Source of the DNA: Crenalkalicoccus roseus
GTDB lineage: Bacteria > Pseudomonadota > Alphaproteobacteria > Acetobacterales > Acetobacteraceae
DNA: 64,000 nucleotides
Direction of reading: 5' to 3'
Assembly: GCF_004761865.1 (NCBI RefSeq)
Contig: NZ_SJDM01000014.1
Location: 1-64,000 of the forward strand
Below the pieces are notes generated by a model that was given only the letters and a program-made list of their open reading frames with translations, was not told the DNA's origin and searched no databases. Shown one piece after another: positions 1 through 64,000 of the stretch; position 1 is the stretch's first letter; the number at the start of each line of letters is the position of its first letter. The position numbers and the translations under genes were made by a program.

Positions 1-26
1 CTGTGGATCAGGTTTGTCCACGCGGC

Positions 27-1811
27 TTAGAGGAACCATCCTCCTTCTCCGGTACCGGCCTGGGTCGTTCCCTCCTCCAGCGCCAGGAGGGGATCCGGAA
101 GCGCCGCCGGCAGGGCCTTCATCGCCAAGCCCTTGCCATGACCGGAGCCATGGCCGGGGCCGGGCGCCAGCGTGGCCGGCTCCGGCAGGAGGGGCGGCGC
201 CACCTTGCCCGGCGAAGGATCCGCCGCGGCGATCAGGAGGGTCTCCCCCGCCAGCAGGAAGCCCGGCGCGGCGGCCGGACCGGGCGGCGGCTTGGTCGCC
301 TCGGCGAGAGGGGCGGCAGGTTCCTGCTTGGCCAAGCCGAGGGCAAGGCCGGGCGGAGCGGAAGCGCCCTTGCCGGGTGGGGGTCCGGCCAGCAGGCCCA
401 GCGGCCCCTTGCCGAGGCCCGGTACCGCCACCGCGCTGGCGCCATGGTCCTCCATCGCCGGGATCCCGGCCTTGACCGCCGCGTGCGCGGGCACCTTGTG
501 CCCCGCCACCAGGAGGCCGGGCGCCATCGGCCCGGCAGCAGGCGGAGGAGAGCCGGGGGCATCCTGCAGGGCCGGCGGCGCCCCCTGCTCCGTCGTCCCG
601 GCGCCCTGGCCAGGCTTGGTGTCGGCAAGGAAGGGCGGCGGTGCCTCGCCGGGCGTGGGGAGGGGCGGGACGGGCTTCGCCGCCGGTGCCGCCGCCTCGA
701 TGGGGGGCGGCGCGGGCGCCGCCTTTCCGGGCGGGGAAGGGGCGCTGCCGCCGGGCTCGGTCGGGGCGGCCGTCTCCACGGGCGGGGCGGGGCGCTCCGG
801 CGCCGCCTTGCCCTCCGCCGGGAGGATGGCGACGGGCGGCTGGGGTGAGGGCTGGCTTGCCGATGGCAGGGCAGGCGCGGCGGCGCTGATGGGGTGCGCG
901 GGCTGCCCGGAGTCCGCCGGGGGCGAGGCCGGGGCGGCGGCGCTGGCGGGATGCGCCGGCTGCACGCCCTCCGCCGATGGCAGGGCCGGGGTGTCGGACA
1001 GGCGGGAGGGCGGCTCGCCCTCCGCTGGGGGCGGGGCGGCCCGCTGCGCTGCCGCGATCACGGTGGGCGCGGGATCCTGCGGGACGGGCGCGGCCTCCGG
1101 CGGTACCGGCGTGTCGCCGCCGAGGGCGGCCGCGGGGGCCTCCGCTGCGCGGGTGGCGGCCGGCGCCGTGCCCGTCGTGCCGCCGCCTTCCCGCGGCGGC
1201 GCCCGGTCCCCGGCCCGTGCCTCCCCATCCGGCTCCGGCACGGCGGCGGGCGGGGGCGGGGCGGGAACCGCCTCGGGCGGAGCCTCAGGCCCCGTGGCGG
1301 CGCGGACCGCCGGTTCCGCCCCGGCGGCTTCCGCGGCGGCGCGGGCGCGCGGCGCGGCCGGGGCTTCCTCCTCCGCCTCGGGCAGGGTGGTGGGCTGGAT
1401 GGTCGTGCCGCGCGTCGGCGGCGCCGGGCCGGCCTCGGCGCCCGGAAGGGGGGGCACGGCGCCGGCTGCCGCGGCGGTCTCGGGCAGGGCCGCGAAGGCG
1501 ATGGGAGCCTGGTGCGGCGTGCCGCCCCGCGCCTCCGCCTCCGGGATCTCCGCCGCCGGCCCCTCCTGCAGCCGCTCGAGGCCGAGCAGGGCGAGCAGTG
1601 CCGCGGCATAGGCGCCGATCCCGAGCTTCTCGCGCCCGGAGAGCGCCTGCCGGCGCCGCTGCCGGGCCAGGGCGCGGGCCCAGCGCGTGCGGCTTTCCGC
1701 CTCCTCGCGGGCGGAGAGGGCGGGAGCGGGGGCACGCCGTGCGGCGGTCTCGAGGAAGGGCGCGTCCGCCTGCCGGCCGGCGCGGGAGAAGGGATGACGG
1801 ACAAGGCCCAT
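27..1811 (-). CDS. Pro/Ala-rich single-pass membrane protein, unknown function
   Basis: I do not recognise this 594-residue protein. The first ~60 residues are basic and Arg-rich. One hydrophobic segment follows at about residues 64-80 (LGIGAYAAALLALLGLE), and the rest is low-complexity Pro/Ala/Glu, as in a long periplasmic or extracellular linker. Two near-identical blocks around residues 300-345 share QPAHPxSAAAPA, so part of it grew by tandem duplication. The C-terminal part is richer in Gly/Lys/His. It is divergent from the dsbD-type gene, with a shared AT-richer intergenic segment. In DNA this GC-rich other frames stay open too, so the coding call rests on the membrane segment, the plausible start and the repeated protein-level blocks. 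Confidence 0.5.
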   Translation of the reverse strand: MGLVRHPFSRAGRQADAPFLETAARRAPAPALSAREEAESRTRWARALARQRRRQALSGREKLGIGAYAAALLALLGLERLQEGPAAEIPEAEARGGTPHQAPIAFAALPETAAAAGAVPPLPGAEAGPAPPTRGTTIQPTTLPEAEEEAPAAPRARAAAEAAGAEPAVRAATGPEAPPEAVPAPPPPAAVPEPDGEARAGDRAPPREGGGTTGTAPAATRAAEAPAAALGGDTPVPPEAAPVPQDPAPTVIAAAQRAAPPPAEGEPPSRLSDTPALPSAEGVQPAHPASAAAPASPPADSGQPAHPISAAAPALPSASQPSPQPPVAILPAEGKAAPERPAPPVETAAPTEPGGSAPSPPGKAAPAPPPIEAAAPAAKPVPPLPTPGEAPPPFLADTKPGQGAGTTEQGAPPALQDAPGSPPPAAGPMAPGLLVAGHKVPAHAAVKAGIPAMEDHGASAVAVPGLGKGPLGLLAGPPPGKGASAPPGLALGLAKQEPAAPLAEATKPPPGPAAAPGFLLAGETLLIAAADPSPGKVAPPLLPEPATLAPGPGHGSGHGKGLAMKALPAALPDPLLALEEGTTQAGTGEGGWFL

Positions 1812-1922
1812 GCGCCACGGCTCCCCTGATGGCGTCCCGTCCGGCCGCGCCGCACCTTTCGGCTCTCGTTCTTGCGTGGGGGCGGTGGCGGCGGGTGGGA
1901 CGGTTTGGAATCAGGAATGATG

Positions 1923-1945
1923 TATGCGATGCGAAGATATGCGAT
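1923..1945. promoter_or_regulatory. Pair of 8-bp direct repeats in a divergent intergenic region
   Basis: TATGCGAT occurs at 1923-1930 and again at 1938-1945, a 15-bp period, inside the AT-richest part of the 246-bp gap between two divergent genes. The arrangement suits a regulator-binding site or a promoter zone, but no regulator is identified and no clear -35/-10 pair was assigned. Confidence 0.3.
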
Positions 1946-2057
1946 TGCTGCCGGCCCTCCCGCCTGGCCTCAAGCGGCTTCCCGGCAAGGCGCGGGGAAG
2001 TGATCCGGGGCCGGGGCGCTTCCGGCGGGCGGCCGGGGCAGCCTATATACGGGGCCG

Positions 2058-4127
2058 ATGCTCCGCCTCCTGGCCGCCCTGGCGCTCCTGACGCTCGCCG
2101 CCCCGGACCTGCGGGCGGCGGAGAGCGCGCCCGTCCGCTCGGACCGCGCCACCGCCACCCTGGTCGCGGCGGAGGAGGCGGTGGCGCCGGGCGAGGCCTT
2201 CCGCCTCGGGCTGCGCCTGCGCCTCGCCCCCGGCTGGCACACCTACTGGAAGAATGCGGGCGATGCCGGCGCACCGCCCGAGATCGCGCTGGTCCTGCCC
2301 GAGGGGGCGGAAGCCAGCCCGGTGGAGTGGCCGGCGCCGCAGCGCATCCCCTATGGCCCCCTGGTCAATTACGGCTACACCGGCGAGGTGCTGCTGCCGC
2401 TCCGCGCCACCGCCCCCGCCGGCCTCGCCCCCGGCGAGCGCCTGGTGGTCGAGGCCGAGGCGCGCTGGCTGGTCTGCGAGCAGGTCTGCATCCCGGAGGA
2501 GGGGCGCTTCCGCCTGGAACTGCCGGTGGCCGAGCGGGCACGGCCCGACCTCCGCCTCGCCCCCCTCTTCGCCGCCGCCGAGGCCGCCCTGCCGCGGCCC
2601 CTGCCCTGGGCGGCCGAGGCCGGCTTCCGCGGGCGTGAGGGGCGCCTGGCGCTGAGCGGCGAGGCGCTCTCCCCCGCCACGGTGCGCGAGGCCTTCTTCT
2701 TCCCCGCCGAGCCCGGGCTGCTCGACAACGCCGCGCCGCAGCGGCTCGACCTCGGCGAGGGGCGGCTGACCCTCGCCCTCACCCGTCCCGAGGGCGCCCC
2801 CCCCGTCGCCACGCTCGCGGGCGTGCTCGCCCTCACCGACGGGGCGGGGGTGCGCTCGGCCTATGCGATGCAGGCGCCGCTCGGCGCCCCGCCGGCGGCC
2901 GCGGCGCCGGGCGGCCTGGCGCTGTGGCAGGCGCTCGCCTGGGCTTTCCTTGGCGGGCTGATCCTGAACCTGATGCCCTGCGTCTTCCCGGTCCTGGCGA
3001 TGAAGGCGATGGCGCTGGCCCGCCTCTCCGGCGCCGCGCGGGCCGAGGTGCGGGCCCATGCGGCGAGCTACACGGCCGGCGTGCTCGCCACCTTCCTCGC
3101 CCTTGGCGGGGCGCTGGTGGCGCTGCGCGCGGCCGGGATGGTGGCGGGCTGGGGCTTCCAGTTCACCGCCCCGGCCTTCGTCGCCCTGATGTGCTGGCTG
3201 ATGCTGGCGGTGGGGCTGAACCTTTCCGGCGTCTACGCCATGGGCGGGACGATCGGCGCCGGATCGGCCCTCGCCGCGCGCGGTGGGCATCGCGGCAGCT
3301 TCGCCACCGGGGCGCTGGCGGTGCTGGTCGCCACCCCCTGCACGGCGCCCTTCATGGCCGCGGCGGTCGGCGCGGCGCTGGCGATGCCGCCCCCCGCCGC
3401 GCTGGCGGTGTTCGGCGCCCTCGGCCTCGGCCTTGCCGCGCCCTACGCGCTGCTCGGGCTGGCGCCCGGCCTGGCGCGCCTCCTGCCGCGGCCCGGCCCC
3501 TGGATGGAGCGGCTGCGCCAGGCGCTCGCCTTCCCGATGTATGCCGCCGCCGCTTGGCTCGCCTGGGTGCTGGCGCAGCAGGCGGGGCCGGAGGGGCTGG
3601 CGCTGGCGCTGGCGGGGGCGGTGCTGATCGGCTTCGCCGCCTGGGCGCTCGGCGTGGCGCAGCGCGCCGGCGGCGCCGGGCGGCTCGGCCGCGCCGGGGC
3701 GCTCGCCGCCATGGCCGGGGCGCTGGCGCTGCTGCCCGGCCTTGCCGCCGCCCCGCCGCGCGAGGCGGTGGCGGAGGCGGGGGTGGAGCCCTGGTCCGCC
3801 GCCCGCGTCGCTGCGCTGCAGGCGGAGGGGCGGCCGGTCTTCGTCAACCTGACCGCGGCCTGGTGCATCACCTGCCAGGTCAACGAGACCCTGGTGCTGC
3901 GCGCTGAGGCGGTGCGCGCCGCCTTCGCGGATCGCGGCGTCGCCTACCTCAGGGGCGACTGGACGCATGGCGGGGGCGAGATCGGCGCGCTGCTGCGCGC
4001 CCATGGGCGGGAGGGGGTGCCGCTCTACCTGCTCTACCCGGCGGGTGGCGGCGCGCCGCAGGTGCTGCCGCAGGTGCTGACCGAGGGCATCGTGCTGCGG
4101 GCGCTGGACCACGTCCGGGAAGGCTGA
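2058..4127 (+). CDS. DsbD/ScsB-type thiol:disulfide interchange protein
   Basis: This is a membrane electron carrier that passes reducing equivalents from cytoplasmic thioredoxin to periplasmic thiol proteins. A signal peptide covers about residues 1-20. An N-terminal periplasmic domain (to about 280) includes the Cys pair VCEQVC, as in ScsB-like proteins. The eight-helix DsbD core follows, with its two redox cysteines in MPCVFP and ATPCTAPF. A C-terminal thioredoxin-like domain carries WCITC (Cys603 and Cys606). At 689 residues it is longer than E. coli DsbD (about 565), which fits the ScsB-like N-domain. It begins its own transcription unit. ScsB versus DsbD is undecided because no scsC or scsD lies beside it. 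Confidence 0.9.
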   Translation: MLRLLAALALLTLAAPDLRAAESAPVRSDRATATLVAAEEAVAPGEAFRLGLRLRLAPGWHTYWKNAGDAGAPPEIALVLPEGAEASPVEWPAPQRIPYGPLVNYGYTGEVLLPLRATAPAGLAPGERLVVEAEARWLVCEQVCIPEEGRFRLELPVAERARPDLRLAPLFAAAEAALPRPLPWAAEAGFRGREGRLALSGEALSPATVREAFFFPAEPGLLDNAAPQRLDLGEGRLTLALTRPEGAPPVATLAGVLALTDGAGVRSAYAMQAPLGAPPAAAAPGGLALWQALAWAFLGGLILNLMPCVFPVLAMKAMALARLSGAARAEVRAHAASYTAGVLATFLALGGALVALRAAGMVAGWGFQFTAPAFVALMCWLMLAVGLNLSGVYAMGGTIGAGSALAARGGHRGSFATGALAVLVATPCTAPFMAAAVGAALAMPPPAALAVFGALGLGLAAPYALLGLAPGLARLLPRPGPWMERLRQALAFPMYAAAAWLAWVLAQQAGPEGLALALAGAVLIGFAAWALGVAQRAGGAGRLGRAGALAAMAGALALLPGLAAAPPREAVAEAGVEPWSAARVAALQAEGRPVFVNLTAAWCITCQVNETLVLRAEAVRAAFADRGVAYLRGDWTHGGGEIGALLRAHGREGVPLYLLYPAGGGAPQVLPQVLTEGIVLRALDHVREG

Positions 4128-4318
4128 TGCCGGCGCCGCCGCCGGGCGCATCCGCGCGCGGGGCCCGGCGGCCGCATGAGTTCGGCGGTGAAAGCCGCCG
4201 CTGGCGGGGGGGCGGCGAAGGCGCCATCCGCCGCGCCGGATCCTCCCGCGCATCCGTCACCAAGGCTTCGCGCCGGTGTCATTGCCGTGTCGCGGGGCGC
4301 GGGCTATCGCAGCGGCGG

Positions 4319-5245
4319 ATGGACGCCCTCGCCCGCGACCCGAGCCTCGCCCTGCGCCCCCGCCGGCTGCGGCGGGGACGGCCGCTGCGCTTCCGCCCCG
4401 CCCTGCCCGGCGGCGCCTTCGGCGACGTCTTCGCGGAGCGGCGCCTCGGCGGGCGCTTCCGCGCCGTCCGGCGGATGGTCGCGGCGCTGCTCTGGACCCT
4501 GCTGGCGATCCCGGTCCAGGTGGTGCTGGTCTGCCTGCCGGGGCGGGGCAAGGTGGCGTTCGCGCGCCTCTACCACGCGGTGCTGTGCCGGCTGATCGGC
4601 CTCGAGGTGCGGGTGATCGGCACTCCGGCGCGTGAGAGGCCGGTGCTGTTCGTCTCCAACCACTCCTCCTGGCTTGACATTCTGGTGCTCGGCGGCGTGC
4701 TGGAGGCCTGCTTCGTCTCCAAGGCGGAGGTCGGGCGCTGGCCGCTGATCGGCCTCGTGGCGCGGCTCGGCCGCACCGTCTTCGTCAGCCGCAGCCGCGG
4801 CGCCACCGGCCGCGAGGCGGTGGAGATGCGCCGCCGGCTGGAGGCCGGGGACAGCCTGATCCTGTTCCCCGAGGGCACCAGCAGCGACGGCACGCGGGTG
4901 CTGCCCTTCCGCTCCGCCTTCCTCGCCACGGCGGGTACGGCACGGCGGGTGCAGCCGGTGTCCCTGGTCTATGACCGCCTCGGCGGGCTGCCGGCCTGCC
5001 GGCGCGACCGGCCGCTCTTCGCCTGGTATGGCGACATGAACATCGCCAGCCATTTCTGGCGCCTCGCCCGGCGCAGCGGCGCGCGCGCGACCGTGCTGCT
5101 GCACGAGCCCTTCGCCCCGGCGCTGCTGCCCGACCGCAAGGCGCTGGCCGCCGAGACCTGGCGCATCGTCTCCGCCGGCGCCGCGGCGCTGCGCCAGAAC
5201 CGCCCCGCCGAACCCCTGCCGCCGCACCTGGGCGGGCAGGCCTAG
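4319..5245 (+). CDS. Lysophospholipid (1-acylglycerol-3-phosphate) acyltransferase, PlsC-like
   Basis: This is a membrane-associated acyltransferase of glycerolipid synthesis. The acyl-acceptor motif NHSSWLD (NHx4D) and the substrate-binding motif FPEGTSS sit at typical PlsC spacing, and one hydrophobic helix (AALLWTLLAIPVQVVLVCL) precedes them. Starting at ATG 4319 gives 308 residues with an Arg-rich N-terminus. A later in-frame ATG just before that helix would give about 256 residues, closer to the usual family size, so the start is uncertain. The 191 bp upstream hold no gene I can support. Confidence 0.85.
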   Translation: MDALARDPSLALRPRRLRRGRPLRFRPALPGGAFGDVFAERRLGGRFRAVRRMVAALLWTLLAIPVQVVLVCLPGRGKVAFARLYHAVLCRLIGLEVRVIGTPARERPVLFVSNHSSWLDILVLGGVLEACFVSKAEVGRWPLIGLVARLGRTVFVSRSRGATGREAVEMRRRLEAGDSLILFPEGTSSDGTRVLPFRSAFLATAGTARRVQPVSLVYDRLGGLPACRRDRPLFAWYGDMNIASHFWRLARRSGARATVLLHEPFAPALLPDRKALAAETWRIVSAGAAALRQNRPAEPLPPHLGGQA

Positions 5246-5534
5246 CGTCCGGGCGGGAGGCTCGCCATGCGAGAGGCGCGAGAGACGAAGGCCCTCCGGC
5301 GCCCCGCCGCGCCGGCGGATGCCACCGCGCCGCCCGCGCCGCGTTTCCCTGCACGACATCGTCGCTTGACCAGGGAGCGTTCCGTGCCCGAGTCTTCCAC
5401 CGTGGCTCGACTCGTCCCGCATCCGGGGACCGCCCCGGGCTCCACCGCCGCTTGACCCGGCCCCGCGCGCCCCGCATCTGCCGCGCGAGACCCGGCGCTC
5501 CCTGGCCGCCGGGAGCGAGGAGCCTGACCCGAGC
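5246..5534. other. Non-coding gap before miaB
   Basis: This 289-bp GC-rich stretch contains only short open frames without recognisable domains or convincing ribosome-binding sites. I see no RNA gene, and no terminator with a U-tract. The miaB promoter presumably lies here but could not be placed. Confidence 0.4.
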
Positions 5535-6941
5535 ATGACCGACACCGCGGCCGCCCCCGCGCGCAAGCGCCTCTTCATCCGCACCTGGGGCTGCCAGATG
5601 AACGTCTACGACAGCGCCCGCATGGCCGACGTGCTGGCGCCGCTCGGCTACGCCCCGGCGGAGACGCCGGAGGGGGCCGACATGGTCATCCTCAACACCT
5701 GCCACATCCGTGAGAAGGCGAGCGAGAAGCTGTTCTCCGAACTCGGGCGGCTGCGCGCCGTCAAGCGGCGCAGGGAGCAGGCGGGCGGGCGCATGGTGCT
5801 GGCGGTGGCCGGCTGCGTCGCCCAGGCCGAGGGCGCGGAGATCACCGCCCGCGCGCCCTGGGTGGACATCGTGCTCGGCCCCCAGACCTACCACCGCCTG
5901 CCGGAGATGGTCGCCCGCGCCGCCCGCGCCGCCGGCGCGGTGATCGAGACCGACTTCCCGGTCGAGGCCAAGTTCGACCACCTGCCGGAGGCCGCCGGCG
6001 GCCAGGGCATCACCGCCTTCCTCACCGTGCAGGAGGGCTGCGACAAATTCTGCTCCTTCTGCGTCGTGCCCTACACCCGCGGCGCCGAATTCTCCCGCCC
6101 CGCCGCCGCCGTGCTGGCCGAGGCGCGGCGCCTGGTGGCGCAGGGCGCGCGGGAGATCACGCTGCTCGGGCAGAACGTGAACGCCTACCACGGCGAGGCG
6201 CCGGACGGCGCCACCTGGGGCTTGGGGCGGCTGCTGCGCGCGCTGGCCGAGATCCCGGGCCTCTCGCGCCTGCGCTACACCACCAGCCATCCGCGCGACA
6301 TGGACGAGGAGCTGATCGGGGCGCACCGCGACCTGCCGATGCTGATGCCCTTCCTGCACCTCCCCGTGCAGTCGGGCAGCGACCGGGTGCTCGCCGCCAT
6401 GAACCGCGGCCACACCGCGGCGGGGTACCGCCGCCTCGCCGAGCGGCTGCGGGCGGCGCGGCCGGACCTCGCCCTCTCCTCCGACTTCATTGTCGGCCAT
6501 CCGGGGGAGACGGCGGCCGATTTCGAGGCGACTCTCGCCCTCGTGCGCGAGGTCGGCTTCGCCCAGGCCTTCAGCTTCAAATACTCCCCCCGCCCTGGAA
6601 CGCCGGCCGCCGGCGCGCCACATCAGGTGCCCGAGGTGGAGAAGGAGGCGCGGCTGGCGACGCTGCAGGCGCTGCTCAGGGAACAGCAGGAGGGCTTCAA
6701 CCGGTCGCGGGTCGGGATGACCATGCCCGTCCTGTTCACCGGCACCGGCCGGCATGAGGGCCAGATCGTCGGCCGGTCGCCCTGGTTGCAGCCCGTGCAC
6801 CTCCGTGGCCCTGCCTCGCTGATCGGCCGCATCGCGCCGGTCCGCATCGCGGCGGCGCACCCGAACTCCCTCTCCGGCCTGCTGGCGGCCGGGGAGGCGG
6901 TCCGCCACGACCAGCGCGAAGAGGAGCCCGCCCCCGCTTGA
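5535..6941 (+). CDS. miaB: tRNA-2-methylthio-N6-dimethylallyladenosine synthase
   Basis: This radical-SAM methylthiotransferase modifies A37 of tRNAs reading UNN codons. The UPF0004 N-terminal domain opens with TWGCQMN and holds three cluster cysteines (GCQMN, NTCHIR, AGCVAQ). The radical-SAM core has the CxxxCxxC site within [14 protein letters not shown], and a TRAM domain closes the protein, with GxxxGR/HPNSL-like features near the end. 468 residues is normal. It is first gene of a tight operon: its stop codon overlaps a possible TTG start of phoH, and ybeY and corC follow, a neighbourhood common in Alphaproteobacteria. Confidence 0.96.
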
Positions 6942-6979
6942 ACTCCGCCATCGCCCTCCGCCAGGGGGAGGGTCGCGCC

Positions 6980-8032
6980 ATGCTGCGGCCTGCCCCGTCC
7001 GCCCCCGAGCAGCGCAGCGTGACGCTGCAATTCGACGACAACGGCCTGCTCCCGCTGCTGTATGGAGAGCACGACCAGCACCTGGTGCGCATCGAGCAGC
7101 GCCTGGGGGTCCGGCTGGGATCGCGGGGCAACCGGCTGACCATCGCCGGCACGCCGGAGCGCACCGAGGTCGCCGAGGCGGCCCTGCGCGCCCTCTGGCA
7201 GCGGCTGGAGCGCGGCCAGCAGGTGAGCACGGCGGAGGTGGAGGCGGCGCTGCGCATGGCCGAGGGCGAGGCCGAGAACGACCCGCGCCTGCCGCTGCAG
7301 GACCGGCCGGAGATCCGCACCCGCAAGGCGGCGATCGCCCCGCGCAGCCCGGCCCAGGCACAGTACATCGAGATGCTGGCGCGCCACGAGATGGTGTTCG
7401 GCACCGGCCCCGCCGGCACCGGCAAGACCTATCTCGCCGTCGCGCAGGGCGTGGCGCTGCTGCTGGCGGGGCGGGTGGACCGCATCGTGCTGTCCCGCCC
7501 CGCGGTGGAGGCCGGGGAGCGGCTGGGCTTCCTGCCCGGCGACCTGAAGGAGAAGGTGGACCCCTATCTGCGCCCCCTGTATGACGCGCTGCACGACATG
7601 CTGCCCGCCGAACAGGTCGCGCGCCGCCTCGCCTCGGGCGAGATCGAGATCGCCCCGCTCGCCTTCATGCGCGGCCGCACGCTCGCGCACTGCTACGCCA
7701 TCCTGGACGAGGCGCAGAACACCACGCCGGCGCAGATGAAGATGTTCCTGACCCGCATGGGCGAGGGCACGCGCATGGTCATCACCGGCGATCCCACCCA
7801 GGTGGACCTGCCCCCCGGCCAGAAGAGCGGGCTGATCGAGGCGCTCTCGATCCTGAGGGGGGTGCCGGGCATCGCCGTCGCCACCTTCGACGAGCGCGAC
7901 GTGGTTCGCCACCCGCTGGTGGCGCGCATCGTCGCCGCCTACGGGCGGGCGGAGGAGAGGACCGCCGCCGAGGGCCGGGCCGCCCCGGCCGAAAGGCGGG
8001 GGAAGAAGGAACAGGATGGAACCTGGAAGTAG
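6980..8032 (+). CDS. PhoH-like (YbeZ) ATPase
   Basis: This is a cytoplasmic P-loop ATPase of the PhoH/YbeZ family, which acts with YbeY in ribosome and RNA quality control. The Walker A motif is GPAGTGKTY, Walker B is AILDEAQN, and [11 protein letters not shown] is the family signature. I chose ATG 6980 because GGGGGAGGG lies seven bases upstream. A TTG at 6938 that overlaps the miaB stop (TTGA) would add 14 residues. It overlaps ybeY by 17 bp, so the two are probably translationally coupled. Confidence 0.92.
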
Positions 8033-8558
8033 CACCCCCGGCGGCGGCCGGGGCTTCGCCCTGGACGCCGTCGGGCTTCCGGACGGGGATGGCCGGATCG
8101 AGGTCGTCCTCACCGAGCCGGCCTGGCGCCGGTTCCTGCCGCGGGCCGAGGCGCTGGCCCGCCGCGCCGCCGCCGCCGCCCTGGCCGAGGCCGGGGAGGA
8201 GACGGCGGGCATGACCATCCTGCTCGCCGACGACCGCACCCTGCGCCGGCTGAACCACCGCCACCGCGGCCGGGACAAGCCGACCAACGTGCTGAGCTTC
8301 CCGGCCCCGGCCCCGGGCCATCTCGGCGACATCGCCCTCGCCCTCGGCGTGGTGCGGCGCGAGGCGGCGGCGGCGGAGCGGCGCCTCGCCGCGCATGTCG
8401 CGCATCTCGTCGTGCACGGCACGCTGCACCTGCTCGGCCACGACCACCTCGCCGCCGGCGAGGCGCGGCGGATGGAGCGGGCGGAGGCGCGGGCGATGGC
8501 CCGGCTCGGCCTGCCCAACCCCTGGAAGGCGGCCGCCGCCGCGAGGCGGGCGGCATGA
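8016..8558 (+). CDS. ybeY: Endoribonuclease YbeY (rRNA maturation)
   Basis: This single-strand-specific metalloendoribonuclease is needed for 16S rRNA 3'-end maturation and 70S quality control. The zinc site [11 protein letters not shown] (HxxxHxxxxxH) is intact, and TNVLSFP is the other family signature. It has 180 residues, with a slightly long N-terminal lead of about 25 residues. It overlaps phoH upstream and corC by 4 bp downstream, in the conserved phoH-ybeY-corC order. Confidence 0.95.
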
Positions 8559-9481
8559 GCGGCCTCACCGGCGATGCCCGCCGCGACGGGCTGTTCTGGC
8601 GCCTGCAGGGTCTGCTGCGCCGGCGCGAGGCGGAATCCATCCGCGACCGGATGGAGGAGCTGATCGAGGAGCGCGAGGAGAAGCCGCCCGACGGCAACGG
8701 CCAGCGCCACGGCGAGGGACTCGACGCCCAGGAGCGCGCGCTGCTCGGCAACGTGCTGAAGCTCGCCGGCAAGACCGCGCAGGACGTGATGGTGCCGCGG
8801 GCCGACATCGTGGCGATGCCGGAGGAGTTCACGCTCGAGCAGGCGATCGCGCTGATCCAGCGCGAGGGTCACAGCCGCTACCCCGTCTATCGCGGCCAGC
8901 TCGACGACATCGTCGGCATGGTGCACATCAAGGACGTGTTCGCCGCGGTGGGCCGCGAGGGACCCTTCGACCTCAAATCCATCCTGCGCCGCCCCCTCTT
9001 CGTCGTGCCCTCCGTGCCGGTGCTCGACCTGCTGCTGCAGATGCGCCAGGCGCGCATGCACCTCGCGCTGGTGGTGGACGAGTATGGCGGCATAGACGGC
9101 CTCGTCACCATCGAGGACCTGGTGGAGACCATCGTCGGCGACATCAGCGACGAGCACGACGAGCCGGGGCCGCCGCAGATGGTGGAGCGCGCCGACGGCA
9201 CCATCGAGCTCGACGCGCGCACGCCGATCGAGATGTTCGAGGCGCAGCTCGGCCCGGTGCTGACCGAGGAGGAGCGCGAGGCGGACATAGACACGGTGGG
9301 CGGCCTCGTCTTCACCCTCGCCGGCCGGGTGCCGGCGAAGGGGGAGCTGATCTCGCACTCCTCCGGGCTCGAATTCCGCGTCCTCGACGCCGACCCGCGG
9401 CGCATCCGGCGTCTGCGGGTGCGGCGGCCGGGCGGGCAGGGCCTGGCGGAGGGCGGCCAGAAGCCGCGGCAGGCGGCCTGA
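8555..9481 (+). CDS. corC: CBS-domain HlyC/CorC-family protein
   Basis: This protein is linked to magnesium/cobalt homeostasis in the phoH-ybeY-corC context. Two CBS domains cover about residues 75-200 ([13 protein letters not shown] and the second, [17 protein letters not shown]). A CorC-HlyC transporter-associated domain follows to about 290, with DTVGGLVF. There is no membrane segment, so this is the soluble CorC type. It overlaps ybeY by 4 bp and ends the operon. The usual next gene, lnt, is absent here. Confidence 0.92.
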
Positions 9482-9539
9482 CGGGAAACGGCCCGGGACG
9501 CGGCGGATCGTCCCGCCGTGGCCGGGGGGAGGGCGGCGC

Positions 9540-9980
9540 ATGGCGTTCAGGGGCAGGCCACCGGGCAGCGGTTCGGGCGAGATGTCGCGGCGCACGGCGG
9601 CGCTGCGCCCCGCCATCGCGCTGACGCCGAAGGAGGCGGCGAAGGCCCGCGCGCTGCGCCGCAAGGGCGTGGCGGCCGAGGAGATCGCGGCGCATTTCGC
9701 GGTCCCGGTCGAGGAGGTGGAGAAGGCGCTGGTGCAGATGCGCAGCCGCCGCCCCGAGAGCACCCGCGGCACGCTGAACGTCACCCTCGCCGCGCACCGC
9801 TTCGTCATGGCCGAGCGGCGCGGCGACGAGCCGCTGTGGCAGACCATGGATCGTCTGCTCGACGAGCTGATCCGCTTGCGCGCCGCCACGGCCGCCATGC
9901 CGCCGGAGCCGCCGCGCCGCCGCCCGCGCCCGCCCGCCGCCGAGGGGCTGCTGCCGGGGCTGCTGCCCGACCCCGGCTGA
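9540..9980 (+). CDS. Small HTH-like protein, unknown function
   Basis: I do not recognise this 146-residue protein. Residues ~30-70 read as a helix-turn-helix of the resolvase/sigma type (KARALRRKGVAAEEIAAHF, then VPVEEVEKAL). A second conserved-looking segment follows (RGTLNVTLAAHRFVMAERR), and the tail is Pro/Arg-rich. It lies 58 bp after corC and 31 bp before the endonuclease III homologue on the same strand, so it may be cotranscribed with either. The distinct helical segments support coding, but no function can be assigned. Confidence 0.6.
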   Translation: MAFRGRPPGSGSGEMSRRTAALRPAIALTPKEAAKARALRRKGVAAEEIAAHFAVPVEEVEKALVQMRSRRPESTRGTLNVTLAAHRFVMAERRGDEPLWQTMDRLLDELIRLRAATAAMPPEPPRRRPRPPAAEGLLPGLLPDPG

Positions 9981-10011
9981 TCCCCGGGCCCGGCCGGCGC
10001 GTTGCGGGCGC

Positions 10012-10680
10012 ATGGCCCCGCCGGACAAGGATCCCTTCGACATCCACCTGGTCTTCCGCCTGCTGCGCGAGGCCACGGCCGGGCTGCCCCGGGCGGCGAT
10101 GTTCGCGCTGCGCGACCGCGGCCACGGCACGCCCTTCGAGGTGCTGGTCGGCGCCCTCGTCTCCGCCCGCACGCGGGACGAGACGACGGTGCCGGTCTGC
10201 CTCCGCCTCTTCGCCCGCGCCCGCACCCCGGAGGCGATGGCGGCGCTGCCGGAGGCGGAGATCGCGCGCCTGCTGCACGGCGCCACCTTCCCCGAGCCGA
10301 AGGCGCGCGACATCCGCGCCCTCTCCGCCGCGATCGCCGCCCGCGGCGCCGTGCCCGACACCGCCGAGGGGCTGACGGCGCTGCGCGGCGTCGGGCCGAA
10401 GATCGCCGCGCTGACGCTCGGCATCGGCTTCGGCATCCCGGCTATCTCTGTGGACATCCACGTGCACCGCGTGACCAACCGCTGGGGCTACGTCGCCGCC
10501 CCGACCCCGGAGCGGACGCAGCGCGCGCTGGAGGCGGTGCTGCCGCGCCGGTACTGGATCGAGATCAACGAGCGCCTGGTGCCCTTCGGCAAGCATGTCT
10601 GCACCGGGGCGCGGCCGCGCTGCCCGGCCTGCCCGCTGCTCCGCCAGTGCCGGCAGGTGGGCGTACGGCACCCGGGGTGA
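10012..10680 (+). CDS. Endonuclease III-like DNA glycosylase/AP lyase
   Basis: This is a base-excision repair enzyme of the helix-hairpin-helix glycosylase superfamily. The hairpin LRGVGPKIAALTL carries the catalytic Lys, and VDIHVHRVTNR carries the catalytic Asp. The [4Fe-4S] cluster motif is complete near the C-terminus (Cys-x6-Cys-x2-Cys-x5-Cys in CTGARPRCPACPLLRQC). 222 residues is close to E. coli Nth (211). The divergent hairpin (GPKIA rather than GRKTA) suggests an Nth paralogue rather than the main housekeeping copy, so I give no symbol. Confidence 0.88.
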   Translation: MAPPDKDPFDIHLVFRLLREATAGLPRAAMFALRDRGHGTPFEVLVGALVSARTRDETTVPVCLRLFARARTPEAMAALPEAEIARLLHGATFPEPKARDIRALSAAIAARGAVPDTAEGLTALRGVGPKIAALTLGIGFGIPAISVDIHVHRVTNRWGYVAAPTPERTQRALEAVLPRRYWIEINERLVPFGKHVCTGARPRCPACPLLRQCRQVGVRHPG

Positions 10681-11011
10681 AACGGCCCGGGTGCGCGCCC
10701 CGGTCGCGGGATCCGGCGAGAGGCCTCGCCGCCTGGGGCGGGACCGGCGCCTTGCCCCATGGCATCCCGCGCTTGGCGCCGCCGCATCGGCACCCCCCGG
10801 CGGCACGCGCGTGCGGGGCAGGTGCGCTTCCCCCGGCGACGGACCACCGATTCCCGTTCGGATCGGGACCGGGGCGCGCTAGAGCATGTTCCGTTCGCCC
10901 CGGCTCACGGCCAATGCCCTGGCCCGTTGGGTGTGGGGGCGTCCTCAGCCGTTCGGGCGCGTCCACCTGAACGGGGTGTGTTCTAGGGACGGCCTCGGAT
11001 CCCGGTCGGCA
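10681..11011. other. Intergenic region with a dispersed repeat-like element
   Basis: The 331 bp between the endonuclease III homologue and the P-type ATPase contain no gene. The segment 10879-10986 is bounded by CTAGAGCATG and, at the other end, GTGTTCTAG, which is nearly its inverse complement. Its TTCCG...CTCACGGCC interior resembles two hairpins flanking the cas effector operon. The ATPase promoter was not located. Confidence 0.4.
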
Positions 11012-13579
11012 ATGGCTCCCGATCTTCCGTCCGACCGCTTCTGGTCGGTCCCCGCGGATGCGCTGCTTGCCCGCCTCGGCGCCAGCCCCGAGGGGCTGGG
11101 CGCGGAGGAGGCGCGGCGGCGCCTCGCCGCCTGGGGGCCGAACGCCGCCGCCCTGGCGCCCCGGCGCCGCATCCTCGCCCGGGTCGGGCGCCGCCTGGCC
11201 GAGCCCCTCATCGCGATCCTGATCGTCGCGGCGGCGATCTCCGGCGCCATGGGAGACTGGGCGAGCCTCGCCATCATCCTGGCGATCCTCGCCGCCTCGA
11301 TCGCGCTCGACGTCGGCCAGGAGCACCGCGCCGAGGCGGCGGCGGAGGCGCTCAAGCGCTCCGTCGCCATCCGCGCCACGGTCCGCCGCGACGGCGTGCC
11401 GCTGCGCGTCGCGGCCGAGGAGGTCGTCCCGGGGGACATCGTCGAGCTCGCCGCGGGCGACCTCGTCCCGGCCGACGGGATCGTGCTGGCCAGCCGCGCC
11501 GCCCACGCCAACGAGGCGCTGCTGACCGGCGAGCCCTATCCGGTGGAGAAGCGCCCCGGCCCGAGCGGCGCCGCCACCCCCGCCGAGGCCTTCGACGCGC
11601 TGTTCGGCGGCACCGCCCTCGTCAGCGGCGAGGCGACGATGCTGGTGGTGGCGACCGGTCCCCGCACCCGCTTCGGCGGCATCGCCGCCGCGCTCGGCGG
11701 CGAGGAGCCGCCCACCGCCTTCGAGCGCGGGCTGCGCGGGCTCGGCCTGCTGATCCTGCGGATGACGGCCTTCCTGGTGCTGTTCGTCCTGCTCGCCCAT
11801 CTCGCCGCCGGACGGCCGGCGCTGGACTCCTTCCTCTTCGCCGTGGCGCTGGCGGTCGGGCTGACGCCCGAGCTGCTGCCGATGGTCACGACCGTCACCC
11901 TCTCGCGCGGCGCGCTGCGCATGGCGGCGCGGCGCGTGGTGGTGAAGCGCCTGGCCGCGATCCATGACCTTGGCGCGATGGACGTCCTCTGCGCCGATAA
12001 GACGGGGACGCTGACCGAGGCGCGCATCACCCTCGTCGGCCATGTCGGCGCCGACGGCGCCGAGGCGGCGCGCGTGCTGGAACTCGCCGCGGTGAACAGC
12101 CGCTTCGAGAGCGGGCTGCGCAGCGCGCTCGACGACGCCATCCTCGCGCGTGCCGAGGCGCTGCCGCTCGCGGGCTGGCGGCGCATCGCCGACGTGCCCT
12201 TCGATTTTGAGCGGCGGCGGGTCTCGGTGCTGGCGGAGAAGGATGGCCGCCGCCTGCTGGTGGTGAAGGGGGCGCCGGAGGAGGTGCTGGCGCGCTCCGC
12301 GGCGGCGGAGGCGGCGGATGGCGCGCCGGCGCCGCTGGACGTGGCCGCGCGGGCGCGCATCGCCGCGCTCCACGAGGCGAAGGCGGAAGAGGGGCTGCGC
12401 TGCCTCGGCGTCGCTTGGCGCGAGCTGCCGCCCGACCGCGACAAGCCGGTGGCGGAGGACGAGCGGGACCTGGTGTTCGCCGGGCTCTGCGTGTTCGAGG
12501 ACCCGCCGAAGCCCTCCGCCGCCGCCGCCATCGCCCGGCTGCGCGCCGCCGGGGTGCGGGTGAAGATCGTTTCCGGCGACGCCGCGCCGGTGCTGCGCCA
12601 CCTGGTGGCGACGCTTCGCCTGCCGGCGCGGGGAATGCTGACGGGGGCAGAGATCGCGCGCCTCTCCGACGCCGCGCTGGCCGGGCGGGTGCAGCGGACC
12701 GACCTCTTCGCCCGGGTCTCGCCGGACCAGAAGACGCGCATCATCCGCGCCTTGCAGGCGCGCGGCCACACGGTGGGCTTCCTCGGCGACGGCATCAACG
12801 ACGCGCCGGCGATCCGCGCCGCCGATGCCGGGCTCTCGGTGGAGGGGGCGACGGACGTGGCGCGGGCGGCGGCGGACCTGATCCTGCTCGCGCCCGACCT
12901 TGGCGTGGTGGCGGATGGCGTCGCGGAGGGGCGGCGCACCTATGCCAACGTGATGAAGTACGTGCGCATGGGGACCTCGTCCAACTTCGGCAACATGCTC
13001 TCCATGGCCGTGGCGTCGCTGTTCATCCCCTTCCTCCCGCTGACGCCGGTGCAGGTGCTGCTGAACAACCTGCTCTACGACCTGAGCGAGACCGGCATCC
13101 CCTTCGACAGGGTCGACCCGGCGGAGGCGGCGCGGCCGCATGGCTGGGACATGGGCGCGGTGTGGCGCTTCACCCTGGTGATGGGGCCGCTCTCCTCGGC
13201 CTTCGACCTCGCCACCTTCGCCGTCCTGCTGCTCGGCTTCGGCACGTCGCCGGAGGTGTTCCGCACCGCCTGGTTCGTGGAATCGATGGCGACGCAGATC
13301 CTGGTGATCTTCCTGATCCGCACCCACGCCCCCGCCTGGGCCGCCGCGCCGCCGCATCCGGCGCTGGTGGCGACCTCCCTCGGCGCGCTCGCCCTCGCGG
13401 TGCTGCTGGCGCTGTCGCCGATCGGCGCGGCCTTCGGCTTCGCCCCGCTGCCCTGGCCGGTGCTGCTGGCGGTGCTCGGCCTGACGGCCGGCTACCTTGC
13501 CGCGGCGGAGGCGCTGAAGCGCGCCGTTCCGGAGCCGGCACGGCATCGCCGGCGGAAGCCTGCCCGGCGGGGGCCCTGA
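11012..13579 (+). CDS. mgtA: Magnesium-transporting P-type ATPase, MgtA type
   Basis: This is an inner-membrane P3B ATPase importing Mg2+. The actuator loop contains LLTGEPYPVEK, the phosphorylation site is DKTGTLTE, the hinge is GDGINDAPAIRAADAGLSV, and the C-terminal region has the MgtA/B-specific SNFGNMLSMA and LLYDLSETGIP. At 855 residues it is slightly shorter than E. coli MgtA (898). I placed the start at ATG 11012, before the APDLPSDRFW segment; an earlier in-frame ATG at 10886 would add 42 residues encoded by a repeat-like intergenic element and is unlikely. No Mg2+ leader RNA was recognised upstream. Confidence 0.92.
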   Translation: MAPDLPSDRFWSVPADALLARLGASPEGLGAEEARRRLAAWGPNAAALAPRRRILARVGRRLAEPLIAILIVAAAISGAMGDWASLAIILAILAASIALDVGQEHRAEAAAEALKRSVAIRATVRRDGVPLRVAAEEVVPGDIVELAAGDLVPADGIVLASRAAHANEALLTGEPYPVEKRPGPSGAATPAEAFDALFGGTALVSGEATMLVVATGPRTRFGGIAAALGGEEPPTAFERGLRGLGLLILRMTAFLVLFVLLAHLAAGRPALDSFLFAVALAVGLTPELLPMVTTVTLSRGALRMAARRVVVKRLAAIHDLGAMDVLCADKTGTLTEARITLVGHVGADGAEAARVLELAAVNSRFESGLRSALDDAILARAEALPLAGWRRIADVPFDFERRRVSVLAEKDGRRLLVVKGAPEEVLARSAAAEAADGAPAPLDVAARARIAALHEAKAEEGLRCLGVAWRELPPDRDKPVAEDERDLVFAGLCVFEDPPKPSAAAAIARLRAAGVRVKIVSGDAAPVLRHLVATLRLPARGMLTGAEIARLSDAALAGRVQRTDLFARVSPDQKTRIIRALQARGHTVGFLGDGINDAPAIRAADAGLSVEGATDVARAAADLILLAPDLGVVADGVAEGRRTYANVMKYVRMGTSSNFGNMLSMAVASLFIPFLPLTPVQVLLNNLLYDLSETGIPFDRVDPAEAARPHGWDMGAVWRFTLVMGPLSSAFDLATFAVLLLGFGTSPEVFRTAWFVESMATQILVIFLIRTHAPAWAAAPPHPALVATSLGALALAVLLALSPIGAAFGFAPLPWPVLLAVLGLTAGYLAAAEALKRAVPEPARHRRRKPARRGP

Positions 13580-13589
13580 GCGCGGCGCG

Positions 13590-14585
13590 TCACTCGTCCC
13601 GCCGCGGGCGCGCCAGCAGGCGCGCCATCGCCTCGCCCACCGTCAGCCCCCCCGCCAGCAGCTCGGCCACCGCCTGGCAGATCGGCAGCTCCACCCCGAC
13701 CCCGGCGGCACGGGCGACGAGCGCCGGCGCCGTGGCCACGCCCTCGGCGACGCCGCGCGTGGCCGCCAGCGCCTCCTCCAGGCTACGCCCCTGGCCGAGC
13801 GCCATGCCGAGCGCGGTGTTGCGGCTGGCCGGGCCGGTCGCGGTCAGCAGCAGGTCGCCGAGGCCGGAGAGGCCCGCCGCCGTCTCCGGCCGCCCGCCGA
13901 GCGCCACCGCCAGCCGCGACAGCTCGGCGAGGCCGCGCGTGACCAGCGCGGCGCGGGCGTTCTCGCCGAGCCCGGCGCCGATCACCGCCCCGGCGGCGAT
14001 GGCGATGACGTTCTTCGCCGCCCCGCCCACCTGCACCCCCACCGGATCGTCGCCGCCGTAGAGGCGGAAGCCGGGCGAGCCGATCAGGTCGCCGACGCGG
14101 CCGCGCAGCGCCGCGTCGCGGCTCGCCACCACGGCGGCGGCGGGCAGGCCACGGGCGATCTCGTGCGCGAAATTGGGGCCGGAGAGCACGGCGGCCGGCA
14201 CCCCGGGCCACAGCTCGGCCGCCACCTCCAGGGGCAGGCGCAGCGTCTCCCGCTCCACCCCCTTGGCGCAGAGCACGAGCGGCGCCGGCGGGCCGGGCAG
14301 GCGCCGCAGCACCGCGCGCAGGTGCTGCGCGGGGACCGCGACCAGCACGAAGGCCGCCCCGGCCATCGCGGCCCCGAGGTCCTCCGTCACCGCCACGGTC
14401 TCGGCGAGCCGGAGGCCGGGCAGGTAGCGCCGGTTCTCCCGCTCCCGCGCCAGCGCCGCCGCCCGCGCCGGGTCGCGGGCCCAGAGCACGGGCGCGGCGC
14501 CGGCGCGGGCCGCCTGCATGGCCAGCGCCGTGCCCCAGGCGCCGGCGCCGAGCACCGCGAGCCGCGGCCGGGGGGGACGGGGCAT
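13590..14585 (-). CDS. gpsA: NAD(P)-dependent glycerol-3-phosphate dehydrogenase
   Basis: This cytoplasmic enzyme reduces dihydroxyacetone phosphate to sn-glycerol-3-phosphate for phospholipid synthesis. The N-terminal Rossmann motif is VLGAGAWGTALA, SGPNFAHEIARG carries the family signature, and the catalytic Lys lies in VGGAAKNVIAIAAG. 331 residues is typical. It starts one base after the rlmJ stop, so the two form an operon. It converges with the Mg2+ ATPase, leaving only 10 bp between the stops. Confidence 0.95.
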   Translation of the reverse strand: MPRPPRPRLAVLGAGAWGTALAMQAARAGAAPVLWARDPARAAALARERENRRYLPGLRLAETVAVTEDLGAAMAGAAFVLVAVPAQHLRAVLRRLPGPPAPLVLCAKGVERETLRLPLEVAAELWPGVPAAVLSGPNFAHEIARGLPAAAVVASRDAALRGRVGDLIGSPGFRLYGGDDPVGVQVGGAAKNVIAIAAGAVIGAGLGENARAALVTRGLAELSRLAVALGGRPETAAGLSGLGDLLLTATGPASRNTALGMALGQGRSLEEALAATRGVAEGVATAPALVARAAGVGVELPICQAVAELLAGGLTVGEAMARLLARPRRDE

Positions 14586-14586
14586 C

Positions 14587-15414
14587 CTACTCCTCCGCGA
14601 TCCGGGTGATCGTCCAGCCCGCGCCCGCCTCTCCCTCCCCGAGCCGGTCGAGCAGCGCGGCGAGGAGGCTACCCCCCTCCTCCTCGAAGCGGTAGGGCGG
14701 GCTCGCGACGAGCAGGCCGCAGCCGTTCAGCCGCTGCGGGTCGGTCGGCTCGCGCAGCCACAGCTCCGCCGCCACCAGGTCGCGCACGCCGCCCGCGCGC
14801 AGCGCGGCGTGGAAGGCGCGCACCGGGGCGCGGTGCTTGATCGGGTACCAGCAGGCCTGCACGGCGGCGCGGAAGCGCCGCGCCACCAGCGCGATGCCGG
14901 CGGCCATGCGCTCGAACTCGCCGGGCTGCTCGAAGGGCGGGTCCACCAGCACCAGGCCGCGCCGCTCCGGAAAGGGGGTGAGCGCGCGCAGCGCCTCCCA
15001 GCCGTCGCGGCGGTGCACCGCCACCTGGCGGTCGCTGTGGAAGCGGGCGCGCAGCGCGGCGTGGTCCTCGGGGTGCAGCTCGCAGCAGGCGAGGCGGTCG
15101 CCCGGGCGCAGCAGGGCGCGGACCAGGGCAGGCGAGCCGGGATAGGCAGCGGGCGCGCCCGCGGCGCGCACCAGCGCCACGTAGTCGGCGAGCGGACCGT
15201 CCGTGAGGTCGAGCAGACGGCCGATGCCGCGGCACCACTCGCCCGTCCGCGCCGCCTCCGGCGCCGCGAGGTCGTAGGCGCCGGCGCCGGCATGGGTGTC
15301 GAGCACGGCGAAGGGCGTCTCCTTGCGCCGCAGCGCGCGGAGCAGCCAGACCAGCAGCGCGTGCTTCATGCAGTCGGCGAAATTGCCGGCGTGGAAGGCG
15401 TGGCGGTAGTTCAT
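14587..15414 (-). CDS. rlmJ: 23S rRNA (adenine2030-N6)-methyltransferase
   Basis: This enzyme methylates A2030 of 23S rRNA. The N-terminus MNYRHAFHAGNFADCMKHA is the RlmJ signature. The SAM-binding loop (LDTHAGAGAYDL) and the DPPFE catalytic motif are both present. 275 residues matches the family. It is first gene of a two-gene minus-strand unit with gpsA. Confidence 0.95.
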   Translation of the reverse strand: MNYRHAFHAGNFADCMKHALLVWLLRALRRKETPFAVLDTHAGAGAYDLAAPEAARTGEWCRGIGRLLDLTDGPLADYVALVRAAGAPAAYPGSPALVRALLRPGDRLACCELHPEDHAALRARFHSDRQVAVHRRDGWEALRALTPFPERRGLVLVDPPFEQPGEFERMAAGIALVARRFRAAVQACWYPIKHRAPVRAFHAALRAGGVRDLVAAELWLREPTDPQRLNGCGLLVASPPYRFEEEGGSLLAALLDRLGEGEAGAGWTITRIAEE

Positions 15415-15471
15415 GGCGGGCGGCGTGCTTGGGACAGGTCCCGCTCAGGGGGTATCACCCGAACGGATGAG

Positions 15472-15501
15472 GATGCCCGCCTATCAGGAAGCCGGGGCAT
15501 T
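15472..15501. repeat. Dispersed ATGCCC/GGGGCAT hairpin
   Basis: GATGCCCGC at 15472 and CCGGGGCAT at 15492 form an imperfect stem-loop between rlmJ and the SDR gene. A close relative is at 28746-28774, with weaker relatives just after csm6 and fabG, so this is a dispersed intergenic family that probably acts as transcription-stop hairpins. Confidence 0.5.
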
Positions 15502-15510
15502 CGTCGCAGG

Positions 15511-15535
15511 TCAGAGCGAAGCGAAAACGCTCTAG
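15511..15535. repeat. Short repeat overlapping the SDR stop codon
   Basis: The sequence TCAGAGCGAAGCGAAAACGC followed by TCTAG reads on the minus strand as CTAGAGCGTTTTCGCTTCGC. I recall similar short elements from other Rhodospirillales genomes, though this is from memory. Its terminal TAG supplies the stop codon of the minus-strand SDR gene. Confidence 0.45.
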
Positions 15536-16263
15536 CCAGCCTCCTGGACGCGCACCACGGTGCCGTGCCGCGTCTCCTCTGGCAGGCAGAGCGCGGCGAT
15601 GGCGGGGGCGATGTCGGCCGGCTGCGCCAGGCGGCGCGGATCCTCCCCCGGCATGGCGGTGCCGCGCAGCATGGTGGCGACCGGCCCGGGATCGAGCAGG
15701 TTCACGCGCAGCCGCGTGTTCGCCACCTCCGCCGCCCAGGCGCGCACGAGGTGTTCCTGCCCCGCCTTGCCGGCGCCGTAGAGGCCCCAGTAGGCGGCCG
15801 GGCGCGCCACCACGCCGTCGGTCAGGACCACGGCGCGGCCGGCCGGCGCGGCGCGCAGCGGCGGGTCGCAGGTGCGGATCAGCCGCCAGCAGGCGGAGAG
15901 GTTCACCGCCACCGCCTCCTGCCAGTCCCGCGGCATGATGTGCGCGACCGGGGTGAGCTTGGAGAGCACCCCCGCCGCGTGCACCAGGATGTCGAGCCGC
16001 CCGAAGCGGCTGACGATGGAGGGGCCGAGCATGTCGAGCTGCTCGGCGCCCCTCACCAGGTCGAGCGGGAACAGGGTGGCGGCGCCGCCCGCGGCGCGGA
16101 TGGCGTCGTCCGTCTCCTCGAGGCCGCCCTGGGTGCGTGCGGTGAGCACGCAATGCGCGCCGAGGCGGGCGAGCTCCACCGCCGCCGCGGCGCCGATGCC
16201 GCGCGAGGCGCCGGTGACGAGCGCCACCGCGCCGGCGAGCGGCCTTTCCGCCGGCGCGCTCAC
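15532..16263 (-). CDS. SDR-family oxidoreductase in the purF operon
   Basis: This is a short-chain dehydrogenase of unknown substrate. The nucleotide-binding motif is TGASRGIG, HAAGV replaces the classical NNAG, and the active site is YGAGK (YxxxK). The GTG start overlaps the purF stop as GTGA, indicating translational coupling. 243 residues is typical. The same purF-SDR adjacency is, as I recall, common in Alphaproteobacteria. The C-terminal codon and stop fall within a dispersed repeat. Confidence 0.88.
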   Translation of the reverse strand: MSAPAERPLAGAVALVTGASRGIGAAAAVELARLGAHCVLTARTQGGLEETDDAIRAAGGAATLFPLDLVRGAEQLDMLGPSIVSRFGRLDILVHAAGVLSKLTPVAHIMPRDWQEAVAVNLSACWRLIRTCDPPLRAAPAGRAVVLTDGVVARPAAYWGLYGAGKAGQEHLVRAWAAEVANTRLRVNLLDPGPVATMLRGTAMPGEDPRRLAQPADIAPAIAALCLPEETRHGTVVRVQEAG

Positions 16264-17741
16264 TGCGTCGCCTGCAGCAGGGAGAGCTGCCGCTCCCTGT
16301 TGTCCTGCTGGTCGGTGAGCGGGATGGCGTAGTCGCCGGTGAAGCAGGCGTCGCAGAAATCCGGCCGCGCCGGATCGCGCCGCTGGCGCCCGAGGGCGCG
16401 GTAGAGCCCGTCGAGGGAGATGAAGGCGAGGCTGTCCACGCCGATGATCGCCGCCATCTCCTCGACCGAATGGCGCGCCGCCATCAGCTTGCCGCGCTCC
16501 GGGGTGTCGATGCCGTAGTAGCAGGAATGGGTGGTGGGGGGGGAGGAGATGCGCATGTGCACCTCGGTGGCGCCGGCGGCGCGCACCATCTCCACGATCT
16601 TGCGGCTGGTGGTGCCGCGGACGATGGAATCGTCCACCAGCACCACGCGCCTGCCGGCCAGCATGGCGCGGTTGGCGCTGTGCTTCAGCTTCACGCCGAG
16701 GTGGCGGATCTGGTCGGTCGGCTCGATGAAGGTGCGGCCGACATAGTGGTTGCGGATGATGCCGAGCTCGAAGGGGATGCCGGCCTCGGCCGCGTAGCCC
16801 ATGGCGGCGGGCACGCCGGAATCCGGCACCGGCACCACGAGGTCGGCCGGCACCGCGCTCTCGCGCGCGAGCTCGGCGCCGATGCGCTTGCGCGTCTCGT
16901 ACACCGGCGTGCCCTCCACGATCGAGTCGGGGCGGGCGAAGTAGATGTACTCGAAGATGCAGAAGCGGCTCTGGTGGCGGCCGAAGGGCTTGATGCTGTG
17001 CACCCCGGAATCGTCTATGACGATGATCTCCCCCGGGTCTATGTCGCGCACGAACTCGGCGCCGACGATCTCGAGCGCGCAGGTCTCGCTCGCCAGCACC
17101 CAGCCCGGCGCGGCCTCCGCGCCGCCCATGCGCCCGAGCACCAGCGGGCGGACGCCGAGCGGATCGCGCGCGCCGATCAGCGCGCCGTTGTGCAGCGCCA
17201 CCAGCGAGTAGGCGCCCTGCACCTGCTTCAGCGCGTCGATCAGCCGGTCCACCACGGTGGAGTAGAGGCTGATGGCGATGAGGTGGATGAACACCTCGGA
17301 GTCGGTGGTGCTCTGGAACAGGCAGCCGCGGGAGACGAGGCTGCGGCGCAGGGTGTGGGCGTTGGTGAGATTGCCGTTGTGCGCCACCGCGAGGCCGCCG
17401 AAGGCGAAGTCGGCGTAGAGCGGCTGCACGTTGCGCAGCGCCGTCTCGCCGGTGGTGGCGTAGCGGTTGTGCCCGACCGCGGCGCGCCCGGGCAGCCCCG
17501 CCATCACCTTGGCGTCGGAGAAGTTGTCGCCCACCAGGCCAAGGCCCTTGTGGGCGTGGAAGATGCCGCCCTCGTCGAGCGAGACGATGCCTGCCGCCTC
17601 CTGGCCGCGATGCTGCAGGGCGTGCAGGCCGAGCGCGGTCAGCGCCGCCGCGTCCTTGGCGTTCCACACGCCGAAGACGCCGCACTCCTCGTGGAATTTG
17701 TCGTCCTCCGACGCGAGGGGCCGGGGGGGCAGGTCATGCAT
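16260..17741 (-). CDS. purF: Amidophosphoribosyltransferase
   Basis: This enzyme catalyses the first committed step of purine synthesis (PRPP plus glutamine to phosphoribosylamine). A short leader precedes the class-II glutaminase Cys in EECGVFG, so N-terminal processing is expected. HNRYATTG and the PRPP loop VLVDDSIVRGTT are intact. 493 residues is normal. It lies in the cvpA-purF-SDR operon: cvpA ends 9 bp upstream and the SDR overlaps the 3' end by 4 bp. Confidence 0.97.
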   Translation of the reverse strand: MHDLPPRPLASEDDKFHEECGVFGVWNAKDAAALTALGLHALQHRGQEAAGIVSLDEGGIFHAHKGLGLVGDNFSDAKVMAGLPGRAAVGHNRYATTGETALRNVQPLYADFAFGGLAVAHNGNLTNAHTLRRSLVSRGCLFQSTTDSEVFIHLIAISLYSTVVDRLIDALKQVQGAYSLVALHNGALIGARDPLGVRPLVLGRMGGAEAAPGWVLASETCALEIVGAEFVRDIDPGEIIVIDDSGVHSIKPFGRHQSRFCIFEYIYFARPDSIVEGTPVYETRKRIGAELARESAVPADLVVPVPDSGVPAAMGYAAEAGIPFELGIIRNHYVGRTFIEPTDQIRHLGVKLKHSANRAMLAGRRVVLVDDSIVRGTTSRKIVEMVRAAGATEVHMRISSPPTTHSCYYGIDTPERGKLMAARHSVEEMAAIIGVDSLAFISLDGLYRALGRQRRDPARPDFCDACFTGDYAIPLTDQQDNRERQLSLLQATQ

Positions 17742-17750
17742 CGGGGGTCC

Positions 17751-18311
17751 TCACGTCCGGGTGCGGGCCGGTAGGCGCATCAGCTGGTCCTGGGTCGGTG
17801 CCGGCCGGACGGGGGGCTCGGCGAGCCGCGGCCGGATCTCGGGCGGCAATTGGGCGATGAGCCAGCCGGCGCCCTGGGCGGCCAGGGGAAGGGACCGCGC
17901 CTCGCGGACCGCCTCCGGCCAGCGGTCGGGTGCCGGCAGGACCATGCCGGCCAGGATATAGGCGAGCACCACCAGGAACGCACCCCTCGCGAGGCCGAAA
18001 ACCAGGCCGAGCGCGCGGTCCACCCCGCCGAGGACGCTGTCCTGCACCCGCCGGGCGATGGCGGCGATCAGCAGCTTCAGGACGATCAGCACCACGACGA
18101 AGATGCCCGCCGCCGCCAGGGCCTCGGCGATCCAGGGCTCGTCCACCGTGCCGTCGAGGATGCGCGCCATGGGCTCGCGCAGGGTCAGGGCGGCGAGGAC
18201 GGCGCCGACCCAGGCACCGACGCCCAGCACCTCATGCACGAGGCCGCGGGAGAAGGCGACCACCGCCGAGACGGCGAGCACCGCCAGCACTACGCCGTCC
18301 ACCCAGGTCAT
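17751..18311 (-). CDS. cvpA: CvpA-family inner-membrane protein
   Basis: This membrane protein has four predicted helices (MTWVDGVVLAVLAVSAV onward, then AAGIFVVVLIVLKLLI and FLVVLAYILAGMV). CvpA is linked to colicin V export and envelope homeostasis. The start is ATG 18311, giving 186 residues; a longer reading to 18551 adds non-homologous sequence across the divergent promoter zone. It is immediately upstream of purF, as in many Proteobacteria. Confidence 0.9.
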   Translation of the reverse strand: MTWVDGVVLAVLAVSAVVAFSRGLVHEVLGVGAWVGAVLAALTLREPMARILDGTVDEPWIAEALAAAGIFVVVLIVLKLLIAAIARRVQDSVLGGVDRALGLVFGLARGAFLVVLAYILAGMVLPAPDRWPEAVREARSLPLAAQGAGWLIAQLPPEIRPRLAEPPVRPAPTQDQLMRLPARTRT

Positions 18312-18394
18312 GACGCGGCGGGTATAGCCGGGGGGAAGGGGGGTGTCACGCAGGGGCACGACCTCTCCGGGGCTGGAGATTGCAGCGAATTCCG

Positions 18395-18424
18395 TTGCAA
18401 ATTTCGCCGCCCCGGCACTACACT
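18395..18424 (+). promoter_or_regulatory. Candidate sigma-70 promoter for the PEP-CTERM gene
   Basis: TTGCAA at 18395-18400 and TACACT at 18419-18424 are separated by 18 bp, in the only AT-richer patch between the divergent cvpA and PEP-CTERM genes. It would leave a 5' leader of about 135 bases. Confidence 0.4.
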
Positions 18425-18565
18425 GCCAAGTATTGACCGGCCATGCGGCCGGCGGCCGCCGGAGATCCGGGGACAGGGGCGAGGCCCCGGCCGGGTCTCC
18501 GCCCAGCTCCGCTCGACAATTCCGCCGGGAGCCACCGCAGTCCTGCGCCACGGGAGGCAGGAGCC

Positions 18566-19330
18566 ATGCGCCACGCCAGACTGCTCGCCGCCGCGGCGGT
18601 CCTCGGGCTGTCCCTCTCCTGGAGCCCGGCGGCCGCGGCGCCGGTCCTCGTCGCCATCGCCCACATCCTGAACTACGGCGGGGGCGCGTGCAGCATCATC
18701 GGCCTCGGGATCGCGGTCTACAGCCTGCTCGCCCCGCCGACCGGCTGCGGCACCACCACGCTCTCGGCGGACAAGCTGCAGGTGCAGGCGACGGAGACCA
18801 CCTTCTCCCTGAGCCTGACCGGCAACGACTTCGATTCGGACAGCCTGAACGTGCCCTTCTCCGGCACCGCCAGGGGCACCTTCCAGGACGGCCAGAACAC
18901 CTTCTCCGCCGACCTCTGGGCCTACGACTTCAAGGTCAGCGAGGATGCGGGCTTCATCAACGACGTGCTCAGCATCAACGGCACGCTCACCCACCTGTAC
19001 CGGCCGCACCCCGAGGACATCGCGGCGGGCCCGCCGCTCGCCTTCAACCTGATCGTGGACGCGGACCAGACGAGCGGCGGCACCTTCTCCACCTCGAGCA
19101 ATGCGGCGGGCACGCACCCGGCGCGGCACACCGACCAGATGAGCGCGACCCTCTCCGGCACCGTGACCTCGACGCTCTTCTTCGACGACATCACGGGCTA
19201 CACCTTCGTGCTGACGGGCGTGCACAATCCGGTCCAGATCCCCGAGCCGGGCGCCCTGGGCGTGCTCGGCTTCGGCCTGGCGGCGCTCTGGCTCGGGCGC
19301 CGCCTCCTCCCGCGCGGGGCGGGCGGCTGA
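18566..19330 (+). CDS. PEP-CTERM-anchored exported protein
   Basis: This is a secreted protein with a signal peptide (about residues 1-24, ending SPAAAAP), a Ser/Thr/Asp-rich beta-type body, and a C-terminal PEP-CTERM sorting tripartite signal: IPEPG, a hydrophobic stretch (ALGVLGFGLAALWL) and a basic tail (GRRLL). Such proteins are processed by exosortase systems and are tied to exopolysaccharide or biofilm production. The start ATG 18566 follows GGGAGGCAGGAG. It is inserted on the opposite strand between radA and cvpA. No exosortase lies in this window. Confidence 0.85.
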   Translation: MRHARLLAAAAVLGLSLSWSPAAAAPVLVAIAHILNYGGGACSIIGLGIAVYSLLAPPTGCGTTTLSADKLQVQATETTFSLSLTGNDFDSDSLNVPFSGTARGTFQDGQNTFSADLWAYDFKVSEDAGFINDVLSINGTLTHLYRPHPEDIAAGPPLAFNLIVDADQTSGGTFSTSSNAAGTHPARHTDQMSATLSGTVTSTLFFDDITGYTFVLTGVHNPVQIPEPGALGVLGFGLAALWLGRRLLPRGAGG

Positions 19331-19338
19331 CCGCGCCC

Positions 19339-20751
19339 CTAGCCCGTCCGCCGCTGGCGCTGGCGCTGCGCCTGCTCGGCGAAGGGCGCCACCAGATCGG
19401 CGATGTGGCCGATCTCGGAGAGCCGGATGCCCTCGGGCGGCGGCACGGCGCGGCCGGCGCGCGCGAGGCGGGGCGGCAGCACGGCGGCGGCGAAGCCGAG
19501 CTTCTGTGCCTCCCTGAGCCGCGCCTCCGCCTGCGCCACCTGCCGCACCTCGCCCGAGAGCCCGACCTCGCCGAAATAGACGGTGTCGGCCTCGGTCGGG
19601 CGGTCGGTGGCGGCCGAGACCAGGGCGGCGGCCACGGCGAGGTCCGCCGCCGGCTCGGCGATGCGCAGACCGCCCGCGATGTTGAGATAGACGTCGTTGG
19701 CGCCGAGCGAGAGGCCGCAGCGCGCCTCCAGCACCGCGAGCAGCATGGAGAGCCGCCCGGAATCCCAGCCCACCACCGAGCGCCGCGGCGCCCCGCCGGC
19801 GGAGGGGGCGAGGAGGGCCTGCACCTCCACCAGCACCGGCCGCGTGCCCTCGATGCCGGCGAAGACGGCCGCGCCCGAGACGTTGCCGCGCCGCTCGGCG
19901 AGGAACAGGGCGGAGGGGTTCGCCACCTCCACCAGCCCCTGCTCCGTCATCTCGAAGACGCCGATCTCGTCGGTGGCGCCGAAGCGGTTCTTCACCGCGC
20001 GCAGGATGCGGAACTGGTGGCCGCGGTCGCCCTCGAAATAGAGCGTCGCGTCCACCATGTGCTCCAGCACCCGGGGGCCGGCCAGGGTGCCTTCCTTGGT
20101 GACGTGGCCGACCAGCACCACGGCGAAGCCGCGGCTCTTGGCCAGGCGGATCAGCTCGGCGGCGCAGGCACGCACCTGGGCGACGGTGCCAGGCGCGCTG
20201 TCCAGCGCGTCGAGCCACAGCGTCTGGATGGAGTCGATCACCACCAGCGCGGCGTCGCGCTCCTCCTCCAGGCTGGCGGCGATGTCGCGCAGCGCGGTGG
20301 CGGCGGCGAGGCCGAGCGGCGCACCGGCGAGGCCGAGGCGCAGCGCCCGCAGCCGCACCTGCTCCACCGCCTCCTCCCCGCTCACATACAGCACGCGGCG
20401 GCCGCCGGGGGACAGGGCCTCGGCGATGCGCGCCGCGGCCTGCAGCAGGATGGTGGACTTGCCGATGCCCGGATCGCCCCCCACCAGCACGGCCGAGGCC
20501 GGCACCAGCCCGCCGCCCAGCACGCGGTCGAGCTCGGCGATGCCGGTCGGGATGCGGGGCGGCGGCGCGCTCTCCCCCGCGAGGCCGACGAAGGCGACCC
20601 GCCTGCCGCCGCCCGCGCGCACGGCCGGGCGGGGGGCCGGCGCCTCCTCGGAGAGGGTGTTCCAGGCGCCGCAGGCGTCGCAGCGGCCCTGCCACTTCGG
20701 ATGCGCGGCGCCGCATTCCTGGCAGACGAAGCGGGTGCGGTCCCTGGCCAT
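19339..20751 (-). CDS. radA: DNA repair protein RadA
   Basis: This RecA-like ATPase promotes branch migration in recombinational repair. The N-terminal zinc finger is CQECGAAHPKWQGRCDAC, Walker A is GGDPGIGKST, the RadA-specific motif is VKNRFG, and the C-terminal domain is Lon-protease-like. At 470 residues from ATG 20751 the length is typical. It converges with the PEP-CTERM gene, 8 bp apart. Confidence 0.95.
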   Translation of the reverse strand: MARDRTRFVCQECGAAHPKWQGRCDACGAWNTLSEEAPAPRPAVRAGGGRRVAFVGLAGESAPPPRIPTGIAELDRVLGGGLVPASAVLVGGDPGIGKSTILLQAAARIAEALSPGGRRVLYVSGEEAVEQVRLRALRLGLAGAPLGLAAATALRDIAASLEEERDAALVVIDSIQTLWLDALDSAPGTVAQVRACAAELIRLAKSRGFAVVLVGHVTKEGTLAGPRVLEHMVDATLYFEGDRGHQFRILRAVKNRFGATDEIGVFEMTEQGLVEVANPSALFLAERRGNVSGAAVFAGIEGTRPVLVEVQALLAPSAGGAPRRSVVGWDSGRLSMLLAVLEARCGLSLGANDVYLNIAGGLRIAEPAADLAVAAALVSAATDRPTEADTVYFGEVGLSGEVRQVAQAEARLREAQKLGFAAAVLPPRLARAGRAVPPPEGIRLSEIGHIADLVAPFAEQAQRQRQRRTG

Positions 20752-21177
20752 GCGCGGATCAGGCCCCAATCCATGGACGAAAGGCGAACATGCTCCCCGT
20801 CTAGCGGCTGCCGGGCCATGGTCCAAGCAGGAAGCGGTGGCTCGCCCCGCCTTCATGCGCCCCGGGGAGGAGATGCGCCAAGCGCGCTCCGGCCCCGCCC
20901 GCGGCGCCCCTTCCGGGCCACCACCCGGCATCGCCCTCCGGCGATGGCGGGGCCTTCCTGAAATCGTCTCCACCTTCGGAGTGCGTCCCTGTGGCGGAGC
21001 CGCCGCGGGGAGGATGGTGTTGCGGAGAAGGATCCAGGCCTGGCGGCGAAGGCCGCACATGCGGGCGCAGGCGGCCGCGTGCGGCATGGCTCCGGTCAGG
21101 GCAGGCCCGCCGCGAGGCGGCGCCCGGTGCCGCGTGATGCAACGGAGAACAAGAGCAACAGGAGGAGAGCACCGGCC
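20752..21177. other. 426-bp divergent intergenic region
   Basis: This region between radA and the cupin gene contains short open frames on both strands but none with a recognisable domain. A ribosome-binding site (GGAGGAGAG) precedes the cupin gene. I see no RNA gene, repeat or attachment site here. Confidence 0.4.
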
Positions 21178-21651
21178 ATGATCCCGCGCATCGCCCTCAT
21201 TCCGGCGGCGGCCTTCGTCGTCCTGGCCTCGCTGCCCGTGCCCGCAAGCGCGCAGGCTCCCGCAGGACCGCTCACCCGGATGGCCGACGACCCGGCGCTG
21301 CCATGGGGGCCCTGCCCCGGCTGGATGCCCCAGGGCTGCGGACTCGCCGTGCTGCAGGGCGATCCCGCCAGGCACAACGCGGATGTCTTCTTCCGCCTGC
21401 CCGGCAACACGACGGCCGAGCGCCACTGGCACACCTCCGCGGAGCGGATGGTGCTGATCGCGGGCGAACTGCACGTCGCCTATGACGGCCAGGACCCGGT
21501 CGTCCTGCGGCCGGGCACCTACGCCTACGGCCCGGCCCGGCTGCCGCACACCGCCTCGTGCCGGTCGGCGGAACCCTGCATCCTGTTCATCGCCTTCGAG
21601 GAGCCGGTGGACGCCATCCAGGGCGAGCCGCCGAGGACGACCGCGCGCTGA
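21178..21651 (+). CDS. Exported cupin-domain protein
   Basis: This is a small periplasmic protein of unknown substrate. A signal peptide covers residues 1-25 (ending PASAQA), followed by a single cupin barrel with a possible metal site in ERHWHTSAERMVLIAGELHV and a second motif ending LPHTASC. There are several Cys (GPCPGW, QGCG, SCRSAEPC) that could form disulfides. 157 residues from ATG 21178, preceded by GGAGGAGAG. It stands alone between divergent and convergent neighbours. Confidence 0.8.
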   Translation: MIPRIALIPAAAFVVLASLPVPASAQAPAGPLTRMADDPALPWGPCPGWMPQGCGLAVLQGDPARHNADVFFRLPGNTTAERHWHTSAERMVLIAGELHVAYDGQDPVVLRPGTYAYGPARLPHTASCRSAEPCILFIAFEEPVDAIQGEPPRTTAR

Positions 21652-21750
21652 CCCGCCGCGGCATCGCCGGATCGTCCCGCTCGGCCGTGCGCGGCACCCC
21701 CTTCTCCGGCGCGGGCGCGTCCCGGGGAGTGCGCCCGCGCCGGAACCGCC

Positions 21751-22635
21751 TCAGGCCGCGCGCTGCTCCAGCGTCGGCGCCACGTCGGTCAGCGTGACCC
21801 GGCGCATGTCGCGCGGATAGGTCTTGTCCTCGAAGGGGCGGGCGCGGTGCATGGTGGTGCGGTTGTCCCACATCACCAGGTCCCATTGCCGCCACTTGTG
21901 GGCATAGACGAATTGCCGCTGGGTGGCGAACTCGGTCAGGTTGCGGATCAGCATCATCGCTTCGGGCCGCGGCCAGCCCTCGATCTCCCCGATATGCGAG
22001 GAGAGGTAGAGGGAGTGCCGCCCGCTGCCCGGGTGCCAGCGCACCAGGCGCTGCCGCACCGGGGCGAAGCGCTTCTTCTCCTCCTCCGTGTAGTCGGCGA
22101 AGCCGAGCTGGGCGCGCGAGTAGAGCAGGGAGTGGTGGCAGACGAGGTCCTTCACCTGCCGCTTGGTCTTCTCCGGCAGCGCGTCCCAGGCGGCACGCAT
22201 GTCGGCGAACTCGGTGTCCCCACCCTCGGGCGGGACCACCCGCGCGTGCAGCATCGAATACTTGGCCGGTGTCGCCTTGAAGCTGCTGTCGGAATGCCAG
22301 AGCTGGTTGCCGAGGTTGAACATCCGCCGCCGGTCGTCGGCGGCGAGCAGGCTGCCGTCCACGTCCAGGTTGGAGATGTCGTTCATCTGCCGGTGCTTGA
22401 GGCGGGTCTTGTGCACGTCCACCGTGGCCCGGTCCTGCTCCAGCGGCCCCAGCGCCTCGCCGAAGGCCATCTGCTGGTCGTCGTCCAGCCGCTGGTCGCG
22501 GAACACCAGCACCGCGTAGCGGTCCATGGCGCGGTGGATCTCCTCGCACAGCCCGGGGCCGGGCGGGGTGCGGAGGTCGAGCCCCTTCACCTCGGCGACG
22601 AAGAGCGGATGGAGCGGGATGAGCTGCAGCGCCAT
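21751..22635 (-). CDS. TauD/TfdA-family Fe(II)/2-oxoglutarate dioxygenase
   Basis: This is a non-haem iron dioxygenase coupling 2-oxoglutarate decarboxylation to substrate hydroxylation. The iron ligands are in WHSDSSF (HxD) and the distal His of TMHRARPF, and the 2-oxoglutarate-binding Arg is probably in MRRVTLTD. 294 residues is typical. The overall sequence resembles the 2,4-dichlorophenoxyacetate dioxygenase-like subgroup, but the substrate cannot be read from sequence. It is a single gene. Confidence 0.88.
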   Translation of the reverse strand: MALQLIPLHPLFVAEVKGLDLRTPPGPGLCEEIHRAMDRYAVLVFRDQRLDDDQQMAFGEALGPLEQDRATVDVHKTRLKHRQMNDISNLDVDGSLLAADDRRRMFNLGNQLWHSDSSFKATPAKYSMLHARVVPPEGGDTEFADMRAAWDALPEKTKRQVKDLVCHHSLLYSRAQLGFADYTEEEKKRFAPVRQRLVRWHPGSGRHSLYLSSHIGEIEGWPRPEAMMLIRNLTEFATQRQFVYAHKWRQWDLVMWDNRTTMHRARPFEDKTYPRDMRRVTLTDVAPTLEQRAA

Positions 22636-22777
22636 GTCTCGTTTCCTCCTGCCATCTCGGGCGGCCGGAGGATGGTAGCGCCCGGCCGGCGGCGGGAAAC
22701 AGGGGGCGGGGCCGGCCGCGCGCGATGTCATGCGGGCGGGCGTGCGCGGCGCGCGCCGGGGCGCCATCTCTGCGGCC

Positions 22778-24337
22778 ATGAGCGATCGAGATCCGTTCCC
22801 CACCCCCCCGCCGGGGGAGCCGTCCCCCGCCCTGGAAGGCGCGGGTCCCGCTGCGCTGCTGGAGGCGGTGCGGGCGCTGCGCGCCAGGGTGGCGGAGGAG
22901 GGGCGCGCCGGCTTCCGCCGCTGGCGCCCCGCCATCCGCCGCCCCGGCTTCGCCGCCGGGGCGCTGAACCTCGCCCATTACCTCGCGCTCCGCCGGCGCG
23001 GCCTGTGGCCGCTGCAGCGGGGGCTGATGCGGCACGGCCTCTCCTCCCTCGGCCGGCTGGAGGGGCGGGTGCTGGCGACGCTCGACGCGGTGGCCGGCGC
23101 CCTCGCGCCCCTGGCCGGAGAGGGGACGCCGGGCCCCGCCTGGCCGCCCCCGCCGCGCCGCTTCTTCCGCGGCGAGGCGCGGCTGCGGGACGAGGCAGAG
23201 GCGCTGTTCGGCCCGGCTCCGGCGGGGCGGGAGGGGCGCATCCTGGTCACCCTTCCCGCCGAGGCGGCGGAGGATCCCGCCTGGCTGCTCGACCTCGCCC
23301 GGCGCGGCCTGGACGCGGTGCGCATCAACTGCGCCCATGACGATGCGGCGGCCTGGGCGGCGATGGCGGCGCATGCTCGCGCCGCGGCGCGGGCGGTCGG
23401 GCGGCCGATTCCGGTGCTGATGGACCTCGCCGGGCCGAAGCTCCGCACCGGCGCCGTGCACCCCCCCGAGGGCGCGGCGCGGCTGCGTCCGGGCGATGCG
23501 CTGCTGCTCCGCCCCGACCCGCCGCGGGCCGGCCCGGCCGATCCGCCCCTCCAGGCGCAGTGCCTGCCGCCCGAGGTGCTGCGCCGCCTCCGCCCCGGCG
23601 CCGCCTTCGCCTATGACGACGGCAAGGCGGCGGGGGTGGTGGAGGCGGCGCGCCCGGACGGAACGGTGCTGGTGCGGATCGAGCGCGGCCGGCTGAAGGG
23701 GGCGCGGCTGCGCCCCGAGAAGGGGCTGAACTTCCCCGGCACGCCGCTCGGCCTCGACCCGCTGACGCCGAAGGACCTCGCCGATCTCGACACGGTGGCG
23801 CGGCTCGCCGACATCGTCGGCTACTCCTTCGTGCAGAGGCCGGCCGACATCGCCCGGCTGCAGGAGGAGCTCGCGGCGCGACGGCCGGCGGACTGGCGGC
23901 GGATCGGTCTGCTGGCAAAGATCGAGACGCTGCAGGCGGTGCGCGATCTGCCCGGCATCATCGTGCGCGCGGCGGGCAGCCAGCCCTTCGGGGTGATGAT
24001 CGCGCGCGGCGACCTCGCGGTGGAGATCGGCTTCGCCCGCCTAGCCGAGATGCAGGAGGAGATCCTCTGGCTCTGCGAGGCGGCGCACATACCCGTGGTC
24101 TGGGCGACGCAGGTGCTGGAGGCGCTGGTCAAGACCGGCCTGCCGACGCGCGGCGAGATGACCGACGCCGCGATGGCCGCGCGCGCCGAATGCGTGATGC
24201 TGAACAAGGGGCCGAACATCGCCGCCGCGATCGAGGCGCTGGACGGGCTGCTGCGCCGCATGGCGGAACATCAGGCGAAGAAGACGCCGCGGCTGCGCGC
24301 GTTGCGAAGCTGGGCGGAGGCGCCGGGCGGGGCATGA
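22778..24337 (+). CDS. Atypical pyruvate-kinase-like protein
   Basis: The C-terminal two thirds (from about residue 152 of 519) form a pyruvate-kinase barrel: RINCAH, DLAGPKLRTG, a B domain, GLNFPGT, LLAKIET with the catalytic Lys, and VMIARGDLAVEIG with metal ligands. About 150 residues of unrelated helical sequence precede it, and the normal C-terminal allosteric domain is missing: the protein ends shortly after the barrel. In the DTKGPEIRTG motif the Glu is replaced by Lys, and Thr by Leu, changes at the K+ site. It is a variant of the family rather than the standard glycolytic enzyme; catalytic activity is plausible but unproven. Confidence 0.8.
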   Translation: MSDRDPFPTPPPGEPSPALEGAGPAALLEAVRALRARVAEEGRAGFRRWRPAIRRPGFAAGALNLAHYLALRRRGLWPLQRGLMRHGLSSLGRLEGRVLATLDAVAGALAPLAGEGTPGPAWPPPPRRFFRGEARLRDEAEALFGPAPAGREGRILVTLPAEAAEDPAWLLDLARRGLDAVRINCAHDDAAAWAAMAAHARAAARAVGRPIPVLMDLAGPKLRTGAVHPPEGAARLRPGDALLLRPDPPRAGPADPPLQAQCLPPEVLRRLRPGAAFAYDDGKAAGVVEAARPDGTVLVRIERGRLKGARLRPEKGLNFPGTPLGLDPLTPKDLADLDTVARLADIVGYSFVQRPADIARLQEELAARRPADWRRIGLLAKIETLQAVRDLPGIIVRAAGSQPFGVMIARGDLAVEIGFARLAEMQEEILWLCEAAHIPVVWATQVLEALVKTGLPTRGEMTDAAMAARAECVMLNKGPNIAAAIEALDGLLRRMAEHQAKKTPRLRALRSWAEAPGGA

Positions 24338-24407
24338 CCGCGCCCGGCGGGCAACCCCGCGCCCCGCGCCGCGTCATGGCCGCGTCATGGACCGGAAAGG
24401 ACGGACG

Positions 24408-24671
24408 ATGCCCCGCATGATCCTGCCCGCGGCGCTGGCCCTGGGCCTGCTGCTGCCCCTCGCCCCGGCCTCGGCCGCCCCGCCGCCCCCGAACGCGCTG
24501 CCGCTCTCCGAGATCGTGCGCATGCTCGAGCAGCGCGGCGACGTCGCCTATTTCGACGAGATCGAGTGGGACGACGACGGCTACTGGGAGGTCGAGTACA
24601 TCGACCGGCAGGGCGTGAAGCGCAAGCTCAAGGTCAATCCCGTGACCGGCGAGGCGCGGCCGGATCGCTGA
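24408..24671 (+). CDS. Small exported PepSY-like protein
   Basis: This 87-residue protein has a signal peptide (residues 1-23, ending PASAA), then one PepSY-like unit: LPLSEIVRMLEQRGDV followed by alternating acidic/aromatic strands (EIEWDDDGYWEVEYID) and VNPVTGEARPD at the end. Such domains are small periplasmic or membrane-facing modules, often thought to inhibit peptidases or bind ligands. The start ATG 24408 follows GGAAAGGACG. Confidence 0.75.
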   Translation: MPRMILPAALALGLLLPLAPASAAPPPPNALPLSEIVRMLEQRGDVAYFDEIEWDDDGYWEVEYIDRQGVKRKLKVNPVTGEARPDR

Positions 24672-24724
24672 GACGCCGGTTCTGCGCCAATCCATAACCC
24701 AAGGTTTAAATTTGTCCCGGACAG

Positions 24725-24771
24725 GGAAACCGAATTGCGAGTTGCCCATTGGGAATGATACCCCGGTTTCC
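24725..24771. promoter_or_regulatory. Nested inverted repeats upstream of an HTH-like gene
   Basis: GGAAACCG (24725-24732) and CGGTTTCC (24764-24771) are perfect inverted repeats. They enclose a second symmetric unit, CCCATTGGG. The region is AT-rich relative to the window (it follows GGTTTAAATTTG) and ends 21 bp before the start codon. It is likely a promoter/operator or a hairpin leader. Confidence 0.4.
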
Positions 24772-24792
24772 GTATCCCAGGGGGATCGGATC

Positions 24793-25185
24793 ATGCCCAA
24801 CTACTCGCGCCAGACCCTGTTCCGCATCGGCCGCCTGCTGAACGCCAAGGGCGATGGCGCCCACCTGCAGCGCCTCGCCGAATGGGGCGGCTTCAGCCGC
24901 AAGTCGCTCCACAACTGGACGCTGGACGAGAGCGACCCGCAGCACCGCGCCATGCCGCCGAGCGCCAAGCGGATGGTCGCGCTGCTCGCCTATTTCGGCA
25001 TGACCGGCATGCTGAACGAGCAGCGGATGAAGGACATCCTCGCCCTCGAGGCGCTGCTCGAGCGCGACGAGCAGGTGCAGGCGCTGCTGCCGCGCGTCAG
25101 CCGCCTGCTGCAGTCGCTGCGCCCGGCGGAGGAGGCCGAGGGCGCGGAGGCGGACGCCGCCGAGGTCACCGCGCAGGCGGCCTGA
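24793..25185 (+). CDS. Putative HTH DNA-binding protein, unknown function
   Basis: This 130-residue protein has a possible helix-turn-helix in HLQRLAEWGGFSRKSLHNW at about residues 24-42, a hydrophobic helical middle (MVALLAYFGMTGML), and an acidic Glu/Ala-rich tail. I do not recognise the family. ATG 24793 is preferred; an upstream in-frame ATG at 24712 would translate across the inverted-repeat region. Its AT-rich upstream DNA with nested inverted repeats suggests tight or autogenous control. Confidence 0.6.
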   Translation: MPNYSRQTLFRIGRLLNAKGDGAHLQRLAEWGGFSRKSLHNWTLDESDPQHRAMPPSAKRMVALLAYFGMTGMLNEQRMKDILALEALLERDEQVQALLPRVSRLLQSLRPAEEAEGAEADAAEVTAQAA

Positions 25186-25227
25186 GGCGGGAGCGCGCGG
25201 CGCCGGGCTCAGGCCCGGTGCCGCCGG

Positions 25228-26238
25228 ATGCCGAAACGGACACGGGAGATGCCGATGCCAGGGCGCCGGGCCGTCCTGCATGTCGGGCCGCACAAGACCG
25301 GCACGACCACGATCCAGGACGCGCTGCACCACAACGCCGAGGCGCTGGCGCAGGCCGGCTGGCGCTACCCCGCGATCGGCTACAGCCAGCAGGCGCACCA
25401 CGCGCTGGTGCAGGCCCTCGTCAAGGCCGAGGACGGGGAGGCGGAGCGGATGCTCGCCGCCCTCGCCGATGAGCCGGGGGATCTGGTGCTCTCCAGCGAG
25501 AACCTCTCCCGCGCCCCGCTCGAGGCGCTGCAGCGCCTCGCCGGGGCGCTGCGCGGCAGGGAGGTGGCGGTCGTCTACTACCAGCGCAATTTCCTCGACC
25601 TCGCCTATTCCTGGTGGCAGGAGCGCATCAAGCACGGCCGCTCCGAGGAGCTGACGGCCTTCCTGCTCGACATCGTCGCCGCGCCGGGCCGGCTGCACCT
25701 CTTCGCGCCGCATGCGGTGCTCGGCCGCCTCGCCGAGGCGTTCGGCCGCGAGAGCATCCACGTCTTCCTCTACGACCGGATCCGCGCCGATCCCGGCCTC
25801 GTCGCGCATTTCGCGCGGGAGGTGCTGGAGCTCGACGCCTCCGGCTGGGCGGCGCAGCGCCGGCAGGCGAACCGCTCCCTCCGCCCCGCGGCGGCGGAGC
25901 TGCGGCGGATGCTCAACCGGCTGGGCTGCGGGACGGGCGGCGGGATCCTGCCCGAGGCCGGCACCCGCGCGCTGCGCGAGCAGGCGGTCGCGCGCGAGGC
26001 CGCGCATCTGCGGACCGTGACGCTCGGCTACGACATGCCGGCCTTCCGGCGCATGGAGCGCGCGCTGCTCGACCACTGGGGAGACTGCATCCGCACGCCG
26101 CTGCCGGCACCGGAGGAGGCCTTCGCCGAACGCACGCGCGAGATCCGCTACGTGGATCCGGCGATCTGGCTGCTCGAGCCGGCGCTGGCCGCGGCGGTGC
26201 GCGCCTTCGCCGCGGAGCGCCGGCCCGGCGGGGGGTGA
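25228..26238 (+). CDS. Sulfotransferase-family protein
   Basis: The protein has a PAPS-dependent sulfotransferase fold, probably modifying a surface carbohydrate. The 5'-phosphosulfate-binding loop is HVGPHKTGTTTIQ near the N-terminus, and the 3'-phosphate site probably lies in LVLSSENLS/VVYYQRNF with its Arg. 336 residues from ATG 25228; in-frame ATGs at 25249 and 25255 are equally possible starts and lie closer to the conserved core. The next gene encodes a DUF6473-like protein, a partner seen with polysaccharide genes in other Alphaproteobacteria (from memory). Confidence 0.75.
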   Translation: MPKRTREMPMPGRRAVLHVGPHKTGTTTIQDALHHNAEALAQAGWRYPAIGYSQQAHHALVQALVKAEDGEAERMLAALADEPGDLVLSSENLSRAPLEALQRLAGALRGREVAVVYYQRNFLDLAYSWWQERIKHGRSEELTAFLLDIVAAPGRLHLFAPHAVLGRLAEAFGRESIHVFLYDRIRADPGLVAHFAREVLELDASGWAAQRRQANRSLRPAAAELRRMLNRLGCGTGGGILPEAGTRALREQAVAREAAHLRTVTLGYDMPAFRRMERALLDHWGDCIRTPLPAPEEAFAERTREIRYVDPAIWLLEPALAAAVRAFAAERRPGGG

Positions 26239-26323
26239 GGGCCTGATCGGGGGAGGCGCGGCGGCCGCCCCGCCGCCCGGCGGGAGCGCGCCGGTCCTCT
26301 GCCTCTGCGGCGGCCCGGAGGGC

Positions 26324-27796
26324 GTGCTCGACGCCCTCGCCGCGCTGCTCGCCGCCCACCCGGCGCTGGCCCCGCTCGGCCGCGCCGGGGCGCGCCTGTT
26401 CCGCCTGCGCCAGGGAGCGGTGCTGCGCGGCACCGCCCAGGGCGAGGACCGGCGCGCGGCGGATGCCCTCGCCGCCGCGCCGCGCCGGGCCTTCGCGCGC
26501 TACGCGGCGCTGGCCTCGGCCCTTCCCGATCCGCGCTTCCTGGTCCTGCTGGGCGCCCCGCCGGGGCCGGACACCGCCTGGGGGGAGGCGCTGCGCGCCA
26601 CGCTCGACTGGGCGCAGCGCGTGCCGGTCCTGCCGGTCTTGGCCGAGGATCTCGCCGCCGCGGACGGCGTGGCGCTGCGCCGGATCGCCGCCTTCCTCGG
26701 CATCGGGGCGGGGCCGCTGCTGGCGGGGCGGGCGCGCCTCGGCGCCGCTCTTCCCCCGCCGGGCGGCGCGGCGCCGGCCGCGCCCGAGGATCGCGCGGCG
26801 CTCGACGCGCTCCGCCTGCTCGCGCGCCACCCGCCGGACTATGCCGGCGCCTGGCGCACCCTCGGGCGGGGGATGGCGGTGATCGCCCCCTACGCCGAGG
26901 CGGACCGGCGCGTGGTGGAGTATGGGTTGTGGCGGCCGCCCGGGGCGCGGGCGATGCTGCGCGCGCCGGCCGTCCCGCCGGCGCGGGCGGACGAGGCGGT
27001 GCTGTTCCTCGGCTCCGCCGCCACCTTCGGCCGCGCGGTGCGCCACCCCTTCGCCCAGCGCCTCGCCGGGCGGCTCGGCGTGACGGTGGTGAATGCCGGC
27101 ATCGGCGGCGCGCGCCCGGCGACCTTCCTGGCCGATCCCGGCCTGCGGCCCTATCTCGACCGCGCGCGGGCGGTGGTGCTGGAGGCGGTCTCCGCCCGCG
27201 GCTACGCGACGGAGCTGTTCGTCCCGAACAGCCACCACGCCAATGCCGGGCTGCCGCCGGGGGAGGCCGGGCCGCCGCGCTTCGTGGACCATGTCTACCG
27301 TGCCGCCTTCCGCCGCGGCGAGGCGGCGGCGCTGCGCCGCGCGCGCATGGTCTGCCTCGCCGCCTGGCTGCGCGACATGAAGCGGCTGGCCGCGCGCGCC
27401 GCCGGGCGCTGCGTGCTGCTCTACCTGTCGCAGCGCCCGCCCGGCTTCGTCTCTCGCCTGGACTCCTTCGAGGCCTGGGCCGGCGGCTTCCCCCACCATG
27501 TGGACCGCGCCGCCATCGAGGCGCTGCGCCCGCATGTGCGCGCGGTGGTGGAGGTGGTGTCCACCGCCGGCCTGCCGGAGGTGGCGCGGGATGCCCGCAC
27601 CGGCGAGCCGGTGCCGATCTTCGCCGGCCGGCCCGACCCCACGCGCAACACCTACTACCCCTCGCAGGCAATGCACGATGAGGCGGCGGCGCGGCTCGAA
27701 CCGGCGCTGCGCGCTCTGCTGCGGGGCGAGGCCGAGGTGCCTTCCTTCTCCGGAGAAGGACAGGGGGCGGCTGCGGAGGCGCGCCCGGCGCGGTAG
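26324..27796 (+). CDS. DUF6473-like protein with N-terminal extension
   Basis: Residues from about 195 on resemble DUF6473 proteins, whose role is unknown but which often sit near polysaccharide genes. Recognisable pieces are VLFLGSAATFGRAV (an SGNH-hydrolase-like first strand), VTVVNAGIGG, CVLLYLSQRPPG and the C-terminal NTYYPSQAMHDEAA. The first ~190 residues are helical and Ala/Leu-rich and could be a remnant sulfotransferase-like region. The start is uncertain: GTG 26324 is used, but VLCLCGG just upstream looks like a coding beta-strand. It lies 85 bp after the sulfotransferase and may be cotranscribed. Confidence 0.65.
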   Translation: MLDALAALLAAHPALAPLGRAGARLFRLRQGAVLRGTAQGEDRRAADALAAAPRRAFARYAALASALPDPRFLVLLGAPPGPDTAWGEALRATLDWAQRVPVLPVLAEDLAAADGVALRRIAAFLGIGAGPLLAGRARLGAALPPPGGAAPAAPEDRAALDALRLLARHPPDYAGAWRTLGRGMAVIAPYAEADRRVVEYGLWRPPGARAMLRAPAVPPARADEAVLFLGSAATFGRAVRHPFAQRLAGRLGVTVVNAGIGGARPATFLADPGLRPYLDRARAVVLEAVSARGYATELFVPNSHHANAGLPPGEAGPPRFVDHVYRAAFRRGEAAALRRARMVCLAAWLRDMKRLAARAAGRCVLLYLSQRPPGFVSRLDSFEAWAGGFPHHVDRAAIEALRPHVRAVVEVVSTAGLPEVARDARTGEPVPIFAGRPDPTRNTYYPSQAMHDEAAARLEPALRALLRGEAEVPSFSGEGQGAAAEARPAR

Positions 27797-27807
27797 GCTT
27801 CCCCGCC

Positions 27808-28551
27808 ATGTGCGGACGCTACGCGCTGTACCGGTCCCCGGCCGCCCTCGCGCGGCATTTCGGAACGGCGAACCCGGTGCCGAACCACCCGCCTTCCTGG
27901 AACGTCGCCCCCACCCAGGACGCGCTGGTGGTGCGCCGGCACCCCGAGACCGGTCTGCGCCACCTCGGCCCGCTGCGCTGGGGGCTGGTGCCGCGCTGGG
28001 CGCGGGATGCGAGCGGCGCGGCGCGCATGATCAATGCCCGGGCCGAGACGGTGGCCACGCTGCCCGCCTTCCGGGATGCCTTCCGCAGGCGGCGCTGCCT
28101 GGTGCCGGCGGATGCCTTCTACGAATGGCGCGCCGCCGCCCCGGGCGCGCCGAAGCAGCCCTTCGCCGTGGCCGCGGCGGACGGGGCGCCGCTCGCCCTC
28201 GCCGGGCTGTGGGAGGGGTGGCGCTCGCCCAAGGGGGAGGTGCTGCGCAGCTTCTGCATCGTCACCACCGCCGCCAATAAGAGGCTGCGGCCGCTGCATC
28301 CGCGGATGCCGGTGATGCTCCCCCGCGCCGCCTGGCCGGCCTGGCTCGGCGAGGAGGAGGCGGAGGAGGCGGCGCTGCGCGCGCTGCTCGCCCCGGATGC
28401 GGCGCCGCCCCTCGACCTCTGGCCGGTGTCGCCGCGGGTCGGCCGGGTGGCGGAGAACGATGCCGGGCTGCTGGAGCGCGATCCGGCCGGCGCCGCCCCG
28501 CCGCCCGGCGATCCGGGCCAGGGCCGATCCCGCTCGGATGAACCCGCCTGA
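27808..28551 (+). CDS. SOS response-associated YedK/HMCES-type protein
   Basis: This protein forms a covalent DNA-protein crosslink with abasic sites in single-stranded DNA through Cys2. Visible SRAP-domain features are the N-terminal MCGRY (catalytic Cys2), INARAET, CLVPADAFYEW with the catalytic Glu, and the late HPRMPVML with the catalytic His. 247 residues is slightly long, with a Pro/Gly-rich tail. It begins 11 bp after the DUF6473-like gene. Confidence 0.92.
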   Translation: MCGRYALYRSPAALARHFGTANPVPNHPPSWNVAPTQDALVVRRHPETGLRHLGPLRWGLVPRWARDASGAARMINARAETVATLPAFRDAFRRRRCLVPADAFYEWRAAAPGAPKQPFAVAAADGAPLALAGLWEGWRSPKGEVLRSFCIVTTAANKRLRPLHPRMPVMLPRAAWPAWLGEEEAEEAALRALLAPDAAPPLDLWPVSPRVGRVAENDAGLLERDPAGAAPPPGDPGQGRSRSDEPA

Positions 28552-28606
28552 ACGGGTGAGGAGGCCCGCAGGGCAACAGGCCCGGGCGGACGGACAAGGC
28601 ACCGGA

Positions 28607-28640
28607 GCCGGTTCCGCTCGGCCGTGAGCGCGGGAACGGC
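28607..28640. repeat. GC-rich hairpin, left flank of the cas effector operon
   Basis: GCCGGTTCCGC (28607-28617) and GCGGGAACGGC (28630-28640) form an imperfect stem. A similar hairpin with a CTCACGGCCGA-like loop lies after csm6 at 38463-38496. Confidence 0.45.
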
Positions 28641-28745
28641 CCCGCTCCGTTGCCTGCGGCGAGGGGCCACGCGCCCGACCGTTTCCGCCCCTCCGTGATG
28701 CGCCTAGGGCAGAGCCCATTCGGGTCGGCGCCCTGAGCGGGTGAC

Positions 28746-28774
28746 GATGCCCGCGCGTCAGCGGCCGGGGCATT
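28746..28774. repeat. Dispersed ATGCCC/GGGGCAT hairpin
   Basis: GATGCCCGC (28746) and CCGGGGCAT (28765) form a stem closely matching that at 15472-15501, including the central TCAG. Confidence 0.5.
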
Positions 28775-28840
28775 TGCCGCGGGGCAGGGGCGCGCTGCCG
28801 CCGGTGGGGCATGTCCGCCACACGGTCCGCGCCTGGCACA

Positions 28841-28868
28841 GGCCACAATGTTGTCGCGCTTGTCACCC
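28841..28868. promoter_or_regulatory. Candidate operator upstream of cas6
   Basis: The palindrome core ACAATGTTGT (28845-28854) is followed by CGC, and the 13 bases ACAATGTTGTCGC recur exactly upstream of cas2a at 38616. The core is 40 bp before the cas6 ATG. Two direct TTGTC repeats follow (TTGTCGCGC and TTGTCACCC). It probably binds a regulator common to both cas operons. Confidence 0.55.
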
Positions 28869-28894
28869 GTTGACATGCCGGATTCAATCTCCCC

Positions 28895-29788
28895 ATGGCA
28901 GCGACCCTGAGCCTCGGCGGCGTGCGCCGGCTGGATTTCGCGTTCGTCCCGCGGGCGGCGCTGTGCCTGCAGGCGCATGCCGGTTCGGCGTGGCGGGGCG
29001 CCTTCGGGCACGCGCTGAAGCGCATGGTCTGCGCCATGCGGCTGCGCCCCTGCGAGGGCTGCCCGCTCGCGGACGGCTGCCTCTACACCGCCTTCTTCGG
29101 CGCCGGCGCCGATCACGACGCCGCCCGCCCCTTCATCCTCTCGCCCGAGCCCCTTCCGCGCGACGGCCTGCTGCGCGCCGGCCGGCCCTTCACCGTGCGG
29201 CTGACGCTGCTGCCCGGCGCCGAGGCGGCCGCGGCCTACGCGGTGCGCGCCCTGCTGCGGGCGGCGGAGCAGGGCCTGTCCGGCCGGCGCGTGGCGCTCG
29301 ACTGCGTCTCCGTCACCGATGCCGCGACCGGCGAGCCGCTGGCCCCCCACGGCTCCCTGCCCGCGCCGGTGGCCTGCGTCGCCCCGCCACCGCCCCCGGC
29401 CGTGGAGCTGCGCTTCACCTCGCCCCTCCGCATCCGGCTCGCGGGCGATCTGCTGACGGCGCGCACCCTGCGCCCCGGCCACCTGGTGGGCGCGGCGCTG
29501 CGGCGGCTGCGCCTGCTGGGCTTCGGCCCCTCCCCGGATTTGGCCGCGGCGGCGCGCAAGGAGGCGGAGGGCCTGGCCTTCGCCGCGGCGCGGCTCGGCT
29601 GGCTCGAGACCACGCGCTTCTCCTCCCGCCAGAACAGCGCCATGCAGTTCGGCGGCATCGTGGGCGAGGCGGTGCTCGACCTGCGCGGGGCGCCGCATGT
29701 CTGGCCCCCGCTCTGGGCGGCCTCGATCCTGCATCTCGGCAAGGGGGCGGCGATGGGCTTCGGCCGGGTGGAAGCCCGTGCCCGCTGA
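28895..29788 (+). CDS. cas6: Cas6 pre-crRNA processing endoribonuclease
   Basis: This RAMP-fold endoribonuclease cleaves CRISPR repeat RNA to give crRNAs for the Csm complex. Features in order: a Cas6 signature RGAFGHALKR (about residues 34-43), a four-Cys cluster Cys46-x6-Cys53-x2-Cys56-x5-Cys62 ending CLYTAFF, and the C-terminal glycine-rich RAMP loop LHLGKGAAMGFGRVEA. 297 residues. The start ATG 28895 is first in the effector operon, 40 bp after a palindrome shared with the adaptation operon. The next gene overlaps its end by 11 bp. The catalytic residues of Cas6 vary between subfamilies, so I assign none. Confidence 0.9.
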   Translation: MAATLSLGGVRRLDFAFVPRAALCLQAHAGSAWRGAFGHALKRMVCAMRLRPCEGCPLADGCLYTAFFGAGADHDAARPFILSPEPLPRDGLLRAGRPFTVRLTLLPGAEAAAAYAVRALLRAAEQGLSGRRVALDCVSVTDAATGEPLAPHGSLPAPVACVAPPPPPAVELRFTSPLRIRLAGDLLTARTLRPGHLVGAALRRLRLLGFGPSPDLAAAARKEAEGLAFAAARLGWLETTRFSSRQNSAMQFGGIVGEAVLDLRGAPHVWPPLWAASILHLGKGAAMGFGRVEARAR

Positions 29789-30875
29789 CCCGGTCCCGAG
29801 GCCCCTGCACCTGCTGGCGCTGGCCGGGCTGTCGCCGCAGGTGGTCACGGAGACCATCTGGTGCCTGGCGCGGCGCCGGCCGCCGCGCCTGCCCTCCCGC
29901 ATCACCGTCCTGACCACCGCGGCTGGCCGGCCCCTGGCCGAGCGCCTGCTGCCGCCGGCCCTGCGCGACCTGTCGGCGGCGCTCGGGGCGGGCCTGCCCC
30001 CGCCGCGGCTGCGCCTTCTGCGCCGACGCGACGCCGCGCCGCTCAAGGACATCGCGAGCGATGCCGACAACCGCGCCGCGGCGGATGCCATCCTCGCCGC
30101 GGTGGCCGAGGCGACGCTCGACCCCGCGACGGATGTGCACCTGTCCATCGCGGGCGGGCGCAAGACCATGGGCTGCCTCGCCGCCATCGCGCTCAGCCTG
30201 TACGGCCGGGAGGGCGACTGCCTCTCCCACGTGCTGGTGGATCCGAGGCTGCAGGGCCGCGCGGACTTCTTCTTCCCGCCCGCCGTGCCGCGCCGGCTTC
30301 CCCTGCCCGAGGGCGGCACGGTCAGCACCGCCGAGCACGGGCTGACCCTGGCCGAGATTCCCTTCGTGCGGCTGCGCGCGCGCTGGCGGCCGGGGCGGGA
30401 TGCCGACGCCTTCTCGGCCGCCGTGGCCGCGGCGCAGGAGGCGCTCGATCCGCCGCGGCTGATCCTCGATCCCGCCCGGCGGCAGGCGCATCTCGGCGCG
30501 CACCGGCTGCCGCTCCCCCCGACGCTCTTCGCCGGCCTGCTCTGGCTGGCCGAGCTGGCGCGGCGCGGCGACGCCGTGCCCTGGTGGCGGACCGCGGAGC
30601 AGGCCCGCGACCTCGCCGCGCAATACCTCGCGGCCATGGAGCGCGTGGTCCGCGGCTCCGAGCTCGACCAGGCGCGGCGGGCGCTCTCCGCCGGCATGGA
30701 GCGGACCTACCTCGCCGAGAAGGTGTCGCGGCTCAACCGGGCCTTCCGCCAGGCGCTGGGCCCCGCCGCCGAGCCCTTCCTGATCCGCGCCGAGGGGCGG
30801 CGGCCCCGCACCGGCTACCGTCTCGCCCTGCCCGCGGAGGCGATCACCATCATCGAGGACGCCCGTGGCCGCTGA
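29778..30875 (+). CDS. NE0113-family CARF protein with OmpR-like winged helix
   Basis: The N-terminal ~170 residues match the CRISPR-associated NE0113 (Cas_NE0113/TIGR02584) family: LAGLSPQVVTETIW, DIASDADNRAAAD and SIAGGRKTMG at about 123-132, a CARF-type nucleotide-sensing fold. Residues ~226-352 read like an OmpR-type winged helix: LILDPARRQAHLG, then LPPTLFAGLLWLAEL, and finally a helix SRLNRAF with wing GRRPRTGYRLAL. I infer a cyclic-oligoadenylate-responsive transcription factor, by analogy with the CARF-wHTH regulator Csa3. The GTG start at 29778 overlaps cas6 by 11 bp; an ATG at 29697 would read through cas6. No HEPN or nuclease motif is visible. Confidence 0.8.
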   Translation: MPADPVPRPLHLLALAGLSPQVVTETIWCLARRRPPRLPSRITVLTTAAGRPLAERLLPPALRDLSAALGAGLPPPRLRLLRRRDAAPLKDIASDADNRAAADAILAAVAEATLDPATDVHLSIAGGRKTMGCLAAIALSLYGREGDCLSHVLVDPRLQGRADFFFPPAVPRRLPLPEGGTVSTAEHGLTLAEIPFVRLRARWRPGRDADAFSAAVAAAQEALDPPRLILDPARRQAHLGAHRLPLPPTLFAGLLWLAELARRGDAVPWWRTAEQARDLAAQYLAAMERVVRGSELDQARRALSAGMERTYLAEKVSRLNRAFRQALGPAAEPFLIRAEGRRPRTGYRLALPAEAITIIEDARGR

Positions 30876-33429
30876 CGCCCCACCCCCTCTGCTCTCGCCG
30901 ATGGAGGCCGCCCTGGCCGGCCTGCTGCACGACATCGGCAAGCTCGCGCAGCGCGCCCACGCGGACGAGCGGGCGCTGCGCGAGGCCTATGGCGGCGACC
31001 TCGCGGGCACCGAAGCGGCAATCCTGCCGCTGCGCGACGGCCGCTACACCCACCGCCACGCGCTGTGGAGCGACTTCGCGATCCGCGAGGCCGAGCGCCA
31101 GCGGCTGCGCTGGCCGGTCGAGGTGAACGGTGCCCGGCTTGCGGCGGTGGCGGTGCGCCACCATGACCCGCGCCACGACGACCCTGCCGACTGGATCCTC
31201 GCCGAGGCCGACCGCCTCGCCTCCGGCCTCGAACGCAAGGAGAAGGACGAGGCGGAGGAGGCGCAGGGCGTAAGGCTGCGCGAGCGCGAGCAGCGCGCGC
31301 TGCTGCCCGCGATCGCGATCGGGCGCGGTGCCGCGCCCGGGGCGATGTGGCATCCGGCGGAGGAGGCCTCGCCCGAGGCGCTTCTGCCCCGCCCGCCCGC
31401 ACCCAGGGACCAGCCGCGCTGCTACGGCCGCCTCTGGGCGGACTGGCAGGCGGGATTCCTGGGCTTCGGGCAGCACGGGCTCTCGGCCCACCGCTTCGAG
31501 CGCGCGCTGCTCGGCCTCTCCGAGCGGCTGCTCTGGGCCGTGCCCTCCTCCACCGTGGACCAGCCGGACGTCCCGCTGCACGAGCATGCGCGCGCGGTCG
31601 CCGCCATCGCCGCAGCGCTGACCGCCTGGCACGCGGCGCGGGGTGCAACCGAGGTCGCCGCGGTGAAGGACCGCAGGACACCCAAGTTCCGACTTGCCGC
31701 ACTCGACCTCTCCGGCATCCAGGCGGCGCTGTTCCGCCTCGACGGCCGCGGCGGGGCGAGCCGCATCCTGCGCGCGCGCTCCTTCCTCATGGGCCAGACG
31801 GTGGAGGCGGCGCTGCATCTCCTGCTCGGCCGCCTCGGCCTGCCCTTCTCCTCGGTGCTGCTGAACGCGGGCGGCAAGGCGGAGCTGCTGCTGCCCGACC
31901 TGCCCGATCTCGACACGCGGCTCGAGGCCGTGCGCGCGGCGCTGGATGGCTGGATGGTCGCGCACTGGCAGGGCGATCTGGCGCTGATCCTGGCCGCGGG
32001 CCCGCCCTTCGCCGCCGAGCAGTTCCTCCCCCGTGGCCAGGACGGGGCGGTGGCCGAGGGCTACCGGCAGGAGCGGGCGAAGCTCGCCGCGGCGCTGGAT
32101 GCGGCGAAGCTCCGCCCCCTCGCGGGGTGGTCCGGGGGGTTCCTGGGGACCGGCGTGATCCCCGCTCCCTTCGATGCGGCGCACGGCGCCTGCGCGAGCT
32201 GCGGCGTGCGGCCGGCGGTGGCGCAGACGCCGCTCGATGGGGCCTGGCGCTGTCGCGTCTGCGATGCGGCCTATCGCCTCGGCCAGCGCCTGCCCAAGGC
32301 CGAGGGCTTCGCGCTGCTCGAGGCGACCGCCGAGGCGGCGGAGGCGCCGGCCGCCCTGCCCGGGGGCCTGCGCCTCGCGCCCTGGCCCGAGCGCGGCGCG
32401 GCGGCGCGCGCCAGCCACGCCTTCACGCGCGCCGAGGCGGGCAGCGCCGTCTTCCGCGCGCCCGCTTACGTGCCGCTCGTCGCCGATCCCGCCGATCGGC
32501 GTTACGACCACGCCGGCATTCCCGCGGAGGATCGCAACGCGACGGGCGACCTCATGACCTTCGCCCAGATCGGAGCGGAGGCGCTGGAGACCGTCGAGAG
32601 GGACGGGATCGTCGGGCGCGACCTGCTCGGCATCCTCAAGGCGGATGTGGATTTCCTCGGCCGCGTCTTCGCCGATGGCCTGGGCCGGGACCGTTCGCCG
32701 GCGCGCGTGGCGCAGCTCTCGCGGCTGCTGGACGGCTATTTCACCGAACGCCTGCCCTGGCTGCTCTCCCGCGATTTTCCCGCCACCTACACGGTCTATG
32801 CCGGGGGCGATGACCTGCTGCTCATCGCGCCATGGCGCTTCGCTCTGCCGCTGGCGCTCAGGCTGCGCGAGGATTTCGTGGCCTTCGCCGGCGGCAATCC
32901 GAACCTGACGCTCTCGGCGGGCGTCGCCTTCGTGCATCCGAAGCATCCCCTGGCCCTGGCGGTGAAGGAGGCGGAGGAGGCGCTCGAGGCGGCCAAGACG
33001 GGCGGGCGCGACCGCCTCGGCGTCTTCGGGCGGGTGCTGCGCTGGGAGAGCCTGCACGCCACGCTTGATCTTGCCGAGGCGCTGAACCGGGCGGTCCGCG
33101 AGGAACACCTGCCGCCGACCTTCCTGCACCGCATGCGCTGGTTCGCCGCGCGGCGCCGCCTTGCGGAGTCGGCGGAAACCGAGGCTACCCGGCCGGAAAC
33201 GGAGCCGCGCGCGAGGACGGGAAGAGCCCCGATACGGGAAGACGCCGTGAGGGCGGCCGACTGGAATCCGAAGTGGCGCTACCAGGAGGCGCGGTTTTTG
33301 GATCGCGCGCCGTCCGAGGCGCGCGAGGGGCTGCGCGCCTTGCTGCTGCGCGCCCTGCCGCCGCCCTGCCAGGCGACCGAAGCCGATGCGGAAATCGCCA
33401 TGACCATCGCGCTGTGGCGGAACAGATAG
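30865..33429 (+). CDS. cas10: Type III-A Cas10 (Csm1)
   Basis: This is the signature subunit of the Csm complex: it makes cyclic oligoadenylate on target-RNA binding and cuts single-stranded DNA. The N-terminal HD nuclease motif is LLHDIGK (His22-Asp23) with further His in THRHALW and VRHHDPRHDD. The first Palm is marked by DLSGIQAALF at 281, the zinc ribbon by Cys443, Cys446, Cys463 and Cys466, and the cyclase Palm by GGDD at 647-650. All active sites look intact. It has 854 residues from GTG 30865, overlapping the CARF gene by 11 bp; an ATG at 30901 is the alternative. Confidence 0.95.
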   Translation: MAADAPPPLLSPMEAALAGLLHDIGKLAQRAHADERALREAYGGDLAGTEAAILPLRDGRYTHRHALWSDFAIREAERQRLRWPVEVNGARLAAVAVRHHDPRHDDPADWILAEADRLASGLERKEKDEAEEAQGVRLREREQRALLPAIAIGRGAAPGAMWHPAEEASPEALLPRPPAPRDQPRCYGRLWADWQAGFLGFGQHGLSAHRFERALLGLSERLLWAVPSSTVDQPDVPLHEHARAVAAIAAALTAWHAARGATEVAAVKDRRTPKFRLAALDLSGIQAALFRLDGRGGASRILRARSFLMGQTVEAALHLLLGRLGLPFSSVLLNAGGKAELLLPDLPDLDTRLEAVRAALDGWMVAHWQGDLALILAAGPPFAAEQFLPRGQDGAVAEGYRQERAKLAAALDAAKLRPLAGWSGGFLGTGVIPAPFDAAHGACASCGVRPAVAQTPLDGAWRCRVCDAAYRLGQRLPKAEGFALLEATAEAAEAPAALPGGLRLAPWPERGAAARASHAFTRAEAGSAVFRAPAYVPLVADPADRRYDHAGIPAEDRNATGDLMTFAQIGAEALETVERDGIVGRDLLGILKADVDFLGRVFADGLGRDRSPARVAQLSRLLDGYFTERLPWLLSRDFPATYTVYAGGDDLLLIAPWRFALPLALRLREDFVAFAGGNPNLTLSAGVAFVHPKHPLALAVKEAEEALEAAKTGGRDRLGVFGRVLRWESLHATLDLAEALNRAVREEHLPPTFLHRMRWFAARRRLAESAETEATRPETEPRARTGRAPIREDAVRAADWNPKWRYQEARFLDRAPSEAREGLRALLLRALPPPCQATEADAEIAMTIALWRNR

Positions 33430-33439
33430 GAGGAACGGC

Positions 33440-34003
33440 ATGTCGGGCCACCACAGGAACCACCGCGGGCCGGGCGGAGGTCCGTCGCAGCGGCGCTTCG
33501 CCGGCACGGGGGGGCTTGCGCGCCAGCCGGCGACCGGCCCGGGACATGCGGCGCCGCCAGCCGGCGGCGAAGATGCGCGCGGCCGCATCGAGGACCTGCT
33601 CCGGCCGCCGGCGCAGAAGCTGTGCTACTTCGCCGACAATGATCGCAAGGTAATCGACGCGAACCTCTTGGGCAGTAAGGCCGAAGAGGTGGCCAGGAAG
33701 CTCGCGGAGGTGCCGGCGAGCCAGCTCCGCCGCTTCTATGCCGAGGTGATGGCGCTCAAGCGCCGCGCCGAACTTGCCGGGGCGAGCGATGCGGAAGTCC
33801 GCGCGCAGCTCATGCTGCTGCGCGCCAAGGCCGCCTACACCTGGGCGCGCCAGAAATCCTATCCGGACGAACTCGTCCTGTTCTTCACCCGCCATGCCGC
33901 GAGCGTCGAGACCAGGCACGACTTCCTGCGCGGCTTCCAGCCGCATTTCGAGGCCGTGATGGCCTTCCACAGGGTGTTCGGGAAGAAGAAGGACGCCGCA
34001 TGA
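33440..34003 (+). CDS. csm2: Csm2 small subunit
   Basis: This is the small helical filament subunit of the type III-A complex, contacting crRNA and target RNA. The core begins near residue 50 (RIEDLLRPPAQKLCYFAD) and continues with QLRRFYAEV and a KAAYTWARQKS segment typical of Csm2. About 45 residues of Gly/Pro/Arg-rich, probably disordered sequence precede it; 188 residues in all, longer than usual (about 120-150). It starts 10 bp after cas10 and overlaps csm3 by 4 bp. Confidence 0.9.
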   Translation: MSGHHRNHRGPGGGPSQRRFAGTGGLARQPATGPGHAAPPAGGEDARGRIEDLLRPPAQKLCYFADNDRKVIDANLLGSKAEEVARKLAEVPASQLRRFYAEVMALKRRAELAGASDAEVRAQLMLLRAKAAYTWARQKSYPDELVLFFTRHAASVETRHDFLRGFQPHFEAVMAFHRVFGKKKDAA

Positions 34004-34779
34004 GCAGCATCCGCGAAGCCGGCCGTGTGCGCGTCACCGGCCTGATCCGCCTCCGCTCCGGTCTCCACATCGGCGCCGGCAAGGACAGCGTGGAGATCGG
34101 CGGCATCGACAACCCGGTGATCAAGCACCCGCACACGGGCGAGCCCTACATCCCCGGCTCCTCCCTCAAGGGCAAGCTGCGCTTCCTGCTGGAATGGGCC
34201 TTCGGCAAGGTGCGCGCGGACGGCCATGCCTGGGGCTTCAACGACAACCAACCCGTCGAGGCCGATGACCCGGTGCTGCGCATCTTCGGCAATGCGCTGA
34301 AGGAGTGGAAGAGCGGGCCGACGCGGCTGATGGTGCGCGACGCGCCGCTTTGCGGAGATGATTGGGACCGCTACCGCGAGGCGCCCGAGGCCTTCTTCGA
34401 GGAGAAGACCGAGGTTCTGATCGACCGCATCAGCGGCAAGGCGCATGGCGAGGTCGGCCCGCGCCAGACCGAGCGCGTTCCGGCCGGCGTGGCCTTCAAA
34501 TTCGAGATGGCCTTCCGCCTCTACGATCTTGGCGACGGCGCGGCGCGCGACCTCGACTGCCTGAACTGGGCGCTGCAGGGCCTCGCGCTGCTCGAGGAGG
34601 ATGCGCTCGGCGGTTCCGGCTCGCGCGGCTACGGGCGCATCGCCTTCGAGGATCTCGCCCTCTACGCGCCGGGGCCCAAGGAGATCAGGCTCGACAACCG
34701 CTTCCGCGGCCACCGCTTCGACCGTGCCAAGGCCCCCGCCATCGTCAGGGCGGAGGAGGTGCTCGGGGTGCCGGCCTGA
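34000..34779 (+). CDS. csm3: Csm3 backbone RNase
   Basis: This RAMP backbone subunit cuts target RNA at 6-nt intervals. The catalytic-loop Asp is present in GGIDNPVIK (Asp37), and the family motif YIPGSSLKGKLR and the C-terminal GSGSRGYGRI glycine-rich loop are clear. 259 residues, normal for Csm3 (about 220-260). It overlaps csm2 by 4 bp and csm4 by 1 bp (TGATG). Confidence 0.95.
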   Translation: MSSIREAGRVRVTGLIRLRSGLHIGAGKDSVEIGGIDNPVIKHPHTGEPYIPGSSLKGKLRFLLEWAFGKVRADGHAWGFNDNQPVEADDPVLRIFGNALKEWKSGPTRLMVRDAPLCGDDWDRYREAPEAFFEEKTEVLIDRISGKAHGEVGPRQTERVPAGVAFKFEMAFRLYDLGDGAARDLDCLNWALQGLALLEEDALGGSGSRGYGRIAFEDLALYAPGPKEIRLDNRFRGHRFDRAKAPAIVRAEEVLGVPA

Positions 34780-35726
34780 TGGAACTCCGCCGCTTCCGGC
34801 TGGTGCTCGACCGGTTCTCGGCCTTCGGCACCCCGCCCACCTCGGGCACGCTCTTCGGCCATCTCGCCTGGGCGAAGCGGGCGCGCGAGGGGCGGGAGGC
34901 GCTGCGCGCCTGGCTCGCGCGCCTGCCCGCGGAGCCCTGCGCCCTCTCCGACCTGCTGCCCGCGGATCATCTGCCGAAGCCGCTGCTGGCTCCCGCCGTG
35001 CAGGACGATCCGCGCGAGGACGCGAAGCAGGCCAGGCGGCGCCGCTACCTGCCGCTTGCCGCCTGGCGGCGGCTGCGCGTCGGGGCGCGGGCGGCGACCC
35101 TCGATGCCCTGCTGCGCGAGACGCGGGACGATCCGCCCTTCCTCGCGCCCGCGCGGGTGCCGCACAACCGCATCGACCGCGCCACCGGAAGGACGCCCGA
35201 GGCCGGCGGCGGCGGGCTGTGGGTCGCCGGCGAACTCTGGCCGAAGGTGGGGCGGGAGGGGCCGCGCCGCATCGAGGCCGATCTCTACCTGCGCGGCACG
35301 CTGCCGGCGCGGGAGGCCGAGGCGCTCATCGCCCATGTCGGGGAGACGGGCTTCGGCCGCGATGCCGCCACCGGGCGCGGGCGCTTCACCCTGGAGGGCA
35401 GCGAGGCCGCGGGCTGGCTCGACGAGCGGCCGGGTGGCGGGGTGTCGGCGCGCATGCTCTCGCTCTCGCAGGGGGTGGTGACGGACACGATGCGGGAGGC
35501 GCGCTGGAGGCGCTTCGTGCTGTTCGGCAAGCTGGGGCGGGAGATGGTGGTGGAGGGCAAGCGGCCCTGGAAGCTGCCGCTGCTGCTGGCGGAGTCCGGC
35601 GCCACCTTCGCGCCCGAGGGCGACGGCCCCTTCGGCGCCTGGATCACCGGCGTGCACCAGGACGATGCGACGATCGGCCACAACGCCTTCCATCTGGCGA
35701 TCCCCTACACGGAGGCTGCCGCGTGA
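34779..35726 (+). CDS. csm4: Csm4 (crRNA 5'-handle-binding RAMP)
   Basis: This RAMP subunit caps the 5' end of the crRNA next to Cas10. Motifs include SGTLFGHLAW near residue 23, a basic RVPHNRIDRATG loop and the C-terminal ATIGHNAFHLAIP. 315 residues from ATG 34779, overlapping csm3 by one base. Its last codons overlap the csm5 GTG start by 4 bp. Confidence 0.93.
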   Translation: MELRRFRLVLDRFSAFGTPPTSGTLFGHLAWAKRAREGREALRAWLARLPAEPCALSDLLPADHLPKPLLAPAVQDDPREDAKQARRRRYLPLAAWRRLRVGARAATLDALLRETRDDPPFLAPARVPHNRIDRATGRTPEAGGGGLWVAGELWPKVGREGPRRIEADLYLRGTLPAREAEALIAHVGETGFGRDAATGRGRFTLEGSEAAGWLDERPGGGVSARMLSLSQGVVTDTMREARWRRFVLFGKLGREMVVEGKRPWKLPLLLAESGATFAPEGDGPFGAWITGVHQDDATIGHNAFHLAIPYTEAAA

Positions 35727-36970
35727 ACCTCCATGCCGGCCCGCCGCGCGCCATGGCGCGGCTGACGCTGCGCCTCGTGCCGCTGACGCCGCTCCATATC
35801 GGCGACGGGACGGAGATGCGGCTGGACGAGTATGTCTTGGATGAGCCGTCGCAGGGGCAGCGCTTCGACAAATGGGGCGAGGAGATCGAGGAGCAGGCGC
35901 AGGCGCCGAAACTCTGCCGCTTCGACCAGGCGAAGGCGATGCGCGCGATGACGCCGGCGCAGCGCAGCGCCTTCCAGCACGCCCTCGATTCGGGCCAGCT
36001 GGGCGAGGCGGCGAGGGCGCTGCGGGAGGCGGGCAGGGGCGCGATCGTGGAGCGCATGCCGATTTCCCGGCGCTCGGCCGCCGAACTGAAGAAGGCTTTC
36101 AAGGACCCGCTGCTGCGTTCGGGCCAGGTGAAGCCCTTCATCCGCAGCGGCGGGCGGCTCTACATCCCCGGCAGTTCCCTCAAGGGTGCCTTCCGCACGG
36201 CGCTGGCCTCCGCCGCCCTGCCGCGCGATTGCGAGCCGCCTGGCGGCTGGCATGACGAGAGCGCGCTATCCGCCGCCCTCGGCCTCAGCTCGAACGATAC
36301 CACGACCGACCCGCTGCGCTTCCTCCATGTCGAGGACGCGTTCCTGCCTGAGGACGCGACGCTGATCGATCAGGCGGAGGTGATGCACCTCAAGAACCCC
36401 GCTGCGGGCAAGGCGCAAATGCATTACGAGCGCACGCGCGCGCTGACCGACGGCGCGAAGGCGCCCGTCTTCACGGTCGCGATCCATCTCGATGGCCGGG
36501 CGCTCGACGGGCGCTGCGTGGCGCGTCAGCCCGCGCGCTTCGATCTCCGCCTTCTGCTGTCGCGCTGCCGCGCCTTCCATCTGAGTCTCTTCAACACCGA
36601 GATGGCGCGCTTCTTCGAGGGCGCGGTCAAGGCCCGGCTCCTGCGGCTGCTGCGGGGCCATGCGGGCGAGGGCGGCCGGCTGCCGGTCACGCAGCAGGGC
36701 TGGAGTCCCGGCTTCGTCCTCCTCCGCCTCGGCCGCTTCGGGCATTTCGAGAGCAAGTCGCTGGAGGGCGTGCGCCGCGGCCATGTCCCGCAGGCGACCC
36801 ATCCGGCGGACCGCATCCGCCCTCCTGGCGCCTGGGGCCAGACGCGCACCGTCACGCGCGATGCCGCGGGCAATCCCATCCCCTTCGGCTGGGTGATCGG
36901 CTGGGCGGTCGCCAGCCCATCCGGCCGTGACCGGAGCCCGGCGTCGCAAGACAAGGAGGAGCACGGGTGA
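35723..36970 (+). CDS. csm5: Csm5
   Basis: This RAMP subunit at the crRNA 3' end of the complex is involved in crRNA maturation. RLVPLTPLHIGDGTEM is the first RAMP motif, LYIPGSSLKGAFRTAL the second, and a Gly-rich segment (RLGRFGHFESKS) lies near the C-terminus. 415 residues from GTG 35723 (GTGA overlap with csm4); an ATG at 35753, after the NLHAGPPRA lead, is an alternative. Its stop overlaps the csm6-type start by 4 bp. Confidence 0.93.
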   Translation: MNLHAGPPRAMARLTLRLVPLTPLHIGDGTEMRLDEYVLDEPSQGQRFDKWGEEIEEQAQAPKLCRFDQAKAMRAMTPAQRSAFQHALDSGQLGEAARALREAGRGAIVERMPISRRSAAELKKAFKDPLLRSGQVKPFIRSGGRLYIPGSSLKGAFRTALASAALPRDCEPPGGWHDESALSAALGLSSNDTTTDPLRFLHVEDAFLPEDATLIDQAEVMHLKNPAAGKAQMHYERTRALTDGAKAPVFTVAIHLDGRALDGRCVARQPARFDLRLLLSRCRAFHLSLFNTEMARFFEGAVKARLLRLLRGHAGEGGRLPVTQQGWSPGFVLLRLGRFGHFESKSLEGVRRGHVPQATHPADRIRPPGAWGQTRTVTRDAAGNPIPFGWVIGWAVASPSGRDRSPASQDKEEHG

Positions 36971-38238
36971 AGACCATCCTGATCGCGTCCGTCGGCGGTT
37001 CGCCGGCGCCCATCGCCTCGGCGCTGGCGGCGCAGCGCCCGGATTTCGTCCTCTTCGTCGCCTCCGCGCCGAAGGGGGCGCAGCCCGGATCGGCCGACCA
37101 GGTGCCGGGCATCCTGCAGAGGGCGCAGCGCCCGCAGCAGGCGCACGAGGTGCTGGCGGTGCCCCCGGACGATCCGGAGGCGATCTTCCTCCGGCTCGGC
37201 GAAAGGCTGCGCGCGCTGCGCGCCGAACATCCCCGCGCCACGATCCTGTTCGACTACACGGGCGGTACCAAATCCATGACGGGCGCACTGTTCCAGGCGG
37301 CGATCGCCACGGAGGGGGCGCGGGTCCAGTTCATGCTGGGGCGGCGCGAGAACCTGGAGAGGGTGACCGACGGCACCGAACGCCCCACGGCCATCGCGAC
37401 GGACTGGCTGGTGGCCGAACGCACCGAGGCGCGGCTGCGCGCAGCCTGGTCCGGCTTCGACTACGCGACGGCGGCGAAGGGATTCGCGGAGCTGACGGAC
37501 CAGCTGGGCGGCGACGAGACGGCGCCGGAGGCGGTGCGCAGGCGGCTGCGCGCCCTCGCGCAGGTCTCGCAAGCCTTCGACCTGTGGGACCGCTTCCGCT
37601 ACAAGGAGGCGGCGGATGCGCTGGGCGGGCTGGCCTTCCGGTATCCGAAGCTCGACCCCTGGGTGGCGCGGGCGCGGCGCTGCGCGGCGGAAAAGCCCGC
37701 CCGCATCCTCGACCTCTGGCGCAACGCGGAACGCTGCGCCGGGCGCGGCCGCTACGACTACGCGGTGGCGCGGCTCTACCGGCTGACCGAATGGGTGGCG
37801 CAGTGGTGGCTCGACCATGCCTATGGCCTCGACACGGGCCGGATGGACTGGTCGAGACTCACGGCTGAGGAGATCCGTCGCGCCGGGCTGTCCGAACAGC
37901 GGGGCAAGCCCACCCTCTCGGGCCTGGTGCAGGCCTGGAAGCTGATGGCCGCCAAGGACCCCGGCGGCCCCGCGGCGCGCTTCCTCGCCTCGTCCTTTCC
38001 CCATCCCAGGGATCCGCGAAAGACGGCTGAGGGGCGGCTCAAGGACATGCTGGACCTGCGCAACCGCGCCATCCTCGCGCATGGTGACCGCCCGCTCCAG
38101 AAGGAGGATTGGGAGAAGTGGCACGACTTCGCCGAGCGGATGCGCACCGCGGTGCTGGTGCCGCTGCTGCGCCAGGCCGGCGCGCCGCAGGAGATGCCGC
38201 CCCAGCTTCCGGCCGATCCCGCGTGCCTTGGCCTCTGA
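36967..38238 (+). CDS. csm6: Csm6-type CARF-HEPN ribonuclease (TIGR02710-like)
   Basis: This is the cyclic-oligoadenylate-activated RNase of the type III response. The CARF domain spans about residues 1-145: LIASVGGSPAPI at the start and the ligand-contact motif YTGGTKSMTG at 97-106. The C-terminal HEPN domain carries the active-site Arg367-x4-His372 in RNRAILAHG. 423 residues. The pattern fits the TIGR02710 (Cas02710) branch rather than classical Csm6. The GTG start overlaps csm5 (GTGA), and the stop codon is part of a repeated CTGATGCCCGGCG segment shared with fabG. It ends the effector operon. Confidence 0.9.
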   Translation: MKTILIASVGGSPAPIASALAAQRPDFVLFVASAPKGAQPGSADQVPGILQRAQRPQQAHEVLAVPPDDPEAIFLRLGERLRALRAEHPRATILFDYTGGTKSMTGALFQAAIATEGARVQFMLGRRENLERVTDGTERPTAIATDWLVAERTEARLRAAWSGFDYATAAKGFAELTDQLGGDETAPEAVRRRLRALAQVSQAFDLWDRFRYKEAADALGGLAFRYPKLDPWVARARRCAAEKPARILDLWRNAERCAGRGRYDYAVARLYRLTEWVAQWWLDHAYGLDTGRMDWSRLTAEEIRRAGLSEQRGKPTLSGLVQAWKLMAAKDPGGPAARFLASSFPHPRDPRKTAEGRLKDMLDLRNRAILAHGDRPLQKEDWEKWHDFAERMRTAVLVPLLRQAGAPQEMPPQLPADPACLGL

Positions 38239-38462
38239 TGCCCGGCGTGAGGGTCCCGGAGCCCGCCGCCGGCCGAGACGGGGCCCGGAGTGGCGGCGGC
38301 GCGCCCGACCCGCAGCGTGATCCGCCCGGGCCGATCCCGCGTCCGCCCTTCCCGGGGCGGCCGGTTCGCCGCTCCCGCCTTCACGGAGCAGGCGCCAGGT
38401 CGGATCGCGGAGGGCCGGCACCGGCCGGGAGCGTGACTCCGCCCCGCGAACACTGAACCGGA

Positions 38463-38496
38463 GCCGTTTCCGCACTCACGGCCGAGGGGAAACGGC
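38463..38496. terminator. GC-rich hairpin after the cas effector operon
   Basis: GCCGTTTCC (38463-38471) and GGAAACGGC (38488-38496) form a perfect 9-bp stem with a 16-base loop, followed by CTTAGG. It resembles the hairpin at 28607-28640 and may end effector transcription, though there is no U-tract and it sits 225 bp downstream of csm6. Confidence 0.4.
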
Positions 38497-38610
38497 CTTA
38501 GGATCCCTGCCGGCCGTGCGGCCGCCTGCCATCATGGCTCGGGTCATCGCGCGGCCGGCGTGAGGCCGCGCGCCGCTGCTTGACAACCGAATCCGACCAT
38601 CGCCGGGCGC

Positions 38611-38630
38611 CGGCGACAATGTTGTCGCCG
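38611..38630. promoter_or_regulatory. Candidate operator upstream of cas2a-cas1a-cas1b-cas2b
   Basis: CGGCGACAA-TG-TTGTCGCCG is a perfect inverted repeat with 9-bp arms. Its core ACAATGTTGT (38616-38625) lies 36 bp before the cas2a ATG and matches, over 13 bases, the site upstream of cas6. It probably binds a shared dimeric regulator; the CARF-wHTH protein encoded in the effector operon is a candidate. Confidence 0.6.
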
Positions 38631-38661
38631 CTGCGGCGGGCGCCGCGCCCGGCTATCGCGC

Positions 38662-38952
38662 ATGCCCATGGCCGACCGCGCGCTGCACCTCCTCGCCTAC
38701 GACGTCGCGCATCCGAAGCGCCTGCGCCGGGCGCTGCACGCGGCGCGCCGGCACGCCACGGGCGGGCAGAAATCCGCTCATGAGTGCTGGCTGAGCGGGG
38801 CCGAGCGCGCCGGGCTGCTCGGCACGCTGCGCGGCCTGCTGCACCCGCGCCAGGACCGGCTGCTCGCGGCCCGGCTCGATCCCCGCCTGCCGCCGCGGTG
38901 CCTCGGCACCGCCCGCGCGCCGGAGCCGCCGGGCTTCCGCATCATCGGGTAG
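38662..38952 (+). CDS. cas2: Cas2, first copy (cas2a)
   Basis: This is a small ferredoxin-fold subunit of the CRISPR adaptation complex. The N-terminal strand ends LLAYDV with Asp14 in the conserved place; RRALHAARRHATGGQKSAHE and CWLS form the expected second strand. 96 residues. It is the first gene of the adaptation operon, 4 bp before cas1a, and 36 bp downstream of the shared palindrome. It shares little sequence beyond fold motifs with the second Cas2 at 40697, so the two are old paralogues or came from different systems rather than a recent duplication. Confidence 0.85.
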   Translation: MPMADRALHLLAYDVAHPKRLRRALHAARRHATGGQKSAHECWLSGAERAGLLGTLRGLLHPRQDRLLAARLDPRLPPRCLGTARAPEPPGFRIIG

Positions 38953-38956
38953 CGCC

Positions 38957-39934
38957 ATGACCACGCTCTACATCGACCGCCGCGACGCGCTGATCGAGGC
39001 CGAGGCCGGCACGCTGCTGGTGCGCGCCGCCGATGGCACGCTGGCCCGCACCCCGCTCGCCCCCGTGGAGCGCGTGGTGCTGCGCGGGCCGGCGCGCCTG
39101 TCCACCGGTGCGATCGCCGCCATCGCCGGGCAGGGGGCGGCGCTGCTCGTGCTCTCCGGCCGGCAGGGGCGGCTGGCCGGGGTCGTCGCCGGCGCCGCCC
39201 ATGCCGATGCCGCGATCCGCCTCGGCCAGTTCCGCCTGGCGCTGGACGAGGCGGCGCGCGGCGCCATCGCGCGGCTCCTGCTGCGGCGGAAGCTGCTCGG
39301 CCAGCAGCGGCTGCTGCGCGAGGCGCTGCGCCGGCGCCCCGACCGGCGCCTCGCGCTGACCCGCGGCGATGCCGCCCTGGCCGAGGCGCTGGCGCGGCTG
39401 CGCGCGGCGGAGGGCGCGGCGCCGGCGCGGCTGATGGGCATCGAGGGGGCGGCGGCCGCCGCCTATTTCGAGGCCTTCGGCGCGCTGCTGCCGCCTTCGG
39501 CCGGCTTCGCGGGCCGCAACCGCCGCCCGCCGCGTGACCCCGCCAACGCGGCGCTGTCGCTTGCCTACACCCTCGCGCAGTTCGAGGCGGTGCGGGAGGC
39601 GCGGCTCGCCGGCCTCGACCCCGCCGTGGGCTTCCTGCACGCCCTCGCCCCGGGGCGGGACAGCCTGGCCTGCGACCTCGTCGAGCCGCTCCGCCCGCTG
39701 TGCGAACGGCTGGTCTGGCGGCTCTTCGCCGAGGAGGTGCTGCGCGCGGCACACTTCACCCGCGACGGAGAGGCCTGCCTGCTCGGCAAGGCGGGGAGGC
39801 TCGCCTTCTACGCGGCCTGGGAGGAGGCGGTAGCCCCGGCGCGGCGGTGGCTGCGCCGCGGCCTCAGGCCGCTGGTACGGGCGGCGCGGGCGGCGGCGTC
39901 CGGCCTGGCCTGGGAGGGACCGGCGGATGCTTGA
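38957..39934 (+). CDS. cas1: Cas1 integrase, catalytic copy (cas1a)
   Basis: This is the spacer-integration enzyme. The N-terminal beta-domain (about 1-85) runs from LYIDRRD to GRLAGVVAG. The C-terminal helical domain holds the metal ligands: Glu163 in LMGIEGAAAAAYFEAF, His228 in VGFLHAL, and Asp240 with Glu243 in CDLVEPLRP. 325 residues, standard. It follows cas2a after 4 bp and overlaps the second Cas1-like gene by 8 bp. No reverse transcriptase is fused or adjacent. Confidence 0.95.
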   Translation: MTTLYIDRRDALIEAEAGTLLVRAADGTLARTPLAPVERVVLRGPARLSTGAIAAIAGQGAALLVLSGRQGRLAGVVAGAAHADAAIRLGQFRLALDEAARGAIARLLLRRKLLGQQRLLREALRRRPDRRLALTRGDAALAEALARLRAAEGAAPARLMGIEGAAAAAYFEAFGALLPPSAGFAGRNRRPPRDPANAALSLAYTLAQFEAVREARLAGLDPAVGFLHALAPGRDSLACDLVEPLRPLCERLVWRLFAEEVLRAAHFTRDGEACLLGKAGRLAFYAAWEEAVAPARRWLRRGLRPLVRAARAAASGLAWEGPADA

Positions 39935-40700
39935 GGCGCTGCACCTGGATGCCGCCGAGCGGCCGGTCGCGGTACTGCTGGAGGGGCCGGCGCTGCGGCT
40001 GCGCCGCCCCGGCATCGCCGACGTCTTCGCGCCGCTGCCGCGCCTGTCGCGGGTGGTGGTGCACGGCCCGCGGGTGCAGTGGCGGACCGAGGCGCTGATG
40101 GCCTGCGCCGAGGCGGGGGTGCCGGTCCTGCTGATGGGGGGCAGGGGCGACCTGCTGGCGGTGCTGCTGCCGGTGGCGCCGCCCGCCATGCGCCGCGACC
40201 TCGCGGCGGCGCTGGACACGGCGGCGACGCTGCCCGGCTTCCGCGGCTGGCTGGAGGATTTCTGCCGCGCCGAGCAGCGGCGGGCCGCGCTGGCGACGCT
40301 GCGGACGGAGCGCATCGCCCCGGCGAGGGCCGATCTGCGCCCGGCCTTCCTCCGCGCGCTGTGGCTGGGCGAGGGCCCGCCCGCCGCCCGGGCGCAGGCG
40401 CTGTGGGGGCTGCTGCGCGGCCTGGGCGAGGGGCTGGTGGCGGAGGGGCTGGCCCGCCAGGGCGTGGGGGCGCAATTCCTGGCGCGGCGCAGCGGGGCCT
40501 TCCCCCTGCCGGCCCTGCTGGGGGAGGCCCTCGTCACCCCGCTATGCCCGGCCCTGGGGCGCCTGGCCCGCGACCATGCCGGGGCGCCGGAGGCGGCGGC
40601 ACGCCGCGCCGCCATCAGGCTGTTCGAGCAGGCGGGGCTTGAGCCCGAGCGCGACCGGATCCTCGCCCGCCTGGCGGTGCGGCTGGCGGCGGAGACGTGA
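39927..40700 (+). CDS. Cas1-like protein lacking the active site (cas1b)
   Basis: The first ~85 residues align with the Cas1 beta-domain of the preceding gene: RVVVHGP, the ALMACAEAG helix, PVLLMGGRG, LLAVLLP, against RVVLRGP, AIAAIAGQG, ALLVLSGRQ and GRLAGVVAG. The helical part is shorter (about 170 versus 240 residues) and shows no IE, LH or DLxEPLRP motif; the nearest equivalent, LLGEALVTPLCPALGRL, lacks the acidic ligands. I infer a catalytically inactive Cas1 paralogue that could form the non-catalytic half of a Cas1 heterodimer. The coding frame is intact, with start and stop overlaps to both neighbours, so it is not a pseudogene by structure. Confidence 0.75.
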   Translation: MLEALHLDAAERPVAVLLEGPALRLRRPGIADVFAPLPRLSRVVVHGPRVQWRTEALMACAEAGVPVLLMGGRGDLLAVLLPVAPPAMRRDLAAALDTAATLPGFRGWLEDFCRAEQRRAALATLRTERIAPARADLRPAFLRALWLGEGPPAARAQALWGLLRGLGEGLVAEGLARQGVGAQFLARRSGAFPLPALLGEALVTPLCPALGRLARDHAGAPEAAARRAAIRLFEQAGLEPERDRILARLAVRLAAET

Positions 40701-41068
40701 GGATGGGCCGGCGGCGCACCTGGCTGATCGGCTACGACATCGCCTCGCCGCGCCGGCTGCGGCGCGTGGCCCGGCTGCTGGAAAAGCGCGCCTACCGCCT
40801 GCAATACTCCCTGTTCGTGGCCTGCTGGACGGAGGCGGAATTCGCTTCCGTGTGGGCGGCGCTTGCGGAACTGATCCACCCGCGCCGCGACGATGTGCGG
40901 GCCTGGCCGCTGGCCGAGAATGCGCAGGTGGAGGTGTGGGGAATGAGCTGGCCCGCGGATGTGCTTGTGGGAGAGGGCCGTTCCAGGCCGTTCGGCCGGC
41001 TGCTCGGCCAGCGGGGCGTGGCGGAACCCGATGATGCGGTGTATCCTGACCCGGATCTTGAGGGTTAG
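40697..41068 (+). CDS. cas2: Cas2, second copy (cas2b)
   Basis: This is a second Cas2-fold protein: TWLIGYDIASPRRLRRVARL with Asp14, then YRLQYSLFVACW, the canonical second strand. 123 residues, with a longer C-terminal tail (GQRGVAEPDDAVYPD) than cas2a. The GTG start at 40697 overlaps the cas1b stop (GTGA); ATG 40703 is the alternative. It ends the adaptation operon. Confidence 0.9.
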   Translation: MRMGRRRTWLIGYDIASPRRLRRVARLLEKRAYRLQYSLFVACWTEAEFASVWAALAELIHPRRDDVRAWPLAENAQVEVWGMSWPADVLVGEGRSRPFGRLLGQRGVAEPDDAVYPDPDLEG

Positions 41069-41510
41069 CCCCGATGCGGGTGCGCCGTGTTGCGAAGCTG
41101 CCTTCCAGGGGATTGGATTGGTTGGGTTTTTTTGGGGGAGGGGGTTCTTCAGCAGACCCGATCTTTAGGGGGGTCAAGGCTAGGCGAAGCTTCGGCTGTG
41201 CCAGCGAGGATCCAAAATCGCCAGCAGGCCCATCCCCGAAGAGGGAAGCGCCGGCTTCCGCTGCGCGCCAAGCGAAGGGCATCCCGCGCGAGAGAGAAAG
41301 GAAGCGCCGGCGGCGTCCCTGCCGCATCCGCCCGGCGGCCCGAGCGCCCCTTGCCGGGGCCCCCGCGGGGGCCTGGCCACCGGCACAAGGCGGTGATGCG
41401 GGGGCCTCCTCGCTTGAGGATGGCACGCCCTTCGGCCATGGATCGCCACGCGTGAAAAGGCGTTTCGCCCCGCTTCCGGTCGCGGCGGCGCCCTCCTATC
41501 TGGAAGTTCC
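41069..41510. other. 442-bp region after cas2b
   Basis: This region contains no convincing gene and no repeat array. Just after cas2b, 41087-41121 reads like a single type III-style CRISPR repeat (GTGTTGCGAAGCTG, then CCTTCCAGGGGATTGG) and is followed by an unusual G/T-rich tract at 41108-41144. GGCCCCCGCGGGGGCC at 41358-41373 is a perfect 16-bp palindrome. Promoters for PBP1A were not located. Confidence 0.5.
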
Positions 41511-44030
41511 ATGTCCTCCCCCGACCTCCGCGCCGCAGACCCCCTGGCCGGGCCCGCCCCAGGCCGACCGAAGCGCCCGCCGCCCGGCCGCCGGCGCCGC
41601 CGCGGTTTCGGTCTGGTCCGCGCGCTCGGCCTTGCCCTCGCCATCCTCGTGGTCGGCGGGGGGGTGGCGGCGGTCGGGCTCTACCGCCAGGTGGCGGCCG
41701 ACCTGCCGGACTACCGCTGGCTCGCCGATTACGAGCCGCCGCAGATGTCGCGCATCTATGCCGCCGACAGCCGGCTCCTGGCCGAGCTCGCCACCGAGCG
41801 GCGCGTCTTCGTCCCCATCGAGGCCATCCCGCAGCTCCTGCAGCAGGCCTTCGTCAGCGCCGAGGACCAGCGCTTCTGGGAACACCGCGGGGTGGACCCG
41901 ATCGGCATCGCCCGCGCGGTGCTGACCAACATCGAGCAGTACGGCAGCGGCCGGCGCGCCGTCGGCGCCTCCACCATCACCCAGCAGGTGGCCAAGAACA
42001 TGCTGGTCGGCGCCGACCGCACGCTGATGCGCAAGGCGCGCGAGGCCATCCTGGCGATGCGCATCGAGGAGGCGCTGCCCAAGGAGCGCATCCTCGAGAT
42101 CTACCTGAACGAGATCTTCCTCGGCGCCCAGGCCTATGGCGTGGCGGCGGCCGCGCAGGCCTACTTCAACAAGGGCCTCGACGAGCTGACGCTGTCCGAA
42201 ATGGCCTTCCTCGCCGCCCTGCCGAAGGCCCCCAACAACTACAACCCGCTCCGCTTCCCGGAGGCGGCGCGCATCCGGCGCGACTGGGTGCTCGACCGGA
42301 TGGCGGAGGACCGCGCCATCACCCCCGAGCAGGCGCAGGCGGCGAAGGCGGAACCGATCGTGCCACGCCCGACGCGGCGGCCGGAGCTGGTCCCGGTCGG
42401 CCAGCACTTCACCGAGGAGGTGCGGCGGGAGCTGATCAGCCGCTTCGGCGCCGAACAGGCCACGGCCGGCGGCCTCGTCGTGCGCACCAGCCTCGAGCCG
42501 AAGCTGCAGGCGGCGACCGAGGCGGCGCTCCGCAACGGGCTGATGACCTATGACCGCCGCCGCGGCGGCTGGCGCGGCGCGCTGGCGCGCATCGGCACCG
42601 GCCAGACCGAGTGGCTGCCGCAGCTCGAGGCGGTGCCCCGACCGCCCGGCATGCTGCCCGAATGGCGCCTGGCCGTGGCGCTGGAGGTGCGCGAGCGCGA
42701 GGCGCGCCTCGGCTGGATCGAGCGGCCCGACCCGCGCGGCCCGGCGCAGCCCCGCACCGGCACCCTGCCGCTGGAGGAGGCGGCCTGGGCGCGGCGGGCG
42801 CTGGAGGGCGGCCGGCTCGGCCCGCCGCCGCGGCGCATGGCCGATGTGCTCGCCCCGGGCGAGGTGGTGATGGTGGAGATGCTGCCGGCCCAGCCCGCCC
42901 AGGGCCGCACCCCGGGCCGGCCCGAGCGGCTGGCGCTGCGCCAGGTGCCGGCGCTGGAGGGGGCGGTGGTGGCGCTCGATCCCCTGAGCGGGCGGGTGCT
43001 GGCCATGGCGGGCGGCTGGTCCTTCGACAGAAGCCAGTTCAACCGCGCCACCCAGGCGCTGCGCCAGCCCGGCTCCTCCTTCAAGCCCTTCGTCTATCTC
43101 GCCGCCCTGGAGCTCGGCGTGCCGCCGAACCAGCGCTTCCTGGACGGGCCGGTGGAGGTGATGACGCCGCAGGGCCTGTGGCGGCCGACCAACTACGACG
43201 GCAGCACCGGCATGGGCTATGTCACCATGCGCACTGCCCTTGAGCGCTCGCTCAACCTGGTCACCGTCCGGGTGGCGCAGGAGGTGGGCATGGACCGCGT
43301 GGCCGACGTCGCGGCGCGCTTCGGCGTGGTGGACCAGATGCCGCGCTACCTCGCCAACTCCCTGGGCTCGGGGGAGACCACGGTGCTGCGCATGGCGGCC
43401 GCCTACGCCGCCTTCGCCAATGGCGGGCGGCAGGTGGCGCCGACGCTGATCGACACCGTACAGGACCAGCGCGGGCGGGTGATCTGGCGCAGCGACATCC
43501 GCCGCTGCGCCGGCGGCTGCGCCTCCGCCCCGGAATTCGGCCCGCCCGAGCTGTCGGAGGAGCGGCGGCAGGTCACCGACCCGATCGCCGCCTATCAGAT
43601 GGTGAACATCCTGACCGGCGTCGTCACCCGCGGCACCGGCACCCGCGCCGCCCAGGGGCTGCAGCGCCCGATCGCCGGCAAGACGGGCACCACCAACGAC
43701 TATGTGGACAACTGGTTCGTCGGCTTCACGCCGGAGCTGGTGGTGGCGGTGTGGCTTGGCTTCGACGAGCCGCGCAGCCTCGGCCAGGGCGAGACCGGCG
43801 GCACCAACGCCGCGCCGGTCTTCCGCGAGGTGGTGGAGGCGGCGCTGCGCGGCAGCCCGCCCGTGCCCTTCCGCTCCCCGCCCGGGGTGGCGCTGGTACG
43901 CGTGGGGCATGACGGGGGCGGCAGCATCATGGAAGCCTTCCGCCCCGGCACCGAGAACGCGGCCCGCCCCCCCGGCGAGGAGGGGCCGAGCGCGGCCGGC
44001 CTGGAGCGCGGGCTGGGGGGGCTCTATTGA
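41511..44030 (+). CDS. mrcA: Penicillin-binding protein 1A
   Basis: This bifunctional peptidoglycan glycosyltransferase/transpeptidase sits in the inner membrane. One N-terminal membrane helix (ALGLALAILVVGGGVAAVGL) is followed by the glycosyltransferase domain (SAEDQRFWEHRGVD, ASTITQQVAKN, KERILEIYLNEIFLG) and the transpeptidase domain with SSFKP (SxxK), an SxN-type motif near LERSLNLVT, and KTGTT. 839 residues, typical. It is a single gene downstream of the cas module. Confidence 0.95.
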   Translation: MSSPDLRAADPLAGPAPGRPKRPPPGRRRRRGFGLVRALGLALAILVVGGGVAAVGLYRQVAADLPDYRWLADYEPPQMSRIYAADSRLLAELATERRVFVPIEAIPQLLQQAFVSAEDQRFWEHRGVDPIGIARAVLTNIEQYGSGRRAVGASTITQQVAKNMLVGADRTLMRKAREAILAMRIEEALPKERILEIYLNEIFLGAQAYGVAAAAQAYFNKGLDELTLSEMAFLAALPKAPNNYNPLRFPEAARIRRDWVLDRMAEDRAITPEQAQAAKAEPIVPRPTRRPELVPVGQHFTEEVRRELISRFGAEQATAGGLVVRTSLEPKLQAATEAALRNGLMTYDRRRGGWRGALARIGTGQTEWLPQLEAVPRPPGMLPEWRLAVALEVREREARLGWIERPDPRGPAQPRTGTLPLEEAAWARRALEGGRLGPPPRRMADVLAPGEVVMVEMLPAQPAQGRTPGRPERLALRQVPALEGAVVALDPLSGRVLAMAGGWSFDRSQFNRATQALRQPGSSFKPFVYLAALELGVPPNQRFLDGPVEVMTPQGLWRPTNYDGSTGMGYVTMRTALERSLNLVTVRVAQEVGMDRVADVAARFGVVDQMPRYLANSLGSGETTVLRMAAAYAAFANGGRQVAPTLIDTVQDQRGRVIWRSDIRRCAGGCASAPEFGPPELSEERRQVTDPIAAYQMVNILTGVVTRGTGTRAAQGLQRPIAGKTGTTNDYVDNWFVGFTPELVVAVWLGFDEPRSLGQGETGGTNAAPVFREVVEAALRGSPPVPFRSPPGVALVRVGHDGGGSIMEAFRPGTENAARPPGEEGPSAAGLERGLGGLY

Positions 44031-44052
44031 GCGGGTCGTGGCCGGGCGCCAT

Positions 44053-44082
44053 TTGACGAAGCCTCCCCGGCGCCTGTAAGAG
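44053..44082 (+). promoter_or_regulatory. Sigma-70 promoter for tRNA-Ser
   Basis: TTGACG (44053-44058) and TAAGAG (44077-44082) are separated by 18 bp, about 35 bases before the tRNA, a usual distance for a tRNA promoter. Confidence 0.55.
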
Positions 44083-44116
44083 GGCTGCGGCATACGTCGT
44101 GCGCCGCCACTCATGC

Positions 44117-44209
44117 GGAGGGGTGGCCGAGTGGCTGAAGGCGGCGGTTTGCTAAACCGTTATACGGGGTCAACCCGTATCGTGGGTTCGAATCCCATCC
44201 CCTCCGCCA
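44117..44209 (+). tRNA. tRNA-Ser (anticodon GCT)
   Basis: The acceptor stem GGAGGGG pairs with CCCCTCC before the discriminator G and an encoded CCA. The anticodon arm CGGTTTGCTAAACCG gives GCT, reading AGC/AGU. A long variable arm (ATACGGG/CCCGTAT) identifies a class-II tRNA, and the T-arm GGGTTCGAATCCC is canonical. 93 nt including CCA. Confidence 0.97.
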
Positions 44210-44304
44210 TTCGCGCCCGTTGCCGCGCCGCCGTGCGGCCGCCCGTTCATTCCCACCCGCCTGGCATCGGCGAGGATCCGGGGCCGCCGCTATAAGCCCG
44301 GCCC

Positions 44305-45588
44305 ATGACCCAGCCGCCCCGCGCCACGCCATCCGCCGCCCCTCCCGCCCGCCGTGCCGCCGCGGCGCTGCTGGAGGCGGTGCTGACCCGACACCGCCCG
44401 CTCGACGAGGCGCTGGAGGCGCTGCCCGGCCGCGCCGTCCTCAACCCGCGCGATCGCGCCGCAGCCCACCGCATCGCCGCCGCGGTGCTGCGCCGCACCG
44501 GCTCGCTGGACGCGGTGCTGGAGCCCTTCCTGCGCCGGGAACCGCCGGAGGCGGTGCGCCAGGCGCTGCGCATCGGCACCGCCGAGCTGCTGCTGCTCGG
44601 CACCCCGCCCCATGCCGCGGTGGCAAGTGCGGTGGCGCTGGTGCCCCGCCCCTTCGCCGGGCTGGTGAACGCGGTGCTGCGCCGCGTCGCCGAGGCCGGG
44701 CCGGCGGCGCTCGCGGGGCTGGACGCCGAGCGCCTCGACACCCCCGCCTGGCTCTGGGCCTCCTGGCACGCCGCCTATGGCGAGGCGGTGCGGGCCATCG
44801 CCGCCGCGCACAGGCAGGAGGCGCCGCTCGACCTCACCCTCGCTCCCGGCGCCACGGCGCCTGAGGGGGGCGAGGCGCTGCCCACCGGCAGCATCCGCTT
44901 CCCGCCGGGGACGCGGGTGACGGAGCTGCCCGGCTTCGCCGAGGGTGCCTTCTGGGTGCAGGACGCCGCCGCCGCCCTGCCGGCCCGGCTGCTCGCCGCC
45001 CAGCCCGGCGAGCGCGTGGCCGATCTCTGCGCCGCCCCCGGGGGCAAGACGGCGCAGCTTGCCGCCGCGGGGGCGCGGGTGGTGGCGGTCGAGCGCGACC
45101 CGCGCCGCGCCGCGCGGCTGCGCGAGAACCTGGCGCGCCTGCGCCTCGCGGCGGAGGTGGTGGAAGCGGACGCGGCCGCCTGGGACGCCGGCGGGGCGCG
45201 CTTCGACGCGGTGCTGCTGGACGCGCCCTGCACCGCCACCGGCACCATCCGCCGCCACCCGGACATCCCGCACCTCAAGCGCGCGCGCGACCTGGCGCCG
45301 ATGGCCGAGGCACAGCGGCGCCTGCTCGAAGCGGCGGCGCGGCTGCTGCGGCCGGGCGGGCGGCTGGTCTTCGCCGTCTGCTCGCTGCAGCCGGAGGAGG
45401 GGGAGGGGCATCTCCCCGCCGCCGAGGCGCTCGGCCTCCGTCCCGACCCGGTGCGGCCGGAGGAGCTGCCGGGCCTGCCGCCGGAGGCGTTCACGCCCCA
45501 GGGCGCGCTGCGCACGCGCCCGGACTTCTGGGCGGAGCGCGGCGGCATGGACGGCTTCTTCGCCGCCCGCTTCCGCGCCCCGGACTGA
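44305..45588 (+). CDS. rsmB: 16S rRNA (cytosine967-C5)-methyltransferase
   Basis: This is a SAM-dependent m5C methyltransferase. An N-terminal NusB-like helical domain (to about 140) is followed by the Rossmann domain: DLCAAPGGKTAQLA, the catalytic motif DAPCTATG (PC), and FAVCSLQPEEGEGH with the second Cys. 427 residues, matching RsmB. It follows the tRNA by 95 bp and precedes the TRAP genes by 43 bp. Confidence 0.93.
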   Translation: MTQPPRATPSAAPPARRAAAALLEAVLTRHRPLDEALEALPGRAVLNPRDRAAAHRIAAAVLRRTGSLDAVLEPFLRREPPEAVRQALRIGTAELLLLGTPPHAAVASAVALVPRPFAGLVNAVLRRVAEAGPAALAGLDAERLDTPAWLWASWHAAYGEAVRAIAAAHRQEAPLDLTLAPGATAPEGGEALPTGSIRFPPGTRVTELPGFAEGAFWVQDAAAALPARLLAAQPGERVADLCAAPGGKTAQLAAAGARVVAVERDPRRAARLRENLARLRLAAEVVEADAAAWDAGGARFDAVLLDAPCTATGTIRRHPDIPHLKRARDLAPMAEAQRRLLEAAARLLRPGGRLVFAVCSLQPEEGEGHLPAAEALGLRPDPVRPEELPGLPPEAFTPQGALRTRPDFWAERGGMDGFFAARFRAPD

Positions 45589-45631
45589 GCGCGTAAGCTT
45601 GCGCCGAGGCAAGGATCCCGGGAGACCACGA

Positions 45632-46645
45632 ATGACGCTCCGCCGCACCGTGCTGGCCGCCGCCGCGGCCGTCGCGCTCTGCGCGCCCGCCGTGGCGCAG
45701 GCGCAGGCGCCGCAATTCTTCCGCATCGGCACCGGCAGCGCCGGCGGCACCTACTACCCGATCGGCGGCATCATCGCGAACGCCATCTCCTGCCCGCCCG
45801 GCGCGCCCTGCGGCACCGCCGGCGCCACGGCGGGCGTGCCCGGCCTGGTCGCGGTGGCGCAGGCGACGCAGGGCAGCGTGCAGAACGTGAACCTGATCCA
45901 GTCCGGCAACGCCGAGAGCGCCTTCAGCCAGTCCGACGTCGCGCACTGGGCCTTCACCGGCACCGGCCTGTTCGAGGGGCGGCCGAAGCTCGAGCGCCTG
46001 CGCTTCATCGCCCACCTTTTCCCCGAGCACATCCACGCCGTGGTGCGGCGCGACAGCCCGATCCGCGGCTTCGAGGACCTGCGCGGCAAGCGCATCGCCA
46101 TCGGCCTGCAGGCCTCCGGCGCGCGCATCGGCAGCGAGCTGATCCTGGAGGCCAACGGCCTGCGCGCCGGGCGCGACTACACCGCCGAGTTCCTGAACCA
46201 GGCCCAGGGTACGGAGCGGATGCAGGACCGCGGCCTCGACGCCACCTTCACCGTGGTCGGCTACCCCGCCGCCGCCTTCACCGAGTTCTGCGCCCGCACC
46301 GGATGCCGCCTGCTGCCGATCGAGGGACCGAACGCGCAGCGGGTGATCGAGCGCGCCCCCTTCTACGGCACCGGCGTGATCCCCCGCGGCGCCTACGAGG
46401 GGATGGAGGCGGACGTGCCGACGCTGACCGTCGGCGCCGTCTGGCTGGTGCGCGACAGCGTGCCGGAGGAGCTGGTCTATAACATCACGCGGGCGCTGTG
46501 GTCGGACGTGACCCGCGGCCTGCTCGACCGCGGTCACGCCAAGGGGCGCGAGATCGTGCGCGAGAACGCGCTGCAGGGCCGCGGCGTGGTGCCCTTCCAC
46601 CCCGGGGCGGAGCGGTTCTACCGCGAAGCCGGCATGCTGAACTGA
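45632..46645 (+). CDS. TAXI-family TRAP transporter solute receptor
   Basis: This periplasmic substrate-binding protein of a tripartite ATP-independent transporter has a signal peptide (about 1-25, ending VAQAQA) and then the TAXI signature FRIGTGSAGGTYYPIGG. It contains two Cys pairs (SCPPGAPCG and CARTGC). 337 residues from ATG 45632. The fused permease gene starts 10 bp downstream. TAXI receptors have been linked to glutamate, 2-oxoglutarate or aromatic acids; the substrate here is unknown. Confidence 0.92.
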   Translation: MTLRRTVLAAAAAVALCAPAVAQAQAPQFFRIGTGSAGGTYYPIGGIIANAISCPPGAPCGTAGATAGVPGLVAVAQATQGSVQNVNLIQSGNAESAFSQSDVAHWAFTGTGLFEGRPKLERLRFIAHLFPEHIHAVVRRDSPIRGFEDLRGKRIAIGLQASGARIGSELILEANGLRAGRDYTAEFLNQAQGTERMQDRGLDATFTVVGYPAAAFTEFCARTGCRLLPIEGPNAQRVIERAPFYGTGVIPRGAYEGMEADVPTLTVGAVWLVRDSVPEELVYNITRALWSDVTRGLLDRGHAKGREIVRENALQGRGVVPFHPGAERFYREAGMLN

Positions 46646-46655
46646 GCCGCGCCTC

Positions 46656-48710
46656 GTGAGCGGCGCCACCGGCGGACGGGTCGAGGGGGAGCGCCACCTC
46701 GACCTCGAGCGCGCGGCCGCGCTCGAGAAGAGCTACGACGCGGAGCTGCGCTTCCGCCAGCTCCGCGGCTTCGCGGTGCCGCTGGTCTCGACGCTGCTGG
46801 TCGCCCTCTCGGTCTTCCACTACTACACCGCCGGCTTCGGCATCCTGACCGAGCACTGGCACAAGGCGATCCACCTTGCCGCCGTGCTCGCCCTGATCTT
46901 CCTGATGTTCCCGACGCGGCGGCGCCTGCCGGGGCCGAGCCTCGGCGGCATCCCGCTGCTCGACTGGCTGTTCGCCGCCGCCGCGGTGGTGGTGACGCTC
47001 TACCTGCCGATCGTCTTCGACGACCTGACCTTCCGCATCGGCATGCCCAACGCCACCGACGTGGCGATGGGCACCATCATGGTGGTGCTGACGCTGGAGG
47101 CGGCGCGGCGCTCCATGGGCTGGGTGCTGCCGGCGATCGTCTGCGTGTTCATCCTCTACGCGCTGTTCGGCCACAACCTGACCGGCGCGCTCGCCCATCC
47201 CGGCGCCGACTGGGAGGGCTTCGTCAACCACGTCTACCTGACGCAGGAGGGGATCTTCGGCATCCCGGCGAAGGTGGTGGCGACCTTCGTCTTCCACTTC
47301 GTGCTGTTCGGGGTGATCGCGACGCGCATGGGCCTCGGGCAGTTCTTCATCGACATCGCCTCGGTGGTGGCCGGGCGCTACCCGGGCGGGCCGGCCAAGG
47401 TGGCGGTGGTGTCCTCGGCGCTGTTCGGCAGCATCAGCGGCTCCTCCATCGCCAATACCGTGACCACCGGCTCGCTCACCATCCCGGCGATGAAGCGGAT
47501 CGGCTACCGCCCGCACTTCGCCGGCGCGGTGGAGGCGGCGGCGAGCGCGGGCGGGCAGATCACGCCCCCGATCATGGGCGCCGCCGCCTTCGTCATGATC
47601 GAGTTCCTCGAGATCCCGCTGACCACGCTGCTGCTGGCCGCCGCCATCCCGGCCTTCATGCATTTCTGGGGCGTCTTCGTGCAGGTGCATTTCGAGGCCA
47701 AGCGCCTCGGCCTCAAGGGCCTGCCGGAGGAGGAGCTGCCGCGGCTCTGGCCGACCCTGCGCGACGGCTGGCCGACGGTGATCCCGCTGGTGATCCTGGT
47801 CTGGGTGATCGTTGAGGGCTACACGCCCTATCTCGCCGCCTTCTGGGGCATCACCGCCTGCATCGTGGTGGGCTTCCTCAACCCCCGCAACCGGCTGACC
47901 CTGCGCGACCTCTGGGACGCCTTCGACATGGGCGCGCGCTACGCGCTCGCGGTCGGCGCGGCGGCGGCCGCGGTCGGCATCGTGGTCGGCGTGGTGACGC
48001 TGACCGGGGCGGGCTTCCGCGTCGGCTTCATCGTGACGCAGGCCGCCGCCTCGACGGCCGAGCTGTTCCGGCCGCTGATCGAGGCGCTGCCCCCCGGCGT
48101 CGCCACCATGCAGGGCCTGACCCTGTTCCTCACCCTGCTCTTCGTGGCGATGGTCTGCATCATGATGGGGGCGGGGATCCCGACCACGGCGCTCTACATC
48201 GTGCTGGCGGCCATCGCCGCGCCGGCGGTGACGCAGCTCGGCGTGCCGCCGATCGCGGCGCACCTGTTCATCCTCTACTTCGGCATCCTCGCCGACCTGA
48301 CGCCGCCGGTCTGCGTCTCGGCCTATGCCGCGGCGGGCATCGCGGGGGCGAACCCCTTCCGCACCGGGCTCACCGCTTTCCGCCTCGGCCTGGCGAAGGC
48401 GATCGTGCCCTTCGTCTTCGCCTACGCGCCGGTGATGCTGGTGGTGACGGAGGGCTTCACCTGGGGCGGCTTCCTGCTCACCACGCTGACCTGCGCGCTC
48501 GGCGTGCTGGTGCTGGGCATCGGGCTGACCGGCTACGCCTTCACCCATATGGGCCTGGCGAGCCAGGCGCCGCTGGTGCTCGCCGCGCTGCTGCTGATCG
48601 CGCCGAGCGGTCCGCTCGCCCTCGCCGGCCTGGCGCTGGCCGCGCCGGTGCTGCTGGTCAACGCGCTGCGCGCGCGGCGCGGCGCGGGGCTGGCGCCGCG
48701 GCCGGGCTGA
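46656..48710 (+). CDS. TRAP transporter permease, fused small and large subunits
   Basis: This inner-membrane permease has the small (DctQ-like, four-helix) and large (DctM-like) subunits in one 684-residue chain, as usual for TAXI systems. The DctM signature GSISGSSIANTVTTGS is present around residue 255, along with many hydrophobic helices. It starts at GTG 46656, 10 bp after the receptor gene, so both are one operon. An ~18-helix count is expected from the family; I did not count every helix. Confidence 0.9.
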   Translation: MSGATGGRVEGERHLDLERAAALEKSYDAELRFRQLRGFAVPLVSTLLVALSVFHYYTAGFGILTEHWHKAIHLAAVLALIFLMFPTRRRLPGPSLGGIPLLDWLFAAAAVVVTLYLPIVFDDLTFRIGMPNATDVAMGTIMVVLTLEAARRSMGWVLPAIVCVFILYALFGHNLTGALAHPGADWEGFVNHVYLTQEGIFGIPAKVVATFVFHFVLFGVIATRMGLGQFFIDIASVVAGRYPGGPAKVAVVSSALFGSISGSSIANTVTTGSLTIPAMKRIGYRPHFAGAVEAAASAGGQITPPIMGAAAFVMIEFLEIPLTTLLLAAAIPAFMHFWGVFVQVHFEAKRLGLKGLPEEELPRLWPTLRDGWPTVIPLVILVWVIVEGYTPYLAAFWGITACIVVGFLNPRNRLTLRDLWDAFDMGARYALAVGAAAAAVGIVVGVVTLTGAGFRVGFIVTQAAASTAELFRPLIEALPPGVATMQGLTLFLTLLFVAMVCIMMGAGIPTTALYIVLAAIAAPAVTQLGVPPIAAHLFILYFGILADLTPPVCVSAYAAAGIAGANPFRTGLTAFRLGLAKAIVPFVFAYAPVMLVVTEGFTWGGFLLTTLTCALGVLVLGIGLTGYAFTHMGLASQAPLVLAALLLIAPSGPLALAGLALAAPVLLVNALRARRGAGLAPRPG

Positions 48711-48724
48711 GGGAGACATGCGAA

Positions 48725-48742
48725 GGGGGCCTCGCGGCCCCC
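48725..48742. terminator. Bidirectional hairpin terminator
   Basis: GGGGGCC-TCGC-GGCCCCC is a perfect 7-bp stem with a tetraloop, centred between the convergent TRAP permease and rplI. There is no long U-tract, so it is probably a weak or shared stop. Confidence 0.5.
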
Positions 48743-48776
48743 TCCCATGCGTCCGCCGCGCCGGCGGCGCGCGGCC

Positions 48777-49331
48777 TCAGCGCTCCTCGGTGGCGGCGCC
48801 GAGCTCGGCGCGCAGCTCCTCCTCGAGCGTCGGCTCCTCCTCGCGGGCGATCTCCTCGCCGCGCGCCTGCTTCTCCGCCTCCTCCGGGCTGCGCGCCACG
48901 TTCACCGTGACCGGCACATGCACCTCCGGGTGCAGCTCCACGGACACCGTCGTCAGGCCGAGGGTCTTGATCGGCTGCGTCAGCAGCACCTGGGAGCGGG
49001 TGACGGTCAGCCCGGCCTCCTTGCACGCCTCGGCGATGTCGCGGGCGGTGACGGAGCCGTAGAGGCTGCCCGATTCGCCCGCCTGGCGGATCAGCACGAC
49101 GGAGAGGCCGGCGACGCGCTCGGCGATGCGCTCCGCCTCCTCGCGGCGCTTGAGGTTCTGCGCCTCGAGCTGGGCGCGCTGCTGCTGGAAGCGCTCCAGG
49201 TTCTCCTTGCTGGCGCGGATCGCCTTGCCCTGGGGCAGCAGGAAGTTGCGCGCGTAGCCGGGGCGGACCTTCACCACCTCGCCCATCTGGCCGAGCTTCT
49301 CGACGCGCTGCATGAGGATGACTTCGATCAT
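48777..49331 (-). CDS. rplI: 50S ribosomal protein L9
   Basis: This ribosomal protein binds 23S rRNA near L1. The N-domain has the L9 signature ([20 protein letters not shown]) followed by the long connecting helix ([19 protein letters not shown]) and the C-domain. 184 residues; an acidic tail (about residues 150-184) extends beyond the E. coli length of 149. It is last in the rpsF-rpsR-DUF2232-rplI operon, 13 bp after the membrane-protein gene. Confidence 0.96.
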
Positions 49332-49344
49332 GGCCTAGAGCCCT

Positions 49345-50301
49345 TCAGGTCTGGGGCGGCGCGGCCGGGGGGCTGCCCCCGGAGCGCCGGAAGTGGTCGA
49401 ACAGGCCGAGGCCCACCAGGGCCGGGGCCATGAGCTGCAGGAACAGGAGCAGCAGCAGGTAGAAGGTGACGAGGATGGGCACCTTGGCGCGGTGGCCGCG
49501 CGCCCGCGCATGCACCCCGGCGAGGCCGAGATAGAACAGCGGCAGCAGCAGCAGCAGCAGCGCCGAGAGCGGCACCGTATCCGCCTCCGCCGGCGCGACC
49601 AGCAGCAGCAGCAGCGCCGCGCCCGGCAGCGCCGGGTACCAGCGCGGCAGCCGCACCGCCGCCCAGTCGGGCGAGGGCGCGCGGGCCAGACCGCGCCGGG
49701 CCAGGAAGGACTGCGCCGCCGCCGCGTTCACGATCAGCGCGAGCCCGGCCCAGAAGCCGACCGCCGCGGCCTTCACCCGCACCATGGTGCCGATGAAGTC
49801 CTCGCCCGCCGGCAGGCCCATGCGCCCGAGCGTGCCCTCCACCCCGCGGCGCATCGCCGCCTCCAGCCCGCCCTCGCCGGCGAAGAACAGCGCCGCCGCC
49901 AGCAGCACGACCACCGGCCAGATGCCGATCAGCGCGAGCGGCAGGGAAAGGTCGAGCCTTCCCTCAGGGCGCAGCGCCGTGGCCACCAGGAGCGGCGCCG
50001 GCACGCCGAACAGCAGCAGGAAGGCGATCAGCGGGATGCCGCCGCCCACCAAAGCCACCAGCAAGCTGGCGAGGCCGGCCGCGGCGATGGCGCTGCCGGC
50101 GCCGAAGCCGAGCCCGGCGAGGAACAGCGGCACCGGCGTGACCCAGAGCAGGGCGGCGCCGAGCGGCAGGCCGCGGAAGGCCCAGAGGGCGCAGAAGGCG
50201 GCCGCGAAGCCGGCCGCCCCGGCGGCGAGCAGCCCCGGATTGCCCAGCACGCCCTGTCCCTGGCCGCTTCCCTGCGAGCCCTTGCCCGTCACCGCGTCCA
50301 T
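49345..50301 (-). CDS. DUF2232 membrane protein in the S6-S18-L9 operon
   Basis: This is a multi-helix inner-membrane protein (about eight hydrophobic segments over 318 residues) of the DUF2232/YybS type. Its function is unknown, but the same placement between rpsR and rplI is, as I recall, conserved in many Alphaproteobacteria and in some Firmicutes. It probably shares a transcript with the ribosomal proteins, 55 bp after rpsR. Confidence 0.8.
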   Translation of the reverse strand: MDAVTGKGSQGSGQGQGVLGNPGLLAAGAAGFAAAFCALWAFRGLPLGAALLWVTPVPLFLAGLGFGAGSAIAAAGLASLLVALVGGGIPLIAFLLLFGVPAPLLVATALRPEGRLDLSLPLALIGIWPVVVLLAAALFFAGEGGLEAAMRRGVEGTLGRMGLPAGEDFIGTMVRVKAAAVGFWAGLALIVNAAAAQSFLARRGLARAPSPDWAAVRLPRWYPALPGAALLLLLVAPAEADTVPLSALLLLLLPLFYLGLAGVHARARGHRAKVPILVTFYLLLLLFLQLMAPALVGLGLFDHFRRSGGSPPAAPPQT

Positions 50302-50356
50302 GCTCCGCCTGCCCTGGCCGCCTTGGCGGCCGGGCGTCTGCCCTCGAGCCGCCGCC

Positions 50357-50635
50357 CTAGTCGTTGATGACGTAGGGCAGCAGTGCCAGGAAGCGGGCGC
50401 GCTTGATCGCCTGCGCCAGCTCCCGCTGCTTCTTCGCGCTCACCGCGGTGATGCGGCTCGGCACGATCTTGCCGCGCTCCGAGAGGAAGCGGGACAGCAG
50501 CCGCACGTCCTTGTAGTCGATCCGCGGCGCGTTCGGCCCGCTGAAGGGGCAGGATTTGCGGCGGCGGTAGAAGGGGCGCCGGGCGCCCACGGCGGGGCGG
50601 CGGGCGGCGGGGTTCAGCTCCTGGGTCTCGGACAT
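50357..50635 (-). CDS. rpsR: 30S ribosomal protein S18
   Basis: This small-subunit protein of the S6-S18 pair has signature motifs in [27 protein letters not shown] and [20 protein letters not shown]. 92 residues. It lies 6 bp after rpsF. Confidence 0.97.
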
Positions 50636-50641
50636 GCCGGC

Positions 50642-51118
50642 TTACTCCTCGCCACCGGGGACGGTCTGTTCGATCTCCTCGCGGGAGCGGGCGCGGAATT
50701 CCTCGCGCTCGTCGCGCTCGCGCCCGCCGCGCCCGGAGGCGAAGCGCCCGGCCGGGCGCGGGCCGCGGAAGCCGCGCTCGCGCTCGCGGTCCTCGCTGCG
50801 GCGGGAGAGGATGGCCGAGGGGCCTTCCTCGATCGCCTCCACCCGCACCGTCAGGCTGCGCAGCACGTCCTCGTGCAGGCCGAGCTGGCGCTCCACCTCC
50901 TGCATCGCCGCCGGCGGGGCGGAGACGCCGAGGAGCATGTAGTGCCCCTTGCGGTTCTTCTTGATGCGGTAGGCAAGGCCGCGCAGGCCCCAATACTCGC
51001 GCTTGCGGACCTCGCCGCCCTGCTCGCCGAGGGCGGCCGCCATCTGGTCGGCGATGGCCTCGACCTGCTGCTGCGTGACATCGTTGCGGGCGATGAACAC
51101 GCACTCGTAAAGTGGCAT
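50642..51118 (-). CDS. rpsF: 30S ribosomal protein S6
   Basis: This small-subunit protein pairs with S18. MPLYECVFIARNDVTQQQVE and the YWGLRGLAYRIKKNRKGHY core identify it. The charged C-terminal tail (about residues 105-158, Arg/Glu-rich) extends beyond E. coli S6 (131-135). ATG 51118; first gene of the ribosomal operon. No S6-S18 autoregulatory RNA was recognised in the 258-bp gap upstream. Confidence 0.95.
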   Translation of the reverse strand: MPLYECVFIARNDVTQQQVEAIADQMAAALGEQGGEVRKREYWGLRGLAYRIKKNRKGHYMLLGVSAPPAAMQEVERQLGLHEDVLRSLTVRVEAIEEGPSAILSRRSEDRERERGFRGPRPAGRFASGRGGRERDEREEFRARSREEIEQTVPGGEE

Positions 51119-51376
51119 GGACTCTCCCTTCGGCTGGCTCAGCCCTGGGGCGCCGCGGCCCCATGCCGGCGGCGCAAACGGGCATAGCCGGCGCGCATGC
51201 CTGTGCCGCGCCGGCAGGGAAGGGGGGCGTAAAGCACAGGGTCCGGGCAGCGGCAAGGGGCGCCGCAGGCGGCGGCCCGGCGGTTCCAGTGACCGGCCGG
51301 CGGCGCGGAGTCCGCGCTCCCCGGCGCGCGCGATCTGCTCTAGACAACCCGCCCCACTCCGCACCGGGTCCCGCCA

Positions 51377-51952
51377 TTGCCGATTCCCCGCCGCGCCTGC
51401 CTTGCCCTCCTGCTGACGCTCGCCGCCTGCGGCGGGCGCTACTCGCCCGACATCTACGCCACCCGCGCGGTGCAGCAGGCGAACCGCGTCGAGCAGGGCA
51501 TCGTCATCGGCGTGCGCGAGGTGCGCGTCAGCGCCGAGGGCAGCACCGGCGCCGCCACCGGCGCCGCGGCAGGGGGCGTGCTCGGCGCCCAGGCGCCAGG
51601 CGGGGGCATCGTCTCGGCGCTGGGTGGTGTCGGCGGGGCGCTGATCGGCGGCGTCTTCGGCAAGGCGGCCGAACATACGGTGGTGGACACTGTGGCCTTC
51701 GAATACGTGGTGCGCACGACCAAGGGCGAATTGCTCTCGGTGACACAGCGCGACCGCGCCCCCCTCGCCCTCGGGCAGAAGGTGCTGGTGATCACCGGCG
51801 CTCAGGCGCGGGTGGTGCCGGACTACACCCTGCCCTCCCTCGCCGCGCCGCCCGAGCCCGCCGTGCCCGAGGCCCCGGCCGCCCCGCCGCCCGCCAGGAT
51901 GCCGCCCGGGGAAGAGCCGCGGCCGGCCATCCCGCCGTTGACACCGCCGTGA
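51377..51952 (+). CDS. Glycine-zipper outer-membrane lipoprotein
   Basis: The lipobox LTLAACGG with Cys18 follows a short basic signal. A glycine zipper (STGAATGAAAGGVLGAQAPG and VGGALIGGVFGKA) spans about 55-95, as in SlyB/Pcp-like lipoproteins, and the C-terminus is Pro-rich. 191 residues from a TTG start (51377). No ATG or GTG lies in a better place before the signal. It is divergent from rpsF and 52 bp upstream of fabD. Confidence 0.75.
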   Translation: MPIPRRACLALLLTLAACGGRYSPDIYATRAVQQANRVEQGIVIGVREVRVSAEGSTGAATGAAAGGVLGAQAPGGGIVSALGGVGGALIGGVFGKAAEHTVVDTVAFEYVVRTTKGELLSVTQRDRAPLALGQKVLVITGAQARVVPDYTLPSLAAPPEPAVPEAPAAPPPARMPPGEEPRPAIPPLTPP

Positions 51953-52004
51953 CCCCCGGTTAGCCCGCGCCCGCCCGCCACCCCCCAGCCAACGAGGACA
52001 CGCC

Positions 52005-52964
52005 ATGGCGCTCGCCTTCGTCTTTCCCGGCCAGGGCAGCCAGGCCCCGGGCATGGGCCGCGACCTCGCCGCCGCCTTCCCCGCCGCCCGCGAGGTCTTC
52101 GAGGAGGTGGACGAGGCGCTGAAGCAGCGGCTCTCGCGCCTGATGTTCGAGGGGCCGGCGGAGGAGCTGACGCTCACCGCCAACGCCCAGCCGGCGCTGA
52201 TGGCCCATTCCGTCGCCGTGCTGCGGGTGCTGGAGCGGGAGGGCGGCTTCTCCCTGCCCGGGCGGGTCGCGCTGGTCGCCGGCCATTCGCTCGGGGAGTA
52301 CAGCGCGCTGACCGCGGCGCGCGCCTTCGATCTTCCCACCGCCGCGCGGCTGCTGCGCCTGCGCGGGGAGGCGATGCAGAAGGCGACGCCGCCTGGCACC
52401 GGCGCCATGGCGGCGCTGCTCGGCGCCGAGACGGCGCAGGCGGAGGCGATCTGCGAGGCGGCGCGGACCGATCCCGAGACCGGGCAGGTGCAGGTGGTCG
52501 AGATCGCCAACGACAATGGCGGCGGTCAGATCGTCATCTCCGGGCATCGGGAGGCGGTGGAGCGCGCCGTCGCCAGGGCGCCCGAGCACGGGGTGCGGCG
52601 CGCCATGGCGCTGCCCGTCTCCGCCCCCTTCCACTGCGCGCTGATGGCGCCCGCCGCCGAGGCGATGGCGGAGGCGCTGGAGCGGGCCGAGATCCGCCCT
52701 CCCGCGGTGCCGGTGGTGGCCAACGTCACCGCTGCCAAGGCGACCGATCCGGCCGCGATCCGCGACCTGCTCGTGCGGCAGGTGACCGCCACGGTGCGCT
52801 GGCGCGAATGCGTCGCCGCCATGGTGGCGATGGGCTGCGACCGCTTCGCCGAGCTCGGCGCGGGCAAGGTGCTGACCGGGCTGATGAAGCGCACCGCGCC
52901 CGAGGCGGGCGCCACCGCCATCGGCACCCCCGCCGAGATCGAGTCCTTCCTCAGGACGCTTTAG
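52005..52964 (+). CDS. fabD: Malonyl-CoA:ACP transacylase
   Basis: This enzyme transfers malonyl groups to acyl carrier protein for fatty-acid synthesis. FVFPGQGSQAPGMG at the start, the active-site Ser in GHSLGEYSAL, and the catalytic His in VSAPFHCALM are intact. 319 residues, typical. fabG follows 12 bp downstream; acpP and fabF are not next to them here. Confidence 0.96.
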   Translation: MALAFVFPGQGSQAPGMGRDLAAAFPAAREVFEEVDEALKQRLSRLMFEGPAEELTLTANAQPALMAHSVAVLRVLEREGGFSLPGRVALVAGHSLGEYSALTAARAFDLPTAARLLRLRGEAMQKATPPGTGAMAALLGAETAQAEAICEAARTDPETGQVQVVEIANDNGGGQIVISGHREAVERAVARAPEHGVRRAMALPVSAPFHCALMAPAAEAMAEALERAEIRPPAVPVVANVTAAKATDPAAIRDLLVRQVTATVRWRECVAAMVAMGCDRFAELGAGKVLTGLMKRTAPEAGATAIGTPAEIESFLRTL

Positions 52965-52976
52965 GGAGCGAGCGGC

Positions 52977-53714
52977 ATGTTCCGTCTGGACGGCAGGGTC
53001 GCGCTGGTCACCGGCGCGACGGGCGGCATCGGCGCCGCCATCGCGCGGGCGCTGCACGCGCAGGGCGCGCAGGTGGCGCTGACCGGGCGCCGCGCCGCCG
53101 AGCTCGAGGCGCTGGCGGGGGAGCTTGGCGAGCGGGCGATGGCGGTGCCCGCCGACCTCGCCGAGCCGGAGGCGGCGGCGCGGCTGGTAGAGGCGGTGGA
53201 GAAGGGGCTCGGCGGGCCCGACATCCTGGTGAACAACGCCGGCTTCACCCGCGACATGCTGGCGCTGCGCATGGGCGATGCCGACTGGCAGGCGGTGCTG
53301 GAGGTGGACCTCAACGCCCCGTTCCGCCTCGCGCGCGCGGCGCTGCGCGGCATGATGAGGAAGCGCTGGGGGCGCATCGTCTCCATCGCCTCCATCGTCG
53401 GCGTCACCGGCAATGCGGGCCAGGCGAACTACGCCGCCGCCAAGGCCGGGCTGATCGGCATGACGAAGTCCCTGGCGCAGGAGGTCGCGACCCGCGGCGT
53501 CACCTGCAACGTGGTGGCGCCCGGCTTCGTCAGGACGGCGATGACCGACGCGCTCGGCGAGGCGCAGCGGACGAAGCTGCTGGAGCGCATCCCCATGCAG
53601 CGCATGGGCGCGCCGGAGGACGTGGCGGCGGCGGTGGCCTACCTGGCCTCGGAGGAGGCCGGCTGGGTCACCGGCCAGACGCTGCACGTCAACGGCGGCA
53701 TGGCGATGATCTGA
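52977..53714 (+). CDS. fabG: 3-oxoacyl-ACP reductase
   Basis: This NADPH-dependent SDR reduces 3-oxoacyl-ACP. TGATGGIGAAIA, NNAGFTRD, the catalytic YAAAKAG and the C-terminal VTGQTLHVNGGMAMI (a FabG hallmark) are all present. 245 residues. It forms an operon with fabD. Its stop codon lies in CTGATGCCCGGCG, a segment repeated at the end of csm6, and a hairpin follows. Confidence 0.95.
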   Translation: MFRLDGRVALVTGATGGIGAAIARALHAQGAQVALTGRRAAELEALAGELGERAMAVPADLAEPEAAARLVEAVEKGLGGPDILVNNAGFTRDMLALRMGDADWQAVLEVDLNAPFRLARAALRGMMRKRWGRIVSIASIVGVTGNAGQANYAAAKAGLIGMTKSLAQEVATRGVTCNVVAPGFVRTAMTDALGEAQRTKLLERIPMQRMGAPEDVAAAVAYLASEEAGWVTGQTLHVNGGMAMI

Positions 53715-53715
53715 T

Positions 53716-53737
53716 GCCCGGCGCGGGAAGTCCGGGC
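53716..53737. terminator. Hairpin after fabG
   Basis: GCCCGG (53716-53721) pairs with CCGGGC (53732-53737) directly after the fabG stop. It lies between convergent genes and belongs to the dispersed ATGCCC hairpin family. Confidence 0.45.
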
Positions 53738-53828
53738 GTTCGCGGCCGGGTATCCCTGCGCATAGGGCTGCCGGAAGCCGGCACGGAGCGGCGGCTGCGC
53801 CCCAGATCCCATGCCGGCCGCGGGCGCC

Positions 53829-54707
<879 letters not shown>

Positions 54708-54733
54708 GGCGGCGGCGATCCGGCGCGGGAGGC

Positions 54734-55114
54734 TCAGCCGCCCTCCACCGCGCCCCCCGCATCGGCCCAGTCCTTGAAGCCGCCGAGGTTGCGGACGTCG
54801 GTGTAGCCCATGTCCTTCAGGGTCTTGCCGGCAAGGGCGGCGCGGCCGCCGGAGGCGCAGTAGGTGATGATGGTCTTGGCGCGGTCGAAGGCCGCCTCGT
54901 GCAGCGGGCTCTCCGGATCGGCGCGGAACTCCAGCAGGCCGCGCGGAATGGTCAGCGCGCCAGGCACCTTGCCGGAGGCCGCGACCTCGGGCGGCTCGCG
55001 CAGGTCCACGAACACCACCTGCGGGTGCCCGTGCAGCGCCTTCGCCTCCTGCGCGCTGATGCGCGGGACGGCGGCGTTGGCGGCCTCGAGCATGTCCTTC
55101 ACGGTTACGGCCAT
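54734..55114 (-). CDS. Rhodanese-domain sulfurtransferase
   Basis: This is a single-domain rhodanese: FVDLREPPEVAASGKVPGA is the CH2A region, and the catalytic Cys is in YCASGGRAA. 126 residues, cytoplasmic, with no signal peptide. It transfers sulfane sulfur; the acceptor is unknown. It lies upstream of the LOG gene and downstream of an SDR, same strand. Confidence 0.88.
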   Translation of the reverse strand: MAVTVKDMLEAANAAVPRISAQEAKALHGHPQVVFVDLREPPEVAASGKVPGALTIPRGLLEFRADPESPLHEAAFDRAKTIITYCASGGRAALAGKTLKDMGYTDVRNLGGFKDWADAGGAVEGG

Positions 55115-55269
55115 GGCCTAGGTCCTCCCCTCGAGAGCGGTCACCATAGAGCGGATCGCGGGCGGCTGGAATCGGTCGGGGGCGCGAATCCGCTCCGCCG
55201 GCGGAAGGCCGGGAACGCGGCCGTGCGCGCCGGCGAAGGGAAAGGGCTGCGGCGGCGCGTCACGGCGCC

Positions 55270-56001
55270 CTACAGGCTGGCGCCGCCGTCTATCGCCAGC
55301 TCGGCGCCGGTCATGTAGGCGCTGTCGTCGGAGAGCAGGAACAGCACCAGCCGCGCCACCTCCTCGGCGGTGCCCATGCGGCCCATCGGGATCTGGCCGA
55401 TGCGGGCGGCGCGCTGCTCGTTGCTCCACACCTTCACCATGTCGGTGTCGATCGGGCCGGGATGCACCGAGTTCACGCGGATGCCGCGCGGCGCCAGGTC
55501 TATCGCCGCCGCCTTGGTCATGCCGCGCAGCGCCCACTTGGTGGCGCTGTAGGCGAGGGCGCCGGGCGAGCCGCGCAGCCCCGCAGTCGAGGAGATGTTG
55601 ACGATGGAGCCGCCGCCCGCGCGCTGCATCGCCGGCACCACCGCCTTCATGCCGAGGAAGCAGCCGAGCTGGTTCACCCGCATGTGCCGCTCGAACAGCG
55701 CCGCATCCGTCTCCATCAGCGGTCGGGGGATGTAGATGCCGGCGTTGTTGACCATGCCGTGCAGCCCGCCCAGCGCCTCCGCCGCCGCGACCGCGCGGGC
55801 CCAGTCCGCCTCCTCGGTCACGTCCTGGCGCAGGAAGGTGGCGGCCGGGCCGAGCTCCTCCGCCAGCCTCCGCCCCTCCGCCTCCAGCACGTCGCCGATG
55901 ACGACGCGCGCCCCCTCGGCGACCAGCATGCGCGCCTCCACCGCGCCCTGCCCGCGCGCCCCGCCGGAGATGAGCACGACCCTGTCCCGGAACCTCGCCA
56001 T
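55270..56001 (-). CDS. SDR-family oxidoreductase, classical type
   Basis: This short-chain dehydrogenase has SGGARGQGAVEA, NNAGIY, the Ser in NISSTAG, YSATKWA (YxxxK) and PGPIDTDM. These motifs resemble cyclopentanol and 3-alpha-hydroxysteroid dehydrogenase-like SDRs. 243 residues from ATG 56001 (MARFRDRVVLISGG). An ATG at 56034 would add 11 residues. The substrate is unknown. It is divergent from the FAD monooxygenase, which may serve the same catabolic step. Confidence 0.87.
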   Translation of the reverse strand: MARFRDRVVLISGGARGQGAVEARMLVAEGARVVIGDVLEAEGRRLAEELGPAATFLRQDVTEEADWARAVAAAEALGGLHGMVNNAGIYIPRPLMETDAALFERHMRVNQLGCFLGMKAVVPAMQRAGGGSIVNISSTAGLRGSPGALAYSATKWALRGMTKAAAIDLAPRGIRVNSVHPGPIDTDMVKVWSNEQRAARIGQIPMGRMGTAEEVARLVLFLLSDDSAYMTGAELAIDGGASL

Positions 56002-56132
56002 GGACGCCCTCCCGCTTCTGGCTGCCGGAACCATACAGGGCCGTCACCGCGGGGGCGATGCCGGCGCGCCCTTGCCGCCAGGCGGCGGCGGCCGATACTC
56101 ACGGGGCGGTTGCGGACATGACGGGGAGGAGC

Positions 56133-57314
56133 ATGGCGGACCCGATCCTCATCGCCGGCGGCGGCATCGGCGGCCTCGGCGCGGCGCTGGCCCTGGCCCG
56201 GGCCGGCCATCCCGTCCGCCTGTTCGAGCGCGCGCCCCGGTTCCGCGAGATCGGCGCCGGGATCCAGCTCGGCCCGAACGTCTTCCACATGTTCGACCGC
56301 CTCGGCATCCGCGAGGCGGTGGCGGCCAGCGCCGCCTTCCCGCGCGCCCTGGTGATGCGCTGCGCGCTCGGCGGGCAGGAGGTGGCGCGCATCCCGCTGG
56401 AGGGCATGCCGGCGCGCTACGGCAACCCCTATGCCGTCATCCACCGCGGCGACCTGCTGGAGGCGCTGCTCGACGCCTGCCGCCGCCTGCCCGCGATCTC
56501 CCTCGAGACCGGCCGCACCGTCGCGGAGTTCGCCCAGGACGCGGCGGGGGTGACGCTGCGCTTCGAGGAGGGGGGCGAGGCGCGCGGCGCCGCCCTGATC
56601 GGCGCCGACGGGCTGTGGAGCCGCGTCCGCCAGCTCGTGATCGGGGATGGTCCGCCCACCGTCTCCGGCCACATCGCCTACCGCGCCGTGCTGCCGATGG
56701 CGGAGGTGCCGGCGGAGATCCCGCGCGACGTGGTGCAGCTCTGGGCCGGGCCGCGGCTGCACCTCGTGCACTATCCGCTGCGCCGCGGCGAGCTGATGAA
56801 CCTGGTCGCCGTCTTCCACTCCGACCACTACGCCGAGGGCTGGGACCAGGCGGGGGACACGGCGCTGCTGTGGCGGCATTTCGAGGGCACGCGCCCCGAG
56901 GTGCGCGCCCTGCTCGCGCGCATCGAGACCTGGCGCTTCTGGGTGCTGTGCGACCGCGACCCCCGCCGCGGCTGGACGCAGGGGCGCGTCACCCTGCTCG
57001 GCGACGCCGCGCACCCGATGCTGCAATACCTGGCGCAGGGCGCGAACATGGCGCTTGAGGACGCGGTCTGCCTCGCCGACCAGCTCCGCCTGCATGGCGA
57101 CATCCCGTCCGCCTTCGCCGCCTACGAGGCGCTGCGGGTACTGCGCGCCGGGCGGGTGCAGGTGACGGCGCGGCTGTTCGGCGAGATCTACCACGCCGCC
57201 GGCGTGCGCGCGGAGCTGCGCGACCAGTGGCTCGCCGGCCGCGACCCGGCGGCGGCGCGGGAGGGCATGGCCTGGCTGTACGAGAAGCCGAGCTGGCCTG
57301 GCGCGCCCTCCTGA
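56133..57314 (+). CDS. FAD-dependent aromatic monooxygenase
   Basis: This is a PHBH-fold flavoprotein hydroxylase, of the 3-hydroxybenzoate 6-hydroxylase/salicylate hydroxylase branch. The ADP-binding motif is IAGGGIGGLGAAL, GADGLWSRVR is the DG motif, and GDAAHPMLQYLAQGANMALED is the FAD ribityl/pyrophosphate motif. 393 residues from ATG 56133, which follows GGGGAGGA; ATGs at 56058 and 56119 are less likely. The aromatic substrate cannot be set from sequence. Confidence 0.87.
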   Translation: MADPILIAGGGIGGLGAALALARAGHPVRLFERAPRFREIGAGIQLGPNVFHMFDRLGIREAVAASAAFPRALVMRCALGGQEVARIPLEGMPARYGNPYAVIHRGDLLEALLDACRRLPAISLETGRTVAEFAQDAAGVTLRFEEGGEARGAALIGADGLWSRVRQLVIGDGPPTVSGHIAYRAVLPMAEVPAEIPRDVVQLWAGPRLHLVHYPLRRGELMNLVAVFHSDHYAEGWDQAGDTALLWRHFEGTRPEVRALLARIETWRFWVLCDRDPRRGWTQGRVTLLGDAAHPMLQYLAQGANMALEDAVCLADQLRLHGDIPSAFAAYEALRVLRAGRVQVTARLFGEIYHAAGVRAELRDQWLAGRDPAAAREGMAWLYEKPSWPGAPS

Positions 57315-57325
57315 GCCCCGCCCGC

Positions 57326-57374
57326 CCGCCTGGAGCGGGTCGCGGAGGGCCAGGGGCAGCCGGAAGCGCGCCCC
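57326..57374. terminator. Long-loop inverted repeat between convergent genes
   Basis: GGAGCGGG (57326-57333) and CCCGCTCC (57367-57374) are perfect 8-bp arms separated by 33 bases. They lie in the gap between the monooxygenase and the methyltransferase. Termination is inferred from position only. Confidence 0.3.
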
Positions 57375-57393
57375 CGCTCCGCGGACGACGGCC

Positions 57394-58152
57394 CTACCCC
57401 CCGGCGAGCTCCCGCGGCCAGGGCTTGCGCAGCACGCAGACCGACTGCCCGAGCGCGTAGGTGCCGGGCGGCACGGCCGCGGTCGCCGTCGCCGCGTCCA
57501 CCGCGATGAAGGGCTGGTCGCCGCGGTGGATCGCCTGCACCCGGAAGCCGAGGCGCCGCGCCCAGAGCCTGAGGTCGCGCGGGTTGAGGAAGACGTTGAG
57601 GTGGCCGGCGATGGTGCGGTCGCGCACCCAGGCGAGGTTGGCCTCGAACACGCCCCAGGCCCCTTCCACGTCGTAGTCCAGGAAGGAGAACACGGCCTTC
57701 CCGCCCGGGCGCAGCACCCGCATCGCCTCCTGCAGGTAGAGGTAGGATTCCTCGTGCAGCAGGTGGGTGAAGACGGAGAAGAAGACGACGAAGTCGGCGC
57801 CGGAATCGGGGGCGGGGATGGCGATGCGGTCCACCGCCTCGAAGCGGAAATCCTCCCGCCCGACGCGGCGCCGCGCATAGTCGAGCAGCGCCGGCACCAC
57901 GTCGAGGCCGAGGTAGCGGAGCTCCCCGTGCCGGGCGAGCTGCAGGGCGAGGCGGCCGGAGCCGCAGCCGACATCCACCACCCGCGCGCCGGGACCGAGG
58001 CCGAGCCCGCGCAGCAGCGCGTGCTCTAGCACCCCGATCCGCTCGTAATCCCCGCCCACCGCGCGCGCCATCGCCTCCTCCTCGGGGAGGGCGCGCAGCA
58101 GGGCGGCGACCATGCCCTCATAGCCCTGAAGGTAGCGGAGCTGGCTGCTCAT
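57394..58152 (-). CDS. SAM-dependent methyltransferase, class I
   Basis: This is a small-molecule or sugar methyltransferase. VVDVGCGSGRLALQLA is the SAM loop, followed by YLGLDVVPALLDYARRR and the acidic VFFSVFTHLLHEE. The C-terminal half (EGAWGVFEANLAWVRDR onward) is larger than in minimal methyltransferases. 252 residues from ATG 58152. It follows the UDP-sugar epimerase by 17 bp, so it probably modifies the sugar or polysaccharide made by that enzyme. Confidence 0.82.
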   Translation of the reverse strand: MSSQLRYLQGYEGMVAALLRALPEEEAMARAVGGDYERIGVLEHALLRGLGLGPGARVVDVGCGSGRLALQLARHGELRYLGLDVVPALLDYARRRVGREDFRFEAVDRIAIPAPDSGADFVVFFSVFTHLLHEESYLYLQEAMRVLRPGGKAVFSFLDYDVEGAWGVFEANLAWVRDRTIAGHLNVFLNPRDLRLWARRLGFRVQAIHRGDQPFIAVDAATATAAVPPGTYALGQSVCVLRKPWPRELAGG

Positions 58153-58169
58153 GCGGGCCTCGCGGCGGG

Positions 58170-59171
58170 TCAGAGCCCGTAATAGTCGCGGAACCAGGCG
58201 ACGAAGGCGGCGATGCCGGCATCGACGTCGGTGGCGGGGCGGAAGCCGGTCAGCGCGTGCAGCAGGGCGGTGTCGGCCCAGGTTGCGGGCACGTCGCCGG
58301 GCTGCAGCGGCAGCAGGTTGCGCTCCGCCCTGCGCCCGGTCGCCCGCTCGATGGCGGCGATGAAGTCGAGCAGCGGCACGGGGCGGCTGTTGCCGATGTT
58401 GACCAGCCGGTAGGGCGCGACCGGGCTGAGCGAGTCGCATGCCGCCACCGGCCGCCCGGCCTCCGGCACCCGCGGGATCAGGCGCAGGATCGCCTCCACC
58501 AGGTCGTCGATGTAGGTGAAGTCCCGCTCCATCCGGCCGTGGTTGTAGATGTCGATCGGGCGGCCGCGCAGGATGGCGTCGGTGAACTTGAAGAACGCCA
58601 TGTCCGGCCGGCCCCAGGGGCCGTAGACGGTGAAGAAGCGGAAGGCGGTGACCGGCTGCCGCCACAGATGCGCATAGGCGTGCGCCATGTGCTCGGTGGC
58701 GAGCTTGCTCGCCGAGTACATGTTGAGCGGCGTCGCCGCCGCCGCCGTCTCGCGGAACGGCATCTCCGGCCCGACGCCGTAGGCCGAGCTGGTGGAGGCG
58801 ATCAGCAGGTGCCGCGCCGGGTGCCGCCGGAGCCCCTCCAGCAGGTTGAAGGTCGCCTGGACGTTGTTGTGCAGGTAGCTCGCCGGCTGCTCCAGCGCGT
58901 AGCGCACCCCCGCCTGGGCGGCGAGGTGGACCACCACCTCCGCCTGCGTCTCCGCGAGCACCGCCTCCAGCGCCGCCGCGTCGGCCATGTCCGCGACATG
59001 GCCGCGGAAGCCCGGCATCGCCTCCAGCAGCCGGTGCCGCGCCTCCTTCAGCCGCGGGTCGTAGTAGGGGATGAAGGCGTCGAGGCCGGTGACCCGGTGG
59101 CCCTCGTGCAGCAGCCGCCGCGCCAGGTGGAAGCCGATGAAGCCGGCGCTGCCGGTGACGAGGATGTTCAT
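58170..59171 (-). CDS. UDP-glucuronate 4-epimerase-like enzyme
   Basis: This is an extended SDR: GSAGFIGFHLA is the NAD-binding loop, STSSAYG the Ser motif, and YSASK the YxxxK active site. FFTVYGPWGRPDMAFFKF is a hallmark of the UDP-glucuronate 4-epimerase group, interconverting UDP-GlcA and UDP-GalA. 333 residues. It forms an operon with the methyltransferase and is divergent from a UDP-sugar dehydrogenase, which could supply its substrate. A surface-polysaccharide role is inferred. Confidence 0.87.
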   Translation of the reverse strand: MNILVTGSAGFIGFHLARRLLHEGHRVTGLDAFIPYYDPRLKEARHRLLEAMPGFRGHVADMADAAALEAVLAETQAEVVVHLAAQAGVRYALEQPASYLHNNVQATFNLLEGLRRHPARHLLIASTSSAYGVGPEMPFRETAAAATPLNMYSASKLATEHMAHAYAHLWRQPVTAFRFFTVYGPWGRPDMAFFKFTDAILRGRPIDIYNHGRMERDFTYIDDLVEAILRLIPRVPEAGRPVAACDSLSPVAPYRLVNIGNSRPVPLLDFIAAIERATGRRAERNLLPLQPGDVPATWADTALLHALTGFRPATDVDAGIAAFVAWFRDYYGL

Positions 59172-59383
59172 GGCTGCGACCGTCCCGGCCTCCCCTCAGA
59201 CGCTCCCGCGCCCGCCTCCCGCCGGGGAGGCGGCCTGTCACGCCCCCGCCGGGAGCGTCCGCGGGCTAGGGCCTCAGGCCTCCGGTGTCCAGGCGGCGCC
59301 ATGAGCGACTCCAGGGAATGCACAACTTTTGCGGGAAATTCGGCGATTGACTATCTCCTGCACGATAAAGCATTCCTGGAGCG
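59172..59383. other. Divergent intergenic region of the polysaccharide genes
   Basis: This 212-bp gap has an AT-rich patch near 59320-59375 (CACAACTTTTGC, GATTGACTATC, CGATAAAG) upstream of the UDP-sugar dehydrogenase. It is probably the promoter zone, but no hexamer pair at standard spacing is convincing. Confidence 0.4.
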
Positions 59384-60775
59384 ATGCGAAGCGGAACCGC
59401 CACCCTGGCCCGGCCCGCGGGCCGGGCCGCCCGAGAGCCGGCCCGGTCCGACCCGGTCGCGGCCCTGGCGCGGCGCTTCGCCGGGCGCGAGGCGACGGTG
59501 GCCGTGCTCGGCCTCGGCCATGTCGGGCTGCCGCTGGCCCGGGCGGCGGCCGCGGCGGGGTTCCGCGCCATCGGCTTCGACACCGACCGGGCGAAGATCG
59601 CCCGCCTCGCCGCGGGGGAGAGCCCGCTCCGCCATGTCCCGGCGGAGGCGCTGCGGGCGCTGCTCGGCGCGGGGCGGCTGCGGCCGACCGGCGACGCGGC
59701 GGCGCTGGCCGAGGCGGAGGCGCTGATCCTCTGCGTCCCGACACCGCTCGGGCCGGGGCGGGAGCCGGATCTCGGCCATGTGGTCGCCGCCACCCGCACC
59801 GTGGCGCGGCACCTGCGGCCGGGGCGGCTCGTCGTGCTCGAATCCACCACCTGGCCCGGCACCACCCGCGGCGTGGTGCAGCCGATCCTGGAGGAGACGG
59901 GGCTCCGCTGCGGGCGGGACTTCTTCCTCGCCTACTCGCCGCAGCGGGAGGACCCGGGCAATACGCGCTTCCCGACCGAGGCCATCCCGAAGCTGGTGGC
60001 CGGGGCGGATCCGCAGGCGCGGCGCCTCGCCCTCGCCCTCTACGGCGCGATCGTGGCGCGGCCGGTGCCGGTCGCCTCGCTGGAGGTGGCGGAGGCGGCG
60101 AAGCTCGCCGAGAACGTCTTCCGCGCCGTCAACATCGCGCTGGCCAACGAGCTCAAGCACAGCTTCGCGGCCATGGGGCTCGACGCCTGGGAGGTGATCG
60201 AGGCCGCGGCGACCAAGCCCTTCGGCTATGTCCCCTTCTGGCCGGGGCCCGGGCCGGGCGGGCACTGCATCCCGGTGGATCCGCACTACCGCGCCTGGGC
60301 GGCACGGGCGCATGGCGCGCCGGCGCGCCTGGTGGAGCTGGCGACGGCGCTGAACGAGGCGGCGCCGCGCCAAGTGCTGCGGGCGCTGGAGGCGGCGCTT
60401 CGCGCGCGGGGGGAGGCGGGGCTGGCGGGGCGGCGAGTGCTGGTGGTCGGCCTCGGCTACAAGCGCAACATCGCCGATCTGCGCGAGAGCCCGGGCCTCG
60501 CCCTGCTCGGGATGCTGCGGGCCGAGGGCGCCGTGGCGGGCTATTTCGACCCGCTGGTGCCCCGCATCCCGCCCCTGCCGGGGCATCCCGGCCTCGCCGG
60601 GCTGCGCGGCCTGTCCCGGGACGAGGCGGCCTCGGGCTGGGACGCGGCGCTGATCGCCACCGACCATGACGGGGTGGACTACGCCGCGCTGCTGGCCGCG
60701 ACGCCGCTGGTGGTGGACACGCGCAACCTCTGCGCCCGCCTCGGCTTGTCGGGGCCGCAGGTGGTGAAGGCGTGA
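59384..60775 (+). CDS. UDP-sugar 6-dehydrogenase (nucleotide sugar dehydrogenase)
   Basis: This enzyme oxidises a UDP-sugar C6 hydroxyl to the uronic acid in two NAD-dependent steps. The N-terminal Rossmann motif is VLGLGHVGLPLA, the catalytic Cys is in GGHCIPVDP, and a second Rossmann domain (LVVGLGYKRNIADLRESP) is at the C-terminus. The architecture fits WbpA/WecC-like enzymes (UDP-GlcNAc or UDP-GlcNAcA) slightly better than plain UDP-glucose dehydrogenase. 463 residues. It converges with prpE, 7 bp apart. Confidence 0.9.
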   Translation: MRSGTATLARPAGRAAREPARSDPVAALARRFAGREATVAVLGLGHVGLPLARAAAAAGFRAIGFDTDRAKIARLAAGESPLRHVPAEALRALLGAGRLRPTGDAAALAEAEALILCVPTPLGPGREPDLGHVVAATRTVARHLRPGRLVVLESTTWPGTTRGVVQPILEETGLRCGRDFFLAYSPQREDPGNTRFPTEAIPKLVAGADPQARRLALALYGAIVARPVPVASLEVAEAAKLAENVFRAVNIALANELKHSFAAMGLDAWEVIEAAATKPFGYVPFWPGPGPGGHCIPVDPHYRAWAARAHGAPARLVELATALNEAAPRQVLRALEAALRARGEAGLAGRRVLVVGLGYKRNIADLRESPGLALLGMLRAEGAVAGYFDPLVPRIPPLPGHPGLAGLRGLSRDEAASGWDAALIATDHDGVDYAALLAATPLVVDTRNLCARLGLSGPQVVKA

Positions 60776-60782
60776 GGCGGCC

Positions 60783-62687
60783 TCAGCGCATCGCCGCGCG
60801 CAGCGTCGCCTCCATCTCTTCGAGGATGGCGGGGTCGTCGATGGTGGGCGGCACCACGTAATCCTCCCCGTCGGCGATCTTGCGCAGCGTCGCGCGCAAA
60901 ATCTTGCCGCTGCGGGTCTTCGGCAGGCGGCTCACCACCCGCGCCTCGCGGAAGGCGGCGACGGGGCCGATGCGCTCGCGCACCATCGCCGCCAGCTCGC
61001 GCGCGATCTCCGCCTCGCCCTTCGCCGCGCCGGCCTTGAGCACCACGAGGCCGAGCGGCACCTGGCCCTTCAGGCTGTCCTTCACCCCCACCACCGCGCA
61101 TTCGGCGACGTCCGGGTGGCTCGCCAGCACCTCCTCCATCGCGCCGGTGGAGAGGCGGTGGCCGGCGACGTTGATGATGTCATCGGTGCGCGACATCACC
61201 CAGACATAGCCCTCCTCGTCGATCATGCCGGCGTCGCCGGTGTTGTAGTGGCCGGGAAAGGCCTCGAGGTAGCTCTCGCGGAAGCGGTCGTCGGCCTGCC
61301 ACAGCGTCGGCAGGCAGGAGGGCGGCAGCGGCAGCCTCACCGCCAGGCTGCCGATCTGCCCGCGCGGCACCTCGCGCCCCGCCTCGTCCAGCGCCACCAC
61401 CGCGTAGCCCGGCGCGGCCTTGCCGCCCGAGCCCGGGCGCATCGGGAACAGGCCGAGGCCGCGGAAGCCCCCCGTGATCGCCCAGCCGGTCTCGGTCTGC
61501 CACCAGTGGTCCACCACCGGCTTGTTCAGCAGCTTATGTGCCCAGATGGCGGTGTCCGGGTCGCAGCGCTCGCCGGCAAGGTAGAGCGCCTCCAGCCGCG
61601 ACAGGTCGTGCCGCGCCAGCAGCGCGCCCTGCGGATCCTCCTTCTTGATGGCGCGGATGGCGGTGGGTGCGGCGAACAGCACCTTCACCCCGTGCTGCGC
61701 CGAGACCCGCCAGAAGGCGCCGGCATCCGGCGTGCCGACCGGCTTGCCTTCGTAGAGCACCGAGGTGCAGCCGGCGAGCAGCGGCCCGTAGACGATGTAG
61801 GAATGCCCCACCACCCAGCCGACGTCGGAGGCGGCCCAGAACACGTCGCCCGCGCCGACGCCGTAGACCATGCCCATGGAGTTGTGCAGCGCCACCGCGT
61901 GGCCGCCATTGTCGCGCAGGATGCCCTTGGGCTTCCCGGTGGTGCCGGAGGTGTAGAGGATGTAGAGCGGGTCCGTCGCCTCCACCGGCACGCAGGGATG
62001 CGGCGCGCCTTCCGCCTCGGCCTCCAGGAAGTCGCGGTCGCGGCCGGGCGTCAGCGCGCAGGGGTGCTCCGGCCGCTGCAGGATCAGGCAGGCCTCCGGC
62101 TTGTGCGGGGAGAGGGCGATCGCGGCGTCGAGCAGCGGCTTGTAGGCGACGACGCGGCCCGGCTCGAGCCCGCAGGAGGCGGAGAGGATCGCCTTCGGCT
62201 TCGCGTCGGCGATGCGCGCGGCGAGTTCCGCCGCGGCGAAGCCGCCGAACACCACGGAATGGATGGCGCCGAGCCGCGCGCAGGCGAGCATGGCGAGCGC
62301 CGCCTCCGGCACCATCGGCATGTAGATCACCACCCGGTCGCCGCGCCCGACGCCGAGCGCGGCCAGCGCCCCGGCCAGCTTCGAGACGCGCCGCTGCAGC
62401 GCGGCGTAGCTCAGCGCCTCGATGCGCCCGGTCATCGGGCTGTCGTAGAGGATGGCGGCCTGCTCGCCGCGGCCGGCGGCGACATGGCGGTCCACGGCGT
62501 TGAAGCAGGTGTTCAGCCGCCCACCGGGGAACCAGCGGCCATAGACGCCGAGGGAGGGGTCGAACACCCGCTCCGGCGCCCGCTCCCAGGCGATGCCGCG
62601 CGCGGCCTCGGCCCAGAACCCCTCCGGGTCCCGCTGCCAGGCCGCGTAGGTTTCTTCGTAGCGCTGCGCGCCCGCACCGGCATTCAT
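60783..62687 (-). CDS. prpE: Propionyl-CoA (acyl-CoA) synthetase
   Basis: This ANL-superfamily ligase makes acyl-CoA via an acyl-adenylate. LYTSGTTGKPKGI is the P-loop, WWQTETGW the substrate motif, and the C-terminal Lys in LPKTRSGKILR is the regulatory acetylation site. Length (634 residues from ATG 62687) and the opening YEETYAAWQRDPEGFWAEAA favour propionyl- over acetyl-CoA synthetase. No methylcitrate-cycle genes sit beside it, so acetate or propionate use is possible. An upstream ATG at 62726 would add 13 residues. Confidence 0.9.
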   Translation of the reverse strand: MNAGAGAQRYEETYAAWQRDPEGFWAEAARGIAWERAPERVFDPSLGVYGRWFPGGRLNTCFNAVDRHVAAGRGEQAAILYDSPMTGRIEALSYAALQRRVSKLAGALAALGVGRGDRVVIYMPMVPEAALAMLACARLGAIHSVVFGGFAAAELAARIADAKPKAILSASCGLEPGRVVAYKPLLDAAIALSPHKPEACLILQRPEHPCALTPGRDRDFLEAEAEGAPHPCVPVEATDPLYILYTSGTTGKPKGILRDNGGHAVALHNSMGMVYGVGAGDVFWAASDVGWVVGHSYIVYGPLLAGCTSVLYEGKPVGTPDAGAFWRVSAQHGVKVLFAAPTAIRAIKKEDPQGALLARHDLSRLEALYLAGERCDPDTAIWAHKLLNKPVVDHWWQTETGWAITGGFRGLGLFPMRPGSGGKAAPGYAVVALDEAGREVPRGQIGSLAVRLPLPPSCLPTLWQADDRFRESYLEAFPGHYNTGDAGMIDEEGYVWVMSRTDDIINVAGHRLSTGAMEEVLASHPDVAECAVVGVKDSLKGQVPLGLVVLKAGAAKGEAEIARELAAMVRERIGPVAAFREARVVSRLPKTRSGKILRATLRKIADGEDYVVPPTIDDPAILEEMEATLRAAMR

Positions 62688-62801
62688 GTGGCGCCTCCCG
62701 ATCCCGCGTATGGGGCAGCGTGGCAAGCCCGCCGCCGCGCCGCAAGCGCCCGCGCGGCGGCGCCGGAGCGGGTTCGCGTGCCCGGCCGCTTGCGGGCCGC
62801 C

Positions 62802-64000
62802 CTACCACAGCCTGCCGGTGAAGCCGGCGAAGGTGGCGGAGGCGAAGCCGCGCACCGCGCGCAGCGCCTCCCGCAGCCTGGCCTGCTCGGCGCGGTCGAG
62901 GGCGCCGGTGTCCACCAGGCTGCCTGGCGCGGCCCCGGCGGCGAGGTCGGCGAGCTGCTGGCGCAGCAGCGCGCCGAGCAGCGCCGCAAAGGCCTCCCGC
63001 AGCCGCTCCGCCTCGGCCTCCGTCAGCGCGCCCGCGGCGGCGAGCGCTTCGAGGCGCGCCTCGGTGCCGGTCTCCGCCACGCCGCGCTGCAGCGCCGCCA
63101 GCCGCGCCGCGGCGACCAGCGGCATCAGCCCGTGGAGCTTCAGGTCGGTGCGGTGCTCCGGGCCCGGCGTGTGGTCGGCGAAGCCGCCCCAGAAGGTGAG
63201 CCCCACCCGCAGCCTCTCATCCTGCTCGGCGAGGGCGGCGAGCAGCGCCGGCGCCTCGGCCAGGGCGCGGGCGAGGGCGGCGCGCAGCGCCGGGCCGGGA
63301 GCGGGCGCTCCCCAGGCGGTGCGCTCGCCGCTCGCCGCCTGCACCCGCGGGCCGGAGGCGCCTTCCCACGCCTCCGCCACGGCGCGGAAGTCGAAGGCGA
63401 TGTCGGCGAAGAGCAGCGCCGCGCCGCTGCGCCGCCGCGCCCACAGCCCGAACTGCGCCTGCCATTCGGCAAGGCGCTTCCGCCACAGCGGGTTGCGCGC
63501 CATCACGCCCGCGGGGCAGGGCGGGAAGCCGGCGGCGGCCAGCGCCTCGTTCAGCGCCTCGGCGAAGCCGCGGAACCAGGTATCCACGCGCCCATGCGCG
63601 GCGTCCGGGTAGTCGCCGAGGATCAGGCCGTTGTCCTGGTCCGGCCGCAGCAGGCTCTCGCCCCGCCCGGCGCTGCCCATCACCAGCAGGGTGAAGGGCA
63701 CGGGCGGCGGGCCGTGCGCCGCCAGCACCCGCTCCAGCACCCGGCGGTGCAGGTCGAGGTTGATCTCGCTGACCAGCGCCACCACGCGCGGCGCCGGCAC
63801 CCCCTCGGCGAGCAGCGCCCCGGCGACGCCCGCCTGCGCCCGCTTCAGCGCCGCATCATCGCCGGCGAGCGCGCCGAGATGGCCGAGCATCCGCCCGGAG
63901 ACCACCGCCAGCGCCTCCGCCCGGTGCAGCAGGCCGACGCAGCGTCCCGCCGCGTCCACCACCGGCAGGTGGCGCAGATGGTGGGCATGCAGCAGCGCCA
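62802..64000 (-). CDS. CBS/DUF294 nucleotidyltransferase-like signalling protein, 5' end outside window
   Basis: This is a partial protein truncated by the window end. The visible part begins in a CBS domain (HLPVVDAAGRCVGLLHR at its end), then a DUF294 nucleotidyltransferase-like domain with GSAGRGESLLRPDQDNG (the GSx10-20DxD-like motif, as in GlnD-type enzymes), then the DUF294 C-terminal helical domain to residue ~385. Such CBS-NTase proteins are thought to be nucleotide- or signal-sensing, often with an N-terminal cyclic-nucleotide domain, which would lie beyond 64000. Confidence 0.8.
   Translation of the reverse strand, partial: ALLHAHHLRHLPVVDAAGRCVGLLHRAEALAVVSGRMLGHLGALAGDDAALKRAQAGVAGALLAEGVPAPRVVALVSEINLDLHRRVLERVLAAHGPPPVPFTLLVMGSAGRGESLLRPDQDNGLILGDYPDAAHGRVDTWFRGFAEALNEALAAAGFPPCPAGVMARNPLWRKRLAEWQAQFGLWARRRSGAALLFADIAFDFRAVAEAWEGASGPRVQAASGERTAWGAPAPGPALRAALARALAEAPALLAALAEQDERLRVGLTFWGGFADHTPGPEHRTDLKLHGLMPLVAAARLAALQRGVAETGTEARLEALAAAGALTEAEAERLREAFAALLGALLRQQLADLAAGAAPGSLVDTGALDRAEQARLREALRAVRGFASATFAGFTGRLW

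Follow-up and report, generated by a model that had tools for sequence, protein, structure and literature searches.

A type III-A operon with a doubled adaptation module

The window analyzed here is a stretch of 64,000 nucleotides from Crenalkalicoccus roseus. It holds a complete type III-A operon, with cas10 accompanied by csm2 to csm5, and downstream of it four open reading frames on the forward strand that run in the order cas2a-cas1a-cas1b-cas2b from position 38662 to 41068 (Table 1). A canonical adaptation module has one cas1 and one cas2; this cassette has two of each. Nor is it of the RT-Cas1 kind, as Cas1a consists of 325 residues of Cas1 domain alone, with no reverse transcriptase fused to it.

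Table 1. Features of the type III-A locus and its adaptation cassette (positions are those of the window).
Feature	Position	Strand	Evidence
cas6, crRNA-processing nuclease, start of type III-A operon	28895..29788	+	PADLOC Cas6 3e-60; sole PF10040 match in genome
CARF-domain signalling protein, start codon uncertain	29697..30875	+	PADLOC CARF5 1e-79
cas10/csm1	30865..33429	+	PADLOC Cas10 1.6e-91, Cas10a 2e-78
csm2	33440..34003	+	PADLOC Csm2 3e-18
csm3	34000..34779	+	PADLOC Csm3 4e-60
csm4, start approximate	34768..35726	+	PADLOC Csm4 5e-52, residues 141-450 of ORF 34362-35726
csm5, start approximate	35699..36970	+	PADLOC Csm5 7e-13
CARF-HEPN ancillary RNase, Csx1/Csm6-like	36967..38238	+	NCBIfam TIGR02710 3e-46; PADLOC CARF1-HEPN 2e-93
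cas2a, GGQKS-type Cas2, 96 aa	38662..38952 (likely start 38668)	+	Pfam Cas2 4e-6; Cas2 fold Z 11.5
cas1a, catalytic Cas1, 325 aa	38957..39934	+	Pfam Cas1 4e-70; E163/H228/D240 invariant 15/15
cas1b, diverged Cas1 lacking the catalytic residues, 257 aa	39927..40700	+	Cas1 fold Z 15.1 (model); PDLC01185 1e-6
cas2b, QYS-type Cas2, variable C-terminal tail, 123 aa	40697..41068 (likely start 40703)	+	Pfam Cas2 6e-14; alignment
Leader-like region	41069..41143	+	Resembles cas2b-array gap of loci L018 and L021, compared side by side
Single degenerate CRISPR repeat, sole copy in assembly	41144..41179	+	Repeat search

The original prediction described four tightly packed genes encoding two Cas2 and two Cas1-fold proteins in mirror order, and this is what the locus contains. 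A gap of 4 bp separates cas2a from cas1a, while cas1a and cas1b overlap by 8 bp and cas1b and cas2b by 4 bp; if the starts suggested by relatives are right (38668 for cas2a, 40703 for cas2b), the last overlap becomes a gap of 2 bases. Pfam recognizes the first, second and fourth genes, and the third was identified through its AlphaFold model. We rejected chance open reading frames as an account of the four.

An active Cas1 and a diverged one

The two Cas1 proteins are far from equivalent. In Cas1a, the active-site triad (E163, H228 and D240) is invariant across all 15 sequences. None of the 13 Cas1b sequences has it: their C-terminal domain contains no conserved aspartate or histidine, its sole conserved acidic residue is E234, and the alignment has a deletion of about 46 columns spanning the histidine region. 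The Pfam Cas1 match of Cas1b (6e-4) lies below the cut-off and is confined to the N-terminal part. A profile comparison with Cas1 likewise detected homology over the N-terminal 80 columns only (96.5%), and the Cas1b profile found one chance match among PDB sequences and nothing else.

The AlphaFold model of Cas1b, built from seven sequences, has a mean pLDDT of 73.5, with poor confidence for residues 1-52. Its best PDB match is 5fcl_F (Z 15.1, 228 of 257 residues aligned, rmsd 3.6), and among the PDB matches listed all 50 are Cas1 or casposase chains. The model has the N-terminal beta domain and helical C-terminal domain of the Cas1 fold. On the evidence of model and alignment, Cas1b folds as a Cas1 over its full length but no longer has the catalytic residues.

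How the two proteins have diverged is telling. At one and the same set of 13 loci, conservation of the N-terminal domain is equal in the two (44% identity for Cas1b, 43% for Cas1a), whereas the C-terminal domain of Cas1b has fallen to 28% against 54% in Cas1a. The N-terminal domain of Cas1 contributes to the dimer contact. Keeping that domain while losing catalysis is the pattern that a structural partner should leave. The overlap of the cas1a and cas1b genes is conserved among relatives as well.

Two old Cas2 lineages and their three-gene relatives

Both small proteins are Cas2s by their Pfam and PDB profile matches, which point to the ferredoxin-like fold, and the structure match of Cas2a is 1zpw (Z 11.5). 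They are only about 30% identical to one another and fall in separate clades (support 95/85 for Cas2a, 95/89 for Cas2b), so a recent duplication, also discounted in the original prediction, is rejected. GGQKS and EC are invariant in all 15 Cas2a sequences; Cas2b carries the usual QYS-type motif. Their sequences mark the two as lineages that parted long ago.

A search of plasmids with Cas1a returned three that carry two cas2 genes. The order is cas2-cas1-cas2 on the Sphaerotilus plasmid pSna507_unt13 and the Aeromonas media plasmid pMC64A, the latter module adjoining a III-B effector, and cas2-cas2-cas1 on an Allochromatium plasmid; one genome, at locus L119, has the three-gene form too. These modules with two Cas2s and a single Cas1 (L115, 5144-6851; L117, 5028-6628; L116, 4791-6510; and L119; three of them on plasmids) were not described in those parts of the papers that our search covered. 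Their first and second Cas2s group with Cas2a (95/85) and Cas2b (95/89), respectively, and the Cas1a clade takes in three of their Cas1s (97/91). In the best tree, the three-gene forms are nested on long branches inside the Cas1a group, which would mean that cas1b had been lost; an AU test does not reject the alternative that the four-gene arrangement arose once (p 0.10). Because the Cas2 pair occurs with a single Cas1 in these modules, paired Cas2 is the broader feature, with the dead Cas1 accompanying a subset, and Cas1b is dispensable in some relatives. Searches of plasmids by tblastn with Cas1b and Cas2a gave no match, and profiles of the same two proteins found nothing in viral contigs.

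A rare but widespread module under selection

The four-gene order recurs in 14 other genomes, disposing of the idea that it is confined to the window genome. Within the window's own phylum, Pseudomonadota, which is where we surveyed, it was found at 16 loci in 15 genomes and four GTDB families, its genes overlapping or abutting; contig ends truncate two of these loci. A Cas1b search of 299 Acetobacteraceae genomes, followed by neighborhood checks, yielded seven further genomes with eight loci, among them Caldovatus sediminis, Caldovatus aquaticus, Elioraea thermophila and a Rhodovarius MAG with two copies. Also among the seven is a MAG labeled Terriglobia (isolate HOT.MB2.42), which was placed in the same family, Acetobacteraceae. 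Beyond that family, the same order occurs in one genome from the class and in six from the phylum, and one small family has it in all three genomes examined. Since 7 of 398 genomes in the phylum sample possess the module, the window genome included, it is rare but widespread. The effectors beside it vary: the window genome and its Acetobacteraceae relatives have III-A, locus L059 has Cmr1 and a III-B-type Cas10 as neighbors, and L063 has Cmr6.

In pairwise comparisons of relatives (Nei-Gojobori), dN/dS of each of the four genes lies mostly at 0.2-0.44, with cas1b usually the fastest. Two values between the window and L022 are higher (0.73 for cas2a and 0.58 for cas1b), with small dS. Purifying selection acts on each of the four, and no value suggests lost constraint; the relaxation of cas1b and cas2b that the original prediction had named as a sign of decay was looked for and is not there. 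Distances among the four proteins correlate at 0.87-0.96, which mostly reflects shared ancestry. In one of the two Rhodovarius copies (L019, 8373-10121) cas1a is frameshifted and the repeat at 10540 stands alone, and the other (L020) is intact, so that this MAG holds a decaying copy alongside one that apparently works.

Arrays and spacers

CRISPR arrays adjoin the module at seven loci. Those following cas2b have about 36 (L018), 49 (L021), 66 (L022) and 82 (L023) repeats, and at L049 an array of 132 copies lies upstream of the cassette. Arrays beside the module therefore do grow. The window is different in this respect: a single degenerate repeat sits behind a leader resembling those of the relatives, while the complete type III-A operon persists upstream. 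The assembly, in 127 contigs, yielded no further copies of the repeat, and the window system probably stores no memory at present, a gap in the draft assembly being possible. An AGACC...GGG repeat core is common to L058, L061 and the Acetobacteraceae arrays, and its direction with respect to the module is the same in all of them. This sharing across families suggests that repeat and module travel together.

Our set comprised 368 spacers, mostly 33-36 nucleotides long, from the seven arrays (L018, L021, L022, L023, L049, L058 and L061); the control was 374 spacers from Acetobacteraceae type I arrays and contained no single-Cas1 type III arrays. The repeat served to infer the crRNA strand, and spacer positions and tests were picked after looking at the data. 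Module arrays show a small strand bias that is absent from the type I control: mean purine content on the inferred crRNA strand is 0.470, with all seven arrays below 0.5, against 0.501. At spacer position 19, a position chosen after looking, T occurs at 33% versus 18% in five arrays (p ~4e-11), and A is preferred about 3 nucleotides to the left of this central T. The combination of A on the left and T on the right outnumbers the reverse by 710 to 476, compared with 506 to 488 in type I. As this central preference is mainly mirror-symmetric, and flip tests for asymmetry are marginal (17/500, with 26/500 for the type I control), asymmetric capture is not established. A stop-codon test for the spacer strand gave an uninformative signal. 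Spacers of two arrays had no protospacer match among 50,697 phage records, so neither a PAM nor a target strand could be read. We regard the strand bias and the central base preference as leads.

A heteromeric integrase?

Solved integrases have a central Cas2 dimer flanked on either side by a Cas1 dimer, and within each Cas1 dimer one protomer is catalytic and the other non-catalytic (PMC8102632, PMC6895254). Our favored interpretation, which we hold to be rather probable, is that the products of the four genes make up a single heteromeric CRISPR integrase for the type III system, with Cas1b as the non-catalytic protomer and Cas2a and Cas2b as the core. Cas1a would supply both active protomers, the dead Cas1b would take the non-catalytic place in each Cas1 dimer, where it would hold DNA and partners, and Cas2a and Cas2b would form the central pair. 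This placement is a matter of reasoning. Complete integration requires active sites at the two ends; if Cas1b is dead then Cas1a must be at both, which leaves Cas1b most naturally as the non-catalytic member of each Cas1 dimer. What the genomes offer is the gene set and its order, the loss of the Cas1b active site, the retained N-terminal domain, the Cas2 lineages, purifying selection and the arrays; from these we infer physical hetero-assembly and its stoichiometry. The original prediction had taken a hetero-oligomeric integrase as the simplest reading. The module is indeed old, conserved as a unit and under purifying selection, and that reading is still the simplest; what has to be given up is the equivalence of the two Cas1s: with Cas1b catalytically dead, they would be a catalytic and a non-catalytic protomer rather than two integrases.

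A bolder version is that heterodimers of Cas2a with Cas2b and of Cas1a with Cas1b give the complex chemically different ends, the enzyme itself setting which end of the prespacer attacks the leader side. Speculatively, the Cas2 pair would break the two-fold symmetry and so make the two ends differ; that core would have to be the main source of any left/right asymmetry. We think this version unlikely. Were it true, a type III array would have the orientation of its spacers fixed without a PAM.

Of the other ways to account for the module, the one we take most seriously, while doubting it, makes Cas1b an accessory protein that reuses the Cas1 fold, for example as an adaptor that binds leader or repeat or processes prespacers, or as a regulator of Cas1a, with Cas1a forming ordinary homodimers around the Cas2 pair. 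The three-gene modules, in which the same Cas2s are paired with a single Cas1, fit this well, and so does a C-terminal domain of Cas1b that has been free to diverge (28%). It sits less comfortably with an N-terminal domain as constrained as that of Cas1a, with the conserved gene overlap and with the retention, as modeled, of the whole Cas1 fold. Those same three-gene modules tell against two homotypic integrases working in parallel, Cas1a and Cas1b each having a Cas2 to itself, however much the mirror order and the two full gene pairs bring such an arrangement to mind: both Cas2s persist there with one Cas1, so they are not each tied to a Cas1 of their own. Moreover, a Cas1b with no E/H/D in any sequence should not join DNA, and we give parallel integrases very little credence.

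It is just as improbable that cas1b and cas2b are what is left of a second adaptation module. The single degenerate repeat in the window and the damaged Rhodovarius copy look like decay, but the four genes are intact in several families, beside large arrays, and their dN/dS is well below 1. Decay is refuted for this type of module; in the window genome alone, the system may have decayed.

Returning to the heteromeric integrase, its appeal lies in what it would allow. One gene encodes both Cas1 protomers in the CRISPR integrases that have been studied, and their roles are inseparable by mutating that gene. Here the catalytic and non-catalytic roles appear to have been separated by nature, and the Cas2 core split as well. 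This makes the role of the non-catalytic Cas1, the weight of Cas2 symmetry and the setting of spacer orientation questions testable by gene deletion, with the three-gene relatives as a natural control for comparison.

Comparison with known systems

The original prediction knew of no described system of this kind. In the open-access literature searched, nothing turned up on this module, on its lost active site and Cas2 pairing, or on its relatives with three genes; titles, abstracts and passages yielded no description of two Cas1s, of two Cas2s, of Cas1 or Cas2 paralogues, or of an inactive Cas1. PMC12669027 was rejected as a source on 'diverged Cas1'; the passage in question reads 'diverged Cas10'. 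The second Cas1 had nevertheless been recorded: PADLOC profile PDLC01185, 'Cas1, diverged variant, second in the loci', is matched by all 13 Cas1b sequences (best 5.8e-17), each of them encoded second, after an active cas1. It is a profile with a one-line description, and the Cas2 pair, the lost triad and a mechanism are absent from the papers as far as our search covered them.

Set beside the canonical integrase of four Cas1s and two Cas2s, the module shares the triad of Cas1a, the Cas1 and Cas2 folds, adjacency to an array and a type III effector; it differs in having two Cas1 genes, one without catalytic residues, and two Cas2 genes of separate lineages. The modules of pSna507_unt13 and pMC64A have the same Cas2a (GGQKS) and Cas2b (QYSVF) lineages and the same Cas1 clade, but no Cas1b, and their single Cas1 lies on a long branch. 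The Cas6-RT-Cas1/Cas2 integrase (PDB 7kft) also serves type III adaptation, and distinct catalytic and non-catalytic Cas1 conformations occur together in that complex (PMC8102632). There, one gene provides both protomers, whereas in the module described here Cas1a has neither an RT nor a Cas6 fusion and the second protomer would come from a gene of its own.
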